Assembly (NCBI GenBank): GCA_027488845.1
Contig: JAIYBC010000057.1
Location: forward strand, 62,001-126,000
Direction of reading: 5' to 3'
Origin: Verrucomicrobiales bacterium
GTDB taxonomy: Bacteria > Verrucomicrobiota > Verrucomicrobiia > Limisphaerales > UBA9464
DNA length: 64,000 nucleotides
Of this stretch, positions 1 through 64,000 are shown piece after piece. The notes under the pieces were generated by a model. It did not search any database. It was not told the origin of the DNA and saw nothing but the letters and a program-made list of their open reading frames with translations. The position numbers were made by a program, and so were the translations under genes. Numbering within the stretch: the stretch's first letter is position 1; every line of letters starts with the position of its first letter.

Positions 1-584
1 CCGACGGCAAACCACACCGGACGGTAGCCGGGGTTGCGTCGGGTCCAGAGCAGCCAGCCGAAGTAGGCCACGAGCACCGGGACGAAGCCCGGGGAGGTGT
101 CGCCGGCGGAGGCGCCGGCGACGACGAGGATGAGGTAGGTCCAGTCGATCCGGATCGTGGTGGTGATGTCGGGCCGGCGTTTCTGGAGGTACCAGGAGAA
201 GGTGGAGACCGGCAGCGTCTCGAGGCGTCCCCAGGCGGCGGCCAGGATCATCGGCGCGGTGCAGAGGGGGAACCACTGGGTGAGATGCCGGAAGGCCAAC
301 CCGGCGCGTTCGGCGGACGCGGGGTTCCTGCGGGAACCGGCCACGGCCGCGGCGAGCCCCAGGCCGTCCTCCGCCGAGGCCAGCAGGTACACCGTGCAGC
401 CGGCGAAGGCGACCACGCAGAGGTTCCAGAGGCGGTTCAGGTCGGTTTGGTCGAAGTTCCACCGGATCGACGAGAAGCGGCTGCCTTCGAGGGCGAGCGC
501 CAGGGGCAGCGCGATCCACCACAGCCCGGTTTGCCAGGCCCAAAGGAGGAGCGCCCCGCCGAGCAGCAACGGGGGAGTCCTCAT
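1..584 (-). CDS. Membrane protein, probable N-terminal part of a transglutaminase/DUF3488-type protein (partial)
   Basis: This frame is open from an ATG at 584 to the window edge, so only about 194 N-terminal residues are visible. It begins MRTPPLLLGGALLLWAWQTG and has several hydrophobic segments with Trp-rich interfacial stretches, as expected of a multi-pass membrane protein. Its start codon overlaps the stop codon of the DUF58 gene (ATGA), so the two are translationally coupled. In many bacteria the order MoxR ATPase, DUF58, DUF3488/transglutaminase is a conserved operon, and this frame sits exactly in the third position. The transglutaminase domain itself would lie outside the window, so the family call rests on context and hydrophobicity. 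Confidence 0.6.
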   Translation of the reverse strand, partial: MRTPPLLLGGALLLWAWQTGLWWIALPLALALEGSRFSSIRWNFDQTDLNRLWNLCVVAFAGCTVYLLASAEDGLGLAAAVAGSRRNPASAERAGLAFRHLTQWFPLCTAPMILAAAWGRLETLPVSTFSWYLQKRRPDITTTIRIDWTYLILVVAGASAGDTSPGFVPVLVAYFGWLLWTRRNPGYRPVWFAV

Positions 585-1930
585 GCCGAAGCGCCTCCGG
601 TGACGGCCCCGATCCGGCCGAGTTCCTCGCGGACACGTCCGCAGTGGAGGAGCGTGACCGCCGGCGCGAGTTCCGGATCGGTTCCGAGGTCGGGATCCTT
701 CTCGCCGGGACCGAGGACGAGGAAAACCCGGATCGGGATGCGGTCCCGCACGATCCGACGCACGAACTCCTTGCGCGGTGCGTCCCATTCGATGAGCACG
801 CAGACGATCCCGCTGAGTTCGCCGAGGTGTTCGAGCACCTTCTGGAAGAGGGTGTCCACCGGCCGGTCGAGGGTGAGCCCGACACCGGCGAGGATCTCGA
901 GCAGCGGTCCGCCGCCGCCGGGTCCGCGGTCGCTGGCGACGCGATAGGAACGGTCGCCGACGAACATCAGGTCGAGCAGGGAACCGTCCGGCCGTTCCTG
1001 GGCGGCGAAGGAGGCGGCGATGCTGACGGCCTCCTCGAAGGCCTCGGAGTTGTCGGGATCGCTGAAGGTGTCCAGCACCAGGGCGTGCCGGGTGAACTGC
1101 TCCTCCTGATATTCGCGGGTGATGGGCTGTCCGGTGCGGGCCCAGGCGCGCCAGTGGATCCGGCGGAGCGGGTCGCCGGGGCGGTAGTCGCGGAGGCCGA
1201 GGAACTCGTCGGAATCGCCGGGGCGTGTCGCGAGGGCGGCCCCGAGGGTCTGCGGATGCGGCGTGCCGGGCATCCGGATGGCCGGCACCGGATGTCGTCG
1301 GGGCAGGACCACCACGCGGTCCTGGAGCGGCAGGCGGATGACGGAACGCAGCAGGCCGAACGGGTCGGTCCGGGACAGCAGCAGTCCGTCGAGCCGCAGG
1401 ACGCCGCGGCGAAGCGGGGTCATCTCGACGGTGGCGGTGGCGGATTCCCCGGGGGCCAGCGTCGGAAGGGGGACGTTCGCGAAACGGGCGGCCCTGCCGA
1501 GCGGCCGGCTCCGTGAGACGCGGAAGTGGCCGGTGCGACGGGTGGGCTTCATGCGGGCCTTGAACTCGGCGAGGCCGAGCCGGGTGTCCGCCGGCAGCTC
1601 GATGAGTTCCAGTCCGGCGAGCCGGCGCCGGGAGTGGTTCTGCACGTGCACCGGATAGCGGACCGGTTCGCCGACCGAGACGCAGCGGGGCAGGGAACGG
1701 ATGGCGGAGAAGCGTCCACGGAAGAACGGCAGGCTGGCCACGGCGATGGTTCCCAACGCGGCCAGCATCAGTCCGACGCGGCTGCCGATCGACTGCTCCA
1801 GGCTGCTGCCGCCGCCGACCACCAGGCAGGCCAAGGCGAAGGCCGCCCAGCCTCCGGCCGTCACCCGGCGTCGGCTCCACTCGGCGAGCGCCGAGGTGGT
1901 GCGATATCCGCGGTGGAGCAGTCGGAACAT
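581..1930 (-). CDS. DUF58 domain protein
   Basis: 449 residues. Two hydrophobic segments near residues 25-75 anchor the protein in the membrane. The hallmark DUF58 block follows in the second half: LGLRDYRPGDPLRRIHWRAW, then a TREYQEE stretch, and a vWA-like fold with LVLDTFSDP. DUF58 proteins accompany MoxR AAA ATPases and are thought to act in assembly or maturation of other proteins; the exact substrate is not known. The gene lies 28 bp downstream of the MoxR gene and overlaps the next gene by ATGA, so the three form one minus-strand operon. The start at 1930 gives a plausible basic N-terminus before the first membrane segment. Confidence 0.9.
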   Translation of the reverse strand: MFRLLHRGYRTTSALAEWSRRRVTAGGWAAFALACLVVGGGSSLEQSIGSRVGLMLAALGTIAVASLPFFRGRFSAIRSLPRCVSVGEPVRYPVHVQNHSRRRLAGLELIELPADTRLGLAEFKARMKPTRRTGHFRVSRSRPLGRAARFANVPLPTLAPGESATATVEMTPLRRGVLRLDGLLLSRTDPFGLLRSVIRLPLQDRVVVLPRRHPVPAIRMPGTPHPQTLGAALATRPGDSDEFLGLRDYRPGDPLRRIHWRAWARTGQPITREYQEEQFTRHALVLDTFSDPDNSEAFEEAVSIAASFAAQERPDGSLLDLMFVGDRSYRVASDRGPGGGGPLLEILAGVGLTLDRPVDTLFQKVLEHLGELSGIVCVLIEWDAPRKEFVRRIVRDRIPIRVFLVLGPGEKDPDLGTDPELAPAVTLLHCGRVREELGRIGAVTGGASA

Positions 1931-1958
1931 GGCCGGGTTGGCGGAAGGGGTGCGCGGT

Positions 1959-2903
1959 TCAGGCCGGCACCGGGGTCTTGAGCAGCAGGTCCTCGACGGC
2001 CGAGGCCGCGGTGAGGCCGCCGAAGCGGGCCTGCGGATCGAGGCTCAACCGGTGGGCGATCACCGGGACGGCCAGTTCGAGGATGTGGTCCGGGGTGACG
2101 AAGTCCGATCCGTCGAGCAGCGCCAGGGCCTGGGCGCACTTCATCAGCGTGATGGACGCCCGCGGACTCGCCCCGAGCTGCACGCCGGGCATGTTGCGGG
2201 TTCCGGCGCAGAGGGTGACCAGATAGCGCTTCAGCTCGTCGCCGATTCGGACGCCGGCGGCCTGCCTCCGGGCGTCGAGCAGGTCCTGGACGGTGGCGCA
2301 GGGCGTGACCGATTCCAGCGGATGCCGGTGCTGCTGGGCGTCGAGCAGGGCCACCTCGTCGGCGAGGTCGAGGTATCCCAGGCGGAGCTGCACGGCGAAG
2401 CGGTCCATCTGGGCCTCCGGCAGCGGATACGTCCCGCGGAACTCCACCGGGTTCTGGGTGGCGATGACGAAGAAGAGTTCGGGAAGCGCGCGGGCGTTGC
2501 CATCCACGGTGACCTGCGACTCGGCCATCGCCTCCAGCAGGGCGGACTGGGTGCGCGGCGAGGCGCGGTTGATCTCGTCGGCGAGCAGCACCTCGGTGAA
2601 GACCGGACCGGGCAGGAACTGGAACTCCTGTTCCTTGGGGCGGAAGACGGAGAGTCCGAGGATGTCGGACGGAAGGAGGTCGGGTGTGAACTGGAGTCGG
2701 CGGAAACGCGCGTCGAGGGAACGGGCGAGGCACTTGGCGAGGGTGGTCTTGCCGGTGCCGGGATTGTCCTCGAGCAGGATGTGACCTCCCGAGCAGAGGG
2801 CGGCGAGCAGGTGTCGGAGGGGGCGATCGCCGCCGCGGACCACCCGGCGGAGGCTGGCGAAGACGGCGGTGAGGGTCTCCGGTCCGGGACGTTCGGCGCT
2901 CAT
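1959..2903 (-). CDS. MoxR-family AAA+ ATPase
   Basis: About 314 residues from the ATG at 2903 (MSAERPG); an upstream in-frame ATG at 2942 would add 13 residues of poor quality. The Walker A is GNPGTGKTT, the Walker B/sensor region is LLADEINRASPRTQSALLEAM-like, and sensor 1 is FFVIATQNPVEFRGTYPLPEAQ-like, all characteristic of MoxR. These ATPases work as chaperone-like partners of vWA or DUF58 proteins. It is the first gene of an operon with DUF58 and a membrane protein. Its upstream region carries the korB terminator, so the operon probably has its own promoter between 2904 and about 2970, although none stands out. Confidence 0.93.
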   Translation of the reverse strand: MSAERPGPETLTAVFASLRRVVRGGDRPLRHLLAALCSGGHILLEDNPGTGKTTLAKCLARSLDARFRRLQFTPDLLPSDILGLSVFRPKEQEFQFLPGPVFTEVLLADEINRASPRTQSALLEAMAESQVTVDGNARALPELFFVIATQNPVEFRGTYPLPEAQMDRFAVQLRLGYLDLADEVALLDAQQHRHPLESVTPCATVQDLLDARRQAAGVRIGDELKRYLVTLCAGTRNMPGVQLGASPRASITLMKCAQALALLDGSDFVTPDHILELAVPVIAHRLSLDPQARFGGLTAASAVEDLLLKTPVPA

Positions 2904-2971
2904 GCTGTGGGCGAACGGTGGCGTGCCGTGTCGGCGTTGCAAGCCGTCCCGGGCTTCCGGGTTCCGAACGG

Positions 2972-3000
2972 AAAAGGGCCCCGGCGGAGTGCCGGGGCCC
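2972..3000 (-). terminator. Rho-independent terminator of korAB
   Basis: A perfect 10-bp stem (GGGCCCCGGC, 5-base loop, GCCGGGGCCC) is followed on the minus strand by TTTTCC. It lies 30 bases past the korB stop and before the MoxR start, so it separates the two minus-strand operons. Confidence 0.85.
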
Positions 3001-3030
3001 TTCTGGAAGACGTCTGAGGCGGGCGGAGGC

Positions 3031-3987
3031 CTACTTCATCCGGTCGAAGTTCTTCTTCAGGATCTGCCACGGCTCGAGGCCGGCGTGCTTGCCCTGGAGG
3101 TCGGCGATGATCGCGGCCTCGTTCGCGTTCTTGGTCGGACGCGCGTTCTTGTAGAACACGCCGAACAGGCCGGGACGGAGATCCTCGGCGAGCTTGTAGG
3201 CGGCGTACTCGTCGGTGACGTCGTGGTCCGCCGGGACGAGGTCGAACTTGCCGCCCTTGCGCGGATTCGAGTTGTCGAAGGCGCCGGGGTAGAACTCGAC
3301 GCACTCGCTGAGGCACTGGATGAAGCTGAATCCGTCGTGGTCCATCGCGGCCTCCATGGTCTGGAGCACGTGGTTCGGATTCGTGTGCGAGGTGCGGGCC
3401 ACGAAGGTGGCGCCGGCCGAGATCGCCTGCTTCAGGGGATTGATCGGCCGATCCTTGGCGCCCCAGATGTCGGTCTTGGACTTGAAGCCGATCGGGGAGG
3501 TCGGGGAGGTCTGGTTCTTGGTGAGGCCGTAGACGCTGTTGTCCATGACCACGTAGGTCAGCTTCACGTTCTTGCGGGCGGTGTGCGTGAAGTGGTTGCC
3601 GCCGATCGAGAACGCGTCGCCGTCGCCGCCGAACACGAAGACGTGCAGGTCGGGGCGGTTCAGCGAGACGCCGGTGGCGAAAGGCAGGGCGCGTCCATGG
3701 ATGAAGTGCGCGCCATGGGCCTGGACGAAGTACGGGAAGCGGGAGGAGCAACCGATGCCGGCCACGGTGGTGACCTTCTCATGGTGCATCCTGCGCTTCT
3801 CGATCAGCTTGAAGTAGAGGGCGAGCACCGAGAAGTCGCCGCAGCCGGGGCACCACGTCGGGTGGTCGGCCGAGATCTCCTTCTTGGTGAGCGGCTTGCG
3901 GTCCGCCTCGGTCAGCGGGATGACCGGGGTGGTGTTCGTGTTGGCTCCCCGGGACGTGGGGAGGTTGAGGATGGCGATTTCGCTCAT
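3031..3987 (-). CDS. korB: 2-oxoacid:ferredoxin oxidoreductase, beta subunit
   Basis: 318 residues. This is the thiamine-diphosphate subunit of a 2-oxoacid:ferredoxin oxidoreductase, which decarboxylates a 2-oxo acid (2-oxoglutarate is most likely for this size class) to the acyl-CoA and reduces ferredoxin. Visible signatures are HPTWCPGCGDF near residue 42, GIGCSSRFPYF, and the ThDP/Mg motif GDGDAFSIGGNHF followed by DNSVYGLTKNQTSPTS. The single Cys pair near the N-terminus is typical of the KorB branch. It is 30 bp downstream of the alpha-subunit gene and ends at a strong terminator. Its presence implies low-potential electron carriers in this organism. Substrate specificity cannot be read from sequence alone. 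Confidence 0.93.
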   Translation of the reverse strand: MSEIAILNLPTSRGANTNTTPVIPLTEADRKPLTKKEISADHPTWCPGCGDFSVLALYFKLIEKRRMHHEKVTTVAGIGCSSRFPYFVQAHGAHFIHGRALPFATGVSLNRPDLHVFVFGGDGDAFSIGGNHFTHTARKNVKLTYVVMDNSVYGLTKNQTSPTSPIGFKSKTDIWGAKDRPINPLKQAISAGATFVARTSHTNPNHVLQTMEAAMDHDGFSFIQCLSECVEFYPGAFDNSNPRKGGKFDLVPADHDVTDEYAAYKLAEDLRPGLFGVFYKNARPTKNANEAAIIADLQGKHAGLEPWQILKKNFDRMK

Positions 3988-4017
3988 GGTCTGTGCGGCG
4001 GAGAATTGCGGTTCGGT

Positions 4018-5820
4018 TTACTTGGCCAGCTCGAGGGCGGCGTTGAGGATTTCCCGGACCTTCCAGGTCAGGCCGTCGACCTTGGTGATGCCACGGATCT
4101 TGGCGTCGGGGATCTGGCTCCGGATGAGGGCGCCCATCTGGCCGACGCCGGAGTAGCCGCCGTCGTTGAGCTCGACCACGAACACGTGGCGGAAGCCGGC
4201 GAAGAGGTCCGCGAGGCCGGGCGGAAGCGGATTGATGTAGCGGACGTGCAGCGCCGAGATGGCGTGACCCTGGGCGCGGCCCTGCTTGACGGCCTCCTGG
4301 ACGGGACCCTGGGAGGAACCCCAGCTGACCAGCAGGATCTGGCCTTCCGCGGGACCGTAGAACTTGGGCAGCGGGAACTCGCTGGCCAGCTTCTTCAGCT
4401 TGTTGCGCCGCTTGGCGATCATCTGCATGTGGGTCTTGCCGGAGCCCGTGGGATGGCCCATCTCGTCGTGCTCGAGGCCGGTGACCACGGGGTACTTGCC
4501 GCTCGCGACCCGGGTGCCCGGGGCGATGTGCCGGGTGACGCCGTCCGGGGCGGACAGGTCGTAGGGCTTGTGGTCGGTGACCGCGGTGAGGTCGGGGGAG
4601 ATGTCCTGGACCAGCGCCTTGAGGTCGGGTTCCTTGAACGCCTCGATGCGGGTCGCGATGCCCTGGTCGGAGAGGATGAACACCGGGGTGCTGTACTTGC
4701 GGGCGATGTTCACGGCCTCGATCGCGGTGTAGAAGCAGTCCTCGACGTTCGCCGGGGCGATCACCACGCGGGGGCAGTCGCCGTGGCCGCCATGGACGGC
4801 GATGTTGATGTCCGACTGCTCGATGTTGGTCGGCATGCCGGTGGAGGGGCCGCCGCGCATGACGTCGACCACGATCAGGGGCATCTCCGCCATCACCGCC
4901 CAGCCGATGGCCTCGGTCTTGAGGGCGATGCCGGGACCGGAGGAGCCGGTGACCGCCACGCCGCCGGACCAGCTGGCGCCGATGGCCATGGAGACGGAGG
5001 CGATCTCGTCCTCGCACTGCTGGAACTGGCCGCCGTACTTGGGCAGTTCGCGGCGGAGGAGCTCCATGATGTCGGACCACGGGGTGATCGGGTAGCCGGC
5101 GCCGAACCGGACGCCCGCGGCGATCAGGCCGTAGGCGAGGGCTTCGTTGCCGCTCATGACCACCTGGGCCTGGCCGACGTTCTCACCCGGCTGGAACTGG
5201 AACAGCTCCGGCGCGGTGGCGAGGGTGTAGTTGTAGCCGTAGTTGAAGGCGTTCAACGCCGTCTCGAGGATCTTCGGGTCCTTGCCGGTGAAGCGCTCGG
5301 TCAGCAGCTTGTGCAGCTTGGGCACGTTGAGGTCGAACATCTTGGCCAGCAGGCCGAGGGCGAAGACGTTTTTGCCCTTGTCGCGGCCGGTGCCGCCGAT
5401 GGCCTCGATGGTCAACGAGGAGATCGGAACCCCCACGTGACGGTACTTGGTCAGGTTCTCGGCCGGGATGTCCTCGGCCTTCAGGTGGTCCGAGTCGTAG
5501 AGGACGATGCCGCCCTTCTTCAGGGATCCGAGGTGGGCGAGGTAGCTGTGGTCGTAGAAGGCCAGCAGCAGGTCGGCCTCGTCGCCGGAGGAGAGGACCT
5601 CCCCGGATCCGATGCGGACCTGGAAGATCGAGGGACCGCCCGAGATGGTGGACGGGATGGTCATGAAGGTCATGACCTCCTGCTCGGAACGGCCCGCCAG
5701 GCGGGCGAGGAAACCGCCGATGGCCTGGATGCCGTCCTGGGAATTTCCGGCGATACGAATCACCGCCTCGGAGATCTTCGAGATCTGGGGCGATGAGCTG
5801 GGTGTGGCTGCTGTGCTCAT
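4018..5820 (-). CDS. korA: 2-oxoacid:ferredoxin oxidoreductase, fused gamma-alpha subunit
   Basis: 600 residues. The N-terminal third is the gamma domain (GIQAIGGFLARLAG, then VLSSGDEADLLLAFYD); the rest is the alpha subunit, with NEALAYGLIAAGVRFGAGYP and ITPWSDIMELL near residues 215-250 and RGGPSTGMPTNIEQSDINIA further on. This domain order marks the two-subunit KorAB type, not the four-subunit POR type. It is the first gene of the korAB operon. A sigma70-like promoter with an A/T-rich upstream element lies at 5905-5932, and the leader holds a long hairpin. There is no clear Shine-Dalgarno sequence before the ATG. Length and motifs look intact. Confidence 0.93.
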   Translation of the reverse strand: MSTAATPSSSPQISKISEAVIRIAGNSQDGIQAIGGFLARLAGRSEQEVMTFMTIPSTISGGPSIFQVRIGSGEVLSSGDEADLLLAFYDHSYLAHLGSLKKGGIVLYDSDHLKAEDIPAENLTKYRHVGVPISSLTIEAIGGTGRDKGKNVFALGLLAKMFDLNVPKLHKLLTERFTGKDPKILETALNAFNYGYNYTLATAPELFQFQPGENVGQAQVVMSGNEALAYGLIAAGVRFGAGYPITPWSDIMELLRRELPKYGGQFQQCEDEIASVSMAIGASWSGGVAVTGSSGPGIALKTEAIGWAVMAEMPLIVVDVMRGGPSTGMPTNIEQSDINIAVHGGHGDCPRVVIAPANVEDCFYTAIEAVNIARKYSTPVFILSDQGIATRIEAFKEPDLKALVQDISPDLTAVTDHKPYDLSAPDGVTRHIAPGTRVASGKYPVVTGLEHDEMGHPTGSGKTHMQMIAKRRNKLKKLASEFPLPKFYGPAEGQILLVSWGSSQGPVQEAVKQGRAQGHAISALHVRYINPLPPGLADLFAGFRHVFVVELNDGGYSGVGQMGALIRSQIPDAKIRGITKVDGLTWKVREILNAALELAK

Positions 5821-5847
5821 TTGAAAAATCGTCTTATGCCGCTGAAA

Positions 5848-5890
5848 AACCCGCGGGCGGAAGATTAAGCCATCTTCTGCGGCGCGGGTT
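5848..5890 (-). promoter_or_regulatory. Long hairpin in the korA leader
   Basis: An inverted repeat has outer arms AACCCGCG (5848-5855) and CGCGGGTT (5883-5890) and inner arms AAGAT and ATCTT around TAAGCC, with an imperfect middle. It lies between the proposed promoter and the korA start, 28 bases from the ATG, so it would be transcribed into the leader. There is no U-tract, so it is unlikely to be a terminator. It could affect mRNA stability or translation. Confidence 0.5.
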
Positions 5891-5904
5891 GCAGGTCGCG
5901 TGAC

Positions 5905-5932
5905 ATCCTAGATTGGACCCGTTGTGGGTCAA
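5905..5932 (-). promoter_or_regulatory. Candidate sigma70-type promoter of korAB
   Basis: On the minus strand TTGACC (5927-5932) and TAGGAT (5905-5910) are separated by 16 bp. Immediately upstream, 5941-5963 is strikingly A/T-rich for this genome (ATCATCAATATATCTTAAAA), in the place of an UP element. The korA start is about 85 bases downstream. Confidence 0.55.
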
Positions 5933-6206
5933 GCGACCTGAATCATCAATATATCTTAAAATACGGGGCTTTTGCATTAGTTCACTCCGACCGAAAGCTC
6001 CTCAACGCCGCCGTCGGATCGGCTTTCCGGGCCGAATGGGCGTCGGCCAGGGATGGACCACGGCGACCGGAAAACCCGAAGTCGAGCGTCCCCGGGCCGA
6101 TCCGGAACACACCGGAACTGGTGCCGACCCAACGCGGATTGCGTCACGTTCCCGTCGCATTGGAATTCCAATGGCGCCCATTCGACGAATGTCTAACGTT
6201 TCGTTC

Positions 6207-6449
6207 ATGTCGGAGAACCTCTTTTCCGTGATCCGGACCGCGAGAACCGCCATCGAGGCCGACCTCTGCGTCATGGCCTTGAGGAACGCGGGCTTCCACC
6301 CGTTGGATCTCGACACCGCCGGACACTTCTCCATCGGCGGGGCGGACATCGCCTTTAAGGTTCGTGTTCCGACGGTGGAGTTGGAGTCGGCCCGGGCCTT
6401 CCTTTCCGACCTTGAGGAGGCGGATCCTCAGGGCATGCCGACGCCCTGA
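6207..6449 (+). CDS. DUF2007-family small protein
   Basis: 80 residues from the ATG at 6207 (MSENLFSVIRTARTAIEADL); ATGs at 6189 and 6171 in the same frame are alternatives. The pattern of an N-terminal strand, a helix with EADLCVMALRNAGFHPLDLD, then a strand of the type IAFKVRVP and a final helix VELESARAFLSDLEEA fits the DUF2007 fold, annotated as a putative signal-transducing domain. The fold is related to PII-like ferredoxin-like domains, but no biochemical role is established. It is a single gene between the divergent korAB promoter and the convergent helicase gene. The family call is by pattern and is moderately sure. Confidence 0.7.
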   Translation: MSENLFSVIRTARTAIEADLCVMALRNAGFHPLDLDTAGHFSIGGADIAFKVRVPTVELESARAFLSDLEEADPQGMPTP

Positions 6450-6490
6450 GGTCGGATCACGACCCGGAGGCCACTCGTCCCCTGTGTGGA

Positions 6491-9400
6491 TCAGCTCAGG
6501 AGGTCGCGGATCTCCTCCCAGCTCAACGCCTCGGTGAACGCCTCTTCGCCGGTCAGGGTGGAGGCGATGACGTCCCGCTTCTTCCGCTGCAGGGCGAGGA
6601 TCTTCTCCTCCACGGTACCGCGGGTGATGAGCTTGTAGCTGGTCACCACCCGTGTCTGGCCGATCCGGTGCGCGCGGTCGGTGGCCTGGTCCTCGACCGC
6701 CGGGTTCCACCAGGGATCGAAGTGCACCACGGTGTCGGCGCCGGTCAGGTTGAGGCCCACGCCGCCGGCCTTCAGCGAGATCAGGAACACGGGTGGCCCC
6801 GAGGCCTCCTGGAAGCGTCGCACCTCGCCGGCGCGGTCCACGGTGGAGCCGTCCAGGTAACAGTGGCCGACTTCCCGTCGGTCCAACTCCTCCCGCAGCA
6901 ACGAGAGCATCCGGGTGAACTGGCTGAACACGAGCACCCGGTGTCCGCCGTCCAGGATCTCGTCGAGCAGTTCGCCGAAGAGCTGGAACTTGCCCGATTC
7001 CTCGGGGTCCTTCTCTGGAGGGGCGTCCTTCGCCTCCAGCAGACGCAGGTCGCAGCAGACCTGCCGCAGGCGCAGGAGCGCGGTCAGGACCACCATCCGG
7101 CTCTTGGCGAGCCCCTGCGCGCCGACCGCGTCGTCCACCTGCTTCCGGGTCGCGGAGAGGACCTGTGCGTACACGCCCGCCTGGGCCGGGGTGAGTTCGC
7201 AGTACGAGACGTGCTCGAGCCGGGCCGGCAGTTCCGGGGCGACATCCCGCTTCAGGCGTCGCAGGAGGAAGGGCCGGATGCGTCGCCCGAGACGGGCCAT
7301 CGACGCCTTGTCGCGTTCCTTGGTGATGGGGATCTCGTAGCGGTCCCGGAAGTCGTCCGCGCTGCCGAGATATCCCGGCATCAGGAAGTCGAACAGGCTC
7401 CACAGGTCGAGGACCGAGTTCTCGAGCGGGGTTCCGCTGAGGATGAGGCGGTGGTCGGACCGGATGGACTTCACCGCCTTCGCGTTGCGGGTGTCGCGGT
7501 TCTTGATGTGTTGGGCCTCGTCGAGGATGACCGTGTCGAAGGCGACCCCGCGGTACTCCTCGGCGTCGCGGCGGACGAGGGCGTAGCTGGTGAGGACGAG
7601 GTCGTGATCCAGGATCCGAGGGAAGTCCTTCCGTCGTTGGGGACCGGAAAGGACCAGCACGCGGAGCGCGGGGGTGAAACGCGCCGCCTCGGCGGCCCAG
7701 TTGGTGACGAGCGAGGTGGGGCAGACGACGAGGGCGGGCCTTCCGGGGCCGCTGCTTCCTTGGCGCAGGGATTGGAGATGGGCGAGAACCTGGAGCGTCT
7801 TCCCCAGGCCCATCTCGTCCGCCAGCACGCCGCCGAAGCCGTTTTCGCGGAGGAAACGCATCCAGGCGACGCCGTGCTTCTGGTAGGGGCGCAGCACGGA
7901 GTCCAGCGGACCGAGCGGAGGGCAGGTGAGTTCGGCCGTGCCGGACTGCTGGGAAACCCGCGAACGCCAGGCGGCCGGCGCCTGCAGCTCTTGGCCCTGT
8001 TCCCGCAACGCGCCGTCGAGGAAGCCCGCCTGCGCGGCGTCGATCCGGTAGCGTCCGTCGCGTTGGTCGGGAGCGCAGTCCAGAAGCACTTCCTGCAGCT
8101 CTTCCACCGCCCCGGTGTCGAGCACGATGGCCTTGCCCGAACGCGTCCGGCCCGAGCCTCCGCCCTGGACGAGCCTCTGGATGTCGGCGGCGGAGAAGCG
8201 TTCTCCGTCCTGGGATTCGTAGGAGATCTCGAGGTCGAACCAACGTTCGCCGCCTCCGGGTGCGATCCGGAACTTCGGGGTCACTCGGTCCAGGTTCTTC
8301 CGGGTGCTGAACTCGAGGCGTTCCTCCAGCGTGACGGTCCATTCGCGCTCCAGCCTCGGATGGACCCGTGCGAAGTAGGCCAGCACCCGGTCCTGTCCCA
8401 TCAGCGTCCAGCGGCCCTGGCCGTCGGGTCCGGAGAATCCCGCCCCGCGGAGCCGTTGGAAGGCACCGTGTTCGGCCGCCAGGTCGCGGGTCGAGTAGCG
8501 TCGGATGTCGGCGGGTTCCGGCAGCCACGAGGCCTCGTCCTTCGCCGTGACGCCCACGGTCATGATCCTGGGGCCATAGGCGCATTGGAGCGTCGCCGTC
8601 AGCTGCGCAAGGCCCCCGGTCAACTGCAGGAGGAAGCGCGGTGGGGCGGGTTCCAGGCGGAAGTCGCGCGGATCGAAGTCCGCGTCGGGCCCGCCCCCGG
8701 CCGCGAGGGCCGCCCAATCCTGCAGCAGGAAGCCCGGAACCTTCACCCGGGGTATCCGCACCGGTTTCTGGAGCACCTCACGGAAGGCGGGCGGGATCGC
8801 CAGCGGTTGGAGGCGGTCGTCCCGAAGGATCCAGGTCCGGTCGGGCGCGAGAAAAAGGGCGGCTCCTGCGGGCGCCGGAGGCATCGAAAGCAGGATCTGC
8901 CCGTCCGCTTCCAGCCTGGCCCGGATCGGAAGGCCGGCCGGCGTGGCTTCGATCGCCAGGGCGCGACCTCGTCCGAGGGTCAGTCTCGGGTGCCCTGCCA
9001 TCGCCTCGAACAATGGGGAAAGCGTCGCCGCATCCAGTTGGACCATCCCGGGCGTGTCGCCGCCGGCGGCGAGTTCGGCCGCATCCAGGAGTCGTCCATC
9101 CTCCGGAGAGAGACGGAATGCACCGGCACGGACCAGCGAGTTCAACGGAACCCGTCCCTGTCGGGTCCTGCCCTCGAACACCAGCATCAGACGCCCCCGG
9201 ACCAGGCCCTCGGCAAGGTTGGGCGGGAAGATCACCGAGATCTCCAGCGGTTCACCGGAGTCGGAGCGGCGCAGGCGGATCGGATCCTTCGTCGGCGCTG
9301 CCGGACGGCTTGGGGTCGGGTTTCCAGGTGGTGTCGGAGTCCGGGCGGATGCGGGTGCCGCGGCGGGCTTCAGGTGATGCAGCCCGACGGCTATCGAGTG

Positions 9401-9646
9401 TGCACAAAGGGTTCCCCATTCGCGGGACTTCCTGCAGGAACAGACGTTCTCGATGTCCAACGGACCCCGGATCACGAGGCCGGCGCGGTAGCTGGTCTGG
9501 TCGGCCTGAACCACCCCCTTGAGCATCGGAGGCGTCCAGTTGGAGGAGAGCACCCGACCGCTGGCCAACACCGCGCGGGCTTCCTTCATCACTTCCCACC
9601 CGGCGGACTTGGACAGGAAGGCCTCGTTGAGATCGATCTCCGACAC
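6491..9646 (-). CDS. SNF2-family helicase with SWIM zinc finger
   Basis: 1051 residues. The N-terminus has a SWIM finger with ligands C69, C71, C81 and H83. A long middle region unique to bacterial SNF2 proteins follows, then the ATPase core: ADEMGLGKTLQVLAHL (motif I), LDEAQHIKNRDTRNAK (motif II, DEAQ), LILSGTPLENSVLDLWSLFD (motif III), and the C-terminal lobe with LVFSQFTRM, LISLKAGGVGLNLTGAD and DRAHRIGQTR. Such HepA/RapA-like proteins translocate on DNA and may remodel nucleoprotein or RNA polymerase complexes; the precise role is unknown. It stands alone on the minus strand with convergent and divergent neighbours. All motifs look intact. Confidence 0.93.
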   Translation of the reverse strand: MSEIDLNEAFLSKSAGWEVMKEARAVLASGRVLSSNWTPPMLKGVVQADQTSYRAGLVIRGPLDIENVCSCRKSREWGTLCAHSIAVGLHHLKPAAAPASARTPTPPGNPTPSRPAAPTKDPIRLRRSDSGEPLEISVIFPPNLAEGLVRGRLMLVFEGRTRQGRVPLNSLVRAGAFRLSPEDGRLLDAAELAAGGDTPGMVQLDAATLSPLFEAMAGHPRLTLGRGRALAIEATPAGLPIRARLEADGQILLSMPPAPAGAALFLAPDRTWILRDDRLQPLAIPPAFREVLQKPVRIPRVKVPGFLLQDWAALAAGGGPDADFDPRDFRLEPAPPRFLLQLTGGLAQLTATLQCAYGPRIMTVGVTAKDEASWLPEPADIRRYSTRDLAAEHGAFQRLRGAGFSGPDGQGRWTLMGQDRVLAYFARVHPRLEREWTVTLEERLEFSTRKNLDRVTPKFRIAPGGGERWFDLEISYESQDGERFSAADIQRLVQGGGSGRTRSGKAIVLDTGAVEELQEVLLDCAPDQRDGRYRIDAAQAGFLDGALREQGQELQAPAAWRSRVSQQSGTAELTCPPLGPLDSVLRPYQKHGVAWMRFLRENGFGGVLADEMGLGKTLQVLAHLQSLRQGSSGPGRPALVVCPTSLVTNWAAEAARFTPALRVLVLSGPQRRKDFPRILDHDLVLTSYALVRRDAEEYRGVAFDTVILDEAQHIKNRDTRNAKAVKSIRSDHRLILSGTPLENSVLDLWSLFDFLMPGYLGSADDFRDRYEIPITKERDKASMARLGRRIRPFLLRRLKRDVAPELPARLEHVSYCELTPAQAGVYAQVLSATRKQVDDAVGAQGLAKSRMVVLTALLRLRQVCCDLRLLEAKDAPPEKDPEESGKFQLFGELLDEILDGGHRVLVFSQFTRMLSLLREELDRREVGHCYLDGSTVDRAGEVRRFQEASGPPVFLISLKAGGVGLNLTGADTVVHFDPWWNPAVEDQATDRAHRIGQTRVVTSYKLITRGTVEEKILALQRKKRDVIASTLTGEEAFTEALSWEEIRDLLS

Positions 9647-9902
9647 GGGACCAGCCTGCCAGTCGGGGCTGTCCGCTGACGATCCGGATCCTTGGGGCGG
9701 CCTTTGGGTGGTTCAACCTAGGGTGTTCCAGTCCTGTGTCACGGTCCTGCAGGCAGGGTGTTTGGAGGCGTCGACTCCGGTCCATGCCGGATCGAGGCTG
9801 GATTGGTTACCTGCCGAGGCGTAAAAATTTTTCATTGCGTCGTCCGTGGCCCGGTCTAAAAAACACCCCGGAACTTTTCAGGGAGGTTCCAACCCGAACA
9901 CC
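9647..9902. other. Intergenic region between divergent helicase and PEP-CTERM genes
   Basis: 256 bp that must hold divergent promoters. It contains a 10-bp A5T5 tract at 9823-9832 and, before the PEP-CTERM gene, a GGGAGGTT ribosome-binding-like stretch at about 9881-9888. No recognisable riboswitch or RNA gene was seen. Confidence 0.4.
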
Positions 9903-10601
9903 ATGGTCTCGAAATCTGTTTTCAGTTCCGTTGCTGCCGGCTTTTTGGCCACGACTGGCCTTTTGGCTGACGTCGCTTCGATTCAGTACTCGCTCGTCTA
10001 CTCCGGAGACAGCAAGCCGATGGGTGAGCCGCCGTGGCTCACGGCGCGTTTCGAGGACGTGAAGGGCGATCTGGGGGAATCCGTCCGGGTGACACTCGAT
10101 GTGACCGGTTTGGTCAACCGGGAGTTTGTCTCCTCGTTCTATTTCAACCTCCGGGAGACGATCGATCCTGGATCGGTCCGCATTTCGGATGTGGTGGCCC
10201 GCAATTTCAATGGCGAGCCGGAGTTTCAGCTCGACGACCAGGATGATCAGAACGCCGGCGGGGGCTACCGATTCGACCTCGAGGTGGACTTGCCGACGTC
10301 CAGCGGTGAGCGGGCCGAGGACGGAAGCCAGGTTTCGTTCGTCCTCCAACGTGAAGGCGGCATCGGAATCTACGACCTGCTGGTGACCACGTTGTCCAGT
10401 GGCAAAGACGAGGCCTTGAGCGTGGCCCATATCCAAGCGCTTGCGGATGGCAGCAGCGTCTGGGTGACCTCGGGTTCCCGATTCTCCTTGGAACCCGGAT
10501 CCGCGGTTCCTGAACCCGCCACCACGGGAGCCATGGCGGTTCTCGGTGGGCTGTTGGCCTGGAGCCAGATGCGTCGTCGCACGAGCGCACCGGTCGCCTG
10601 A
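9903..10601 (+). CDS. PEP-CTERM sorting domain protein (tandem copy 1)
   Basis: 232 residues from the ATG at 9903 (MVSKSVFSSVAAGFLATTG), a good signal peptide start; a longer in-frame start at 9846 lacks one. The C-terminus has the PEP-CTERM tripartite signal: VPEPATTG, a hydrophobic segment and a terminal RRR. Such proteins are exported, and an exosortase then cleaves and processes this tail; no exosortase lies in the window. The body (IQYSLVYSG, PWLTARF, SSFYFNLRETIDPGSVRISD) is nearly collinear with the gene that starts at 10720, so the pair arose by tandem duplication. Function of the body is unknown. Confidence 0.88.
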   Translation: MVSKSVFSSVAAGFLATTGLLADVASIQYSLVYSGDSKPMGEPPWLTARFEDVKGDLGESVRVTLDVTGLVNREFVSSFYFNLRETIDPGSVRISDVVARNFNGEPEFQLDDQDDQNAGGGYRFDLEVDLPTSSGERAEDGSQVSFVLQREGGIGIYDLLVTTLSSGKDEALSVAHIQALADGSSVWVTSGSRFSLEPGSAVPEPATTGAMAVLGGLLAWSQMRRRTSAPVA

Positions 10602-10719
10602 TCCCAAGGTCAGCAACTTACCCTAAGGTATCTCCGGGCTTCGACGCTGAGGGGAAACCGTAGAAGCTGTCACCCATCTGTTCGGGACCAAGGCCCGATC
10701 GGGGGGAGTACAGCAACCA

Positions 10720-11400
10720 GTGCGAAAAATCAGTTCCGCCGTCTTCACGGCCATCTTTGCGTCGAGTGTCGTCGCCGATTCGGTCACGATCGAATACTCA
10801 TTGGTGTACTCTGGCACCCAGAGTCCCATTGGGGTGAACCCTTGGTTGACGGCGACCCTGGCCGACATGTCGGTAGGCGGCGAAGATGCGGTTCTGCTGA
10901 CCTTGGACGCCTCCGGCCTGAGCAATCAGGAGTTCGCTTCCTCGTTCTTCTTCAATTTCCGGGAGTCGATCGACCCGGGCACGGTCCAGATCTCCGAGGT
11001 TTCCCGGCAGAACTTCACCGGTCAGCCCACGTTCAGTTTGGCTTCCCAGAACAGCCAAATCGCGGGTGGCGGCTATCTTTTCGACCTCAAGGTGGCGCTT
11101 CCATTTCCGGTGAACGCCCGATTCGGATCGGGAAGCGTCTATTCTGTCCGCTTGGAGCGGGCAGGTGGACTCAACATCTACGATCTGCTGGTGGAGACCG
11201 TCTCCCAGGGCTATGGCGGGGCCGTGAGCGTCGTCCATGTCCAGTCCCTTTCCGACGGCAGCAGTGCGTGGATCAGCCCGGGTTCCTCCGTTCCCCCCGG
11301 AATCGGAGGGGCCGAAGTCCCAGAGCCGTCCACCTGGGCGGCTGGAGTCGCCATGGCAGGGTTGGTGGTGTTTCCGCTGTGGCGCCGTCGGCGTTCATGA
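10720..11400 (+). CDS. PEP-CTERM sorting domain protein (tandem copy 2)
   Basis: 226 residues starting at a GTG (10720) preceded by a GGGGGGAG stretch. It has a short signal peptide (MRKISSAVFTAIFASSVVAD) and a C-terminal VPEPSTW motif, hydrophobic span and RRRR tail. It shares with the preceding gene the blocks IEYSLVYSG, PWLTATLAD, SSFFFNFRESIDPGTVQIS, AGGGYLFDL, GLNIYDLLVET and SDGSSAW, so the two are paralogues that keep an ordered core. A strong terminator lies 117 bases downstream. The 118-bp gap between the two genes shows no terminator, so they may be co-transcribed. Confidence 0.88.
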   Translation: MRKISSAVFTAIFASSVVADSVTIEYSLVYSGTQSPIGVNPWLTATLADMSVGGEDAVLLTLDASGLSNQEFASSFFFNFRESIDPGTVQISEVSRQNFTGQPTFSLASQNSQIAGGGYLFDLKVALPFPVNARFGSGSVYSVRLERAGGLNIYDLLVETVSQGYGGAVSVVHVQSLSDGSSAWISPGSSVPPGIGGAEVPEPSTWAAGVAMAGLVVFPLWRRRRS

Positions 11401-11516
11401 TCCTTGGCGGGAGATGTTCCCGTCGGAGGCTTGGTCGCACACACACAACCTCGAGACGCCCAAGGGGCGATGAACTCGATGCCGAAAGGTGAACACCCAT
11501 CGGCGAATCACCGCAC

Positions 11517-11548
11517 AGCGGGAGGCCTTGCCGGCGTCCCGCTTTTTT
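11517..11548 (+). terminator. Rho-independent terminator after the PEP-CTERM pair
   Basis: AGCGGGA (11517-11523) pairs with TCCCGCT (11537-11543) and is followed by a run of six T to 11548. It would end transcripts of the two PEP-CTERM genes. Confidence 0.8.
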
Positions 11549-11761
11549 CGTGATCCCAGGGTCTTGTCTGAGGGGCGCCTTTCTTGGTTTCATCCTAGAT
11601 TGCTGATCTGCAAATAGTTCTGGGAGTCCTCGGTGTGCGTTACTTTTTTCGGTCATGGGCTCAAGGATTCCGGTTCCTTGCCGATGATGACCCATAGGGA
11701 GACGTCCGCGGGAAGGAAGGGGACCTCTGAATCCTTCTCCTGTCTTCGTCCTCCCCAAGCC

Positions 11762-13204
11762 ATGGGTATCCAAGGACTACGCCGCCAGTTGTTGTACCTC
11801 CTGATCACCGCGCTCCTCGCGCTGGTGGCGGGTTTGCTGGCGCGTTTCGGTCTGGAGGGGGACACCGGGAAACTGTTGGTCCTTTGGATCTTCTCCATTG
11901 CCACGTCCCTGATTCTCGCCCAAGGGATCTATCTTTGGGTCAATTTCGGAGCCTTTGCCAAATCCAGGCCGTCCGACGAGAACCCTGAAATGCCAGCGGA
12001 GGTGGCCATCTCCAGTTCCGCGTTGGCGGATGCCCGTGAGACGGTCCGGAGCCTTGAATCCAAGATTCGGGAGCTGGAGGCGCAGGTTTCCAAAGCGAAG
12101 GGGGACACCACCGACCTGCCCAGCGTGGGACCGGCGCCAACCTCGGGTGCCGATTTCGGTCGGGCTGTCGAATCGGAGGAGAAGGACGTCACCCAGCCGC
12201 AAAGCCAGATGCTCCAGGGCATCCGATCCATGATGGTGGATGCCGGGGAGCGCGCGCAGGCGATGCTGTCCGGCGGCAACCGCCTCGAGATTGGCATCAC
12301 CTTGGCGCCGACCGAACTCGCCGACATACGCAAGATGATGGCCGCCATCGGACGGGTCATCGCGCGGCCTTCGATCGAGGAAATCGCGGAAACCCAACCC
12401 ACGGACGGCTGCGTCCGGGTGCTTCTGGTGGAAGACGACCGTACCAGCCGTCGGATCTTCCGGGCCATGCTGCCGAAGGACGTCCCGTTCCACATCGTCG
12501 AATGCGACGATGGTATGGCCGCCATGGACCTCCTGCAGAAGCCCCCCTATCCGGACATCATCGTCTGCGACATCATGATGCCGAACCTGGACGGGTTCGA
12601 GTTCCTGAAGAAGGTGCGGGATCTACCGAGGATTGCCCACACCCCGGTGGTGATGGCGACGTCCAACGCCTTCCGTGAGAACGTCTCCAGGGCGGCGACG
12701 CTGGATGTCTGCCGGTTCCTCGCCAAGCCGCTGAGCCGACCCGACGTCGAGTCCGCGATCCGCCATGCGATGACCCAGAACGAACGGAAGCGTTCGCCGA
12801 TCATCGACGCCCAGGAGCGGCTGTGTCTCGATGACAAGGCCTACTTCGAGCTGGCGTGCGGCTTCTCCCGTGCGGTGACCGAGGCGATCACCTTCGTGCG
12901 TTCGGCGATCAGCCGTGAGCGTTGGCAGATGGCGGCGATCCGGGTCAATGCGCTCCGGGGTTCCATCCAACTGGTCGGCGACGAGCGCCTGGAGGCGAGC
13001 CTCGGACGCGTCGCGCATGAACTGACCCTTTGGGACGTCAACCGGGTCACCGTCGAGATCGAGCAGTTGGAGCAGGAGAACGAGCGCTTCGCGCGGACCC
13101 TGATCCATCTTTTCGCCGAGAGCGAAGAGCCCGAAGTGCCGCCCGCTGGAGTCACGCAGGGAGCCCACGAAATCGAACCGCAACGGACCGAGGTCGCGGC
13201 CTGA
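11762..13204 (+). CDS. Membrane-anchored response regulator with degenerate HPt-like C-terminus
   Basis: 480 residues from the ATG at 11762. Residues about 7-60 form two hydrophobic segments (LLYLLITALLALVAGLLARF and LLVLWIFSIATSLILAQGIY). A short coiled coil follows (ETVRSLESKIRELEAQVSKA). The receiver domain occupies about 220-340: acidic pair VEDDRTSRR, phosphoacceptor Asp in VCDIMMPNLDG, Thr in VVMATSNAF and Lys in FLAKPLS, so it looks competent. The last 110 residues resemble a histidine phosphotransfer domain, but the motif reads VNALRGSIQLVG where the phosphorylated His would normally precede the Leu-Lys-Gly-like segment. No kinase is adjacent. The following LuxE-like gene may be transcribed with it or separately. 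Confidence 0.8.
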   Translation: MGIQGLRRQLLYLLITALLALVAGLLARFGLEGDTGKLLVLWIFSIATSLILAQGIYLWVNFGAFAKSRPSDENPEMPAEVAISSSALADARETVRSLESKIRELEAQVSKAKGDTTDLPSVGPAPTSGADFGRAVESEEKDVTQPQSQMLQGIRSMMVDAGERAQAMLSGGNRLEIGITLAPTELADIRKMMAAIGRVIARPSIEEIAETQPTDGCVRVLLVEDDRTSRRIFRAMLPKDVPFHIVECDDGMAAMDLLQKPPYPDIIVCDIMMPNLDGFEFLKKVRDLPRIAHTPVVMATSNAFRENVSRAATLDVCRFLAKPLSRPDVESAIRHAMTQNERKRSPIIDAQERLCLDDKAYFELACGFSRAVTEAITFVRSAISRERWQMAAIRVNALRGSIQLVGDERLEASLGRVAHELTLWDVNRVTVEIEQLEQENERFARTLIHLFAESEEPEVPPAGVTQGAHEIEPQRTEVAA

Positions 13205-13353
13205 TCCGTGGGCGGTTCCCTTGGCCGACGTCGTGAAAGGATCTTCGCCGACGCTCCGAAGGGCTCCCCAGCGTCCGCTGGACACCGATCCGGCGCTCGA
13301 CTAGAAGCTTCGCCCGGCTGTTGCGGAAAACCAGCCGGCGGCGCCTTTGCCCG

Positions 13354-14451
13354 GTGCCCCTCCAAAACCGCGTGCACGATCCGTTCTCCAACCTGCTGTC
13401 CGACGTCCACCGCTTCATCGGGCGGTCCGCACCGCTTGGCGCGCCTGCATCAGGGCCTGAGTGGGAGGCCTTGGCCATCCGGCTGTTCCGATTCCAGTAC
13501 CGCAACGTCCACGTCTATCGGGCTTGGTGTCGCTCGTTCGGAATCGGCGAGGAATCCGTCGCGGACTGGAAATCGATTCCCGCCCTTCCGACCGCGGCCT
13601 TCAAGGACTTCGACGTCAGCAGCCTCGATCCGTCGGATCGGGTCGCCGTCTTCCACTCCTCCGGCACCACCGGAACCCAACCCAGCCGTCATCATCATTC
13701 CGTGGCGACGCTCGCCCTGTATGAGGCGTCGCTGGAGGCCGGATTCCTGAGGGGGATGGCGCCGATGCCGGAAGGCGGATTCCGTTTCGTCTCGCTCACT
13801 CCGGCCCCCAGCGCGGCTCCCCGCTCCTCGTTGGTCCACATGATCTCCCATCTCGGCCGACGTCTTTCGGTCGGTGAACCCGTCTTCCTGGGGCAGCCCG
13901 GCGTCGACGGTTGGGATCTGCCCCTCGATGCGGCCGTGGAGACCCTGGTCCGACTGTCCGGCGAAGGCCGTCCGCTCCTGTTGCTCGGCACGGCGTTCCA
14001 GATGGTCCATTTGATGGATCGCCTTGCCGCGACCGGCTTGGTCCTTGGGCTGCCGGCTGGATCCCGAGTGATGGAGACGGGCGGCTACAAGGGGCGTTCG
14101 AGGACGGTGCCGCGGGAGGAGCTGCATGCCCTGATCCGGGCCCGCCTTGGCCTGGGAGAAGCCGGCGTGGTGACCGAGTACGGGATGAGTGAGCTGTCGT
14201 CGCAGGCCTACGGGGGCGATTCGGGCCTGGAGCTGCCGCCGTGGGCGAGGCTGGTGCTGGTGGATCCGGAAACCGGCAGGGAGGTCGGCGATGGAATGCC
14301 GGGGCTGGTGCGCATCGTGGACCTGGCGAACGTGGGATCGGTGATCGCGGTGGAAACCGGGGATCTGGCCGAGCGCCGCGGCGGAACGTTCCGGCTGCTC
14401 GGCCGCGCGGCCGCCGCGGAGCCGCGCGGTTGTTCGTTGATGACTCCATGA
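13354..14451 (+). CDS. LuxE-like acyl-protein synthetase / adenylating enzyme
   Basis: About 365 residues if the GTG at 13354 is used; a TTG at 13321 and a GTG at 13372 are alternatives and none has a clear ribosome-binding site. The protein matches the LuxE family, which activates fatty acids with ATP and passes the acyl group to a cysteine for reduction by LuxC. Visible motifs are VFHSSGTTGTQPSRHHHS (the adenylation P-loop), ETGGYKGRSRTVPREEL, and TEYGMSELSSQAYG. Its stop overlaps the start of the LuxC-like gene (ATGA). There are no luciferase (luxAB) or luxD genes in the window, so it probably serves production of an acyl aldehyde or alcohol, not light. Confidence 0.8.
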   Translation: MPLQNRVHDPFSNLLSDVHRFIGRSAPLGAPASGPEWEALAIRLFRFQYRNVHVYRAWCRSFGIGEESVADWKSIPALPTAAFKDFDVSSLDPSDRVAVFHSSGTTGTQPSRHHHSVATLALYEASLEAGFLRGMAPMPEGGFRFVSLTPAPSAAPRSSLVHMISHLGRRLSVGEPVFLGQPGVDGWDLPLDAAVETLVRLSGEGRPLLLLGTAFQMVHLMDRLAATGLVLGLPAGSRVMETGGYKGRSRTVPREELHALIRARLGLGEAGVVTEYGMSELSSQAYGGDSGLELPPWARLVLVDPETGREVGDGMPGLVRIVDLANVGSVIAVETGDLAERRGGTFRLLGRAAAAEPRGCSLMTP

Positions 14452-15869
14452 ACCTCCCGAACCTCTTCCTTGCGGACCTGGGTCCCTCGCTTGAACTGAG
14501 CCCGACGACGCTGAGGGACGCGTGCTTCGCGCTGCGCCGGAACCGCGAGGATTGGCTGCTCCGGCAACGCACCCGGACGTTGGTGGAGATCGTGGCCTAC
14601 ACCGCCGAGCAGTGGCTGGAGCCGGGGTTCGGATTCCGGGAGGTGGCGCTGCGCGAAGGGCCGGGCGAGACCGGCTTCGGTGCGGCGACGCTCGCGCGGG
14701 GGCTCGACGCCTTCTTCCGCCAGCTCACGGTGGACAACCTCGAGGCGTTGATCGTGCAGGACCTCGGCGACGTGCGCCGGCTCGACGACTTCGCCTCGAC
14801 GGCGGTGGAGATGCGCGGAGGACGCCGCTCGCTGGCGGTCGGCCCGGAGCTGCTGGTGCATCTCACCGCCGGGAACCTGCCGAATCCGGCCCTCTTTTCC
14901 ATGGTCCTGGGCCTTCTGACCCGCTCGGCGCAGGTCGTGAAGTGTCCACGCCGCGGCGCACTGATCCCCAGGCTGTTCGCGCATTCGCTGGCCGCGACCG
15001 AGTCCAAGCTGGGGGCGTCGATGGAGCTGGTGGCGTGGTCCCACTCCGATCCCGGTGCGGCGGAACTCGAGCAGGCGCTTTTCGAGGAGGCGGGCTGCAT
15101 CACCGTGACCGGCGGCGACGCGATGCTGGAGTCGGTCCGCGGGCGGATCCCTCCGGGCAAACGTTGGGTCCCCTATGGCCACAGGCTGAGCTTCGGCTTC
15201 ATCTCGCGGGAGTCCCAGTCGACCTACGCCATGAAGCGGCTGGTCCGCGCCGCCGCGGACGACGTGACGGCGTGGAACCAGCTCGGATGCCTCTCGCCGC
15301 ACGTGTACTACGTCGAGGAGGAGGCGGAGGGGATGGCGGCCCGGTTCGCCGGGGAGCTGGCGGAGGAACTGGCGCGTCGCGAGGCGACCGAGCCCCGCGG
15401 CGACCTTCCGGCTGAGGAATCGGCCGCCATCGCATCCCGTCGCACGGCCTATGCGTTGAGGGCCGCCGCCGCCGCCGCGGTCTCCGAACGGAACCTCTCG
15501 GGCTCGCTCTTCTTCGAGACGACCACCTCCGCCCAGGTCTGGGCCAGCGAGGGCTCGACGGCGTGGACGGTGGTGCTCGACGGCGATCCGCGGTTCAAGG
15601 CCTCGTGCCTCAACCGCTTCGTCTACATCAAGCCGGTCCGGGGATTCGACGAGGTGCTGCGCTTCGCCGAGCCGGTCCGGCACCAGGTCTCCACCGTTGC
15701 CGTGGCGGCCCCGGACGACCGACTGGACGCGCTCGCCGTCCGTCTGGCCCGATGGGGCGCGAGTCGCATCTGTCCGGTGGGCCGCATGCAGGATCCACCC
15801 GTGGCCTGGCGCCATGACGGCCGCCCCGCCCTGGGCGACCTCGTGACCTGGACCGACCTCGAGACCTGA
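14448..15869 (+). CDS. LuxC-like acyl-CoA/acyl-protein reductase
   Basis: 473 residues from the ATG at 14448 ([20 protein letters not shown]), which overlaps the upstream stop. The LuxC family reduces an acyl thioester to the aldehyde with NADPH in an aldehyde-dehydrogenase-like fold. Matching blocks are [33 protein letters not shown], and the likely catalytic cysteine in [16 protein letters not shown]. The C-terminal part has SACLNRF-like and FVYIKPV segments. With the LuxE-like gene it forms a two-gene reductase unit. Downstream 22 bp away is queD, which is probably unrelated in function but may be co-transcribed. Confidence 0.83.
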
Positions 15870-15891
15870 TCCCCTTCCAAGACACCTTCCC

Positions 15892-16248
15892 ATGGAGCTC
15901 CGCAAATCCTTCCAGATCGAGTCGGCCCACCGGCTTCCCAACGTCCCTTCCGGTCACAAGTGCGCGCGGCTGCACGGGCACAGTTGGGTGATCGAGATCG
16001 TCCTCGAGGGGCCGGTCGGTGAGGAGACCGGCTGGGTGATGGACTTCGCGGACGTGAAGGAGGCATTCCGGCCGATCTACGACCAGCTTGACCACCATTA
16101 CCTGAACGACATTCCCGGACTGGAAAACCCGACGAGCGAACGGTTGGCGGTGTGGATCTGGGAACGCCTCAAGCCGGTGCTGCCGCTGTTGAGCGAGGTC
16201 GTGATCGCCGAGACGTGCACTTCGCGTTGCGTGTACCGCGGCCGTTGA
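15892..16248 (+). CDS. queD: 6-carboxy-5,6,7,8-tetrahydropterin synthase
   Basis: 118 residues, normal length. QueD converts dihydroneopterin triphosphate to 6-carboxytetrahydropterin in the queuosine/7-deazaguanine pathway. The zinc ligands are H13, H28 and H30 (AHRL and LHGHSW), the catalytic Cys is C24 (HKCARLHGH), and the DHHYLND and ENPTSE motifs are present, ending with the conserved Glu-Thr of AETCTS. The CxxxHGH motif separates QueD from eukaryotic-type PTPS. It is the last plus-strand gene before convergent nifS. No other queuosine genes lie near, so its pathway partners must be elsewhere. Confidence 0.92.
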
Positions 16249-16278
16249 AGGTCGCGGAGGGGGCGGGGAAAGGGAAAC

Positions 16279-16308
16279 GGGCCGGATGCTGGCAAAGCCG
16301 TCCGGCCC
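16279..16308. terminator. Inverted repeat between convergent queD and cysteine desulfurase
   Basis: GGGCCGGA (16279-16286) and TCCGGCCC (16301-16308) form an 8-bp stem with a 14-base loop. It lies between two convergent genes but has no U-tract on either strand, so termination is only a guess. Confidence 0.4.
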
Positions 16309-16336
16309 GAAGTGTCCGCGGTTGCGGGTCCGGAAC

Positions 16337-17584
16337 TCAGCCGTGGATGCCGGCCTTGGCCATCTCCTCCTCGTGCTTCACGCGGGCGGCCTCGATGTCG
16401 TACTTGTCGTTGTCCGGATGTTCCGGGCTCAACGGCGAGATCTCGCGGAGCCGATGGATGATCGGGCCGAGCTTGGAGATCAGGAAGTCCACGTCCTCCT
16501 CGGTGTTGTAGATGCCCAGGCTGAAGCGCACCGAGCCACGGGCGCGCATCGGGTTGAGGCCCATCGCGGTGAGGACGTGCGAGGGATCGAGGGAACCGGT
16601 GGTGCAGGCCGAGCCGGAACTGGCGCAGATGCCGACCTGGTCGAGCTGGAGCAGCACCGCCTCGGCCTCGACGAAGTCGAACGCGATGTTCGCCGTGTTC
16701 GGGAGCCGGTTGCTGCGGTTGCCGTTGCGGACGGTGTTCGGGATGTTGCCGAGGACCCAGTTCTCGAACCGGTCGCGGAGACCGCGCACGCGGATGTTCT
16801 CGTCCTCGATGCTGTCCAGGGCCAGTTCGGCGGCCCGGCCGAAGGCGACGATGTTGGCGACGCTCTCGGTGCCGCCGCGGCGGCCGCGCTCCTGGTGGCC
16901 GCCGATCAGGTACGGCTGGTACTTGGTCCGGCGCTTCACGTAGAGCATCCCAATGCCCTTCGGCGCATGCAGCTTGTGGGCGCTCAACGACAGGAAATCC
17001 ACGCCGAGTTGCCGCACGTCGATCTTGAGCTTGCCCGGAACCTGGACGGCGTCGGTGTGGGAAAGCACACCCTTGCTGCGGCAGATGGCCGCGATCTCCT
17101 CGATCGGGAACAGCACGCCGGTCTCGTTGTTGGCCATCATCGCCGAGACGATCGCCGTGTCCGGACGGATGGACTTCTCGAGGAGGTGGAGATCGAGGGA
17201 TCCGTCGCTTTCGACCGGCAGGTAGGTGACCTCGAAGCCCCGCTTCTCGAGGTAGGCGCCGAAGTTCATGTTGGCGCTGTGCTCCACCGCGGTGGTCACC
17301 ACGTGGCGCTTGCCGGTGGTCACGAGGGCGCTGTGGATCGCGGAGTTGTTCGCCTCCGTCCCGCAGCTGGTGAACACCACTTCCTTCGGATCCGCGCCGA
17401 CGAGGGCGGCCACCTTCTCACGGGCCTTCTCCACGTGGCCATGGACCTGCGCGCCGAAGGCGTAGGCGCTCGAGGGATTGCCCCACATCTCGCTCAGGAA
17501 GGGGATCATGGCCTCGACCACCTCCGGAGCGACTCGGGTGGTGGCGTTGTTGTCGAAGTAACGGACCTTCGTGTTGTCGATCAT
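16337..17584 (-). CDS. Cysteine desulfurase (NifS/IscS type)
   Basis: 415 residues from the ATG at 17584 (MIDNTKVRYFDNNATTRVAP). This PLP enzyme removes sulfur from cysteine as a persulfide for Fe-S cluster assembly. The conserved DNNATT start, FTSCGTEANNSAIHSAL, TTAVEHSAN, the PLP lysine in LSAHKLHAPKGIGML and the catalytic cysteine in SSGSACTTGSLDPSHVL are all visible. The SGSAC loop with a Thr-Gly-Ser-Leu/Asp-Pro-Ser-His run is the group I (NifS-like) form. No iscU, nifU or Fe-S regulators lie next to it. It runs convergently to queD, with a 102-bp gap to the next minus-strand gene. Confidence 0.93.
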   Translation of the reverse strand: MIDNTKVRYFDNNATTRVAPEVVEAMIPFLSEMWGNPSSAYAFGAQVHGHVEKAREKVAALVGADPKEVVFTSCGTEANNSAIHSALVTTGKRHVVTTAVEHSANMNFGAYLEKRGFEVTYLPVESDGSLDLHLLEKSIRPDTAIVSAMMANNETGVLFPIEEIAAICRSKGVLSHTDAVQVPGKLKIDVRQLGVDFLSLSAHKLHAPKGIGMLYVKRRTKYQPYLIGGHQERGRRGGTESVANIVAFGRAAELALDSIEDENIRVRGLRDRFENWVLGNIPNTVRNGNRSNRLPNTANIAFDFVEAEAVLLQLDQVGICASSGSACTTGSLDPSHVLTAMGLNPMRARGSVRFSLGIYNTEEDVDFLISKLGPIIHRLREISPLSPEHPDNDKYDIEAARVKHEEEMAKAGIHG

Positions 17585-17686
17585 GGCGGAAACCGGACTG
17601 AAACAGCCCGAATTGTCGTGGGACCGTAACCGGGGAGGTGTCCTGTGCAAGGGGTGAATTCGCGACAGCCTGCTCCCGGCCTCGGA

Positions 17687-19981
17687 TCAGGGGATCACCG
17701 GCTGCACCCAGGCCTGCTCCGGTTCGCCCTTCTCGACGGGGTTCGACATCGGACGGGATGAGACGACGTGGGCGCGGACATAGAGTTCGTCCCCGCGGAA
17801 CCGGTACACGGCCTCCGTTCCGGCCACTTCCGCGAGGATCTCGCCGATGGCGGGGTCGTACCGACGGGTGACCCGGGAGGGATCGATCTTGGGACCGGTC
17901 ACCGGCTTCGATTCCCTCGCAAATCCACGACGGGTTCCGATGAAGCGGGTCCGGTAGGTCACCCCGGGTGCCGCCTGGATGCGGATTCGCAGGCGGTCGC
18001 CCTCGCGCCGGACGTCGGCCAGTTCCACGCCGGACGTCGAGTAGAAGTCCCCGCGTTCCATGGCCTCGACCAGCGTCTCGGGGGTCAGGTCCGTCGCCCG
18101 CACCTGGATCCAGCCGCGGCCCGCGTTGCTCTTGTCCCGCCCGGTCTTGTGGTAGGCGTGGGAGTCGTCGACGGCCAAGCCGTACATCGGCGGCAGGTGG
18201 AACTCGCCGAGGCGCCAGGCGAGCAGGATGTCCCAGACCCGCTCCATGCCGGCGTGGTTCGTGTCGCCCAGGTTGTGGACCGAGGGATGGCCGTTGTAGA
18301 CCTCGAAGAACGGGGTGCCCTCCAGCCTCATGAGGTCCTCGGCCGTGATGCCCCAGCCGAAGTTCGGGTGGTTGATGTGGGTGAACATGGGCTGGCCGGT
18401 CTTTCCCCGTTGGATGCGGACGGCGTCGACCACCCGTTGCATCACGTCGAGCACGTTGCTTCCGCCCTTCGGTTCTACGGGTTCACGGAGGTTGATGCCG
18501 TTGATGTGCACCGGCGCGGTGCGGTGGCCGCCCGTGATCTCCTCGGATGGAATCATCAGGAAACGCCCCGGCTCCTCCAGCAGCGGTCGGAACTCGGCCA
18601 AGGGCTTCAGCCGTACCTGGGACTGGGCGCCGATCCGGCGCTCCTCGACCCGCCGGCCGAACGCCTTCCGGTACTTCGCTAGGGCCTCCACGTCGGTCTT
18701 GTTCGTCTTGACCGGGATCCACCGCTGGCCTTCGGGGAAGAGGTTGTGTTCCGTCAGCCCAAGGAAGTGGTAGCCGTGATCCTTGTACCACAGGGAGACC
18801 ATCTCCGGGAAGTCGTCGCCGTCGCTCCAAAGGGTGTGGGTGTGGACGTTGCCCTTCCACCAGCGCTCCTCGGGATCGGCGACGTATTCGGCTCCGCCAA
18901 CGGGACTGCCCGTGACTTCGGCGAGACGGGAGAAGAAGGCCTTCTTGCGGTCGCTGCGGACTCCCCAGTCCACGGGCGGATTCTGGAAGCCCTCCGACGC
19001 CCCTTCGCCTTTGCGGCGGTAGTCGAAGAAGCCCCAGCCGGCCGACTGCGACAGCGCGGCCGTGAAGTGTGCGTCGGGAAGCCGTTCCCCCGGATGGTCG
19101 TCCTCGTTCACCACGACCGGCATCCGTCGGTAGCCGTCCAGCTTGCGTGCGTTCCGGATCAGTTCGGAGAGCTTCGTCGGATTCTGGATGCCGTTTCCGT
19201 GCAGGAGGAGGAAGTCCGACGCCTTCACCACTTTGGTCGATGGAAGGGTTCCTCCGGAGAAGCTGGTGCCGACAAGGAGTCGAACGGAATCCCGCCGGTT
19301 CCGGTGCACGCGTTCGATCAGTTCGTGGACGCGGTCGGGACGCAGGATCGCGTGGTCGTAGCCGATGTCGCACTCGTTGTTCACCTCCACGAGGACATGG
19401 CGCCAGCCCCGGTCGTGGATCCAGTCCACGGTCTGGTCCACGGCGCGGAGGACGGCGGCCTCGTCGGCGAGGCGCTGGTCTTGCCCGAAGTAGAAGAGTC
19501 CGAGGATGACCACCATGCCCAGGTCGTCCGCCCGCTGGAGGATGCGGTCCAGGCGTTCAAAGGTCGCCGGATCCCGGCTGCCATCCGCCGCGAACGCGCT
19601 GTTGTGCCAGGGTTGTTCCTTCGAGTAGCCCTCGGGCGAGCCGCCCTGGAGGTTGAGGGTGAAGGCGGACAGGCCATGGCGACGCCACTCCGGCATCGCC
19701 TCGACGAACTCCCGGGTGTTGCGATCCGGATCCCAGCGGCCGGTGTCGGGATAGGCCCAACGCGAGACGGTCTCCGGATTGCGGTCGTCGAAGGTGCCTT
19801 GCACGAGGCGTGCGTTCAGCAGCAGTCCCTGGATCTTGTGACCCTGCCAGAAGCGGCCGGCATGGGTTGGAACCCCGTTGATGCGGAACTCGTCGCCCGA
19901 GATCGAGACCGTGGTGCGTCCGGCGTGGACCGACGGGAGCAGCAGGAGCAGCAGTGGAAACCAGCGTGCGAGGCGGCGCAT
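17687..19981 (-). CDS. Secreted glycosidase-like / PHP metallo-hydrolase fusion
   Basis: 764 residues from the ATG at 19981 (MRRLARWFPLLLLLLPSVHA), a clear signal peptide. Residues about 25-370 look like a TIM-barrel glycoside hydrolase of clan A: VNGVPTHAGRFW-like start, VLVEVNNECDIGYDH (Asn-Glu of the acid/base) and PVVVNEDDHPG (candidate nucleophile Glu). From about residue 375 a PHP-like domain starts, with NVHTHTLWSDGDDFPEM, FLGLTEHN, THINHPNFGWGI and DDSHAYHK as metal-binding motifs. Both halves keep their active residues. The fusion suggests cleavage of a phosphorylated or otherwise substituted glycan outside the cytoplasm, but the substrate is unknown. The exact glycosidase family was not identified. 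Confidence 0.75.
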   Translation of the reverse strand: MRRLARWFPLLLLLLPSVHAGRTTVSISGDEFRINGVPTHAGRFWQGHKIQGLLLNARLVQGTFDDRNPETVSRWAYPDTGRWDPDRNTREFVEAMPEWRRHGLSAFTLNLQGGSPEGYSKEQPWHNSAFAADGSRDPATFERLDRILQRADDLGMVVILGLFYFGQDQRLADEAAVLRAVDQTVDWIHDRGWRHVLVEVNNECDIGYDHAILRPDRVHELIERVHRNRRDSVRLLVGTSFSGGTLPSTKVVKASDFLLLHGNGIQNPTKLSELIRNARKLDGYRRMPVVVNEDDHPGERLPDAHFTAALSQSAGWGFFDYRRKGEGASEGFQNPPVDWGVRSDRKKAFFSRLAEVTGSPVGGAEYVADPEERWWKGNVHTHTLWSDGDDFPEMVSLWYKDHGYHFLGLTEHNLFPEGQRWIPVKTNKTDVEALAKYRKAFGRRVEERRIGAQSQVRLKPLAEFRPLLEEPGRFLMIPSEEITGGHRTAPVHINGINLREPVEPKGGSNVLDVMQRVVDAVRIQRGKTGQPMFTHINHPNFGWGITAEDLMRLEGTPFFEVYNGHPSVHNLGDTNHAGMERVWDILLAWRLGEFHLPPMYGLAVDDSHAYHKTGRDKSNAGRGWIQVRATDLTPETLVEAMERGDFYSTSGVELADVRREGDRLRIRIQAAPGVTYRTRFIGTRRGFARESKPVTGPKIDPSRVTRRYDPAIGEILAEVAGTEAVYRFRGDELYVRAHVVSSRPMSNPVEKGEPEQAWVQPVIP

Positions 19982-20112
19982 GGAGGGATCCTCCGGCAAC
20001 GTCGGCGGGGATTCGAGCCCGCACTCCGTTCCCAGCGAAGTCGGCCCCGGTCTTCGACGCGTTCCTTCTCGCGGACTCGAACCGACGATCTCTTCGTCGC
20101 ATGCTCCGGCCC

Positions 20113-20937
20113 ATGGAGACGCATCTGAAGGGGAAGGTGGTGTTGGTCACGGGCGCATCGGGAGGAATCGGGTCCGCCATCGCGAGGCGGTTTGCCGGCG
20201 AGGGGGCCTCGGTGGTGCTGCACTACCGGAACGGAAGGGATCGGGCGGCCAAGCTGGCACAGGAACTCGGCTCCGACACCTTCGCGGTCCGGGCGGAGCT
20301 GACGCGGGAATCCGATGTGAAGCGGCTGTTCGCGAAGTCGGTGGAACGGTTCGGACGGGTCGACACCCTGGTGGTCAACGCGGGCTCTTGGGCCGCCGAA
20401 TCCGCCGACATCGCCGACATCCCTCTCGGGAGATGGCGTCAGACCGTGGACGCCGTCCTGACCTCCGCCTTCCTGTGCCTGCGGGAGTTCGGACGGCTCC
20501 TGCGGAAACAGGGGCGGGGGAACGCGGTGATGATCGCCTCGACCGCCGGAGTCTTCGGGGAAGCCGGACATGCGGACTACGCATCGGCGAAGGCGGCGAT
20601 GGCCTACGGGTTGGTGCGCACGCTCAAGAACGAGTTCGCGCGGCTGGCGCCGCACACCGCGGACTACTGCGGCGGACGGATCAACTGCATCTGTCCGGGC
20701 TGGACGGTGGTTCCACGGAACGCCGCCAAACTGCAGGATGCCAAGGTGGTCCGCCGAGTGACGGCGACCATGGCTTTGCCGCAGATCGGCCGGCCCGACG
20801 ACATGGCCGGGGCGGCGGTGTTCCTCGCCTCGGACACCTTGGCCCGGCACATCACGGGTCAGACGCTGGTGGTGGCCGGAGGGATGGAAGGGCGCGTCCT
20901 GTGGCAGGCAGACGAGGTGGACCCCGCCCTCGCCTGA
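20113..20937 (+). CDS. Short-chain dehydrogenase/reductase
   Basis: 274 residues from the ATG at 20113 (METHLKGKVVLVTGASGG); an ATG at 20101 adds four residues. It is a classical SDR: the NAD(P) loop TGASGGIGSA near residue 15, VVNAGSW (Asn-Ala-Gly), the catalytic Ser in IASTAGVFGE, and the YASAKAAM Tyr-Lys pair. The end has the usual PG of CPGWTVV and GQTLVVAGGM. The substrate cannot be told; its best guess class is 3-oxoacyl or sugar-alcohol reductases. It has a divergent relationship with the glycosidase-PHP gene, sharing a 131-bp upstream gap. Confidence 0.88.
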   Translation: METHLKGKVVLVTGASGGIGSAIARRFAGEGASVVLHYRNGRDRAAKLAQELGSDTFAVRAELTRESDVKRLFAKSVERFGRVDTLVVNAGSWAAESADIADIPLGRWRQTVDAVLTSAFLCLREFGRLLRKQGRGNAVMIASTAGVFGEAGHADYASAKAAMAYGLVRTLKNEFARLAPHTADYCGGRINCICPGWTVVPRNAAKLQDAKVVRRVTATMALPQIGRPDDMAGAAVFLASDTLARHITGQTLVVAGGMEGRVLWQADEVDPALA

Positions 20938-21053
20938 AGTCCGACGTTTCGGAGCCCCTGAGACCCAACCGTAAATCAGATGTCCAGTTGGGGACGTTCC
21001 GGTAGGAAGGACGGATTGGTGACCCGAATGGGCAAAACCGCAGGAGAGGGGAG

Positions 21054-21138
21054 TGGTGCCCGCGACAGGACTTGAACCTGTACGATGTTACTCACTAGAA
21101 CCTGAATCTAGCGCGTCTGCCAATTCCGCCACGCGGGC
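21054..21138 (-). tRNA. tRNA-Leu (CAG)
   Basis: On the minus strand the sequence begins GCCCGCGTGGCGGAATTGGC at 21138. The anticodon stem is CTAGA/TCTAG around the loop TTCAGGT, giving anticodon CAG. A long variable arm follows, then the T arm with GTTCAAGTCC and the acceptor CGCGGGC, an A discriminator, and an encoded CCA at 21054-21056. The class II layout and the G of the D-loop fit leucine. It stands alone. Confidence 0.95.
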
Positions 21139-21365
21139 GGCACCGGACTTGAAAATGTCGGAAGCGGCGCCGGGAACAAGGCTTTTCTGCATCGGATTTC
21201 CATCGGCCGTTCGGATCCGTATCCGTGGTCGGGGCCAAACCGCCCGATTTGGGCCGGTACCGGGCGTCGCCCGACACTCGACTTCCCCGGTCTTCGGATG
21301 CTATCGCTTCCTTTGTTCCACGGTTGAACGCGCATCGCGTCCTCCGGGATCTGACGCCTGTAACC

Positions 21366-22301
21366 ATGAAATTGACCCCTTCCGTCTCGACGGCGATGGC
21401 TCTGGCCGGATTGGCCTGCAGCGTCGCCCTTGCCCAGGCGCCGGCCACGAAGCCGGCGATCACCCCGGTTGCCGTCTCCACCAACGCCCCCGATCCGGGC
21501 GCCGGGAAATTCCAGTCGGACCTCGAGAAGCATTCCTACGCCATGGGCGTGCTCATGGCGGGCGACTTCAAGCGCCAGATTTCCCGCGGCGCCTACGAGC
21601 AGGATCCCGAGGTCGTGATCAAGGCCTTCGCCGAATCCCTGCGTGGGAAGCCGACGCTGATCACGGACGGCGAGGCCAACGTGATCCTGCGCAACTACAG
21701 CACCGAGGTCCGCAAGAAGACCGAGGAGAAGCGGCGAATCGAAGGCGAGAAGGCCAAGGCGGCCGGAGAGGCCTTCTTGGCCGAAAACAGCAAAAAGGCC
21801 GGCGTCCAGGTGACGCCGAGCGGCCTCCAATACGAGGTGGTCAAGGCGGGAACCGGCGCGAAGCCGACGACCAACGACGTGGTCCAGGTCCACTATCGCG
21901 GCACGCTCATCGACGGCACCGAGTTCGACAGCTCCTACACCCGTGGCGAGCCGGCCACCTTCGGCCTGAACCGTGTGATCAAGGGTTGGACGGAGGGCCT
22001 GCAGCTGATGACGGTCGGTTCGAAGTACCGTCTGGTCATCCCCTCGGACCTCGCCTACGGGCAGGCCGGTTCCCCTCCGAAGATCGCCCCGCACTCGACG
22101 CTGGTGTTCGACGTCGAGTTGGTCGGCATCCGGGAGACGCCACAACCGCCCAATCCGGCCGTGACCAGCGACATCATCAAGGTGCCCTCCGCCGACGAGA
22201 TCAAGAAGGGCGCCCAGATCGAGGTCATCAAGGCGAGCGACGCCGAGCGTCTCCAGAAGGAAGCCGAGGCGAGCCGCAAGAGCGCGCCTCCGAAGCAGTG
22301 A
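21366..22301 (+). CDS. FKBP-type peptidyl-prolyl cis-trans isomerase, exported
   Basis: 311 residues from the ATG at 21366 with a signal peptide (MKLTPSVSTAMALAGLACSV...AQA). The N-terminal domain (residues about 40-150) is the dimerisation region of FkpA/Mip-type proteins: DLEKHSYAMGVLMAGDFK and EGEKAKAAGEAFLAENSKK. The FKBP domain runs from about 155 to 260 with PSGLQYEVVKAGTG, HYRGTLIDGTEFDSSYTRG, VIKGWTEGLQLMTVGSKYRL and PHSTLVFDVELVGI, so the active-site aromatic residues are kept. It would help fold proteins in the periplasm. The last 55 residues are a charged tail with no known domain. Confidence 0.92.
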   Translation: MKLTPSVSTAMALAGLACSVALAQAPATKPAITPVAVSTNAPDPGAGKFQSDLEKHSYAMGVLMAGDFKRQISRGAYEQDPEVVIKAFAESLRGKPTLITDGEANVILRNYSTEVRKKTEEKRRIEGEKAKAAGEAFLAENSKKAGVQVTPSGLQYEVVKAGTGAKPTTNDVVQVHYRGTLIDGTEFDSSYTRGEPATFGLNRVIKGWTEGLQLMTVGSKYRLVIPSDLAYGQAGSPPKIAPHSTLVFDVELVGIRETPQPPNPAVTSDIIKVPSADEIKKGAQIEVIKASDAERLQKEAEASRKSAPPKQ

Positions 22302-22345
22302 ATCGCACCACGGCCGCCTGAAGCCGGGCCGACCTTGGTCCAACG

Positions 22346-22384
22346 AACGCCGTTCCACCTGTCGGGTGGGGCGGCGTTTGCCTT
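22346..22384 (+). terminator. Candidate terminator after the FKBP gene
   Basis: AACGCCG (22346-22352) pairs with CGGCGTT (22372-22378), with an inner CCACC/GGTGG pairing, followed by TGCCTTTT on the plus strand. It lies between convergent FKBP and hemB genes. Confidence 0.5.
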
Positions 22385-22417
22385 TTCGGGGCGACCGCCC
22401 ATACGGGGCCGGGGCGG

Positions 22418-23425
22418 TCATCCGGCGAGTTCGGCCGCCATCTCCTTCGCGAAATAGGTCAGGATCCAGTCGGCGCCGGCGCGTCGGATGGCCAACAGGC
22501 TTTCGTTGCGCACCGCGCGGTAGTCGAGCCAGCCGGCCCGGGCCGCGGCGTGGATCTGGGCGTACTCGCCGCTGACCTGGTAGGCGGCCAGGGGAAGGCG
22601 GGTCTCGGTCCTCAAGCGGGCGAGGATGTCGAGGTAGGCGCCAGCCGGTTTGACCATCAGGACGTCGGCGCCTTCCGCCGCGTCGAGAAGGGCGTCCTCG
22701 ATCGCCTGGGAGGGATTGGCCGGATCCAGCTGATAGCCGCGCTTGTCGAGGGACCGGGTGCCTGCGGCCGAGGCGCTGCCCACGGCTTCGCGGAACGGTC
22801 CATAGAGCGCCGAGGCGAACTTCGCGCTGTAGGCGAGGATTCCGGTCGCGTGGAAGCCGGCGGCGTCCAGGGCCCTCCGGATCGCGCCGACGCGGCCGTC
22901 CATCATGTCGCTGGGCGCCACGAAATCGGTTCCGGCCGAAGCCTGCAGGACCGCCTGCCTGCAAAGCACTTCGACCGTGGTGTCGTTCTCGACGTCGGTG
23001 CCGCCGGCGTCCAGCAGTCCGTCATGGCCGTGGGATGTGTAGGGATCGAGGGCCACGTCCGTGAAGAGCACGAGGCCGGGCGCGGCGGACTTCACGGCCC
23101 GGATGGCGCGGAGAACGAGGCCATCGGGATTCAGGGCCTCGCTGCCGGATCGGTCCTTGAGTTCGGAAGGTGTCACCGGGAACAGGGCCACGCCCCGTAT
23201 GCCCAATCGGTGGAGCTCCCGGCATTCGTGTGCGAGGTCGGGGATGGAAAGCCGGTGGACCCCGGGCATAGAACCCACCGGTTCCGGGGCGCCGGTGCCC
23301 TCCTTCACGAAGAGGGGAGCGATCAGTTGGCTGGGAGAAAGGCGGACTTCTCGCGCCATCTCGCGGATGGCGTCGTTCCGTCGCAGGCGTCGCAGGCGGC
23401 GGACCGGTTTCCAGGAGGCTTCCAT
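22418..23425 (-). CDS. hemB: Delta-aminolevulinic acid dehydratase (porphobilinogen synthase)
   Basis: 335 residues from the ATG at 23425 (MEASWKPVRRLRRLRRNDAI). HemB condenses two 5-aminolevulinate molecules into porphobilinogen for heme. The two Schiff-base lysines sit in SAKFASALYGPFREA and LMVKPAGAYLDI, and VAPSDMMDGRVGAIR is the substrate-binding block. The metal site reads ALDPYTSHGHDGLLDAGG, which lacks the cysteines of zinc-dependent HemB, so this is the magnesium-activated or metal-independent class. The gene overlaps no neighbour; the downstream HAD gene ends 75 bp away on the same strand and transcription may run from the HAD gene into hemB. Confidence 0.93.
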   Translation of the reverse strand: MEASWKPVRRLRRLRRNDAIREMAREVRLSPSQLIAPLFVKEGTGAPEPVGSMPGVHRLSIPDLAHECRELHRLGIRGVALFPVTPSELKDRSGSEALNPDGLVLRAIRAVKSAAPGLVLFTDVALDPYTSHGHDGLLDAGGTDVENDTTVEVLCRQAVLQASAGTDFVAPSDMMDGRVGAIRRALDAAGFHATGILAYSAKFASALYGPFREAVGSASAAGTRSLDKRGYQLDPANPSQAIEDALLDAAEGADVLMVKPAGAYLDILARLRTETRLPLAAYQVSGEYAQIHAAARAGWLDYRAVRNESLLAIRRAGADWILTYFAKEMAAELAG

Positions 23426-23499
23426 GGACCGGCATTTTCGCCGATCCGACCGCATGGGACAACCCCTTGCGGCGAAATCACCGAAGCGGGATGACCGGT

Positions 23500-24054
23500 T
23501 CAGGCGCTGGCGAACAGCGGTTCCAGGACCGGGTGCGCATGGAGTTGGACCACCTTGGCGACGGCCGCGGCGAAGGATTCCGTCACGAAGTCGTGGTGGT
23601 CGTTTCCGATCCACGGGGAACGGATCAGGATCGAGGTGCAACCCGCGATCTGGGCGGCCTTTGCATCCTGCCACTTGTCGCTGATGACGAAGGAGTGGTC
23701 GAGGTCGATGCCCCACTTGAAGGCCGCCTCGAGGAAGAGCCCGGGTTGCGGCTTGTAGCAGGGATGGTGCGGGTCGTCGGAGATGCAGGTGAACAGGTCG
23801 TCGACGGGGAGTTGCCGGCGGAGCACGGCATGCATGTGGTCGAGCTCGTTTCGCGACATCAGTCCCTTTGCAGGGGCGGGTTGGACTGTCGTGCCGATGA
23901 TCAGCAGTCCGGCCTTCTTCAATTCCGCCAACAGCGTCTTGGCTTCTGGATTCACCTTGAACTGCTCCAGACGGAGCGGTTGGACCTGATGGCCCTTGGC
24001 GGTTTCGCAGAGGTTGAGGATCCCGTCCCGTTCGATGAAGACAGCGGCTTTCAT
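23500..24054 (-). CDS. HAD-family hydrolase, GmhB/histidinol-phosphatase-like, with altered nucleophile
   Basis: 184 residues from the ATG at 24054. The layout is that of D-glycero-D-manno-heptose 1,7-bisphosphate phosphatase-like HAD enzymes: motif I FIERDGILN near residue 6, motif II IIGTT, a Cys/His zinc-like loop CISDDPHHPCYKP, and motif IV VISDKWQDAKAAQIAG. In motif I the first Asp, which is the phosphorylated nucleophile in the family (usual form FLDRDGVIN), is Glu8; the second Asp (D10) is kept. The codon is GAA, so a single substitution would not explain it without a codon change of the third base. The protein may be inactive or have changed chemistry. Confidence 0.78.
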   Translation of the reverse strand: MKAAVFIERDGILNLCETAKGHQVQPLRLEQFKVNPEAKTLLAELKKAGLLIIGTTVQPAPAKGLMSRNELDHMHAVLRRQLPVDDLFTCISDDPHHPCYKPQPGLFLEAAFKWGIDLDHSFVISDKWQDAKAAQIAGCTSILIRSPWIGNDHHDFVTESFAAAVAKVVQLHAHPVLEPLFASA

Positions 24055-24251
24055 GCGTGCGACTACAGCATCGGCCCTGCCAGCTTTGGGCAAGTGACGC
24101 ATTCCGACGATTCCGTAACGGATTCGAAGACGGTTTGCTGCGGGAACTGCGGACTCGCCATCGGGGGACGGTTCCCGTTGAGTCGCGTCCGGTTACGGGG
24201 CGGCAAAAGGTGCCGTGGTTGCCCGTCTACGCGGATTTCTGCTGACATTCC

Positions 24252-25280
24252 ATGAAGGCGATCCAATTGGAGAAGCCCGGATCTTTCCGGATGATCGAAG
24301 TCGAAACGCCCGGGGATCCCGGACCGGGAGAGGCGTTGGTCCGGGTGCATCAGGTGGGCATCTGCGGCACCGACCTCGGCGGGTACTTGGGCAAGATGCC
24401 CTTTTTCTCGTATCCGCGGATTCCTGGCCACGAGTTGGGCGTCGAGGTGGTGGCCATCGGTGAGGGGGTGACTCAGGTGGCCGTCGGTGACCGGTGCAGC
24501 GTGGAACCCTATCTCAACTGCCAGAAGTGCCACGCGTGCCGTCGGGGACACACCAACTGCTGTCATCACAACCAGACCCTCGGGGTCCATTGCGATGGAG
24601 GGTTGCGGCGGTTCTACACCGTCCCTGCCCGGAAGCTCCACCGCTCCCGGAGCCTTGGTTTCGAACAGTTGGCCCTCGTGGAGACGTTGGCGATCGGCAG
24701 GCATGCGGTCGAGCGGGCGGCGCCGAAGCCCGGCGAGACCGTGCTGGTGGTCGGCGCGGGACCCATCGGGCTCAGCGTGATCGAGTTCGCCAAGCTGAGC
24801 GGGGCGAGGACCGTGGTGATGGACATGAACGCCCATCGGCTTTCGTTTGTCCGGGAAGTGATGGGAGTCCGTGACACGATCCAGGTCCATGGCGACGCCA
24901 CCGACATCGAGGCCTTGGGTGCGGTCACCGGGGGCGACCTGGCGGAATCCGTCATCGATGCCACCGGCTCGAATCGATCCATGAGCCGGGCCCTCGAGTT
25001 CTGCTCGTTCGCGGGCAGACTGGTCTATGTCGGGATCACCCAGGCCGAGCTCTCCTTCCTCCATGCGCCGGTGCTGCACCGGCGGGAGTTGACCCTCCTT
25101 GCCAGCCGGAACGCGTTGCCCTCCGACTTCTCACGGATCATCGAGCACATCGAACAGGATCGCATCGACACGCGTCCGTGGATCACGCACCGGTCGGACT
25201 TCGACGGGATGGCTGCCCGTTTCCCGGACTGGCTCAAGCCGGAGACCGGGGTGATCAAGGCCATGGTCGCGGTCGACTGA
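24252..25280 (+). CDS. Zinc-dependent medium-chain alcohol/polyol dehydrogenase
   Basis: 342 residues. It has the catalytic zinc site (VGICGTDLGGYLG and PGHELGVEV), the structural zinc Cys cluster NCQKCHACRRGHTNCC near residue 90, and the NAD-binding Rossmann motif VVGAGPIGLSVIEFAK. It belongs to the sorbitol/threonine/galactitol-type dehydrogenases; the sugar-related substrate is not resolved. It is divergent from the HAD gene across a 197-bp gap that contains an imperfect palindrome. It is the first plus-strand gene before two rhomboid genes but 31 bp and no obvious operon logic separate them. Confidence 0.88.
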   Translation: MKAIQLEKPGSFRMIEVETPGDPGPGEALVRVHQVGICGTDLGGYLGKMPFFSYPRIPGHELGVEVVAIGEGVTQVAVGDRCSVEPYLNCQKCHACRRGHTNCCHHNQTLGVHCDGGLRRFYTVPARKLHRSRSLGFEQLALVETLAIGRHAVERAAPKPGETVLVVGAGPIGLSVIEFAKLSGARTVVMDMNAHRLSFVREVMGVRDTIQVHGDATDIEALGAVTGGDLAESVIDATGSNRSMSRALEFCSFAGRLVYVGITQAELSFLHAPVLHRRELTLLASRNALPSDFSRIIEHIEQDRIDTRPWITHRSDFDGMAARFPDWLKPETGVIKAMVAVD

Positions 25281-25311
25281 GCCGGGGCACCGAGACACTT
25301 CCGCTGCGAAA

Positions 25312-26010
25312 ATGGTCGGATCCACCCCATCGAAGTCCGCGAAGTCCGATTCAGACCTTCCGCTGGAACGCCATGCGACGGTGGTCCTGATCGCGATGAA
25401 CATCGCGTTCTTCGCCTACGAGCAGTGGCTCTACCGGTCGAATCCCGGCCAGAAGCGGTGGTTCGAGCTGACCCATGCGCTGAGTCTCACCGGGCTGCAG
25501 AAGGGCGCGTGGTGGCAGTTCCTGACATTCCAGTTCCTCCATGGCGGATGGGTGCACCTGATCACCAACCTGCTGCTCCTGCATTCGTTGGGGCCGGTGA
25601 TGGAGACGACGTTGGGCCGCGGACGCTTCCTGCTGCTCTACCTGGTGAGCGGCAGTGTGGGCGGGCTACTCCAGCTGATCGGGGCGTGGACCTCACCTCG
25701 GCTCTTCGGCGCACCGGTGGTGGGCGCCTCGGCGGGTCTGTGCGGCCTGTTGGCCGCGCTGGCGGCGGTGTATTCCGAGGAGCGCCTGAAGCTTCTCCTG
25801 TTCTTCCTGATCCCTTTCGAGATCCGCGCTAAGTTCGTCCTGCTTTTCGCGGCACTCGCCAGTGCCGCCGGGGCCATCTTCGCCTTCGGCAACATCGCGC
25901 ACCTCGCCCATCTCGGCGGACTGGTCGGCGGGCTGTGGTGCATCAACTGGTGGCCGGTCGAGCCGGTTTTGTCCTCGGACCCGCCGGAGGAGACGCGCAA
26001 TCCCCGTTGA
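25312..26010 (+). CDS. Rhomboid-family intramembrane protein (copy 1)
   Basis: 232 residues with about six membrane helices. The rhomboid features are WWQFLTFQFLHGGWVHLITN (the conserved His-x-x-x-Asn at the oxyanion side), VGASAGLCGLL with the catalytic serine in GASAG, and a catalytic His in HLAHLGGLVGGLWC. Rhomboids cleave transmembrane segments; the substrate is unknown. It is followed 32 bp later by a second rhomboid gene, and the two are different enough to be old paralogues. The start at 25312 has a short cytosolic lead before the first helix. Confidence 0.86.
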   Translation: MVGSTPSKSAKSDSDLPLERHATVVLIAMNIAFFAYEQWLYRSNPGQKRWFELTHALSLTGLQKGAWWQFLTFQFLHGGWVHLITNLLLLHSLGPVMETTLGRGRFLLLYLVSGSVGGLLQLIGAWTSPRLFGAPVVGASAGLCGLLAALAAVYSEERLKLLLFFLIPFEIRAKFVLLFAALASAAGAIFAFGNIAHLAHLGGLVGGLWCINWWPVEPVLSSDPPEETRNPR

Positions 26011-26042
26011 ATTCACGGGCACCGGTCCTACCGTCCCAGACG

Positions 26043-26939
26043 ATGCTCTACGACCGCGACTACATGTCCGACAACCGGGGTGGACGGCCTCCGTTCGCAC
26101 TGATTCTGATCGGCGTGCTGGTGGTGTGTTTCCTGGTCCAGTCCGCGTTTACCTTCTACGGCAACGCCGCGGTCACCCGGCACCTCGGTTTGACCCGTGA
26201 AGGCCTGTTCTCGGGACACGTTTGGCTGCTGGGCACCTACCAGTTCCTGCACCAGACCCCTTGGCCGTGGCATTTGATCGGCAATTGCCTGGGGCTCTTC
26301 TTCATCGGCACCCACATCGAGGAGATGTACGGAGCCCGGAGACTGCTGTGGCTGCATTTCGGTGGCGGATTGGCGGGCGGGCTCCTGCATGTGGTCATCG
26401 GGCTCCTGCCGGCTCACCAGGACATCGCCGTGGTGGGGGCTTCGGCGGGGGTGTTGAGCCTCCTCGCCGCCTATGCGACCGCGTTTCCGGAGAAGCAGTT
26501 GACCACGTTCCTTTATTTCATCCCCGTGACGCTGAAGGCGAAGTGGATCCTCTGGTTCTTCACCGGCCTCGCCGTCTTCGGATCGCTCTTTCCCTATGAC
26601 AGCGTGGCGCACGGTGCGCATCTCGGCGGAATCGCGTTTGGCTTCCTCTATGTGAAGCTGGGCGGGCTTTCCGAGTTCGGAGGCGGCATCGGCAGCCGGA
26701 TTTCCGAATGGTGGCAGGCGCTCAGGGTTCCGATGTCCAAGCCACAGCGACGGGCCGCTCCGCCGAGCCGGGTCCGCGTCGAGCCGGCACCCCGTCGCGA
26801 GGCTGCTTCCGAGTCCGACTTCATAGCCCGCGAGGTGGATCCGATCCTGGAGAAGATCGCGCAACACGGAATCCAGAGCCTGACCCCCGCCGAGCGGCAG
26901 ACTTTGGAGGCGGCGCGCCAGAAGGTGAACCGGCGGTGA
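26043..26939 (+). CDS. Rhomboid-family intramembrane protein (copy 2) with C-terminal extension
   Basis: 298 residues from the ATG at 26043. It has HQTPWPWHLIGNCLGLFFIG (His then Asn), the catalytic VVGASAGVLSLLAAYA serine, and HGAHLGGIAFGFLYV with the catalytic His. The last about 75 residues after the final helix are cytosolic and charged, ending SLTPAERQTLEAARQKVN, a form seen in some rhomboid proteins. The two rhomboid genes are tandem on the plus strand and likely co-transcribed. Copy 2 lacks obvious PEP-CTERM connection, but rhomboid-like proteases are common where exosortase proteins occur. Confidence 0.86.
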   Translation: MLYDRDYMSDNRGGRPPFALILIGVLVVCFLVQSAFTFYGNAAVTRHLGLTREGLFSGHVWLLGTYQFLHQTPWPWHLIGNCLGLFFIGTHIEEMYGARRLLWLHFGGGLAGGLLHVVIGLLPAHQDIAVVGASAGVLSLLAAYATAFPEKQLTTFLYFIPVTLKAKWILWFFTGLAVFGSLFPYDSVAHGAHLGGIAFGFLYVKLGGLSEFGGGIGSRISEWWQALRVPMSKPQRRAAPPSRVRVEPAPRREAASESDFIAREVDPILEKIAQHGIQSLTPAERQTLEAARQKVNRR

Positions 26940-27019
26940 AGGCGCGCAGGATTCCCCGAGGGGGCGTTTCAGGGACGATTTCCGGTGCCACGATCCCGAC
27001 GGCGAGGCCGGGTGCGGGA

Positions 27020-28171
27020 TCAGGTTTCCAGGATCGCTTCGGCGGCCCGGCGGCAGGCTCCGGGTGTTCCTAGGGACTCCCTGAGGCGTGACAGTTCCTC
27101 GACGGTCCGTCGGTGGCATTCCGGATTCCGGAGCCAATCCAGGGCGGCGGCGGCCACCGCTTCCGGAGTGGCGGCGTCCTGGATGAATTCCGGAAAGACC
27201 GACTTTCCCGCCAACAGGTTCGGCAGCGCCAGGAAGGGGACTTGGATGATCCTTTTCCCGATCTGGTAGGTGCTCCAAGAGGTCCGATAGAGTGCGACCG
27301 TGGGCACTCCGAACCAGGCGCATTCCAAGGTGACGGTTCCGGTGGAGGCGATGGCGACCGCGGCCTGTCGGAGTTCTTCGCCCAGGCCTCCGATCCGGAT
27401 CCGGAGTCCTTCCGGCGGCGAGACGTCCGCGGGGATCCAGGCGCGGGCGGTTTCCGAGGGGAGCACCAGCACCGGTTGGATCCCGGTGCTTCGCCGCAGC
27501 ATCTGAGCGGCACCGGCGACGCAGGCCCAATGACGACGGAGTTCCCCGGGGCGGCTTCCCGGCAGCAGGAGCAGATTCCGATGGCCCACATTCTCCGTCG
27601 ACGGAGCCTCCGGGAGCCGGCCGTGGCGATCCACGATGGGATGTCCCACGAACCGAACCGGAACCTTCGGGGCATGGCGTGAGTACCAGTCCTTCTCGAA
27701 GGGCAGGATGGACAGGAGGAGGTCGTGATTCCGGGCGATTTCCTGGGCACGACCGGGCCGGGATGCCCAGACCTGGGGTGAAACGAACTGGACGACCTTT
27801 GGATTCCAGTTGTGGAACGGGCCCTTCGAGCCGGAACGGCGGCGGATCGCGGCGGCGAAACGGAGGTTGAAGGCCCCGAAGTCCACGCCGACGACCCGAT
27901 CCGGCGTCCGTCGAGAAGCTTCCCGGAGGAGGAGGTCGAATGCCCGGCGGTAGCGGGAATACTGACGGAGCGCGTCCGCGGGGCCGATGGCGGAATTGGC
28001 GGTCAAGTCGACCAGCACCTCGACGCCGGCCGCCGCCATAGCGGGACCTCCGGCCCCGAAGAAGCGGGGCGGGGTGGGCTGGCAAAGTTGGGAGAGCGAC
28101 TTCACCAGCTCCGCAGCCAGCTGGTCGCCGCTCGCCTCGCCTGCGACCAGGAGGATGGACGACGGTGTCAC
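27020..28171 (-). CDS. lpxB: Lipid-A-disaccharide synthase
   Basis: About 383 residues from the GTG at 28171 (VTPSSILLVAGEASGD); a GTG at 28249 would add 26 residues of non-conserved sequence. LpxB joins UDP-diacylglucosamine and lipid X in lipid A synthesis. The conserved LVAGEASGDQLAAEL, VGVDFGAFNLRFAAAI, FVSPQVWASRPGRAQEIA, LSILPFEKDWY and FVGHPIVDRH blocks are all present. Its presence shows that the organism makes lipopolysaccharide and is Gram-negative. It is alone on the minus strand between convergent rhomboid and divergent dksA-like genes. Confidence 0.93.
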   Translation of the reverse strand: MTPSSILLVAGEASGDQLAAELVKSLSQLCQPTPPRFFGAGGPAMAAAGVEVLVDLTANSAIGPADALRQYSRYRRAFDLLLREASRRTPDRVVGVDFGAFNLRFAAAIRRRSGSKGPFHNWNPKVVQFVSPQVWASRPGRAQEIARNHDLLLSILPFEKDWYSRHAPKVPVRFVGHPIVDRHGRLPEAPSTENVGHRNLLLLPGSRPGELRRHWACVAGAAQMLRRSTGIQPVLVLPSETARAWIPADVSPPEGLRIRIGGLGEELRQAAVAIASTGTVTLECAWFGVPTVALYRTSWSTYQIGKRIIQVPFLALPNLLAGKSVFPEFIQDAATPEAVAAAALDWLRNPECHRRTVEELSRLRESLGTPGACRRAAEAILET

Positions 28172-28390
28172 CGCCGGGAGAATAGTTGTCGGTCGGATCG
28201 GGCAGGAAGCCTTCAGATGGCCGGGGACCGAATCCGATTCCGATTTCACGTCAAAAATGTTGTGGCGTCCTTGGATTGCCCTGTTAGCTTCCGCGGCCCC
28301 TGAATCCGGGTTTTCCGCGTTTCAGGGACCGTCCACCCTTGGAAGAGGGTGGAGGAACGCAACCTTCGAACCGAACCGAAGCGAACAGTC

Positions 28391-29002
28391 ATGGCGAAGA
28401 AACCGGCTCCAGCCGCAAAACCCGCGGTCAAGCACCACAAGGTGGGTGCCGCCAGTGCGGCGGCCATCCTCGGTCGCCCCTTGGCGAAGACGGTGAAGAA
28501 CTCGGGGACGTTGCCGACGTGGCTCCCGATTTCGAAGGTGAAGCCGGAATGGCAGAAGTTCTACCAGAACCTGCTGGACCTGCATGAGCGTCTCCGGGGC
28601 CAGATGAGCGGTCTGGCCAAGGAATCCCAGGCCGAGATGGAGAGCTACAGCCTCCACATGGGGGATTCCGGAACCGACAATTTCGACCGTGACTTCGCCC
28701 TCAGCCTCCTGTCGTCCGACCAGGACGCCATGTATGAGATCGAGGAGGCGCTGAAGCGGATCGAGAAGGGGACCTACGGCGTCTGCGAACTGACGCAGAA
28801 GCCGATTCCCAAGGCCCGTCTCGAGGCGATTCCCTGGACCCGTTTCACCGTGGAGGCCCAGGCTCAACTCGAGAAGGAAGGCCTTCTCCGTCAGCGCAAC
28901 CGGTTGGGTTCGCTCGGCTCCGTGGAGTCGGGAGGATCCGTCGATGTCGACGACGACGACGGTGATGTGGAAGAGAAGCCATCGAAGGAAAAAGAAAGCT
29001 GA
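28391..29002 (+). CDS. DksA/TraR-family protein with lost zinc ligands
   Basis: 203 residues from the ATG at 28391. The family includes DksA, which binds RNA polymerase and the alarmone to tune promoters. The coiled-coil body has QAEMESYSLHMGDSGTDNFDRDFA and the MYEIEEALKRIEKGTYGVCE block, then the zinc-finger region reads CELTQKPIPKARLEAIPWTRFTVEA. Of the four zinc cysteines only the first remains; the others are Thr, Thr and Ala. The N-terminal extension is Lys/Pro-rich. It is 3 bp upstream of rpmG, which is 3 bp upstream of rpsR, so the three are one operon. Zinc-free DksA paralogues occur in other bacteria and are Zur-controlled there. Confidence 0.85.
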   Translation: MAKKPAPAAKPAVKHHKVGAASAAAILGRPLAKTVKNSGTLPTWLPISKVKPEWQKFYQNLLDLHERLRGQMSGLAKESQAEMESYSLHMGDSGTDNFDRDFALSLLSSDQDAMYEIEEALKRIEKGTYGVCELTQKPIPKARLEAIPWTRFTVEAQAQLEKEGLLRQRNRLGSLGSVESGGSVDVDDDDGDVEEKPSKEKES

Positions 29003-29005
29003 TTT

Positions 29006-29173
29006 ATGCCGCGCGAGATCGTGACCATCGAATGCACGGAAGCGAAGAAGGAGGGCAAGCCCGTCTCCCGCTACCAGACCACCCGTAACAAGAAGCTGCA
29101 GACGGACAAGGTGGAGAAGAAGAAGTTCAATCCCTTCCTCCGCCGCCACACCGTCCATCGCGAAATCAAGTAA
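29006..29173 (+). CDS. rpmG: 50S ribosomal protein L33 (zinc-ligand-poor form)
   Basis: 55 residues, [20 protein letters not shown] at the start. The blocks [38 protein letters not shown] fit L33. L33 normally has two Cys pairs, or none in the zinc-free form; here only Cys10 remains, with EA instead of EC and NPFL instead of CPFC, so the protein cannot bind zinc as usual. It is 3 bp after the DksA-like gene and 3 bp before rpsR, forming a tight operon. The gene is too short for simple gene callers and is easy to miss. Confidence 0.92.
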
Positions 29174-29176
29174 GCC

Positions 29177-29425
29177 ATGCCCCGCAAGACCAAGCTCGAG
29201 GAGAAGAAGAAGCGCCGTTCGACCGTTGCCCGGACTCCGCGTCCGAAGCCCAAGGTCGATTTCACCATCGACGCGATCGACTTCAAGAACGTTGCGATGC
29301 TGAAGCAGTACGTGACCGACAACGGCCGTATCCTGCCCCGCAAATACACCGGTCTCCCGGCCCCGTTCCAGCGCAAGCTGACGCTCGCCATCAAGCGCGC
29401 GCGTCAAGCCCTGCTGGTGAAGTAG
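29177..29425 (+). CDS. rpsR: 30S ribosomal protein S18 (zinc-free form)
   Basis: 82 residues. The C-terminal half is canonical S18: IDFKNVAMLKQYVTDNGRIL, then PRKYTGLPAPFQRKLTLAIK and RARQALL. The N-terminus is Lys/Arg-rich and has no cysteines, so it is the zinc-free S18 form. It closes the operon dksA-like, rpmG, rpsR and is followed by a strong terminator after 17 bases. In most bacteria rpsR sits with rpsF and ssb; here it is with dksA and rpmG, and no second copy can be judged from this window. Confidence 0.95.
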   Translation: MPRKTKLEEKKKRRSTVARTPRPKPKVDFTIDAIDFKNVAMLKQYVTDNGRILPRKYTGLPAPFQRKLTLAIKRARQALLVK

Positions 29426-29442
29426 GCCGTCAACGCCGATCC

Positions 29443-29471
29443 GCCCGCCGGAACTTTTCCGGCGGGCTTTT
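29443..29471 (+). terminator. Rho-independent terminator after rpsR
   Basis: GCCCGCCGGAA (29443-29453) and TTCCGGCGGGC (29457-29467) form a perfect 11-bp stem with a 3-base loop, followed by TTTT. It insulates the ribosomal operon from the znu operon. Confidence 0.9.
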
Positions 29472-29481
29472 CGTACGCACT

Positions 29482-29508
29482 CAATGCAATCGGTTTGCAA
29501 ATGCGTTG
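29482..29508 (+). promoter_or_regulatory. Candidate Zur operator upstream of znuA
   Basis: A 27-bp imperfect palindrome is centred at 29495, with the core TGCAATCGGTTTGCA (arms TGCAA and TTGCA). It sits 22 bases before the znuA ATG, just after the ribosomal terminator, so it overlaps the likely promoter or leader. Fur-family regulators bind such A/T-containing palindromes, and the local fur-like gene is in the same operon. The match to known Zur boxes is loose. Confidence 0.55.
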
Positions 29509-29530
29509 AGGCCGGACGAGCTTGATCTGC

Positions 29531-30490
29531 ATGTTGCTGTTCCGTGGATTTCTGATCCTGACTTTGGTCGCCCTCTCCGGCGCGGCCGCGGAGCCGTTGC
29601 GGATCCTGGCGACGCTCCCGGCGTTGCACAGTTGGGCGGCGAAGGTCGCCGGTCCGGATGCCGTGGTGGAAACCCTTCCGAGCGCATCGGTGGGACCTCA
29701 TGACTTCCAGTTCCGCCCTTCGGATCTGCGTCGATTGGCTCGGGCCGACGTCGTGGTGATGAATGGACTTGGTGTCGACGGGTGGATGGACAAGGCCCTC
29801 CGAAACAACTCCGCCAAGTCCGGCCTGCGAGTGGTCACGGTGGCCGACGGGTTGAAGAGCCAGTGGATCTCCGAGGTCGCTGAATTGTCGGTGGGGTCCG
29901 CCAACAAGGAAAATTCCAAGCATGACCGCGGCTCCGCCGGGCACGCCGAAAAGCATGATCACCATGATCATGCCGAGCACGGACCCAATCCCCACCTGTG
30001 GCTGGATCCGGTCTTCGCCCGCCATGGTGTCTCCAACATCCTCGACACCCTTGTCGCCATGGACCCGGCGCATTCGGATGGCTATCGGAGCCGCGCCGCC
30101 GCCTACCTCGCCGAACTCGAGGTTCTCGATGCCGAGATCCGATCCGCCGTGGCCCGGCTTCAGGATCGCCGGATCGTCACCTTCCATGACGCCTTCCCCT
30201 ACTTCTGTCGCCGCTACGGCCTGGAACTCGTCGGTGTCGTTGAAGAGGTGCCCAGCGTCGAACCCAGCCCGCGCTACCTGACCGAGCTGGTCGCGGCCAT
30301 CCGGAAGTCCAAGGTCCGGGTCGTCTTCTCGGAGCCCCAGTTCCATCCCCGGTTGGTTCGCAGGTTGGCCGAAGACCTCGGCATCAAGGTGGGTGAACTC
30401 GACGTGCTCGAGACCGGCACGCCTTCCCCTGGATTCTATGTCGAGGGCCAAAGACGGAACCTGAAGTCCCTGGAAGCCGCGTTGCGTTGA
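29531..30490 (+). CDS. znuA: Zinc ABC transporter, periplasmic zinc-binding protein
   Basis: 319 residues from the ATG at 29531 (a TTG at 29522 is a poor alternative). It has a signal peptide ending AAAEPLRILA. The zinc-binding residues are His in VGPHDFQFRP, a His/Asp-rich loop (HDRGSAGHAEKHDHHDHAEH) typical of ZnuA, then NPHLWLDP, and His in FHDAFPYFCRR. It captures zinc in the periplasm for the ZnuBC transporter. znuC starts 2 bases after its stop, then znuB and the Fur-like gene overlap in turn. Confidence 0.92.
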   Translation: MLLFRGFLILTLVALSGAAAEPLRILATLPALHSWAAKVAGPDAVVETLPSASVGPHDFQFRPSDLRRLARADVVVMNGLGVDGWMDKALRNNSAKSGLRVVTVADGLKSQWISEVAELSVGSANKENSKHDRGSAGHAEKHDHHDHAEHGPNPHLWLDPVFARHGVSNILDTLVAMDPAHSDGYRSRAAAYLAELEVLDAEIRSAVARLQDRRIVTFHDAFPYFCRRYGLELVGVVEEVPSVEPSPRYLTELVAAIRKSKVRVVFSEPQFHPRLVRRLAEDLGIKVGELDVLETGTPSPGFYVEGQRRNLKSLEAALR

Positions 30491-30491
30491 G

Positions 30492-31268
30492 ATGGAGATC
30501 GCCTTCCGCCAACCCAAGCCGGTCGTTGTCGAGGTGGCGGGTCTCCATGTCCGTCTGGGCGATGCCGCGGTGCTCCGGGGTGTCGACCTCCAGATCCGCC
30601 AGGGCGGGATCGTGGCCCTCATCGGCCCCAACGGCTCGGGCAAGACCACGCTCCTCCGTTGCCTCCTCGGTCTCCAGAAGTACGAACGGGGTTCCATCCG
30701 CCTCCTCGGCGAGTCCCCGGATTCGGGGGTGCTCCGTCGGGTCGGCTATGTTCCCCAGCGTCTTCAGCCGGATCGCAGCTTCATCCTGACGGTCCGTGAG
30801 TTCCTCGCCCTCCGGCGCCCCAGCACCCGGGACTGGTTCTGGCGTTCCACCCGGCATGTGGATTCCCTCCTCGCCGACGCCGTCGCGGACTTGGACGTGG
30901 CACGGTTGTTGGATCGACCATTGGCCGGACTCAGTGGAGGACAACTCCAGCGGGTGCTGATCTGCGCCAGTCTTCTCAACGATCCCGAGCTGCTGTTGCT
31001 CGACGAACCCACCGCCGGCGTCGACACCCCGGGCGAGAAGGACTTCTACGAGCTGATCGCCGCGGTCCACGGACGCAGGAACCTCACCGTGGTGCTGGTC
31101 TCCCACGATCTTTCCATGGTCTATCGCCATGCTTCCCGTGTTTATGCCCTGAACGGCGTCGTCTGCTGCGAGGGGGCGCCGGAGGAAGTCATGAATGCGG
31201 AGTCCCTCAAGCAGGCGTACGGCATCCATGTGACGCCGTATCATCACCACCACGGCCATGCCCATTGA
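30492..31268 (+). CDS. znuC: Zinc ABC transporter, ATP-binding protein
   Basis: 258 residues. Walker A is IGPNGSGKTTLLRCLLGLQ, the signature is LSGGQLQRVLIC, Walker B is LLLLDEPTAGVD, and the switch His is in VLVSHDLSMV. The C-terminus is His-rich (TPYHHHHGHAH), as often seen in ZnuC. It forms the ATPase pair of the zinc importer. Its end overlaps the start of znuB by 11 bases. Confidence 0.93.
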   Translation: MEIAFRQPKPVVVEVAGLHVRLGDAAVLRGVDLQIRQGGIVALIGPNGSGKTTLLRCLLGLQKYERGSIRLLGESPDSGVLRRVGYVPQRLQPDRSFILTVREFLALRRPSTRDWFWRSTRHVDSLLADAVADLDVARLLDRPLAGLSGGQLQRVLICASLLNDPELLLLDEPTAGVDTPGEKDFYELIAAVHGRRNLTVVLVSHDLSMVYRHASRVYALNGVVCCEGAPEEVMNAESLKQAYGIHVTPYHHHHGHAH

Positions 31269-32094
31269 ACCCTTCCTCCAGCGGGCGCTGTCGATCTCCG
31301 TCCTGCTCGGACCGCTCTGCGGCCTGCTTGGGGTGTTTGTCACCGCGCGCCGGATGTCCTTCTTCAGCGACACGATCGCCCACGCCGCCTTGGCCGGCGT
31401 GGGCCTGGGTCTCTGGCTTGGAGTGCCGGAGCCGACGATTCCGATGATCGTCTTCAGCTTGGCGGTCGCGCTCCTGATCCTCTGGCTCAAGGAGCATACC
31501 GAGCTGCTCAACGACACGATCATGGCCCTGCTGCTCAGCGGATCCGTCGCGTTCGGCATGGTGGTCCTCAGCCACCTCAAGGGATACCGTGGGGAACTCG
31601 ACCGGATGCTTTTCGGCGACATCTTCTCGGTCGGATGGCGGGACGTCGGTGTCGCGTTCGCGGTGACCCTTTCGGTGGGCGGATTGCTGTTCTGGAAGCT
31701 GAACGACCTCGCGCTGCTGACCGCGCACGAAGACCTTGCCCACGTTTCCGGCGTCGGTGTGACCCGTCTCAATCGCCTCTTCATCCTCGTCCTCACGGTG
31801 ACGGTCGCCCTGAGCATCCGCCTTTTGGGAATCGTGCTGGTGACCTCGCTGGTGGTCATCCCTCCGGCAGCGGCCCGGAACTTGGCCCGCAGCCTCCGGC
31901 AACAGGTCCTGCTGAGCCTGGTCTTCGGATTCCTCGGCGCCGCCGGTGGCGTCTATGCTTCGTTCCATTTCGACCTCCCCGGTGGTCCATGCATCACGCT
32001 GGTCCTGGTCGGACTCTTCCTGCTTTCCCTGCCCGCGGCCCGTCGCGGAGGTTTGCGCGAGGCCGTTCCCGCCGGTCCTCCCACCAAACCATGA
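31258..32094 (+). CDS. znuB: Zinc ABC transporter, permease
   Basis: 278 residues with about eight hydrophobic segments. The family block RMSFFSDTIAHAALAGVGLG is clear, followed by VMALLLSGSVAFG-like and FSVGWRDVGV stretches, and IVLVTSLVVIPPAAARNLA near the end. It is the membrane channel of the zinc importer. Its stop overlaps the ATG of the Fur-like gene (ATGA), which shows tight coupling. Confidence 0.92.
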   Translation: MPIEPFLQRALSISVLLGPLCGLLGVFVTARRMSFFSDTIAHAALAGVGLGLWLGVPEPTIPMIVFSLAVALLILWLKEHTELLNDTIMALLLSGSVAFGMVVLSHLKGYRGELDRMLFGDIFSVGWRDVGVAFAVTLSVGGLLFWKLNDLALLTAHEDLAHVSGVGVTRLNRLFILVLTVTVALSIRLLGIVLVTSLVVIPPAAARNLARSLRQQVLLSLVFGFLGAAGGVYASFHFDLPGGPCITLVLVGLFLLSLPAARRGGLREAVPAGPPTKP

Positions 32095-32579
32095 GCAAGC
32101 CCTGTTCGCGGCACCCGCACACCCACCGGCTCATCCAACAGCCGCTGACCGAGTTGACCGAGAAGCTGCGCCAAGGTTCCCGCAAGGTCACCGGACCGCG
32201 GCAAGCCATCCTGGATGTGCTGCGTCGCCATGCGTCGCCGCTGACCAACAAGGAGATCCACGCGGCCTTGGGCAAGGAGGACTGCGATCTGGCCACCATC
32301 TACCGCAACATGCACACCCTCGAGCGAATGGGGCTGGTTCGGAGGTATGATTTCGGCGATGGCGCCGCCCGCTTCGAGTTGGCTTCGGAAGAGGAGTCGG
32401 CCCATCACCACCATCTGGTCTGCACCCGCTGTTCGATGATCCTGGAGGTGGACGACTGCTTCCCGGAGGAATTCCAGGCCTCGGTCGCCAGCCGTCATGG
32501 ATTCGTCGGTGTTTCCCACCGGCTGGAATTCTTCGGGATCTGCCCGAAATGCCAAGCGACGCCATCGGCAACCGCTTGA
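32091..32579 (+). CDS. zur: Fur-family regulator, probable Zur
   Basis: 162 residues. The winged helix has the Fur block TGPRQAILDVLRRHASPLTN, then DCDLATIYRNMHTLERMGLV (Fur recognition helix). The metal sites are HHHHLVCTRCSMILEVDDC and FFGICPKCQA, so both CxxC pairs of the structural zinc site are kept. It is the last gene of the znuACB operon and overlaps znuB, which makes zinc-response (Zur) the best call over Fur or PerR. Specificity is inferred from context. Confidence 0.88.
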   Translation: MSKPCSRHPHTHRLIQQPLTELTEKLRQGSRKVTGPRQAILDVLRRHASPLTNKEIHAALGKEDCDLATIYRNMHTLERMGLVRRYDFGDGAARFELASEEESAHHHHLVCTRCSMILEVDDCFPEEFQASVASRHGFVGVSHRLEFFGICPKCQATPSATA

Positions 32580-32610
32580 GCCCGACGAGGATCTCCACTA
32601 AAAGGAAGCG

Positions 32611-33546
32611 GTGAACCACCCGGTCTCCCCGGCACCCGGCGGCGCCCGACCGGGCCGGACCTTCTCGATCCTGCTGATCTATCTGCTGGGGGTTTTCCTG
32701 GGGGCGGCCCTGTTGGCTCCGTGGATCTGGGAGGCGACCCATTTCCTGTTCCCGGGAACGGCGTTCCTACGGCATCCCTTCCACCGCTATGTCAACCGCT
32801 GCCTCATCCTCATGTCCTTGGCCGGGTTGTGGCCGCTGTATCGCCTGGGTTTCTTCCCCGACCTGAACGGCGCCGGATGGAGGTGGCGTCCGGGTCTTTT
32901 CCGCGAGGTCGGATTCGGCTTGGTCTTGGGATTCGTCACCTTGGCCCTGGTCGTCTTCGCCGCATGGGGAAGCGGATTCCGAACCTGGATTCCCGGCCGG
33001 GGTTTCCCATTGGTCCTGCTGCATGTCGCCCGTGCCGCAGGTGCGGCGCTGTTCGTGTCGCTCATCGAGGAAACCCTCTTCCGTGGCGCGATCCTCGGGG
33101 CGCTGCGCCGTGCCGTCGGCTTTTGGATTGCCGCCCTTGCCACCTCGGCCTTGTACGCCTTGGTCCACTTTTTCCAGCGTCCCGCGCCTCCCGACTCCGT
33201 GGACTGGTCGACCGGGCTGCAGATGCTCAGCCGCATGTCCGTCGGTTTCCTGGACATTGGCGCCTTGTTCCCGGGATTCATCAACCTGACCTTGGCTGGG
33301 CTGATCCTCGCCGCCTTCCGCGAGTGCACCGGTGCGCTTTGGACGTCCATCGGGCTCCACGCGGGATGGATCTTCTGGTTGAAGTCCTACGCCTTCTTCA
33401 CCAAGTCCACCACTGCGGTTCCAAACGCGTTCTGGGGGACCTCCAATCTGATCGACGGCTGGATCGCGCTCCCGGTCCTGCTGCTCGCCGGGGTTGGGCT
33501 GCGATACTGCCGGGGCTGGAGCGCCTGCACCTCGAAGTCGGATTGA
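32611..33546 (+). CDS. CPBP-family intramembrane metalloprotease
   Basis: 311 residues from the GTG at 32611, preceded by an AAAGGAAG ribosome-binding site. It has about eight hydrophobic segments. The active motif IEETLFRGAILGALRR (Glu-Glu-x-x-x-Arg) and a later HFFQRP block and GLHAGWIF (His) identify the CPBP/Abi (CAAX-like) family. Substrates are unknown. Its stop codon overlaps a TTG in the frame of the following ComF gene, so the two may be coupled. Confidence 0.85.
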   Translation: MNHPVSPAPGGARPGRTFSILLIYLLGVFLGAALLAPWIWEATHFLFPGTAFLRHPFHRYVNRCLILMSLAGLWPLYRLGFFPDLNGAGWRWRPGLFREVGFGLVLGFVTLALVVFAAWGSGFRTWIPGRGFPLVLLHVARAAGAALFVSLIEETLFRGAILGALRRAVGFWIAALATSALYALVHFFQRPAPPDSVDWSTGLQMLSRMSVGFLDIGALFPGFINLTLAGLILAAFRECTGALWTSIGLHAGWIFWLKSYAFFTKSTTAVPNAFWGTSNLIDGWIALPVLLLAGVGLRYCRGWSACTSKSD

Positions 33547-33554
33547 GCTTGGCC

Positions 33555-34352
33555 GTGGGCATCGCCAGCGCGGGTACCTGGTTGCGCCAGGGCCTGGAGG
33601 GCTTTCTCTCCCTTGTCTATCCCGAGGTGTGCGCGCTGTGTCGCGAACATCCCGCCGGTGTGCAGGAGGGTTTCGTCTGCGGACCATGCCGGTCTGCCGT
33701 GCAGAGGGTGCTGCCGCCCTTCTGCGAACGCTGCGGACTTCCGCCCTCAGGGGAGGTGAGCGGTCGGCATGCATGCGCCCACTGCCGGGATTTCCGCCCG
33801 CCTTTCGAATCGGCACGTGCCGCCTTGATTGCCAAGGGGCCGGTTCTCGACGTGCTGCACCGCTTCAAGTACCGGGGCGAACTCTGGTTCGAACCCTTCC
33901 TGCGCGATCCGTTCCTGTCGGCGGCGGTTCCGGCGCTTTGTTCGGATGCATGGACCGGTCTGGTCCCGGTTCCGTTGCATCCCGTCAAGGAACGGGAACG
34001 GGAGTTCAACCAGGCCGAAATCCTCGGCCGCCCCCTGGCCCGCGCGTTGGGTATTCCGATGGAGTGTCGGTTGGTCCGACGCACGCTTCCCACGGTCACC
34101 CAGACCCGCCTTTCCCGCGAGGAGCGTGCGGAGAACATGCGGGACGCCTTCCAGCCACACCCTTCGGCTCGGAGGATCCAAGGCGACTGGATCGTCGTGG
34201 ACGACGTCTTCACCACCGGAGCGACCTCCGGGGCCGTGGCGAGGGTGCTGCTGGAACTCGGAGCCCGGAAGGTGGTGGTCTGGTCGGTTGCCCGTGCCAC
34301 CCTCGAAGGGGGACTGCTACCGGAGGATGCCTGGGAGTCGCCGGGAAGCTGA
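33555..34352 (+). CDS. ComF-family phosphoribosyltransferase-like protein
   Basis: About 265 residues from the GTG at 33555 (VGIASAGTWLRQGLEG); a TTG at 33543, which overlaps the CPBP stop, is a possible start. The N-terminus has a zinc ribbon: CALCREH, CGPCR, CERCG and CAHCRDF. The C-terminus has the PRPP-type loop WIVVDDVFTTGATSGAVARV. ComF in naturally competent bacteria is linked to DNA uptake, but it is widespread in non-competent bacteria. No competence genes are near. It converges with a minus-strand gene. Confidence 0.88.
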   Translation: MGIASAGTWLRQGLEGFLSLVYPEVCALCREHPAGVQEGFVCGPCRSAVQRVLPPFCERCGLPPSGEVSGRHACAHCRDFRPPFESARAALIAKGPVLDVLHRFKYRGELWFEPFLRDPFLSAAVPALCSDAWTGLVPVPLHPVKEREREFNQAEILGRPLARALGIPMECRLVRRTLPTVTQTRLSREERAENMRDAFQPHPSARRIQGDWIVVDDVFTTGATSGAVARVLLELGARKVVVWSVARATLEGGLLPEDAWESPGS

Positions 34353-34404
34353 CTCTCCTGGGCCTTGTCCGCGTCCGCGGTCGCCGTCGTGACACCAAAC
34401 CGGT

Positions 34405-34833
34405 TCAGCCGTCCGTCGGCAGGTCTTCCTCGCTGGGGGCGGGAGGAGGGACGCTGGCCTTGGTCGAGAACACCTCGAATCCCGTGATCTCCTCCGGCCA
34501 TGGGCTGTCGTCGTCCATGAAGGCGATCAGATGGGACATCCATCCGGAGTCGTCCAGATGCAGGGTGAAGGCCGCGGGTGAGCGGTGCCCTTCGAGCTTC
34601 GCGTAGGTGTATCCTCCAACCGTCGTGTTCCTCTGGGCCGGCAACGCGCCGGGCAGGACGGTGAAATAGCTGATCTGGTGGGGACCGTAGAATTCCCGTC
34701 GGATCAATCCGGCACAGGCCAACTGCGACGCGAGGGCGGCGTCCGGTTCGCAGCGCAGCATGTGCGTGAGAACGGCGCGCTCCATTCGGTCGAGAAGCTT
34801 CGGATCGGTCTTCTGCCCCATGTAAAAGGCCAT
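34405..34833 (-). CDS. Hypothetical protein downstream of cysS
   Basis: 142 residues from the ATG at 34833 (MAFYMGQKTDPKLLDRMERA); an ATG at 34821 is also possible. It has a helix-rich start (LLDRMERAVLTHMLRCEPDA), then mixed strands (FYGPHQISYFTVLPG, TTVGGYTYAKLEGH, FTLHLDDSGWMSHLIAF) and an acidic Pro-rich tail. No family was recognised. It begins 34 bases after the cysS stop on the same strand, so it is likely co-transcribed. It has no signal peptide. Confidence 0.6.
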   Translation of the reverse strand: MAFYMGQKTDPKLLDRMERAVLTHMLRCEPDAALASQLACAGLIRREFYGPHQISYFTVLPGALPAQRNTTVGGYTYAKLEGHRSPAAFTLHLDDSGWMSHLIAFMDDDSPWPEEITGFEVFSTKASVPPPAPSEEDLPTDG

Positions 34834-34867
34834 CGTATTCGGAACCGCCTGGGCTCTCCTCCTTGGG

Positions 34868-36283
34868 TCAGAGCCGCTTCGGCTTGGGTCCGTTCTTTGT
34901 ATCTTCGACCGTCCAGCCCTTGGACTTGAGTTCGTCCCGCAACGCATCCGCCCGGGCGAAGTCCTTGGCCTTCTTGGCTGCCGTTCGGGCCTCCACCAAC
35001 TGAAGCACCTCCACGGGAGCGGCTTCCGACGGCTTTCGGCCGAGTCCCAACACCGAGTCGGTCCGCTCCCATCCTGCCAGTTCCGCGGCCGCGGCGCCGG
35101 GAGTCAATCGCCCGGCTGCCAGGGCGGCATTGGTGTCTCGGGTCCAATCGAAGACGGCTGCCCACGCCTTGGAGACGTTCAGGTCTTCGTCCAGCGCCTC
35201 CGTGATCGCCGCTGGGAGCTTGGAAATCCCATCCGGCGCGCCTCCGGCGGCCAGCTCGGTGAGCCGTTCCAGCAGCGAGTCGATCCGCCCCAAAGCGGAG
35301 CGCGCACCTTCAAGTCCTTCCTGGGTGAAGTTGAAGGTCTCACGGTAGTGCGCGCTGAGCAGCAGGAAGCGGATCTCGCGTCCCAGGTAGCCGCGCGCGG
35401 TGAGGTCGCGGACGGTGAAGAAGTTGCCAAGGGACTTGGACATCTTCTTCCCGTCGACCAGGAGGTGCGCCGCATGGAGCCAATGCTTCACGAACGGGCG
35501 GCCCGGCGCCTGCAGGGCGGAGCCTTCGCTCTGGGCGATCTCGTCCTCATGATGCGGGAAGGCGAGATCCTCGCCGCCCAGGTGCAGATCGAAGCTGGGG
35601 CCCAGAAGGGCCATGCTCATGGCGGAACACTCGATGTGCCAGCCGGGCCGCCCGGGCCCCCAGGGGCTGTCCCAGGCGACATCGCCGTCCTCGGGCACCC
35701 GGGCCTTCCAGAGGGCGAAGTCCGCCGCGTTCTCCTTGTCGTATTCGTCGCCGGTGACCCGTTCCGTCCGCCGCTGGGCCTCCGGATCCAGGTTCACCAA
35801 CTGCCCATAGCGGCAGCCGCATCCACGGTACTTGTCGATGCTGAAGTACACCGAGCCGTCCGCCGCACGGTAGGCGATGCCCCGTTCCTCCAGTCGCCGT
35901 ATCAGATCGATGATCTGGGGGATGTAGTCGGTCGCACGAGGCAGGTCGTCGGGAACCAGGGCTCCCAGCGTGGCGAGATCCTCGAGGAACGCCTGGGTGT
36001 AGCGCCCCGTGAATTCGGCGAGGCCTTGGCCGGTTTCCCGGACCTTCTTGATGATCTTGTCCTCGACGTCGGTGATGTTCATCACCGCGCGGACCTTGTA
36101 TCCGCGGAAGACGAGGTAGCGGCGCACCAGGTCGGAAAAGAGGAAGGTCCGGAAGTTCCCGATGTGGCCGAAGTCGTAGACCGTCGGTCCGCAGCAGTAC
36201 ATCCCGACGGATCCGGCTACGGGGTCGGACGGGACGAACTCCTCCACCTGGCGGTGGAGCGTGTTGAACAGGCGGAGACCCAT
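34868..36283 (-). CDS. cysS: Cysteinyl-tRNA synthetase
   Basis: 471 residues. Class I signature motifs are present: MYCCGPTVYDFGHIGNFRTF (HIGN), the zinc-binding GWHIECSAM, HHEDEIAQSEG, and MSKSLGNFFTVRDL (KMSKS). It charges tRNA-Cys with cysteine. The C-terminal region is short but within family range. It follows a minus-strand terminator at 36313-36352, which closes the upstream FAH gene, so cysS has its own promoter in the 85-bp gap. No cysE neighbour is present. Confidence 0.96.
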   Translation of the reverse strand: MGLRLFNTLHRQVEEFVPSDPVAGSVGMYCCGPTVYDFGHIGNFRTFLFSDLVRRYLVFRGYKVRAVMNITDVEDKIIKKVRETGQGLAEFTGRYTQAFLEDLATLGALVPDDLPRATDYIPQIIDLIRRLEERGIAYRAADGSVYFSIDKYRGCGCRYGQLVNLDPEAQRRTERVTGDEYDKENAADFALWKARVPEDGDVAWDSPWGPGRPGWHIECSAMSMALLGPSFDLHLGGEDLAFPHHEDEIAQSEGSALQAPGRPFVKHWLHAAHLLVDGKKMSKSLGNFFTVRDLTARGYLGREIRFLLLSAHYRETFNFTQEGLEGARSALGRIDSLLERLTELAAGGAPDGISKLPAAITEALDEDLNVSKAWAAVFDWTRDTNAALAAGRLTPGAAAAELAGWERTDSVLGLGRKPSEAAPVEVLQLVEARTAAKKAKDFARADALRDELKSKGWTVEDTKNGPKPKRL

Positions 36284-36312
36284 GCGAGGCCGGCAACCGT
36301 AGCGGGTTCCGA

Positions 36313-36352
36313 CAAAAAGAAAAGCGGCGCGGCCTTCGGAGGCGGCGCCGCT
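36313..36352 (-). terminator. Rho-independent terminator of the FAH-family gene
   Basis: On the minus strand AGCGGCGC (36352-36345) pairs with GCGCCGCT (36330-36323), followed by TTTTCTTTTTG. It lies after the FAH gene and before cysS. Confidence 0.85.
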
Positions 36353-36368
36353 CTTGGAAGAGGAAGGC

Positions 36369-37124
36369 CTACTTGACCATGTTGACCAGCGGCGCCAGGC
36401 CCTGGATGCGGACCTCGAGTCGATCCCCGGACTCGATCGGCCCCACGCCGCTCGGGGTGCCGGTCAGGATCACGTCGCCGGGCAGCAGGGTCATGTTCAC
36501 CGAGATGAAGCTCACCAGGTGGAAGCAGTTGAAGATCATCTGGCTGGTATTGCCGTTCTGCCGGAGCTGCCCGTTCTGGAAGAGCTGGATGCTCAGGTCA
36601 TGCGGATCGATCTTCGTTTCCACATAGGGGCCGAGCGGTGTGAACGTGTCGAAGGACTTCGACCGGGCGAACTGGCTTTCGCTGTTCTGGATCGTTCGGT
36701 CGGTCACGTCCTGGGCCGCGGTGTAGCCGAAGATGTAGCGGGCGGCGGCGGCCGGGGTGACGTTGCGCATGCGCCGGCCGATGACGATGGCCAGCTCGGC
36801 TTCGAAGTCGTTCCGGTGGGTGGCGAATGGGATCTCGATCTTGGCGCCGTCCGGGATCAGGGACGTCGGTGCCTTGAGCCAGAAGAGCGGCTCCTTCGGC
36901 AGGGCTTTGCCCGCTTCCCTGGCGTGGTCGGCATAGTTCAGCCCGACCGCGATGATCTTCGAGGGCTGGACCGGGGTCAGGGTCTTCACCCCCTTGAGCG
37001 GGGTCGGCTTCTTGTCGAAGGAAGGCGATCCGAACACATCGCCCTGAAGCTTGAAGATCTCCCCGTCCACGACCTTGGCGTAGAAGATCTCGTCGCCCTT
37101 TTGGAACCGCCCGATGGCTGCCAT
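36369..37124 (-). CDS. Fumarylacetoacetate hydrolase family protein
   Basis: 251 residues from the ATG at 37124 (MAAIGRFQKGDEIFYAKV). The fold is that of FAH-family hydrolases/decarboxylases: ILAVGLNYADHARE-like block (IIAVGLNYADHAREAG), FLKAPTSLI-like (FWLKAPTSLIPDG), the metal ligands in FEAELAIVIGRRMR and DVTDRTIQ, and LTGTPSGVGPI. Members include 5-oxopent-3-ene-tricarboxylate decarboxylase and acylpyruvases, and the exact substrate cannot be told. It is a single gene with its own terminator. Confidence 0.9.
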   Translation of the reverse strand: MAAIGRFQKGDEIFYAKVVDGEIFKLQGDVFGSPSFDKKPTPLKGVKTLTPVQPSKIIAVGLNYADHAREAGKALPKEPLFWLKAPTSLIPDGAKIEIPFATHRNDFEAELAIVIGRRMRNVTPAAAARYIFGYTAAQDVTDRTIQNSESQFARSKSFDTFTPLGPYVETKIDPHDLSIQLFQNGQLRQNGNTSQMIFNCFHLVSFISVNMTLLPGDVILTGTPSGVGPIESGDRLEVRIQGLAPLVNMVK

Positions 37125-37279
37125 ACGTGGACGAGGTTGTAACACCCCGGTCATCCATGTCGCAAGGCAAAGACTCAAACGGCGTCAAGTCTGTTTTATC
37201 GGGCCGAGGAATCCGAACAAAAGGGGCATCGCGTGGGCCCCGGTCCGTTTGTGTCGACATCCGGGTGCGGAAACGGAAA

Positions 37280-37310
37280 ACGCCCAAGCCGGAACAGCCG
37301 GCATGGGCGT
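37280..37310 (-). terminator. Terminator after the third PEP-CTERM gene
   Basis: On the minus strand ACGCCCA (37310-37304) and TGGGCGT (37286-37280), with an inner GCCGG/CCGGC pair, are followed by TTTCC. It lies 28 bases past the PEP-CTERM stop at 37338. Confidence 0.75.
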
Positions 37311-37337
37311 GGTCATCAGGCTCCGGGCCGCGTCGAC

Positions 37338-38009
37338 TCAGGCTTGGCGTCGACGGAAGGCGGCGGCGATGGCCCCGAGACCGAGAGCGCCGAGCGCCCA
37401 GGCCGAAGGTTCGGGCACCGCGCCGACCGGGAGGACGTCCAGGGTCACCGCGTCGAGGCTCAGATGCTCGCCGGTCGCCTGGAAGGTGACGTTGAATCCG
37501 GTCACGGACGGATCGTTGATCGTCCAGTTGTAGCCGAGCGAGATGTTCTGGCCCGGGAAGCCCTGGGACGGGACGGCGGCCAGCACGAAGGGGTTGGCGC
37601 CGACCGAGACCGGCCCGCTGCCGGTGGTGTAGTTGAGACGCAGCCCTGCGTAGTTCATCTCGGTGCCCAGGGTGCGGATCTGGAGGAAGACCTCGCCGAC
37701 CGGATTGAGGCTGCTGTAGTCGATGCGGACGTTCGCGGCCCCGCCGATGCCGACGTAGATGTTGCCGCTGCCGAGCACCGCGCCCACCGGGTCGATTTGG
37801 GTGATCGAGGCGCGGGTGCCGGTGTTCGATCCGGGGAGGTCCGGCTGGTTGGCCGTGGCGGATCCGCTGGTGAAGCGGTCCCAACCGGCAACGTCCGTGC
37901 CCGGTACGCCCCGGAAATAGGGGGCGTAGAATCCGTTGGTGGCGGCCGTGGCCGCAGTGGTCAGGACACCGGCGGTGATGCCGGCAGCGATCGCGTTTCT
38001 CAGGTTCAT
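37338..38009 (-). CDS. PEP-CTERM sorting domain protein (third)
   Basis: 223 residues from the ATG at 38009 (MNLRNAIAAGITAGVLTTAA), which begins a signal peptide. The C-terminus has VPEPSAWALGALGLGAIAAA and RRR, the PEP-CTERM signal. The body (NGFYAPYFRGVPGTDVAGWD, SLGYNWTINDPS) has Asn/Gly/Thr-rich beta strands of an extracellular domain and does not resemble the 9.9-11.4 kb pair. It is flanked by an own terminator and by holA, so it is a lone gene. The role is unknown. Confidence 0.85.
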   Translation of the reverse strand: MNLRNAIAAGITAGVLTTAATAATNGFYAPYFRGVPGTDVAGWDRFTSGSATANQPDLPGSNTGTRASITQIDPVGAVLGSGNIYVGIGGAANVRIDYSSLNPVGEVFLQIRTLGTEMNYAGLRLNYTTGSGPVSVGANPFVLAAVPSQGFPGQNISLGYNWTINDPSVTGFNVTFQATGEHLSLDAVTLDVLPVGAVPEPSAWALGALGLGAIAAAFRRRQA

Positions 38010-38163
38010 CGTGATTTCGAGTGTGTGCCGCAGGCTCACCCCGGGCTGCCGGGGAATTGCCAAAATCTGATGGGATATTGTCCCCCAGGTAGGACCAGAC
38101 TACGGGAGAAACGCGGTCCGGCAACGGTGAAGGACCGGTTTGGGATCCGGCGAATCCTTCGGA

Positions 38164-39330
38164 TCAGCGGGCGTGATCCGCGCCGCCATCGCGTCGGCGG
38201 TGGATGCCAATGATGTCCATGGCCGCCTGCTGGAGGACCATCGCCTCGTCGAGGTCGGATCCCACGAGCTTGCGGTTGGCGTCGAGCAGCGTGCCCATGG
38301 CCTCGACGAGTTCCTCGATCCGGTAGTTGCCCGCCTGCTTCATCGCCTGGAACAGGACGAATGGGTGGCCGGCCAACGGGTTGAACCGACGGTCCGCGGG
38401 CAGCGCCGATGCGGGAACCCGTTCCAGTTGGGCCTTGAAGGTGTTGTAGTCGCGCGCCGGCTTCAGGACCCCCAGCCGCATCAGCTCCTGCAGCAACAGC
38501 AGCGTGCGGACCTTCGAGATCAACCCGTAGAGCAGGCCGATCTCGGACTTCTTCTTGTCCGCCCCGGTCCGGATCTCCCAGAGCTCCTCGTCCAGGACCT
38601 TCAGCAGCTTCGGCAGATCGCGGTCCCCCAAGGCCTCGGAAAGGGCGAAGGCTCGGGCGTGCTTCTGGCGCGAGACGATCTTGGCGACGTCCGCAACGCC
38701 GATGGCTGGGCGTCCTTCGGTGTAGAGGATCAGCTTCTCCACCTCCGAGGCCATGAGACGGAGGTTGGGGCCGGTCCGGCTGACCAGGTCGGACAAGGCC
38801 GCATCATCGATCTCACGGCCGGCCTCCCGCAGCAGCCGCAACGCCTCGGACTCCACCTTCACCGCCCAGTCCTTGTCGTCCTGCGAAAGTGCCGAGAAGT
38901 TCTCCACCGTCCCCATCTTCTCCAACGTCTTGTAGAAGACCCTTCGCTTGTCGGGTTTGCCGGAGGAGATGAGCAGGCGGACCCCGTCCCATCGGAAGTT
39001 CTTCAGCGTCTCCGCCATGTCCGCCAAGGCCCCGGTCACCGCCGCGGAACCGCCGGTGCGGTCTTCGCCGAGGAAGGTGCAGTTCTGGAACCAGACGACC
39101 TTGGCGCCACCGAAGAAGGGCAGGGTGTTGAGGGCCTCGTTCAGGCGGCCCAGCTTCTGCAGGGCCTCCGAGGAGTTCATCGCGGTCCCGTCGACGACCT
39201 CGTGGTCCATGCCACCCAGTTCCGTGCACCAGGCGTCGTAGACCTTCTTCGCCCGCTGTTTGACCGTGAAGTCGTCGTCGCCGCAGACGAGGACGACCGG
39301 CGCGGCGGCGGTGGTGGTGGCTTTGGCCAT
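38164..39330 (-). CDS. holA: DNA polymerase III, delta subunit
   Basis: 388 residues. The N-terminal AAA-like domain has VLVCGDDDFTVKQRAKKVYD and VVWFQNCTFL, the middle has LLISSGKPDKRRVFYKTLEK, and the C-terminal collar has SEIGLLYGLISKVRTLLLLQ and HPFVLFQAMKQAGNY. It is the clamp-loader subunit that opens the sliding clamp. The family is divergent, and these blocks fit HolA. It sits 29 bp downstream of the bifunctional-nuclease-like gene (39359) on the same strand. Confidence 0.88.
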   Translation of the reverse strand: MAKATTTAAAPVVLVCGDDDFTVKQRAKKVYDAWCTELGGMDHEVVDGTAMNSSEALQKLGRLNEALNTLPFFGGAKVVWFQNCTFLGEDRTGGSAAVTGALADMAETLKNFRWDGVRLLISSGKPDKRRVFYKTLEKMGTVENFSALSQDDKDWAVKVESEALRLLREAGREIDDAALSDLVSRTGPNLRLMASEVEKLILYTEGRPAIGVADVAKIVSRQKHARAFALSEALGDRDLPKLLKVLDEELWEIRTGADKKKSEIGLLYGLISKVRTLLLLQELMRLGVLKPARDYNTFKAQLERVPASALPADRRFNPLAGHPFVLFQAMKQAGNYRIEELVEAMGTLLDANRKLVGSDLDEAMVLQQAAMDIIGIHRRRDGGADHAR

Positions 39331-39358
39331 CGGGATCGGCGTCGGTGCGGACCGGTCT

Positions 39359-39817
39359 TCAGGTTTCCGGCTCGATCGAACCGCCGTCGTCGGGATCCGG
39401 CAGGTGTTCGCTCATGTCCTCCAGCTCCACGAACAGGCTGCGGGAGACGTAGACCGGCCGCTTGAGTGCGGTGGCGAGGGCGAGGCAGTCGCTGGGGCGC
39501 GCGTCGAGCTCGACCAGCTTGGTCCCGAGCTCGTTCTGTTGGCGCAGGATGAGGCGGGCGAAGTAGGTGGAGTTCTTGAGGTTGGTGATGACCACCCGTT
39601 CGAGCTGGATGCCGAAGCCCTGGAACACATGCGCCATCAGGTCGTGGGTGAGCGGGCGGTCCTTCGGCGTGCCCCGCAAGGCCATGCCGATGACCACCCC
39701 CATGCTCTGTTCGACCTGGATGACGAACACCTTCTCGTCGTTCCCGATGAACAGCGCGCAACCGCTGTTCGCGGGCAGGATACCCCGGATCTTCACCGGG
39801 ACGACGTCGTTCGCCAT
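39359..39817 (-). CDS. Bifunctional nuclease (DUF151) family protein
   Basis: 152 residues from the ATG at 39817 (MANDVVPVKIRGILPANSGC). The BFN/DUF151 fold has IRGILPANSGCALFIGNDEKVF, IGMALRGTPKDRPLTHDLM, VITNLKNSTYFARLIL and ELDARPSDCLALATALKRPVYV, in the family order. Plant members have DNase and RNase activity; bacterial ones are poorly studied. It is followed by holA at 29 bp and probably shares its transcript. Its acidic tail is not conserved. Confidence 0.88.
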   Translation of the reverse strand: MANDVVPVKIRGILPANSGCALFIGNDEKVFVIQVEQSMGVVIGMALRGTPKDRPLTHDLMAHVFQGFGIQLERVVITNLKNSTYFARLILRQQNELGTKLVELDARPSDCLALATALKRPVYVSRSLFVELEDMSEHLPDPDDGGSIEPET

Positions 39818-39899
39818 GGGCGGAGGATAGAAATCCAGGGCCCCGGAACGCAAGGAAGGGCGCCGGAACCCCGGCATGTCGGAATCGCCTCGTTTCGGC

Positions 39900-40805
39900 T
39901 CACCTGGAATCCCGGGGCATCGCGGCGGAGGCCGTTGGCGCCGGTCGGACCGCCAGCCACGTCGCGCCCAGCAGCACCGCGCCTCCCAGCCATTCCGTCC
40001 CGGAAAGGTGTTCGTCGAAGCACACGATGCCGCCGATCGCGGTGACCAAGGGCAGAAGCATCTGGATCGAGGATCCCCGGGCCACGGGAAGGAGATGGAA
40101 TCCGTGGGTCATGGTGATCTGCGCGACCGCCACCACCGCGGACGCGGCGGCCAATCCGAAATGGGCCTTCCAAGGCAGCCCGGCCACCTTGCCCATGGCC
40201 ATCGGGATGGAGACGGCCCACGACCACAGGCATTGTGAGGCGAAGACGGTCGAGGCGTGCTCGCGGTTCCTGAGGAGGCGGATGATCACGACGGCGACGC
40301 CGGCCACCACGGCGCCCACGAGGCCGATGACCTCATGGCGGGAGAAGCGGCCGGCGAACACCGCTTCACCGAAGAAGACCGACAGGCCCCCGAACGCGAC
40401 CAGCATCCAGCCGAACTGTCCCCAGCGCAGCGGCTCTCCCAGCCACACCGCCGCGATGACCGCCCCGAAGAGGGGGTAGGTCATGTTGAGGATCACCGCG
40501 CGTCCGGCGCCGAGATGTTCGATGGTGAGGTAGAAGGTGACGATGCCCACGGAGCCGACGAGGCCGCGGGCAAGCACCCAAGGTTGGCGCAACAGGTTGC
40601 GGGGCTCGAAACCCCGTCCGCGGTAGACCAGCCAGACCAGTACCCCGCCGACGATGCCGCGGTAGGACGAGGCGACCCAACCGTCCGCGGACGGTGCTGC
40701 AAGCGCGACGGCCCGAAGGATCAGCACGTTGACGGCGAAGAAGAGGATGGACACCAGCATCAGCAGGATGCCGCGTCGTTCGGGGTTGGGATCGTTGGGG
40801 GACAT
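39900..40805 (-). CDS. EamA/DMT-family membrane transporter
   Basis: 301 residues with ten hydrophobic segments in two repeats, each of five helices. The first begins LLMLVSILFFAVNVLILRAV and the second YPLFGAVIAAVWLGEPLRWG-like, with a typical EPL motif and a second EHLSGTEWLGGAVLLGATW near the end. EamA members export metabolites such as amino acids; the substrate is unknown. It starts at 40805, with a 268-bp gap to the divergent CheX-like gene. Confidence 0.88.
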   Translation of the reverse strand: MSPNDPNPERRGILLMLVSILFFAVNVLILRAVALAAPSADGWVASSYRGIVGGVLVWLVYRGRGFEPRNLLRQPWVLARGLVGSVGIVTFYLTIEHLGAGRAVILNMTYPLFGAVIAAVWLGEPLRWGQFGWMLVAFGGLSVFFGEAVFAGRFSRHEVIGLVGAVVAGVAVVIIRLLRNREHASTVFASQCLWSWAVSIPMAMGKVAGLPWKAHFGLAAASAVVAVAQITMTHGFHLLPVARGSSIQMLLPLVTAIGGIVCFDEHLSGTEWLGGAVLLGATWLAVRPAPTASAAMPRDSR

Positions 40806-41073
40806 GGCTCGTTCGTGTGGGATCCGGAGCCGGCGGCGGAGGGTGATCGAACCGTGGAGGTCGGATTCCGGACGCCGTTGCGGCTTCCGGAAGGTTCGTC
40901 CTGGGTTTCAGGCCCGACGTCCGGAAAGCACCGCACGACGCCAAATGGCGCCAGCACGAAGGCTTACCCGGATCAGGACATGGAACCGCGACACGGGCCG
41001 ACCCTATCGGGAACGCCTCGGCTGTCGATCCCGGCGATGGTGGCCGGACACGGCACGTCGCGCCGACCGCCTC

Positions 41074-41604
41074 ATGAAGTTCCGCTTTGGCTCCGGGGAC
41101 TTCCTGCCGATGAGCCTCGCCATGGAGTCTCCCAATCCGGAGATCGCTCCGATGATCGATGGGATCGTCCGGGATGTGATCTCCACAATGACCCGGATCC
41201 CCATCGCGCGAAGCGAGCAGGATCCGACGCCGAACTCCTTTGGGGTCAACGGACTGGCCGGCGTGGTGGGGTTGGCCGGCTCCCTTGCCGCCAACGTCCA
41301 TCTGGTGCTCTCCCAAGCCACGTCCCGTCGGTTGGTGGCGGGGATGGTGGGGATCGAGGACCTGAGCGATTCGGATGTCCGGGACGGGATCGGCGAGTTC
41401 ACCAACATGATCGCCGGAGGACTCAAGAACCGCCTGGATGCCAGGGGGTTCAGTCTTCGCCTGACCGTGCCGACCCTGCTCCGGGGTACGGATGTGCAGG
41501 TGACGGCCAAGGGGTTCACCTTCGGATCCACCAACCTGATCTGGCTGGAAGGCGATCCGGAACCCATGCGGGTGGCGGTCTTCGCGAAGATGGACCCTCG
41601 TTGA
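41074..41604 (+). CDS. CheX/CheC-like chemotaxis phosphatase-related protein
   Basis: 176 residues from the ATG at 41074, or 164 from the ATG at 41110. The domain pattern is that of CheX: NGLAGVVGLAGSLAANVHLVLS near the start, then VRDGIGEFTNMIAGGLKNRL with the Asn-x-x-x-Gly-x-x-x-Asn-like helix, and a final strand pair. CheX dephosphorylates CheY-P in chemotaxis, but stand-alone forms occur in many two-component contexts. The Glu-Phe-x-Asn motif (GEFTNMIAGG) is the family active site. No chemotaxis genes are near, so its partner is unknown. Confidence 0.82.
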   Translation: MKFRFGSGDFLPMSLAMESPNPEIAPMIDGIVRDVISTMTRIPIARSEQDPTPNSFGVNGLAGVVGLAGSLAANVHLVLSQATSRRLVAGMVGIEDLSDSDVRDGIGEFTNMIAGGLKNRLDARGFSLRLTVPTLLRGTDVQVTAKGFTFGSTNLIWLEGDPEPMRVAVFAKMDPR

Positions 41605-41741
41605 GTTGCGCACCCGTGTTGGAAGTGCCGTGGCGCCGACGGATTTGAGGGCGGCTGACGGCTTGCCGTTCGGGCGTTCCCCGGCGATTTTCCCCGGATT
41701 CCCCGGGGGCGCAGTGGCGGTCTCGGGGTCCAAAGACATCC

Positions 41742-42545
41742 ATGCGCTACATCGAGCCCCACGGACACATGGTCAGCCGGACCACCGACGACTACATCGA
41801 CATGGTGACCGCCGGCTGTGCCGCGGTGTGTGAGCCGGCGTTCTGGGCCGGGTTCGACCGTTCCTCTTCCGACGGCTTCCGCGACTACTTCCGGCAATTG
41901 ACCGAATACGAGCCGGCCCGGGCCGCGAGGTACGGTCTGCCGCACTACTGCTGGCTTTGCATCAACCCGAAGGAATCGGAGGACGTGAAGCTGGCCGAGG
42001 ATGTCCTGGCCGTGATCCCCGAGTTCCTCGGTGCGAAGAACGTCCTGGGAATCGGCGAGATCGGTCTCAACAAGAACACCCGCAACGAACTGCAGGTGCT
42101 GGAGATGCACATCGACCTCGCGGCGCGGAACGACCGGCTGATCCTCGTCCACACGCCGCATCTGGAGGACAAGCTCAAGGGCACCCGGCTGATCCTGGAC
42201 GCCTTGCGGGCCGATTCGCGCATCCGCCCGGAGCGGGTCCTGATCGACCATGTGGAGGAACACACGGTGAAGCCGGTGCTCGACCGCGGACACTGGGCGG
42301 GCATGACGCTGTACCCGATCAGCAAGTGCACCCCGGCCCGTGCCGTGGACATCCTCGACATGTACGGTTCCGAGCGTCTGTGGATGAACTCCGCCTGCGA
42401 CTGGGGCGAGAGCGTCCCCCTGGCCATCCCGAAGACGGCCCTCGAGATGCGTCGGCGTGGATGGTCCGCCGAAGCGATCGACCGGGTCATCTACCGGAAC
42501 CCCGTCCGTTTCCTCAGCCAGGCACCGCAGTTCCGGTTGCCTTAG
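41742..42545 (+). CDS. TatD-family metal-dependent hydrolase, EboB-like
   Basis: 267 residues. TatD-family metal ligands are visible: [18 protein letters not shown] (His-x-His), IGEIGLNKN (Glu), VHTPH (His), DHVEEHT (His-Glu), and [10 protein letters not shown] (Asp). The block SRTTDDY and EPAFWAG(F) match, from memory, the TatD-like protein EboB of the ebo (EboABCDEF) cluster of cyanobacteria and other bacteria, which is involved in scytonemin-type or related secondary metabolism. None of the other ebo genes is in this window. The substrate is unknown. Confidence 0.75.
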
Positions 42546-42671
42546 GCTGGGCCCGCCTTCGATGGCGCCAGTCGCATTTCGCCGGGAAAGCGGGATCGAT
42601 CGACCTCGTCCGGACGGAAGAACGCGTCGGGGACTGCGAGGGCATCCTCGAAGGACTCCCAATCTGGCAAA

Positions 42672-43355
42672 CTAGGCTGACGGAGTCCGCCTGCGGGTCA
42701 CCATGCCGACGTTGTCGCTGAACAGGCGGCCCTTGAGCAGTCCGAAGCTGACCGCCTGCCAGCTGATCCGGGGGATCTTGGGAATGCCGCCGTCGCCGGT
42801 GTAGGCGAACACCGGCGGCTCGAAGCCGCTTTCGCCGCACAGCCGCTGCAGGTCCATCCGCAGCAGCGCGGTGATGTGCGCCGGGTAGGTGGTGCCGAGG
42901 AAATGGGTGAAGTGCCCGCCGAGGATGAGGCCGACGTAGCTCCGGATGCACTCCTGGTTGGGCATCGTCAGGACCAGCGTTCCGCCTGGGACGAGCAGTT
43001 CGGCGAGGTTGCGGAACACCTGCCGCGGGTTCTCGAGATGTTCGATCGTCTCGGAGCAGACCACCGTCCCGAACCGCTTCCCGATCCGCAGCGGTTCATT
43101 GAGGTCCTGGGTGAACCACTCGACCTCGTCCGGCAATGTGGCGGGCCTGCCCGCGATGTCCGCACCGGAGAGAGGTCTTCCCAGGCCGATCGTGGAGAAG
43201 TGCCGAAGCAATTCCCCCTGGCCGGCTCCGAAGTCGAGCAGCGGCCCCTGGGCCCGGCCGGCCTCGAGAAGGCGGATCACCAGCTCCTTGATGTTGGAGT
43301 TGGAGGTTCCACCGGAGAGGGCGGCGGCCCGTTGGCGATGTTCCTGGAGGTTCAA
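42672..43355 (-). CDS. SAM-dependent methyltransferase
   Basis: 227 residues. A class I methyltransferase: motif I LLDFGAGQGELLRHFS, motif II ADIAGRPATL, post-motif FGTVVCSETIEHLENPRQVF, and motif III VPGGTLVLTMPNQECIRSYV. The substrate is likely a small molecule or glycan, since such proteins often sit in polysaccharide clusters, but no such cluster is visible here. It starts 111 bp downstream of the Sel1-repeat gene stop on the same strand, and the two may share a transcript. Confidence 0.85.
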   Translation of the reverse strand: MNLQEHRQRAAALSGGTSNSNIKELVIRLLEAGRAQGPLLDFGAGQGELLRHFSTIGLGRPLSGADIAGRPATLPDEVEWFTQDLNEPLRIGKRFGTVVCSETIEHLENPRQVFRNLAELLVPGGTLVLTMPNQECIRSYVGLILGGHFTHFLGTTYPAHITALLRMDLQRLCGESGFEPPVFAYTGDGGIPKIPRISWQAVSFGLLKGRLFSDNVGMVTRRRTPSA

Positions 43356-43466
43356 TGCAGTGGGGCCCGGACCGATCCGTCCCTGCCGGGCGAATTCCCC
43401 GGTTGTTGGGCACGGAAAGTATGCGGACGTCGGGAAGGGCGAATCAAGGAAGAGGAACCCGGCGGA

Positions 43467-44024
43467 TCACTTCGCGCCCGCGGGCTTGGCCGGTGCCGAC
43501 GCCGGCCTCACGGGTGGGGCAGGGATGGCCTCCTCGGCGGTTCCCTTCGCCTTCCCCTTGGCGGCCTCCGCAACGGGCGGTGCCGTGTTCTCGGTGAGCC
43601 ACTTCTTCGCGTCGGAGTTGTCTCCCTTCGCGGCCAGTTCCATCAGCCTGCGGGCTTCCTTGGGATCGGGCGGCACGCCACGGCCTTCCTCGTGACGTTT
43701 CCCGAGCTCGTAGGCCGCGCTCGGGGAACCGTCGGCGACCCGCTGCTTCAGGAAGTCGACCACCCGCTTCTCCGTCTCCGCGGCTTCCTGTTCGCGCTTC
43801 TTCTTTTCGGCGGCGGCGGCGGCCGGACTCGGCGGCGGAGCGGGAACGGCACCCGGGGCCGCGGAGCCTCCGGAGCCCGACCGGTTGGGAGCCGTCTGCG
43901 GTGCGTAGGGATTGCCGCCGGTCGCCCGGTCGAGCGAGCGCTTGATGCGCCCGATGGACTGGGCCTCGGTGGAGGCGGTGAAGAGGCCCAGGCAGGCCAT
44001 CAGCAGAAGGGGCTTCCGGTTCAT
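43467..44024 (-). CDS. Exported protein with Sel1-like repeat
   Basis: 185 residues from the ATG at 44024 (MNRKPLLLMACLGLFTASTE), a signal peptide. After a Pro/Ala-rich linker and a Lys/Glu coiled stretch, residues 105-150 form one or two Sel1-type helical repeats (SAAYELGKRHEEGRGVPPD, then ARRLMELAAKGDNSDAKKWL). The tail is a low-complexity Ala/Pro/Lys sequence. Sel1 repeats mediate protein contacts at the cell surface. The function is unknown. Confidence 0.75.
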   Translation of the reverse strand: MNRKPLLLMACLGLFTASTEAQSIGRIKRSLDRATGGNPYAPQTAPNRSGSGGSAAPGAVPAPPPSPAAAAAEKKKREQEAAETEKRVVDFLKQRVADGSPSAAYELGKRHEEGRGVPPDPKEARRLMELAAKGDNSDAKKWLTENTAPPVAEAAKGKAKGTAEEAIPAPPVRPASAPAKPAGAK

Positions 44025-44253
44025 GGGATGACGTGAAGCTAGCCCCTTCGTCGTCGGTTGGAAGCCGTCGTTTCCCCAATCGTCCGGCGAAGGGGGAAGG
44101 AGCCTCACGCGGAGGCGCCAAGCCGCCAAGGGAAGGGATGGAAACCTTGGGTTCCGCAAATGCCAGGTCGCTTGGGGACCGGCTGCGGATCCGGCTTCCC
44201 GTTGGCGTTGTGGCGATCTTGCGTGGGGTGTACCCCCGATCCCGTGGGATGGA
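44025..44253. other. Intergenic region with an octamer array and an inverted repeat
   Basis: 229 bp between two minus-strand genes. It has CCCCTTCG/CGAAGGGG arms at 44043-44050 and 44088-44095, and three 8-base units (CGCGGAGG, CGCCAAGC, CGCCAAGG) from 44108 to 44131. No RNA gene was recognised. Confidence 0.45.
44108..44131. repeat. Degenerate octamer tandem array (3 units)
   Basis: Three contiguous 8-base units share CGC-nn-AG-n at exact 8-base spacing: CGCGGAGG, CGCCAAGC and CGCCAAGG. It is similar in style to the other short-period arrays at 51 and 55 kb. Confidence 0.5.
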
Positions 44254-45702
44254 TCAGAGGATGTTCGCGGCGAGTTCCGCGAGGTCGCTGCGTTCGCCTC
44301 TCTGGAGCTCGACGTGCGCGGCGAGGGCCTGCTCCCGGAAGCGGCTGATGATGTAGTTGAAGCCGTTGGAGGCCACGTCGACGTAGGGGTTGTCGATCTG
44401 GTACGGATCGCCGGTGAGCACGAGTTTCGTGCCGTGGCCGACACGGGTGAGGATCGTCTTGGCCTCGAGCGGGGTCAGGTTCTGGGCTTCGTCCACGATC
44501 ATGAACTGGTGGGCGATGCTGCGGCCCCGGATGTAGCTCAGCGCTTCCACCACGATCGTGCCGCTGCGCAGCATGTCGCCGGTCCTCCGATGGTCGTGAC
44601 CCATGTTCAGGTCGCCGAGCATCTCCAGCGCGTCGTGGATGGGTTGCATCCACGGGGAGAGCTTCTCGTCGAGGGATCCCGGCAGGAAGCCGAGTTCCTT
44701 GCCCATGGAGATGGTCGGACGTGCGACCACCAGGCGCCGGAATTCCCGGTCGTTGACCGTGCGCTTCAGGCCGGCCGCCAAGGCGAGGAGGGTCTTTCCG
44801 GTGCCCGCCTTGCCCATCAGCGTCACCAGCTTCACGCGCTCGTCGAGCAGGGCGTCCAGGGCGAAGTGCTGTTCGCGGTTCTTCGGCTTGATTCCCCAGA
44901 CGTTCTGGCAGTCCTGCAGCGGGATCAGCTTCCGTCCGGTGGCGTCGACCTTGCACAGCACCGTACGCTTCAGGTTCCCCTCCTCGGCCACGGTGCAGTA
45001 CTCGTTCGGATGCCGTACCGGTCCCGGGGGAAGGGCGACCTCGCCGTTGAATTTCAATTCGGAGATCTTCGCCGTCGGCAGGACCACCTCGAACATCCCG
45101 GTGTAGAGGTCCTTGAGATTGACCTGGTCGGTTTCGTAGTCCTCGGCGTCGAGTCCTTGGACGTCCGCCTTGAGCCGTAGGTTGATGTCCTTGGTGACCA
45201 GGATGGTGGGGTGCCGCCGATCGGCCGCCCGGATGGCCAAGGCCTGGGCGAGGATCCGGTTGTCCATGGAACCGGCCGCCGCGGCGAGGATGCCGGCCTT
45301 GGAACCGGACTGGAAAAGGATCTGGAGACGGCCGCCGTTCGCGAGCGGAACCCCCTTGCTGAGGTTGCCCTCCTTGCGGAGCGCGTCGAGCCGGCGGGAA
45401 ACCGTCCGCGCGTTCTGCCCGCGCTCGCTGGTCTCCCGCTTGAACTTGTCGATCTCCTCGATGACCTCGATGGGGATCAGGACCGTGTTGTCCTGGAAGT
45501 TGAGCAGCGCGTTCGGGTCGTGGAGGAGGACGTTGGTGTCCAGGACGTAGTTCTTGACCCGCGTCGCGGTCGGATTGCCGGAGGGACTTCCATCGCCTTC
45601 CGGAGGCGGTGCTTCAGGCCGGGTTTTGCGTGGCGTTTTCGCGGCCTTCTTGAGGCCCGCAGCGGAGGAATCCAACGCGGTGGCAAGCACGTCGCGAGTC
45701 AT
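44254..45702 (-). CDS. PIN domain plus PhoH-like ATPase
   Basis: 482 residues from the ATG at 45702. The N-terminus has a PIN nuclease domain: KNYVLDTNVLLHDPNALL (first Asp), VIEEIDKFK (Glu), and LVTKDINLRLKA (Asp). From residue about 250 a PhoH ATPase follows with Walker A TLMGKAGTGKTLLALAAG and Walker B FMIVDEAQNLTPLEAKTIL. PhoH2/YlaK-type proteins combine RNase and helicase functions and are linked to RNA turnover. It is the last gene before ChrA and the two are 156 bp apart. Confidence 0.92.
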   Translation of the reverse strand: MTRDVLATALDSSAAGLKKAAKTPRKTRPEAPPPEGDGSPSGNPTATRVKNYVLDTNVLLHDPNALLNFQDNTVLIPIEVIEEIDKFKRETSERGQNARTVSRRLDALRKEGNLSKGVPLANGGRLQILFQSGSKAGILAAAAGSMDNRILAQALAIRAADRRHPTILVTKDINLRLKADVQGLDAEDYETDQVNLKDLYTGMFEVVLPTAKISELKFNGEVALPPGPVRHPNEYCTVAEEGNLKRTVLCKVDATGRKLIPLQDCQNVWGIKPKNREQHFALDALLDERVKLVTLMGKAGTGKTLLALAAGLKRTVNDREFRRLVVARPTISMGKELGFLPGSLDEKLSPWMQPIHDALEMLGDLNMGHDHRRTGDMLRSGTIVVEALSYIRGRSIAHQFMIVDEAQNLTPLEAKTILTRVGHGTKLVLTGDPYQIDNPYVDVASNGFNYIISRFREQALAAHVELQRGERSDLAELAANIL

Positions 45703-45858
45703 GCTTCGGGTTGGTATCCGGCACAAGTCCAATTTGTGAACAACCTGGTGATAATTCCATGGCCTGCGTCGACGGGGCGCTGTGGTGCCGAGGCCCCATC
45801 GCCGGACGCGTCGTTGCAAGGTGCGGCGCCGGTTGGGTTTCCATGGCGGCGAAGCCGC

Positions 45859-47091
45859 TCAGCGCACGGCGGTGCCCACCGCGCCGCAGGCGAGCAGGAT
45901 CAGCCAGGACGGAATGCGCCCATGGAGATGGAGCGCCGTCGCTCCGACGACGATCCACGTCGGCATCGGCAAGATCGTACCCGTCGGTGCGCAAACCCCC
46001 GCCGCGAGTCGGACGGCGAACAGCATGAGCATCGCCAGGACGGCTCCCTGCAGCCCGCGTAGGGCGCCGTTGAGCCTGGGATCGGTGAGCAGGGTTCCGA
46101 ACCGGGGTCCCAGGGTGAAGATCCACAGGAAGCTCGGGGCGAAGGTCGACCAGAGCGCGGTTGCGCCGCCCAGCAGCGCGGCGGCGGGGCGTGACAGTTC
46201 ACCGGGATGGTTCCATCCGGCCTGCGTCCCGATGAACTGCAGGACCAGGACCAATGGTCCCGGCGTGGTCTCGCCGAGGGCCAACGCGTCGAGCAACTCC
46301 TGTTGTCCGATCCAACCCGCGGACTCCACGGCGTGGTTCCCCACGAACGGGAGGACGGCATAGGCGCCGCCGAAGGTCAGCATCGCGGCCTTCGAGAAGA
46401 AAACGCCCATCCGCCACGGCAGCGACGTCTCGCCGAACAAGGCCAGGAGCAGCAGGAGGGGCAGCCACCACACCGCCATCCATGTCAGCAAGGGCGCAGC
46501 CCACGGGCTCGGGGCGGGGACTGTTGCTTCGGGTTTGGGTTGATCCTCGAAGCTCGTCCGCGCCGGACGCCCGCCGGCTCCAAACAGCCCAGCCGCGGCA
46601 AGCACGACCGGAAACGTCCACGGTCCATCGAAGAATGCCAGTGGGAGCAGCCACAGTGCGGCGAGCCATCGCGACCTCCGGTTGGCCCGCGAAAGCATCC
46701 GGATCAGGCCGACGGCGACGACGGCGACGACCGCAGGCTGCAGGCCGGCGAGGAACGAGCTCACCGCGGCGGTTTCGCGACCCAGGAGGTAGGCGGCCGA
46801 CAGCAGGCCCAGGAGCAGCGAACCGGGCAGCACGAACAGGATGCCGGCCGTCAACCCGCCTCGGATTCCATGAAGACGCCAACCGATGAAGGTCGCCAGC
46901 TGTTGGGCCTCGGGACCGGGAAGCAGCGTGCAGAAGGCGAGCGCCCCGTCGAAGTCGGTCGCCGTCACCCATTGCCGCCGTGTCACGAGGTCGTCCCGCG
47001 TCCGCGGGATCTGCGCCGCGGGGCCGCCGATCCCGGTCGATCCGAGCAGCAGCCAGTAGCGCAGGGCTTCCCGGAACGACGGCCCCTTCAC
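45859..47091 (-). CDS. chrA: Chromate transporter ChrA
   Basis: 410 residues, long-chain form with two homologous halves. The first half begins FREALRYWLLLGSTGIGGPA and carries FCTLLPGPEAQQLATFIGW; the second half has ETTPGPLVLVLQFIGTQAGW and SFLWIFTLGPRFG-like. ChrA proteins export chromate or sulfate-like anions. Its ATG overlaps the stop of larE (ATGA), which makes the pair translationally linked. The true substrate in this organism is not known. Confidence 0.9.
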   Translation of the reverse strand: MKGPSFREALRYWLLLGSTGIGGPAAQIPRTRDDLVTRRQWVTATDFDGALAFCTLLPGPEAQQLATFIGWRLHGIRGGLTAGILFVLPGSLLLGLLSAAYLLGRETAAVSSFLAGLQPAVVAVVAVGLIRMLSRANRRSRWLAALWLLPLAFFDGPWTFPVVLAAAGLFGAGGRPARTSFEDQPKPEATVPAPSPWAAPLLTWMAVWWLPLLLLLALFGETSLPWRMGVFFSKAAMLTFGGAYAVLPFVGNHAVESAGWIGQQELLDALALGETTPGPLVLVLQFIGTQAGWNHPGELSRPAAALLGGATALWSTFAPSFLWIFTLGPRFGTLLTDPRLNGALRGLQGAVLAMLMLFAVRLAAGVCAPTGTILPMPTWIVVGATALHLHGRIPSWLILLACGAVGTAVR

Positions 47092-47960
47092 CGGGCCGCC
47101 GCGGCCGGTGCCGGCGCCTGGAACCGGATCGGCGCCGCGGCGCCTGTGCCGTTGTTGGATCCGCGACGGTAGCCGGCGAGGTCGAGTGTCACCTGGCCGT
47201 ATCCGGCGGCGCGCATCCCGGTGTCGATGCGTTCGCGGACCCCGGCTTCCAGCAGGCGGGGGAATTCCGAGGTGCCGACCTCGATGCGGGCGAGGTGGCC
47301 GCCGAGCGTGCCGCCCAGTTGATGATGCCGGACCCGGACGTCATGGAATCCGAGGTCGCGCAGCAGGTACTCCGCCTCCTCGACCATCCGGAGCTTCTCG
47401 GGCGTCACCGGTTCGCCGGTCGGGATGCGCGAGCTGAGGCAGGCGAGCTGGGGCTTGTCCGCCGTCGGGAGGCCGAGCCGGGCGCTGAGGGTTCGGATCT
47501 CTGCCTTGGTCAGTCCGGCCTCCTTGAGCGGTGCACGCACCTGGAACTCGCCGGCGGCCCGGGCTCCGGGCCGGTGGTCGCCGACGTCGCTCGCGTTCTC
47601 ACCGTAGGCGATCACGTCGAATCCCAGCGCACGGGCCAGCGGCTCGAGCTCGGTGAAGAGCGCGTGCTTGCAGAAGTAGCAGCGGTCGGTGGGGTTCGCG
47701 AGGTAGCGGTCGTCCTGGAACTCCGCGGTCCCGACCACCCGCAGCGGGATGCCATGGCTTCCGGCGATCTCCACCGCCTCCTTCAGTTCCCGCCGCGGAA
47801 GGCTCGGGGAATCGGCGATGGCGGCCACCATCCGGTCGCCGAGCACCTCGTGCGCGACCGCGGTGAGGAACACCGAGTCGACGCCGCCGGAATAGGCGAC
47901 GACACAGCTCCCGTATCCGCGGAGGAGCGTCCTGAGGTGTTCGTAGCGGGACTCGATCAT
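47088..47960 (-). CDS. larE: LarE-like ATP-dependent sacrificial sulfur transferase
   Basis: 290 residues from the ATG at 47960 (MIESRYEHLRTLLRGYGSCV). The PP-loop VAYSGGVDSVFLTAVAHEV binds ATP. NPTDRCYFCKHALFTEL and the later QLACLSSRIPTGEPVT carry the Cys residues of LarE; the cysteine of the latter motif is the one that is sacrificed in the Lactobacillus enzyme, giving the nickel-pincer cofactor of lactate racemase. LarA, LarB and LarC are not in the window. It is upstream of and overlaps chrA. The pairing with a transporter is unusual. Confidence 0.85.
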   Translation of the reverse strand: MIESRYEHLRTLLRGYGSCVVAYSGGVDSVFLTAVAHEVLGDRMVAAIADSPSLPRRELKEAVEIAGSHGIPLRVVGTAEFQDDRYLANPTDRCYFCKHALFTELEPLARALGFDVIAYGENASDVGDHRPGARAAGEFQVRAPLKEAGLTKAEIRTLSARLGLPTADKPQLACLSSRIPTGEPVTPEKLRMVEEAEYLLRDLGFHDVRVRHHQLGGTLGGHLARIEVGTSEFPRLLEAGVRERIDTGMRAAGYGQVTLDLAGYRRGSNNGTGAAAPIRFQAPAPAAAAR

Positions 47961-48000
47961 GGTCGACGATGGCCGAAGCGCACCGCGGGACAAATCCGGT

Positions 48001-48861
48001 TCACGCGGCGAACAGCGTTCCGGCCGCATCGCCGAGGCCGAGGTTGCGTCCTCCGGCCTGCACCTCGTGGATCCCGCCATCCTTCCAGGCGCGAATGCGA
48101 TACAGCGTGGCGAACCCATACCGCGGCGCGGCGCCACCCTGGCCACCGACCAGCTCGCTGCCGCGTCGGACGTTGTCCTGCATCCAGGCCGGGAGCAGCA
48201 GGTGGAAGGGATTGCGGCTGACCTCGCCGGCGTGGAAGGAAACCCCGGTGACCAGCTGGGTCACGTGGTCTTCACCGAGCTCGACCATCAGGTTCGGCCG
48301 TGTCATCTGGCCCCAGTATTCGGTGTCCACCAGCGTCGTCCGGAACTCCGGGCCCAGCGTGGCCAGGGCGTCCAGCACCAGGAAGTGGGTGCCGATGTGG
48401 GTGCCGTTCCAGTCGTGCTCGTGCGGGACGAAGATGGCGGCGGGCTTCTCCGCGGCGAGGATCCCGGCGATGCGCTCGACCATCGGGGCCCAGACGGACG
48501 GCTCCTCCGCACGGCATTTCGGGGTGACCTTCTCCAGCCCGTTCGGCGCGGTCTGGACGATGTCGAAACCGATGTAGCCGCAGGCCTGCTTCAGTTCCTC
48601 GAGGCGGGCGGCCTGCCGGGCGCGGTTGCTGCCCTGGGTGACCGCGACGTTGACGACGTTCCATCCCGATTCGATGCGGAGCCGCAGCGCGAGTCCTCCG
48701 ACGATGCACTCGTCGTCGGGATGCGGCGAGAAGATGAGGGCCTTGGGGGCGTCCGCGGCGGGCGTCGGGCGCGGCACCGGGGGCACCCCGCCGAACGGGA
48801 GGGAACGGCCTTCGCGGAAGGATCGGGCGTAGTCGTGGACGAGCGTGGCGTAGGGATTCAT
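48001..48861 (-). CDS. PIG-L family deacetylase
   Basis: 286 residues from the ATG at 48861 ([20 protein letters not shown]). The zinc-binding motif [16 protein letters not shown] (His-x-Asp-Asp) and the later [14 protein letters not shown] (His-x-x-His) identify the LmbE/PIG-L family, which deacetylates N-acetylglucosamine derivatives. BshB-type enzymes for bacillithiol have similar motifs, but the insertions differ. It lies 40 bp upstream of larE on the same strand, so the order PIG-L, larE, chrA may form an operon. Confidence 0.88.
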
Positions 48862-49016
48862 GGACGGTTCGGCGCGGGACGCGTCTTGGCGACGACGAGA
48901 AAAGTCGGACCGCCGGCCTCCGGGCGAGCGAAATTCTTCCGGTGCCGGCCAAACCGGGATCGACAATCCGACGGGACCCGGTTCCATCCGGGTGGCTCCC
49001 ATCCCTCGCCGCGACC

Positions 49017-49805
<789 letters not shown>

Positions 49806-49856
49806 GGCTCCTCCCGGACCGGGTCCGGCTTTGACCGTCCGGGCTTCCCCGGTGGA

Positions 49857-50534
49857 GTGTCGTCGTCGATGCCGCGCCGCCCGAACATCGACCGCTTCCT
49901 CCACGAACGCGAGAGCCTCGCCTTCGTCACCGGTCCGCTGGCGGGCGTGGACGAGGCGGGCCGCGGACCGTTGGCGGGCCCTGTGGTGGCCGCGGCGGTG
50001 GTGTTGCCGGTGGAGTGGATCCGGGATGGCATTCCGGCCGAGTTCCAGGACCTCAACGACTCGAAACAGCTCGGCGCCGCGGAACGCGAACGCTACTTCG
50101 GTTTGCTGACGGTCCACCCCGGGATCCGCTTCGCGGTGTCCGCGTCGGACCCCGCGGAGATCGACCGGATCAACATCCTGCAGGCCACCCACCGCGCGAT
50201 GAACGGCGCCCTGCGGGCGTTGGGGGAACCTGCCGTCGCCCATGCACTGGTCGATGGCCGTCCCGTGAAGACCTTGTGCGTGCCGCAGACGGCGCTCGTG
50301 AAGGGCGACGCCCGGAGCTATTCGATCGCCGCGGCGAGCGTGTTGGCGAAGGTCACCCGCGACCGTGTGATGGTCGAAGCCCACCGCCGTTGGCCCGGCT
50401 ATGGGTTCGACGTGCACAAGGGCTACCCCACGCCGGACCACCTCGCCGCCTTGGAACGCCTCGGACCCTGTCCGATCCACCGGCTCAGCTTCGCCCCTCT
50501 GCGACGTCCGGAGCCGGACCTGTTCGGAGGCTGA
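49857..50534 (+). CDS. rnhB: Ribonuclease HII
   Basis: 225 residues from the GTG at 49857, or 221 from the ATG at 49869. The acidic active site is clear: GVDEAGRGPLAGPVVAAAVV (Asp-Glu), then LNDSKQLGAAERERYF, and ALVDGRPVK (Asp), with SIAAASVLAKVTRDRVM and HKGYPTPDH. It removes RNA primers and ribonucleotides from DNA. It is followed by yraN after 86 bases, and rnhB-yraN adjacency is common in bacteria. Confidence 0.95.
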   Translation: MSSSMPRRPNIDRFLHERESLAFVTGPLAGVDEAGRGPLAGPVVAAAVVLPVEWIRDGIPAEFQDLNDSKQLGAAERERYFGLLTVHPGIRFAVSASDPAEIDRINILQATHRAMNGALRALGEPAVAHALVDGRPVKTLCVPQTALVKGDARSYSIAAASVLAKVTRDRVMVEAHRRWPGYGFDVHKGYPTPDHLAALERLGPCPIHRLSFAPLRRPEPDLFGG

Positions 50535-50620
50535 ACGGGTCCGGTTCGGAGGCCGCGGACCGTTGACGGGTGCGTCGGAAGCCCGTCCGATGCGTGCCGG
50601 CTTCCTGGTGGGATCGGGTC

Positions 50621-51049
50621 ATGGACTGGGTGCGATGGTGGCGTCGGGTTTCCGCGGGGCGGCCGGGTCCGGAACATCTCCGTCGCGGAGCGTTCGGCGA
50701 GGCGGCCGCACGACGGCACCTGGAGAATCGGGGCCTGCGTTTCCTGGCGGCGAACTACCGGTCGGGAGTCGGCGAGATCGACCTGATCATGCGGGACGGT
50801 CCCACCTTGGTCTTCGTGGAGGTGAAGGCGCGATCCTCCGAGGCCTGGGGAAGACCCGCCGACGCCGTCGACCGTCCCAAGCGCCTCCGCCTGTCGGACA
50901 CCGCGCTGGCCTACCTGGAGGAACTCGGCCATCCGCGGGTCCCGTTCCGGTTCGACATCGTGGAAGTGCTCGACCTCGGAGGGGAAGAGCCCGAGGTGCG
51001 CCACCTGGAGAACGCCTTCCCGTTGGAACCGCCCAGGATGTATGCGTGA
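50621..51049 (+). CDS. yraN: UPF0102 (YraN) family protein
   Basis: 142 residues from the ATG at 50621. The endonuclease-like motifs are GEAAARRHLENRGLRFLAAN, GEIDLIMRDGPTLVFVEVKAR (catalytic Asp and Glu-x-Lys), and RFDIVEV. The family is nuclease-like in fold but poorly characterised. It follows rnhB, as in many genomes. Its stop is directly at the start of the heptamer repeats. Confidence 0.92.
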   Translation: MDWVRWWRRVSAGRPGPEHLRRGAFGEAAARRHLENRGLRFLAANYRSGVGEIDLIMRDGPTLVFVEVKARSSEAWGRPADAVDRPKRLRLSDTALAYLEELGHPRVPFRFDIVEVLDLGGEEPEVRHLENAFPLEPPRMYA

Positions 51050-51057
51050 GAGGCAGG

Positions 51058-51096
51058 GAGCGCCGAGCAGGGAGCTCAGAGCGGGGAGCACTGAGC
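51058..51096. repeat. Degenerate heptamer array GAGCnnn (6 units)
   Basis: GAGC recurs at 51058, 51065, 51072, 51079, 51086 and 51093, that is exactly every 7 bases, while the three intervening bases vary (GCC, AGG, TCA, GGG, ACT). It begins right after the yraN stop. Confidence 0.85.
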
Positions 51097-51121
51097 TGAA
51101 AGAAGGTTCCGGCGGCGCCAG

Positions 51122-51149
51122 GAATCGAGAATCCCGAATCGGGAATTCC
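51122..51149. repeat. Degenerate heptamer array GAATnnn (4 units)
   Basis: GAAT recurs at 51122, 51129, 51136 and 51143 with spacers CGA, CCC and CGG. The same period of 7 as the GAGC array 33 bases upstream suggests a common origin. Confidence 0.8.
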
Positions 51150-51155
51150 CGGTCT

Positions 51156-52037
51156 TCAGGCGATGGCGGCGACTTGTCCGCGGAGGGCGGTGAGCAGTTC
51201 CTGCATGATGGCGGTGGGGGTTCCGTGCCAGGCGGCCCCGAGGCGGAGGGGGGCGATCTGTGGTATGGCCACCTTGCGGACCTCCTTCGGGAAGGACTTC
51301 CCCGGGACGTCGAGGGTGAGTCCGATGCCGAAGCCTCGGCGCACGTAGACGTCGATCAGCTCGAGGTCGGTGACCTCGATGTCGGGCGGCCAGTCGAGCC
51401 CGCGTTCGCCGAGCAGTTCCCGCAGACGGCGTGGGGCGAGTTCGCCCGGCGTCAGGGTGATCAGGGGTTCGGTCGGATTGCCGCCGGCCACCGCGGCGAG
51501 GATGTCGTCCGCGGAGCGGTGCTTCGATTTCGCGGGCACCAGGAAGACGACCGGCAGGTCGAGCAGCGGGACCTGGTGGAGTCCGGGTGGGGACTTCTCC
51601 TCGAGCAGGGTGATGGCGAGGTCGAGTTCGTGGCGTTCAAGCCAGCTCCAGACCTGCGGCTGCTGACCCGCGCGGAGGGTCAGCTTGAGCTTGGGGAAGC
51701 GTTTCCGGAGATCCTGGAGCACGGCGGGGAGGTGATCCCGGAGGGCCATGACCGGGGCGGCGAGGCGCAGCGTCTGGGCGACCCCGCCGCGGAGGCGTTC
51801 GCCGACCTGGTCGACCGAGCCGAAGAACGGGCGCACGAACGCATAGAGTTCCTGTCCGTGCGGGGTGAGTTCGAACGGCCGGCGCTGGAACAGCTTCACG
51901 CCGAGTTCCGCCTCGAGCTGGAGGATCTGTCCGCTCATCGCCGGCTGCTGGATCCCGTACGGCATGTTCCGCACGGCCTCCATGATGCCGCCGTGTCGGG
52001 CGACGTAGTAGAAGAGCTCGAGGTGGTGGATGTTCAT
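51156..52037 (-). CDS. LysR-family transcriptional regulator
   Basis: 293 residues from the ATG at 52037 (MNIHHLELFYYVARHGGIME). The helix-turn-helix is in the first 60 residues: ELFYYVARHGGIMEAV, then GIQQPAMSGQILQLEAEL and GVKLFQRRPFELTPHGQEL. The effector domain follows (TLRLAAPVMALRDHLPAVL, VFLVPAKSKHR). It is divergent from the cytochrome-LRR gene across 159 bp, which fits LysR regulators that often control the divergent neighbour. Effector and target are unknown. Confidence 0.92.
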   Translation of the reverse strand: MNIHHLELFYYVARHGGIMEAVRNMPYGIQQPAMSGQILQLEAELGVKLFQRRPFELTPHGQELYAFVRPFFGSVDQVGERLRGGVAQTLRLAAPVMALRDHLPAVLQDLRKRFPKLKLTLRAGQQPQVWSWLERHELDLAITLLEEKSPPGLHQVPLLDLPVVFLVPAKSKHRSADDILAAVAGGNPTEPLITLTPGELAPRRLRELLGERGLDWPPDIEVTDLELIDVYVRRGFGIGLTLDVPGKSFPKEVRKVAIPQIAPLRLGAAWHGTPTAIMQELLTALRGQVAAIA

Positions 52038-52196
52038 GCCCGGAGCGAATCCACGGCACGGGACATTGGCAACGGAGCGTTTGCCGAGCGGCCGGGGGCG
52101 TGGATAGGGTTCGTCCATCCCGAGGGGACTTCCGGACCGAGCCTGGCGCGCGGTGCCGTTGAAGGCGCCCGAGGGCGACACCGTCTTCCCCCGCGC

Positions 52197-53177
52197 ATGA
52201 ACCCGATGAAACCCGCCCTGGCGGTCCTGATCGCCGCCGCCTCCGTCCAAGCCGCCGTCGACTTCCAGAAGGACATCGCCCCGATCCTGGCCGACAACTG
52301 CCTCAAGTGCCACGGCCCGGAGAAGCAGAAGGGCAAGTACCGCATCGACTCCAAGGAAGCCGCGTTCAAGGGCGGCAAGAGCGAGAAGGCGGGAGTCGTC
52401 GCCGGCGACCCCGAAAAGAGCGAGATCCTGCTCCGGGTGAACCTGGGCAAGGACAGCGACGAGCTGATGCCGCCCGAGGGTGGACCGCTTCCGGAGCCGG
52501 CCCGGGCGAAGCTCAAGGAGTGGGTGAAGGACGGCGCCAAGTGGCCCGACGGATTCGTCCTCGCCGCGGCGGTGGCCGTTCCGACTCCGGTGGCGCCCTC
52601 GGCCTCCGCCCGCCCCGCGCGCCCGATTCCGCCGTTGCCGGAACTGCCGAAGGACTTCAAGCCGGCCGCCGCCGAGGCCGCCGCGATCGCCGCCCTGAAC
52701 AAGGCCGGCGTGGACCCCAGGCCGCTGGCCCAGGACTCCCCTTGGAAGGAGGCCAACTTCCGCCTCAAGGGCGCCGAGATCACCGACGCCTCGCTGGCGC
52801 CCTTGTCCGGCCTCGGCAGCCTCGTCGAGCTCCGCCTCGGCAACACCAAGATCACCGACGCCGGCCTCAAGTCGCTCTCCGGCCTGAAGCACCTGCAGGT
52901 CCTCGGCCTCGAACTCACCGGCGTCACCGACGCCGGCCTCGATGCCGTCGCATCGCTTCCGAACCTGGTCTACCTGAACCTCTACGGCACCAAGGTCACA
53001 GACGCCGGCATCGCCAAGCTGGCCGGGCTGAAGCACCTCCGGAACCTCTATGTCTGGCAGACCCAGGTGACACCCGAGGGCGTCAAGAAGCTCGAGGCCG
53101 CACTGCCCGGCCTGGACATCAACACCGGATGGGTCGCACCGGCCCCGGCGGAGAAGAAGGAAGAGCCGAAGAAGTGA
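52197..53177 (+). CDS. Cytochrome c (planctomycete type) and leucine-rich repeat protein
   Basis: 326 residues from the ATG at 52197, with a signal peptide (MKPALAVLIAAASVQAA). Residues about 20-120 are a planctomycete-type cytochrome domain with the heme motif CLKCH and the later SDELMPPEGGPLPEPARAKL (axial Met). A Pro-rich linker follows, then leucine-rich repeats from about 200: SLVELRLGNTKITDAGLKSL, HLQVLGLELTGVTDAGLDAV and NLVYLNLYGTKVTDAGIAKL, with a 23-24-residue period. The tail is Lys/Glu-rich. It is likely periplasmic; heme and LRR suggest a redox sensor or surface binding role. Confidence 0.9.
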   Translation: MNPMKPALAVLIAAASVQAAVDFQKDIAPILADNCLKCHGPEKQKGKYRIDSKEAAFKGGKSEKAGVVAGDPEKSEILLRVNLGKDSDELMPPEGGPLPEPARAKLKEWVKDGAKWPDGFVLAAAVAVPTPVAPSASARPARPIPPLPELPKDFKPAAAEAAAIAALNKAGVDPRPLAQDSPWKEANFRLKGAEITDASLAPLSGLGSLVELRLGNTKITDAGLKSLSGLKHLQVLGLELTGVTDAGLDAVASLPNLVYLNLYGTKVTDAGIAKLAGLKHLRNLYVWQTQVTPEGVKKLEAALPGLDINTGWVAPAPAEKKEEPKK

Positions 53178-53217
53178 CGGTCGGCGTCGCCGAGCCCAGC
53201 CGCCTCCCATCGACCGG

Positions 53218-54636
53218 ATGACCCTTCCCTGCATCGCCGACCGGCGCTTCCGGTCGGTCCTGCTCGCCTGGTTGCTGACGGCCTTCGGCGCGATGCCGGT
53301 CTTCCCGCAGTCCGGGACGCTGCTGCCGCTCGGCGTCTCGGCCTCGCCGACGCCGGCGGTCCGCAACGAGTTGCTGGTGCTGACCCTCGGTCTCACCAAC
53401 CTCAACTCCGTGTACCAGAGCGGGGTGGTCCTCACCAATGTGCTGGATCCCTCCGTGACCCTGGTCGGCGTGGCCACCAACTCCGGGGTGGTCTCGTGGA
53501 CCAACAACGCCGGTTCGCTCGAGTTCCGCCTCCGCGACCTCGACGTCGGCCAGTTCCACGTCCTCTCGATCACCGGGAGTCCCGTCCGCGTCGGCGTCCT
53601 CACCAACATCGCCCGTGCCGCCACGGTCGACCTCCGTTCCAATTCCCAGACCAACCTCCTCAACTCGGTCAACCGCCAGTCCGACATCGCGGTCGGCATC
53701 GCGATGGACGAGTCCGAGCCCCTCACCGGCCAACCGGTCGTCTATCGGGTCTCCGTGACCAATCGCGGACCGGACCGCATCGAGGCGTTGGTGGTCAGCA
53801 ACTCCCTTCCCGCCGGCACGACCTTCCTCTCCGCGTTCGGCGCCACGGGAATGGCCATCCGGCCCACCAACGGGGTGCTCCTGATGGATGCCGGGGCTTT
53901 GGCCTCGGGAGCGGGAACGCGGTTCACCGTCGCCGTCGAGACCGCCGTCGCCGGGGCAACCACCGCAAACGCCTCCGTGCTTCCGCACGAGAACGACGAT
54001 CCCGCCCCGTCCAACAACAGCGCCTCCCGGTCGCTTCGCATCCAGCAGGTCGTGGACGGCGACCTCGAAGTGTCCGCGATCGACGCCGGCGCGCTCGACC
54101 GCCAGACGGGGTTGATCCGGCAACGGTTCCGCCTGTCAAACGCCGGAACCAACCACGTTCCCGGAGCCCGCATCTTCGTCGCCGGCCTCACCAACACCCC
54201 GTCGAACCTCGGCGGAACCAATGTCGGACGCGCCTTCGTCCAGATTCCCGCCGGAGTCGCCCCGGGAGGTTCCCTCGACTTCGTGTTGGAGTACTTCTCG
54301 TCGGACCGCCTTCCACTGCCCGCCGGCCGGGTGACCTTCGATCCGGTGCCGGTTGCCGTCGTGGAGGAGCCCCCCACGGGTGCCGCCGTCGTGCCGGTCT
54401 CGGTGCCGCAGTGGACGGCTTCCGGTCCGCGGTTGGAGTTTCCCACGGTGCCCGGCCGGCAGTACCGGATCGTCTATGGCGAGACGGCTTCGTTGACCGA
54501 GTCCAAGTCCGTGCGACCGCTCGTGAACGCCACCGGAAGCCGCGTCCAATGGACCGACCTCGGACCGCCCTACACCGCGGAGTCGGCCTCCACCGTCCGC
54601 TCGCGGTTCTACCGGATCCAGGAGGTGACGCCATGA
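53218..54636 (+). CDS. DUF11-type repeat exported protein
   Basis: 472 residues with a signal peptide (FRSVLLAWLLTAFGAMPVFP). The body has DUF11-like beta domains: PLGVSASPTPAVRNELLVLT, then AVGIAMDESEPLTGQPVVYR with VTNRGPDRIEALVVSNSLPA, and NDDPAPSNNSASRSLRI (typical of DUF11 end). The C-terminal TVPGRQYRIVYGETASL block is a domain often at the end of verrucomicrobial secreted proteins. Its stop overlaps the start of a probable outer-membrane protein gene (ATGA). It is likely a surface protein. Confidence 0.82.
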   Translation: MTLPCIADRRFRSVLLAWLLTAFGAMPVFPQSGTLLPLGVSASPTPAVRNELLVLTLGLTNLNSVYQSGVVLTNVLDPSVTLVGVATNSGVVSWTNNAGSLEFRLRDLDVGQFHVLSITGSPVRVGVLTNIARAATVDLRSNSQTNLLNSVNRQSDIAVGIAMDESEPLTGQPVVYRVSVTNRGPDRIEALVVSNSLPAGTTFLSAFGATGMAIRPTNGVLLMDAGALASGAGTRFTVAVETAVAGATTANASVLPHENDDPAPSNNSASRSLRIQQVVDGDLEVSAIDAGALDRQTGLIRQRFRLSNAGTNHVPGARIFVAGLTNTPSNLGGTNVGRAFVQIPAGVAPGGSLDFVLEYFSSDRLPLPAGRVTFDPVPVAVVEEPPTGAAVVPVSVPQWTASGPRLEFPTVPGRQYRIVYGETASLTESKSVRPLVNATGSRVQWTDLGPPYTAESASTVRSRFYRIQEVTP

Positions 54637-55679
54637 ATCCGATCCCGTCCCGTCGCCCCATGTCGGCGATGGGTGTCGCGGCGATGGCCGCGTTGGCGTT
54701 GGTGCCGATGTCGGCGACGGCGGCCATCGACGACTGGGCGCGTCATCTGCGGGTGGGAGCGTGGATCGGCTTCGGTCTCCAGGCCGACTTCACCCTGGCG
54801 GGCTCGGTACCGGTCTCCGGGGTGGATCCCGGCGTGGCCGGGGTGCCGGGACTCGACCACACCTACGACAACGGATTCGTGCGCCGCGACCAGACCGGCA
54901 ACGCCCAGGGGCTGACCTCGAATTGGGGTTACCAGGACGCGGGGCAGCTGGTCGGCGATGATCTTGTCTTCCGCGCCTCGCGGAGCTTCGCCGTCGACGA
55001 CCTGGCGAGGAAGGAAGGAGGACCGCACGCCGGTCTCGACGTGGGATATGGCACGATGCTGGGCAATTGGGGTGAGACCCGATGGGGTTTCGAGTTCGGC
55101 TTCGGGCTGCTGCCCATCGTCCTTTCCGATTTCCGCACGCTGAACGGCAGCATCCGGCGGACGGTGCATGCCTACGACACCGGCGGCCTGCAGCTGCCGC
55201 AGGCCCCGTACTCAGGAGGAGTGACCGGCGTGGGACCGCTGCTCGGCGACACCGCGGTGGCCTTGCCCGACGAGGTCCTGCCGGGCGAGGTCCGAGGTGC
55301 CCGGGTGATCGACGCCTGGCTCTACAACCTCCGTCTCGGCCCGCAGCTGTACCGCGAACTGGGCGGGCGTTGGGCCGTGAGCGCCGGTGCCGGTGCCGCC
55401 ATGGGCATCGTCGTCGGCGACTACCGCTTCGACGAGACGGTCTGGGTCGCCGGCGTCGCCGGCGCGAACAACCTCGGCGCCATCGGGCGAACCGACGTCA
55501 ACGCCGGCGCCTACGCCAACGCGATGCTCTTGTGGCACACCAACCCCGACGCGGACTTCTATGTGGGCGTGCAGTGGATGACGCTCGGGAAGACGCGTTT
55601 CGCCGAGGGCAATCGGGAAGGGCTCTTGCGGATGGAGAATGGATTCCAGGTGGTCACCGGCATCCGCTGGCCGTTCTGA
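54633..55679 (+). CDS. Probable outer-membrane beta-barrel protein
   Basis: 348 residues from the ATG at 54633, with a GGAGGTGACG ribosome-binding stretch. It has a signal peptide (MSAMGVAAMAALALVPMSAT...). The body alternates Gly/aromatic strands (RVGAWIGFGLQADFTLAGSV, GETRWGFEFGFGLLPIVLS, YNLRLGPQLYRELGG, WAVSAGAGAAMGIVVGDYRF) and ends with VVTGIRWPF, a terminal Phe typical of outer-membrane proteins. The start overlaps the DUF11 stop, so both proteins are made together. No family was recognised beyond the beta-barrel pattern. Confidence 0.7.
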   Translation: MNPIPSRRPMSAMGVAAMAALALVPMSATAAIDDWARHLRVGAWIGFGLQADFTLAGSVPVSGVDPGVAGVPGLDHTYDNGFVRRDQTGNAQGLTSNWGYQDAGQLVGDDLVFRASRSFAVDDLARKEGGPHAGLDVGYGTMLGNWGETRWGFEFGFGLLPIVLSDFRTLNGSIRRTVHAYDTGGLQLPQAPYSGGVTGVGPLLGDTAVALPDEVLPGEVRGARVIDAWLYNLRLGPQLYRELGGRWAVSAGAGAAMGIVVGDYRFDETVWVAGVAGANNLGAIGRTDVNAGAYANAMLLWHTNPDADFYVGVQWMTLGKTRFAEGNREGLLRMENGFQVVTGIRWPF

Positions 55680-55683
55680 GTTT

Positions 55684-55709
55684 TGCCCGTTGTCCGGTGT
55701 CCGTTGTCC
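55684..55709. repeat. Degenerate heptamer array (T)GTCCG type (4 units)
   Basis: TGCCC at 55684 and TGTCC at 55691, 55698 and 55705 recur exactly every 7 bases. The array starts 5 bases after the outer-membrane protein stop. Confidence 0.75.
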
Positions 55710-55722
55710 GTGGATTTCGCTG

Positions 55723-55758
55723 GTGAGGTGCGTGAGCGTCGTGGAGTGCGCGAGTCTG
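55723..55758. repeat. Degenerate nonamer array (4 units)
   Basis: Four contiguous 9-base units, GTGAGGTGC, GTGAGCGTC, GTGGAGTGC and GCGAGTCTG, start at 55723, 55732, 55741 and 55750. It sits in the same gap as the TGTCC heptamers. Confidence 0.6.
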
Positions 55759-55818
55759 TCCGCGCCTTTCCCCGAATCGCAGGACGGCTTCCGCCCCATC
55801 GAGTCCACGCCTCGCGGA

Positions 55819-57759
55819 TCAGCTCGGCTTCGTCCCGCCCAGGGCGCCGCGCTGGCGCAGCATGGCCTCCATGACCTTGTCCATGGCGTGCTCGGCCAGC
55901 GGCTTGGAAACCTCGTCCAGACGGGCGTTCGCCGCGCGCAGGGCCACCGGGTCGCCGGTCTTCGTCCGCGGTTCCTCTCCGGACAACACGGCTTCGACCG
56001 CTTCCAGGGCCTCGTGGAGCTGCTTCCGGTAATCGTCGTCCAGGTCGGCGTCGTACTCGGCCATCGTCTTGCGCGTCGCCGTCAGCGTCTCGCCCGCCCG
56101 GATCTTGGCCTCGATCCACTGCCGTGCCTTCAGGTCGTCGAAGGCGTGCTCGACCGACTCCTCCACCATGCGCTGGACGTCCTCGTCCGCCACGTCCACC
56201 GCGGAGCGCATCTGGACCACCTTCTGGTGGCCGGTCTTCACGTCGCGGGCGAGCACGTGGAGGATGCCGTTGGCGTCGATCTCGAACTGCACGCCGACCC
56301 GCGGCACGCCCTTGGGGGCCCGTTCGAACTCCAGCAGGAAGTCGCCGAGGCTCCAGTTGTCCTTGGCCCGCTCGCGTTCGCCCTGCAGGACGTGGATCCG
56401 CATGTTCGGCTGGTTGTCCACGGCGGTTGTGAACATCTCGCCGGCCTTCACCGGGATGGTGGTGTTGCGCGGGATGATCACGTTCATCAGGCCGCCGAAG
56501 GTCTCGAGTCCCAGCGACAGCGGGGTGACGTCGAGGAGCAGGAGGTTCTTGAAGCCGCCGCGGAGGATCTCCGCCTGGATGGCCGCGCCGAGGGCCACGG
56601 CCTCGTCGGGATTCTGGGAGGTGTTCAGCTGCGGACCCTTCGTCCGATGGAACTCCTCGCCGAGCCGCAGGTCGCCGCGTTGTTCCGCGAACTCCGCGCA
56701 GCCGAACCACTCCGCCACCAGCCGCCGCACGAGCGGCATGCGGGTCTGGCCGCCGACCAGGATGACCTGGTCGAGGTCCTTCGCCTCGAGCTTCGCGTCG
56801 GCGAGCGAACGCAGGCAGTGGACGCGGGTGCGTTCGACGATCGGGCGGGTGAGCTCCTCCAGCTTCGTCCGCGAGAGCCGCAGCTCGAAGCTGAACGAGG
56901 CGGTGAGGAACGGGAGCTGGACCGCGACCTCCTCCTCGGTGCTGAGGCGGATCTTGGCGGACTCGGCGGCCTCGCGGATGCGGGCCACGAGCGGCTGTTC
57001 GGCGGGACCCGCCTTCGACAGGTCCGGGCCGCCGGCCTTGGCGATCTCGCCCACGAGGAACGTGGTCAATGCCCGGTCGAGGTCGTCGCCGCCGAGCCGG
57101 GTGTTGCCGTTGGTGGAAAGGACCTGGAAGACGCCGTTGTTCAGCTCCAGGACGGAGAGGTCGAAGGTGCCGCCGCCGAGGTCGTACACGGCCACCTTCG
57201 AGCGCTCCTTGAGCTTGTCCAGGCCGTAGGCGAGGGCGGCCGCGGTGGGTTCGTTGACGATGCGTTCGACGGTGAACCCGGCCAGCTCGCCGGCGCGGAT
57301 CGTGGCGTTGCGTTGGGCGTCGTTGAAGTAGGCCGGCACGGTGATGACCGCCCGGGTCACGGTCTCGCCGAGCGACACCTCGGCGTCGGACTTGAGCTTC
57401 TTCAGGACCTCGGCGGCGATCTCCTCCGGCGACCATTCCCGGCCGTGGACGGGGAAGGCGGCCTGGCCGTTGCCGTCGGCGCGGACCGGGTAGGTGACGA
57501 CCATCTCCTCGCGGGCGATGTCGACGCCGCGTCGGCCCATGAAACGCTTGGCCGAGTACACGGTGTGCTCGGGGCGGACCGCGCGGACGCGGTTGGCCGG
57601 GTGACCGACGACCGGGACCGCACCTGCGGCCGGGAAGTGGACGACGGACGGCGTCAGCCGCTGTCCGTCGGGATCGGCGATCACGTACGGGATGCCGCTG
57701 TCCACGATCGCGACCAGCGAGTTGGTGGTTCCCAGGTCGATGCCGACAATCTTGCTCAT
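55819..57759 (-). CDS. Hsp70-family chaperone (DnaK-like)
   Basis: 646 residues from the ATG at 57759 ([20 protein letters not shown]). The ATPase domain has [53 protein letters not shown] and [19 protein letters not shown], and the linker and substrate domain have [20 protein letters not shown] and [20 protein letters not shown]. The insertion between subdomains and the short C-terminal lid differ from housekeeping DnaK, and no grpE or dnaJ is adjacent. It may be a specialised HscA-like copy. It is 120 bp upstream of the zinc-ribbon gene. Confidence 0.92.
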
Positions 57760-57879
57760 TGCGTCCGCGGAGTATGCCCTAGGCAGGCCCAAAGCCAAGG
57801 GGAGGGGTGGAGTCCAGGAAGCCCCTGAGGGACGAAGGGGGAGGAAGGTACCGCAGCCATTGCGTCCGCGGCAACGGGG

Positions 57880-59007
57880 CTAGCGGCGGCCGGTGATCAG
57901 GAAGACCAGGCCGAGGAGCAGCAGCCCACCCAGCACGGCGCAGAGGATCTTCCAGACGCTGTACGGCCGCTCGCCGGCGATCTGGCCGGTGTAGCCGTTG
58001 ATCACCACCTGGTAGCTCCTGCCATGGTAGTCGTAGGTGAGCAGCCAGACCGGGGCGAGGATGTGCTTGAACGTCTGCCGGCTCCAGTGGGCGTCCACGT
58101 TGAGGTTGCGGTGGGTGTCGCCGGGGACTTCCCGTGCGCACATCCCATGCAGCAGGCCTTCCATCCGTTCACGCGCCGCGCGCGCCGCGGTGACGAGATC
58201 GATCTGGTACCGCTCGACCACCCAGCCGGCGAGGAATCCGGAATCGTATGGCACGAGTTCCTTCGTCGGGAAAGGCTCCACCTTCCGCAGCAGCTTCGGC
58301 TTCACGCCCTTCGAGGCGGGCACGAGTTCGTCGTCGAAGAAGTGGGAGAGGCTCCCGGAACTCCATTCCCAACGGGTGTGGCGCACCTGGCGGGTCTTCT
58401 GCTGGCCATTGGAGTCGGTGTAGCTCTCCGTGGTGTAGTAGTGGTAGCCGCTTTCGGCCGTCCAATGGGCGTCGGCATGCGCGTCGAAGGTCCAGTAGGG
58501 CAGGTACACGCCGTGGACGGTGTCGGTCAGCGCCTTGGTCCCCAGGGCCGACGGGGCGAACCACCGGCTGGCGTACCAGCCGCGGATGCGGTCGCGGACG
58601 TCCGTCTCGCTGATGCGGATCGGCAGCAGGCTTTCGGGTCGGAAGGCGGCCTTGATCTCCTCGTAGGGGACCAGGGCGGCGGAGCCGCAGAAGTCGCAGC
58701 GGCGTCCCGCGTGCGCCGCCTCGAAGACGGAGACGGCGTCGCAACTCCGACAACGGACCGAAGTGGTGGAAGTCTCCCAGCCGCGGGCGGAGTCGGGGAC
58801 GGAACGGAGTGCTGTGACGAGGTCGTGCTCCCGGATGACGGTGCCGCCGTCCGGGGTGGTCTCCAGCTTCGCCGGAGATTCCGTGCCGCAGTAGGCGCAG
58901 ACGAGGGCCTGTCGGGCGGGATTCCACGTGGCCTCGGCGCCGCAGGAGGGGCAGTGGTGCTTCGCCTGGGCGAGGGCTCCGGCTTCGGGGATGGGAGGCG
59001 GTGTCAT
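57880..59007 (-). CDS. Zinc-ribbon membrane protein
   Basis: 375 residues from the ATG at 59007. The N-terminus has two Cys4 zinc ribbons: HHCPSCGAEATWNP with LVCAYCG, then VRCRSCDAVSVFEA with RCDFCG. The middle (VYLPYWTFDAHADAHWTAE) is a conserved soluble domain, and the C-terminus ends with one transmembrane segment (WKILCAVLGGLLLLGLVFLI). The architecture matches a family of primosomal-like or 'TFIIB-type zinc ribbon' membrane proteins of unknown role. It is co-oriented with the Hsp70 gene, which starts 120 bp further on. Confidence 0.8.
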   Translation of the reverse strand: MTPPPIPEAGALAQAKHHCPSCGAEATWNPARQALVCAYCGTESPAKLETTPDGGTVIREHDLVTALRSVPDSARGWETSTTSVRCRSCDAVSVFEAAHAGRRCDFCGSAALVPYEEIKAAFRPESLLPIRISETDVRDRIRGWYASRWFAPSALGTKALTDTVHGVYLPYWTFDAHADAHWTAESGYHYYTTESYTDSNGQQKTRQVRHTRWEWSSGSLSHFFDDELVPASKGVKPKLLRKVEPFPTKELVPYDSGFLAGWVVERYQIDLVTAARAARERMEGLLHGMCAREVPGDTHRNLNVDAHWSRQTFKHILAPVWLLTYDYHGRSYQVVINGYTGQIAGERPYSVWKILCAVLGGLLLLGLVFLITGRR

Positions 59008-59099
59008 CGACGTCCGTGGTGCGACGTCATTCCGCGTGCCGTGCCGGGTCCGGGCAATCGGAAATCCCACGGTCGGATTCGACCGGGATACGGGCGGGA

Positions 59100-61133
59100 T
59101 CAGCGGGCCGGATTGGAGGCGAGCCAGGCGCGGATCGCCGCCGCCTGAGGATGCGCCGGCTCGATCGCCAGCACCGCCTCGTAGTGACGTCGAGCGCGGC
59201 GGACGTCGTCGAGTTCCCCGGCATACAGGGCGGCCGCGGCCAGGTGTAGAGCCGGGTCGGCCGGACGCGCGGTGAGGATCTCCTCGAGCTGTTCCGCGGC
59301 GTCCGCGGTGTGGCCCGCCTGCTTCAGGGCGACGGCGAAGTTGCGTCGGGATTCCACGTCGTCCGGCTTGAGCTGGAGTGCGTTCTCGCTGGCGAGCAGG
59401 GCGAGCGGGAGGTCGCCTTGGTCGAGGGCCACCAGGGCGAGGTTGAAGTGGGATGCGAAGTGGGTGGGGTCGGCCGCGGTCGCCCGACGGTAGCCGGACG
59501 CGGCGGAGGCCAGGTCCCGACGGCGTTGCGCCTCGGCGGCGGCCTGGAACTCGCGGTTGGCCTCCGACGCATTGCCCGGTTGGAGCGGGCGCGTGGCCCG
59601 GGGCACATAGCGCGGTGGGGCCGGGCGTTCCATCCGCAGCGCCGGTGCGGCCGGGATCGGCGTCGCGGCCACGCGCCGGGGTTCGGGCTTCGGCGCGGTC
59701 GGCGCTTCCGGTTTCGCCGGATCGGCCGCCTTCGCGGTCAGGACCTGGGGCTCCGTGGTCGCCGACGGCGTGTCGGGCGAGTCCGGTTTGGCATCGGATC
59801 CGCGGCGGAACCATTTGACCGGGTTCCCCCAGCTCACCGGGTTCATCTTCTGCCAGACCGACCGCTTGGTGACCGGTTCGGCGACCACGGTGAAGTCCGT
59901 GGGCCCCGTCCCGGAAGGTTCCGTCGGAACCGCGTTGGCCGGAGACGGTCCGGGGGAGGCGGCGGCGGCCTCACCCGCCGAGGGGACCTTGACCTCGGGG
60001 GGGGCATCCTTCGCGGCGACCAGTGGGGCTTCGTCCTCCACTTGGACCACCTCCACCGGAGTCGGCGGCGGGACGACCGGCTTCGTCTCCGTCGTCGTCG
60101 TCGCGACGGCGGTGGGCCTGCCAGGTGTGGAAGCCCCGACGGTTGGTCGTGGAGTCGCGGTGGGCTGCGGCGAGGGAGCCGCCGGCGCCGTGGCGACCAG
60201 GTTGGTCGGTGCCGGAGGGTTCGCCGCGGTCGGGCGCGGGGCGGTGGGACGTTGGAGTGGGGCGGCCGGGGGATTGGTCCGTGGAAGCGTTTGCGGCGGG
60301 TTCGTCCGCGGCGCCGGGGAATTGGTCATCCCGAGGCTGGGCCGGGCGATGTAATTGGTGGATTCGGTCCGTGGGGGGAGGTTGCCGCCCAGCCGGGCCT
60401 CGAGTTGGCGGACGAGGCCGGAGACACCGGGTGCCTCGGGTCTGCCGGGGTTTGCGGCGAGCCAAGCCCGGTAGAATCCGATGGCGGCGGCCGGGTCGCC
60501 GAGGTGTTGGTGGTGGAGGATGGCGAGGTTGAGCAGGACGGAGGGATGGTCCTGGGAAAGCCGCCGCGCCCAAAGGAAGCGGTCGCGGGCCTCGCGGAAG
60601 CGTCGTTTCTGGACACTGATCATGCCGAGCGTGTTCCACTCCTCGACGCCGGCGGCCTCGAAGCGCTTGGCGGTGGCGAGGCTGCGCTCCGCGTCGTCGA
60701 GACGCCCGGCATGGAACTGGACCGAACCGAGACGCGCCCAGGCGACGCCGTCCTCGGGACGTGCGGCGAGGTAGGTGCGGAGGGAACGTTCGGCCTCGAG
60801 CCAATCCGAGCGGCCCTCGTGGACGAGGGCCAGGTTGTGGTGGGCCTCGACGAGGCTGCGGTCGAGCTCGAGGGCGCGGAGATAGGCGCGGCGGGCCTCG
60901 TCGGGCCGACCGGCGGACTGGTAGGCGAGTCCGAGGTGGTTCAGGGCCGCGGCGCTGCGGGGCAGGGTCTCCACGGCCCGCTCCAGCATGCGGACGGCGT
61001 CGGGGGTACGGCCTTCGCGGAGGAGGCGGTCGCCTTCGACGAGGGCGCGTTCACCCGACGGGTTGCAGCCGGTCGCCAGGAGCATCAGGGCGGCCACGGC
61101 GGCGACGGGACCGGCCTTGGAAGGGGACAGCAT
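59100..61133 (-). CDS. TPR-repeat lipoprotein
   Basis: 677 residues. The lipobox is LLATGC, with Cys23 as lipid-anchored residue. Residues 30-240 hold several TPR repeats (ALNHLGLAYQSAGRPDEARR, VEAHHNLALVHEGRSDWLEA, GVAWARLGSVQFHAGRLDDA). A Pro/Thr/Ala-rich linker of about 230 residues follows, then two or three TPRs at the end (FASHFNLALVALDQGDLPLA). It is a surface or periplasmic scaffold; partners are unknown. The linker is low complexity. Confidence 0.85.
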   Translation of the reverse strand: MLSPSKAGPVAAVAALMLLATGCNPSGERALVEGDRLLREGRTPDAVRMLERAVETLPRSAAALNHLGLAYQSAGRPDEARRAYLRALELDRSLVEAHHNLALVHEGRSDWLEAERSLRTYLAARPEDGVAWARLGSVQFHAGRLDDAERSLATAKRFEAAGVEEWNTLGMISVQKRRFREARDRFLWARRLSQDHPSVLLNLAILHHQHLGDPAAAIGFYRAWLAANPGRPEAPGVSGLVRQLEARLGGNLPPRTESTNYIARPSLGMTNSPAPRTNPPQTLPRTNPPAAPLQRPTAPRPTAANPPAPTNLVATAPAAPSPQPTATPRPTVGASTPGRPTAVATTTTETKPVVPPPTPVEVVQVEDEAPLVAAKDAPPEVKVPSAGEAAAASPGPSPANAVPTEPSGTGPTDFTVVAEPVTKRSVWQKMNPVSWGNPVKWFRRGSDAKPDSPDTPSATTEPQVLTAKAADPAKPEAPTAPKPEPRRVAATPIPAAPALRMERPAPPRYVPRATRPLQPGNASEANREFQAAAEAQRRRDLASAASGYRRATAADPTHFASHFNLALVALDQGDLPLALLASENALQLKPDDVESRRNFAVALKQAGHTADAAEQLEEILTARPADPALHLAAAALYAGELDDVRRARRHYEAVLAIEPAHPQAAAIRAWLASNPAR

Positions 61134-61228
61134 GGGATGCGTGGTTAACGGCGGGTGTGTCGTGCGTCAAGGAGGCCGGTCATTGGGGACCGGTGGCCGG
61201 GGATTCCGGGTCGACCGACTGGATCGGA

Positions 61229-61313
61229 TGGTGGGCGCGACAGGACTTGAACCTGCACGGCTTTCGCCAATGGATCCTAAGTCCATCGTGTCTGCCAATT
61301 CCACCACGCGCCC
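61229..61313 (-). tRNA. tRNA-Leu (UAG)
   Basis: The minus strand begins GGGCGCGTGGTGGAATTGGC at 61313. The anticodon stem ATGGA/TCCAT encloses CTTAGGA, giving anticodon TAG (UAG). A long variable arm, T arm GTTCAAGTCC, acceptor CGCGCCC, A discriminator and encoded CCA at 61229-61231 follow. It lies downstream of cimA on the same strand. Confidence 0.95.
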
Positions 61314-61321
61314 GTTGGAAT

Positions 61322-61345
61322 CCATGCGTTCCGGGGAACGCATGG
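61322..61345. repeat. Perfect inverted repeat upstream of tRNA-Leu(UAG)
   Basis: CCATGCGTTCC (61322-61332) and GGAACGCATGG (61335-61345) pair over 11 bases with a 2-base spacer. It is 8 bases before the tRNA 5' end, in the spacer between cimA and the tRNA. It could be a processing structure or an operator. Confidence 0.5.
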
Positions 61346-61378
61346 ACAGGTGCTAGGCGGTCGGAGGCCGAATTGCAA

Positions 61379-61399
61379 ACCCCGGGTGAACCCCGGGGT
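61379..61399 (-). terminator. Candidate weak terminator after cimA
   Basis: ACCCCGGG/CCCGGGGT arms with a 5-base loop are followed on the minus strand by TTGC, so the U-tract is poor. It lies 64 bases past the cimA stop. Confidence 0.4.
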
Positions 61400-61462
61400 C
61401 CCTGAAACCGACTCCGACCGCTGCGGAGCGACGGCCGCCGCGGACGGAGCCGCGACGGGAGC

Positions 61463-63028
61463 CTACTTCTTCAGCAGCGCGAACTCCATGGAGTCCACGA
61501 GCGCCTCGAGCGAGGCGGAGATGATGTTCTCGCTGACGCCGACGGTTCCCCATTCGCGCCTTCCGTCGGTGCTCTGGATCAGCACGCGGGTCTTGGCGCC
61601 GGTGCCGGCGACGCCGTCGAGGATGCGGACCTTGTAGTCGGTCAACGACAGCTTGCGGATCTGCGGGAAGGACTTGGCCAAGGCGGAGCGCAGGGCGCCG
61701 TCGAGGGCGTTCACCGGGCCGTCGCCCTCGGCGACCGTGTGGTGCACCTGGTCGCCGACGCGGACCTTCACGGTGGCCTCGCACACCGCGCCACGGGTGT
61801 CGCCCCGCATCGAGACGTGGTACGAGTCCACGGAGAAGAGCAGTTCCGGGTTGTTGTCCAGGACGCCGCGGATGAGCAGGGCGAGGGAGGCCTCGGCGGC
61901 CTCGTACTCGTAGCCGAGGTTCTCGCGTTCCTTGATCCTGGCGGTGATGGCCTTGGTCTCCGGCTGGTCCGGGGCGAGCTTGAAGCCGAGCTCCGCGGCC
62001 TTCACGAGGATGTTGGTGCGGCCGGACATGTCGCTGACCAGCACGCGGCGGTGGTTGCCGACGGATTCCGGGGCGATGTGCTCGTAGCTGCGGGCGACGC
62101 GTTCGATGGCGTGGACGTGGATGCCGCCCTTGTGGGCGAAGGCGGTCTGGCCGACCCAAGGCTGGCGCGGGTCATGGCGCATGTTCGCGATCTCGTCCAC
62201 GTACTCGGACAGCTCCTTCAGCTTCGGCAGCGACTTCGTGGGGACGCCGCGAAGGCCCATCTTGAACTGCACGAGCGGGATGACGCTGGTGAGGTTGCAG
62301 TTGCCGGTGCGTTCGCCGTAGCCGTTGACGACGCCCTGGATGTGGGTGGCCCCGGCCTCGAGCCCGGCGATGCCGTTGGCCACGCCGAGCCCGCAGTCGT
62401 TGTGGGTGTGGATGCCGATCCGGGTGGTCAGGCGGCCCTTGGCGACCGCGGTGATGCGGGCGATCTCGGACGGCAGGCATCCGCCGTTGGTGTCGCAGAG
62501 GCAGATCACGTCCGCACCCGCCTTCTCCGCCGCCTGCCACGTGGCCAAGGCGTACTCGGGCTCGTCCTTGAACCCGTCGAAGCTGTGCTCGGCGTCGTAC
62601 ACCACCGTCTTCCCGTGGTCCTTCAGGTAGCGGATGGTGTCCGCGATCATGGCGAGGTTCTCGTCGGGCTTCGCGCGGAGCACCTCGGTGACGTGGAGCA
62701 GCCAGGTCTTGCCGACGATGGTGACCACGGGGGTCTCGGCATCCAGCAGCATGCGGATCTGGTCGTCCTGTTCGACTGGGACGCCCTTGCGCCGCGTGAA
62801 GCCGAAGGAGGCGATCCGGGCGTTCCGCCAGCGCCGCTTGGCGGCCTGCTGGAAGAACTCGAGGTCCTTGGGATTGGATCCCGGCCAACCGCCCTCGATG
62901 TAGTGCACGCCGAACTGGTCCAGGCGCTCGGCGATTCGGATCTTGTCGGCGAGGGAGAAGTTGATGCCCTCGCCCTGGGATCCGTCGCGGAGCGTCGTGT
63001 CGTAGATTTCGACCTGCTGTGGCTTCAT
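61463..63028 (-). CDS. cimA: Citramalate synthase
   Basis: 521 residues from the ATG at 63028 (MKPQQVEIYDTTLRDGSQGE). CimA condenses pyruvate with acetyl-CoA to citramalate, the first step of threonine-independent isoleucine synthesis. The family start YDTTLRDGSQGEGINFSLAD and GVHYIEGGWPGSNPKDLEFF mark CimA over isopropylmalate synthase; THNDCGLGVANGIAG and GYGERTGNCNLTSVIPLV complete the barrel, and the C-terminal LeuA-type allosteric domain is at the end (LTDYKVRILDG). An in-frame extension upstream to 63316 runs through a hairpin and is rejected. The gene is preceded by a leader peptide and attenuator-like structure. Confidence 0.92.
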   Translation of the reverse strand: MKPQQVEIYDTTLRDGSQGEGINFSLADKIRIAERLDQFGVHYIEGGWPGSNPKDLEFFQQAAKRRWRNARIASFGFTRRKGVPVEQDDQIRMLLDAETPVVTIVGKTWLLHVTEVLRAKPDENLAMIADTIRYLKDHGKTVVYDAEHSFDGFKDEPEYALATWQAAEKAGADVICLCDTNGGCLPSEIARITAVAKGRLTTRIGIHTHNDCGLGVANGIAGLEAGATHIQGVVNGYGERTGNCNLTSVIPLVQFKMGLRGVPTKSLPKLKELSEYVDEIANMRHDPRQPWVGQTAFAHKGGIHVHAIERVARSYEHIAPESVGNHRRVLVSDMSGRTNILVKAAELGFKLAPDQPETKAITARIKERENLGYEYEAAEASLALLIRGVLDNNPELLFSVDSYHVSMRGDTRGAVCEATVKVRVGDQVHHTVAEGDGPVNALDGALRSALAKSFPQIRKLSLTDYKVRILDGVAGTGAKTRVLIQSTDGRREWGTVGVSENIISASLEALVDSMEFALLKK

Positions 63029-63063
63029 GTGCTTTGTCTTCGATGTTGTCGGCAGTGCCGGTC

Positions 63064-63106
63064 GGGAAAAACGAAAAACCCCGTTCCGGCGGCGGAACGG
63101 GGTTTT
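63064..63106 (-). promoter_or_regulatory. Attenuator (terminator hairpin) in the cimA leader
   Basis: On the minus strand AAAACCCCGTTCCG (63106-63093 side complement) and CGGAACGGGGTTTT form a perfect 14-bp stem with a 4-base loop (63075-63088 and 63093-63106), followed by T-CG-TTTTT. It lies between the leader peptide and cimA. The leader's own GGGTTTCGG (63174-63166) can pair with CCGAAAACCCC (63109-63099), which overlaps one arm of the terminator and gives an antiterminator. Confidence 0.7.
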
Positions 63107-63119
63107 CGGGAAAACTCGT

Positions 63120-63176
63120 TCAACGCCGCGGGACGCGGGGAATAATGATCCGGGAAATGACGGTTCCGAAACCCAT
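63120..63176 (-). CDS. Putative isoleucine-rich leader peptide of cimA
   Basis: 18 residues, MGFGTVISRIIIPRVPRR, then TGA. It has the consecutive codons ATC ATT ATT (Ile-Ile-Ile) plus another Ile and two Val, close to the stop, and sits 13 bases before a strong terminator hairpin and 92 bases before the cimA start. The pattern VIS...IIIP resembles, from memory, the Escherichia coli ilv leader peptide (VISVVVIIIPP). Ribosome stalling at Ile codons would permit an antiterminator. No Shine-Dalgarno sequence is obvious, and the call rests on layout. Confidence 0.65.
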   Translation of the reverse strand: MGFGTVISRIIIPRVPRR

Positions 63177-63396
63177 GCCGATGCCATGGGCCGGACCCCG
63201 GGAATCGGGGACCTGCATCTGGCCAAGGCAGGAGGACTGGTTTGTGGAATCGCGCAACGTGGGCTTCTTGTCGTCCAGGGCGTCGATGGTGGCAAGGTCG
63301 GATTCGCTACGGCCACGCCGGTGTTCGGTGGCCTGGACTCCTTCGGCCCTCCTCGACATCCGCCTCCCGGTCGCGTCCCATTCTGGAGCGTCCAAC

Positions 63397-64000
63397 GTGA
63401 ATCCCTTCCGTTCCATGTTGCTTGCGGCCCTGTTGACCGGAATCCCGTCGGCGGCCGCGGATCCAGCCGATCAGGCGTTTCCGATCGGCGTTCCGGGATC
63501 GTCGACGGAATCCGTGCGCCCCGGTCCGGCGCCGCGGATCCGCATGGAGCGTTCGGGACGGTCCGAATGGCCCATCCGGCTGCGCTTCCGCGACGTCGCG
63601 GAGACCGGCCGTTCCCAGACGCTCCAGCGTTGGATTCCTCCGGGACCGTGGCGGAACGCGGGACTGGTGCCGCCTTCCGGCTCCGGTGTCGACGCCGCGC
63701 TCCCGGTTCCCGACGAGGGGGTGGTTCTCTACCGGTTGGTCGAGTCGACGAACCGCACCGTGGTCCGGCAATGGTTCACCGGAAACCCGGACACGCGCAC
63801 CGCCGTGATCCCGGCGCCGCAATTGGGTGAGCCATGGTTCGTCCGGGGCATCGGCTGGACCCAATGGACGCAGGCCCGGGTGGCCTTCGGCATGGTGGTC
63901 GACGAGAATCCGCTTCAGCAGGTGACCTATCTCTGCCAGAGGCTGCCCGACCGGCCGACACGGATGGAGGCCACCGTCGAATGGCATCCGTACCACAGCA
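63397..64000 (+). CDS. Exported protein of unknown function (partial)
   Basis: The frame is open from a GTG at 63397 (an ATG at 63415 is an alternative) to the window edge, about 201 residues. The start has a signal peptide (NPFRSMLLAALLTGIPSAAA). The body has no recognised domain; visible pieces are PIRLRFRDVAETGRSQTLQR, YRLVESTNRTVVRQWFTGNP and VTYLCQRLPDRPTRMEATVE. The gene is divergent from cimA, and its end is outside the window. Confidence 0.7.
   Translation, partial: MNPFRSMLLAALLTGIPSAAADPADQAFPIGVPGSSTESVRPGPAPRIRMERSGRSEWPIRLRFRDVAETGRSQTLQRWIPPGPWRNAGLVPPSGSGVDAALPVPDEGVVLYRLVESTNRTVVRQWFTGNPDTRTAVIPAPQLGEPWFVRGIGWTQWTQARVAFGMVVDENPLQQVTYLCQRLPDRPTRMEATVEWHPYHS

Follow-up and report, generated by a model that had tools for sequence, protein, structure and literature searches.

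The cimA gene of a Verrucomicrobiales bacterium is, with a probability that we put at about 90%, controlled by a ribosome-mediated transcription attenuator that would sense isoleucine. The prediction concerns a 64,000-nucleotide stretch (hereafter the window) of a 5.39-Mb genome (G000) and relies on comparison of its sequence with those of relatives. A preliminary description, made from the letters of the window alone, had placed an isoleucine attenuator before cimA; it was right in substance, and its interpretation is supported by the leaders and structures of relatives. The alignment of relatives' cimA upstream regions, which it had proposed as a check, revealed conservation of the Ile codons, the order of the parts, the stop-to-hairpin spacing and two alternative structures. 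By computational comparison, an Ile-rich frame with a conserved stop codon is followed by a terminator and accompanied by a second predicted pairing; the two pairings are mutually exclusive, and the two sides of the second have changed together.

All elements lie on the minus strand of the window. The cimA gene (61463-63028) encodes a 521-residue protein, identified from its translation as citramalate synthase (TIGR00977 equivalog, 688.5 bits versus a cut-off of 450). A tRNA-Leu gene (61229-61313, minus strand) is found approximately 150 nt downstream of cimA. The upstream neighbour, assigned from its reading frame only, lies on the plus strand, with GTG 63397 as its probable start, and is divergent from cimA. 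The two frames, apparently divergent, are separated by 368 nt, and the hairpin in the gap points toward cimA; because the upstream frame is divergent, this hairpin does not appear to mark where an upstream protein gene ends. The leader peptide frame (MQVPDSRGPAHGIGMGFGTVISRIIIPRVPRR, 63120-63218) comprises 32 codons and a TGA stop codon (63120-63122) situated within a conserved TGAACG box. The putative regulatory codons ATC ATT ATT (63149-63141) are three consecutive Ile codons at positions 9 to 7 before the stop, as had been noted before, and an additional in-frame Ile codon, ATT, is located at 63156-63158. The Ile-rich frame of the preliminary description stands, but its length of 18 codons, counted from ATG 63176 (which opens the frame MGFGTVISRIIIPRVPRR), probably does not. 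In the three closest leaders (the window and its two nearest leader-bearing relatives, G012 and G005; CimA 97-100% identical), ATG 63218 is present in all three, and ATG 63176 is absent from G005, which makes ATG 63218 the likely common start. The leader thus probably begins at ATG 63218, giving the frame of 32 codons, with ATG 63176 as the alternative. No clear ribosome-binding site was seen by eye at the leader start.

The set used for comparison consisted of 40 distinct leaders, which are not 40 independent cases because many of them are closely related. CimA was located directly downstream by tblastn in 39 of them, and the remaining one (L192) stops at a contig edge. L184, which the regular expression had picked up by chance and which has no CimA nearby, was removed before the Ile and pairing counts, and L195 and L196 duplicate L060 and L061. 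Four covariance-model (R1) matches before cimA that the regular expression had missed (L179-L182) were kept outside the 40; the last 20 codons of these contain 5, 2, 1 and 2 Ile codons, respectively. In the 20 codons preceding the conserved stop, Ile accounted for 158 of 800 codons in frame, compared to 15 and 21 in the other two frames. When 25 codons were considered, Ile took 180 of 1000, whereas 2000 shuffles yielded 31.3 on average (sd 5.1) and never more than 49. At least three Ile codons were present within the last 20 codons of 32 leaders, the other eight having only one or two; in 24 of the 40, the final Ile codon stood at a distance of 7 or 8 codons from the stop. Examples of the encoded peptides are MIGSIIIISGHRPC, MYPIAIGIIAIGPGPCR, MNKFIGIRIMIAARCRR and MRFNLSIQAIGLIGQIEQIGIRKIPGRSESRYC, each running to the stop codon. 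A predicted in-frame start codon precedes the Ile codons in every leader (34 ATG, 5 GTG and 1 TTG). Once six pairs with more than 18 differences in 60 positions had been set aside, synonymous and non-synonymous differences between close leaders numbered 25/78 in frame, compared with 16/81 and 21/73 in the two other frames, which indicated a weak bias.

The intrinsic terminator hairpin (63074-63107, stem GAAAACCCCGTTCCG / CGGAACGGGGTTTTT) has 15 base pairs and a 4-nt loop and runs into U-tracts (TTTTT CG TTTTT, 63064-63078). The stem-loop, its 4-base loop and the U-tracts had been recognized in the preliminary description; the stem of 14 bp and the gap of 13 bases given there have to be corrected to 15 pairs and 12 nt (63119-63108). 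A scan of 3 kb for terminator patterns returned three sites compared to a shuffle mean of 1.9, the site in the cimA leader having 15 pairs and the other two 5 each. The terminator segment of the window folded with z = -3.76, and the entire 113 nt with merely z = -1.61. A hairpin pattern derived from the window terminator was searched in ten genomes and matched a single site, immediately upstream of cimA, in eight of them, with 0 control matches; the remaining two (G020 and G033) carry stem variants. The terminator is kept between the leader frame and cimA in relatives, with some compensatory changes: 98.8% of 336 cells were paired, and both sides had changed in 3 of 14 pairs. Downstream of the leader stop, the CCCCGTTC arm follows after 15-25 nt in the 40 leaders and the extrapolated cimA start after 62-119 nt in 39. 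The consensus fold displays the terminator only, and this tells against a T-box or another ligand-binding riboswitch, an explanation to which we give next to no credence. It would have a precedent in the T-boxes that regulate branched-chain amino acid genes in Bacillota, according to the available text of PMC12452182. In Rfam, the region 62500-64000 yielded ten weak matches (E up to 10), all below the gathering score and none of them a T-box, and nothing reached the gathering score at nine relative, ilvB and leuA loci except rRNA and a group I intron.

The second structure is formed by a predicted antiterminator 5' arm, GCGGCG(TT)GAACG(A)GTTTTC (63110-63129), which overlaps the leader stop codon, and a 3' arm, GAAAACCCCGTTCCGCCGC (63089-63107), which corresponds to the terminator 5' arm plus loop. 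The preliminary description was correct that an alternative antiterminator exists and that it uses the terminator 5' arm, but the partner proposed there, GGGTTTCGG (63174-63166), was not the conserved one, as the conserved arm spans the stop. Pairing of GGGTTTCGG with the terminator 5' arm was found in only 3 of the 40 leaders (the window leader L003, L006 and L131), and pairing from this region was hardly above shuffles (mean z -0.61, 3/40 below -2, window -1.52). Another drawing of the antiterminator was tried and was no better than the stop-spanning arm. The core of the latter (GAACGnGTTTTC with GAAAACCCCGTTC) was paired in 93.7% of 252 cells in relatives. It exhibited little covariation of its own, the count of double-changed pairs being reached in 173 of 500 shuffles, which is expected because the arm is shared with the terminator. 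In the window, the predicted energies of the two segments are similar (terminator -23.1 kcal/mol, antiterminator -22.7 kcal/mol).

The decisive evidence for the predicted antiterminator is the pairing upstream of this core, where the terminator loop, otherwise free to vary, pairs with the last codons ahead of the stop. Single-sequence folds make this loop pairing visible in most leaders, e.g., CCGGGTCGT-T-GAACG with CGTTC-C-GCGATCCGG in L060. When own and foreign loops were compared across all 40 leaders, the mean pairing energies were -11.67 and -8.84 kcal/mol, respectively, a difference reached in 0 of 20000 permutations. For the 11 strongly diverged leaders (differing at 10 or more of 26 positions) the values were -11.57 and -7.90 kcal/mol (0 of 50000 permutations), and four shifted-window controls on these leaders gave 12127 to 40891 of 50000. 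The result was the same, 0 of 50000 each, at difference thresholds of 4, 6, 8 and 10 (32, 27, 18 and 11 leaders, respectively), and none of the 16 shifted controls fell below the 3432 of 50000 obtained at threshold 6 with shift 15. A single-linkage version with 8 representatives was weaker (390 of 20000). Only 3 of the 11 diverged leaders paired best with their own loop; the preference is an average trend and no lock and key.

These data bear on the possibility that the Ile run arose by chance and that an unannotated small RNA, encoded on the minus strand, ends at the hairpin, which would then be an ordinary or insulating terminator. Such an origin would suit a hairpin that is strong and almost symmetric, with matches scoring on the plus strand as well, and a locus in which a scan of 61000-64000 located no sigma-70-like promoter. 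It is nevertheless very improbable: the recurrence of Ile codons in one frame across the 40 leaders largely refutes it, in the genomes searched the hairpin goes together with cimA, and own terminator loops are on average better partners for a leader than foreign ones.

The geometry of the leaders, with the control codons upstream of an arm that spans the stop, is that of an attenuator in which the position of the ribosome would select the structure. RNA polymerase would transcribe the short leader frame, whose Ile codons lie 7-9 codons ahead of the stop. When charged tRNA-Ile is abundant, the translating ribosome would reach the stop codon and mask the arm at 63129-63110; the terminator at 63107-63074 could then form and transcription would end before cimA. 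When tRNA-Ile is uncharged, the ribosome would stall at the Ile codons, approximately 20 nt or about one footprint upstream, leaving the arm free to pair with the terminator 5' arm and loop as an antiterminator, and cimA would be transcribed. The size of the ribosome footprint and the kinetic order of events are established for trp-type attenuation. We infer that transcription starts upstream of the leader, that the leader is translated, that stalling occurs and that the response has the direction described.

The distribution of the element was determined from loci and whole genomes of relatives. The CimA search gave matches in 58 of 59 genomes, the own genome included and paralogues counted, and 30 cimA loci were fetched from it, 28 of which belong to the same family. 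Among these, 26 are uncut, and in all 26 the same hairpin comes after TGAACG (TGAGCG in L025). The contigs of the other two, L005 (G013:C45) and L007 (G015:C33), end at, or no more than about 10 bases 5' of, the attenuator hairpin, probably as an effect of assembly. The two fetched loci from other families (L029 and L030) are without the TGAACG-hairpin element. Covariance model R1 matched (E <= 1e-3) in 43 of 50 family genomes, 26 of 28 good genomes and all nine genera; the 43 include G013 and G015, which are cut by a contig end, and G061, whose match (1.5e-4) is not at cimA. Several weaker second matches were also away from cimA, and no CimA was seen near the matches L183-L191. Of the seven R1-negative family genomes, five (G002, G003, G006, G009 and G018) have no close CimA and two (G059 and G072) were outside the CimA search. 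The former represent 5 of the 19 genomes of the genus, are without a close CimA or an attenuator match, and are possibly isoleucine auxotrophs or incomplete bins. Across the order, R1 at 1e-6 was detected in 48 of 320 genomes, namely family members together with five from family f13 and one from f27, in a search whose filters may lose weak matches. In a sample of the phylum, 2 of 387 genomes matched: one is the own genome, and the other has a weak match (L241, 9.8e-7), by eye an apparently ordinary terminator with no Ile-rich frame. By these sequence searches, the predicted element is restricted to a single family, apart from a few genomes in two other families of the order.

Candidate leaders were also identified in the same lineage before two other branched-chain amino acid genes. 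The ilvB gene was identified by TIGR00118, above cut-off in 15 of 16 genomes. All 15 ilvB loci read, that of the own genome (L222, G000:C10; MSTAIVLVPVVVGGIAAAGSCRA) included, have a strong conserved hairpin (CCCACGGC..GCCGTGGG plus U-tract) and, 21-23 nt ahead of it, the end of a leader frame. Their frames are Val/Leu-rich and appear to constitute a second attenuator family. At leuA, a Leu-rich frame precedes a conserved CCCC..GGGG hairpin in 12 of 15 loci, families f3 and f22 included; the own-genome leader (L206, G000:C31) reads VTVFGNLRLPSALRLRGAADGRC, and no such leader was found in L208-L210. The assignment of leuA as 2-isopropylmalate synthase was checked in 3 of the 15 loci (NF002991, 751-764 bits, cut-off 455), the remaining 12 being assigned from weak CimA matches. 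The ilvB and leuA frames were first chosen by a threshold on I+V+L, after which all frames with a stop 12-45 nt before the terminator were listed; two candidate frames were present at 3 of 15 ilvB loci, where the one resembling the other loci was taken. In 24-codon windows, the cimA leaders contained I 179, L 46 and V 35 of 960 codons, the ilvB leaders V 72, L 29 and I 8 of 360, and the leuA leaders L 66, V 25 and I 14 of 288. For ilvB and leuA, only the split between I, V and L is a fair test because of the way in which the frames were chosen. By these counts, Ile prevails in the predicted leaders of cimA, Val in those of ilvB and Leu in those of leuA, in each case the amino acid of the branch to which the gene belongs.

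This match bears on whether ribosome stalling is the controlling event. The leader could be translated and the terminator could work while expression depends on something other than classical stalling-controlled antitermination, e.g., general leader translation or Rho. No protector hairpin stands out in the cimA leaders: the 1:2 (protector or pause) pairing had a mean z of -0.23, with 3 of 40 leaders below -2, and there was no excess of pairing over shuffles. In other attenuators, a protector hairpin is optional. A candidate ilvB leader of Streptomyces coelicolor has reportedly been unresponsive to changes of its candidate codons, as told in the available sections of PMC1262725. We consider control of this kind unlikely, as it leaves without evident purpose a stop-spanning antiterminator that co-changes with the terminator loop, the preferred distance of 7-8 codons and the amino acid match at three genes. 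Control by stalling at Ile codons remains the preferred reading for cimA.

Outside the lineage, 67 other named cimA loci were scanned for at least four Ile in eight codons. Five loci were found, three of which also have a terminator-like hairpin: L065 (Patescibacteria group), L077 (Candidatus Taylorbacteria) and L090 (Candidatus Staskawiczbacteria), the last two of which we take to be Patescibacteria. In the class of the L077 genome, CimA was detected at 1e-60 in 4 of 383 genomes, three of them new (L203, L204 and L205). The cimA leader of L203 (MQKIVKKIIGFISIVIIRRKFFTLVCA) is followed by a hairpin with a U-tract. By eye, L204 has a Ser-rich mini frame (MFNLKSSQSSIMISKPSSF) and then a terminator-like hairpin, not Ile-rich, about 85-145 nt upstream of cimA, and neither a leader frame nor a hairpin was seen in L205. 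An Ile-rich leader with a terminator-like hairpin is thus present in 4 of 6 cimA loci in or near Patescibacteria (L065, L077, L090 and L203), and hand-chosen segments of L065, L090 and L203 fold into an alternative pairing. On the contig of L065, an SSU rRNA and group I intron match (4535-5969) lies downstream of cimA. The CimA proteins of L065 and L077 are 77% and 73% identical to that of the window, which suggests gene transfer of cimA. The leader RNA sequences differ from those of the Verrucomicrobiota family and are apparently unrelated. It is rather likely, judging from these comparisons, that the whole branched-chain amino acid pathway of these uncultured Verrucomicrobiota is wired by three separate attenuators (Ile at cimA, Val at ilvB and Leu at leuA), and that the sequence-unrelated Ile attenuators of cimA in Patescibacteria have either arisen more than once or diverged beyond recognition.

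The ilv/leu leader peptides of Proteobacteria are ribosome-mediated attenuators of branched-chain amino acid genes. The cimA leaders share with them a short frame with codons of the own pathway and an exclusive antiterminator/terminator pair before a biosynthetic gene; they differ in the target, cimA, in the dominance of Ile codons, in an antiterminator arm that extends across the leader stop and whose pairing includes the terminator loop, and in the lack of a conspicuous protector hairpin. The preliminary description knew such leaders from the ilv operons of Proteobacteria, and there they do occur, but they are not limited to that phylum: ilvB leaders with branched-chain amino acid codons have been predicted in Actinobacteria (PMC1262725), and the ilvB uORF of Corynebacterium (ilvB-II motif) is reported to act by attenuation (PMC10272879), as far as the available text of these two papers goes. 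Both resemble the cimA leaders in having a uORF rich in these codons with a terminator or attenuation proposed, and they belong to another gene and another phylum; the actinobacterial frames overlap the terminator in the available text of PMC1262725, whereas the cimA leader frame ends before it. The ilvB-OMG and ilvB motifs, conserved leader RNAs that the accessible portion of PMC10272879 reinterprets as uORF attenuators, precede ilvB and not cimA, and no Rfam family reached its gathering score here. No attenuator or leader for cimA or citramalate synthase was found in the open-access literature, mostly without subscription papers and including the available parts of PMC13158618 and PMC3223726, and none for Verrucomicrobiota in the same body of literature; the main text of PMC2965389 mentions neither Verrucomicrobiota nor cimA. 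The mechanism is classical and known; the target cimA and the Verrucomicrobiota lineage are apparently new for attenuation. The predicted attenuator would provide a control logic, concrete and open to test, for isoleucine synthesis through citramalate in a lineage that is largely uncultured. It also offers comparative work a clean example of leader, stop codon and terminator loop changing in concert.
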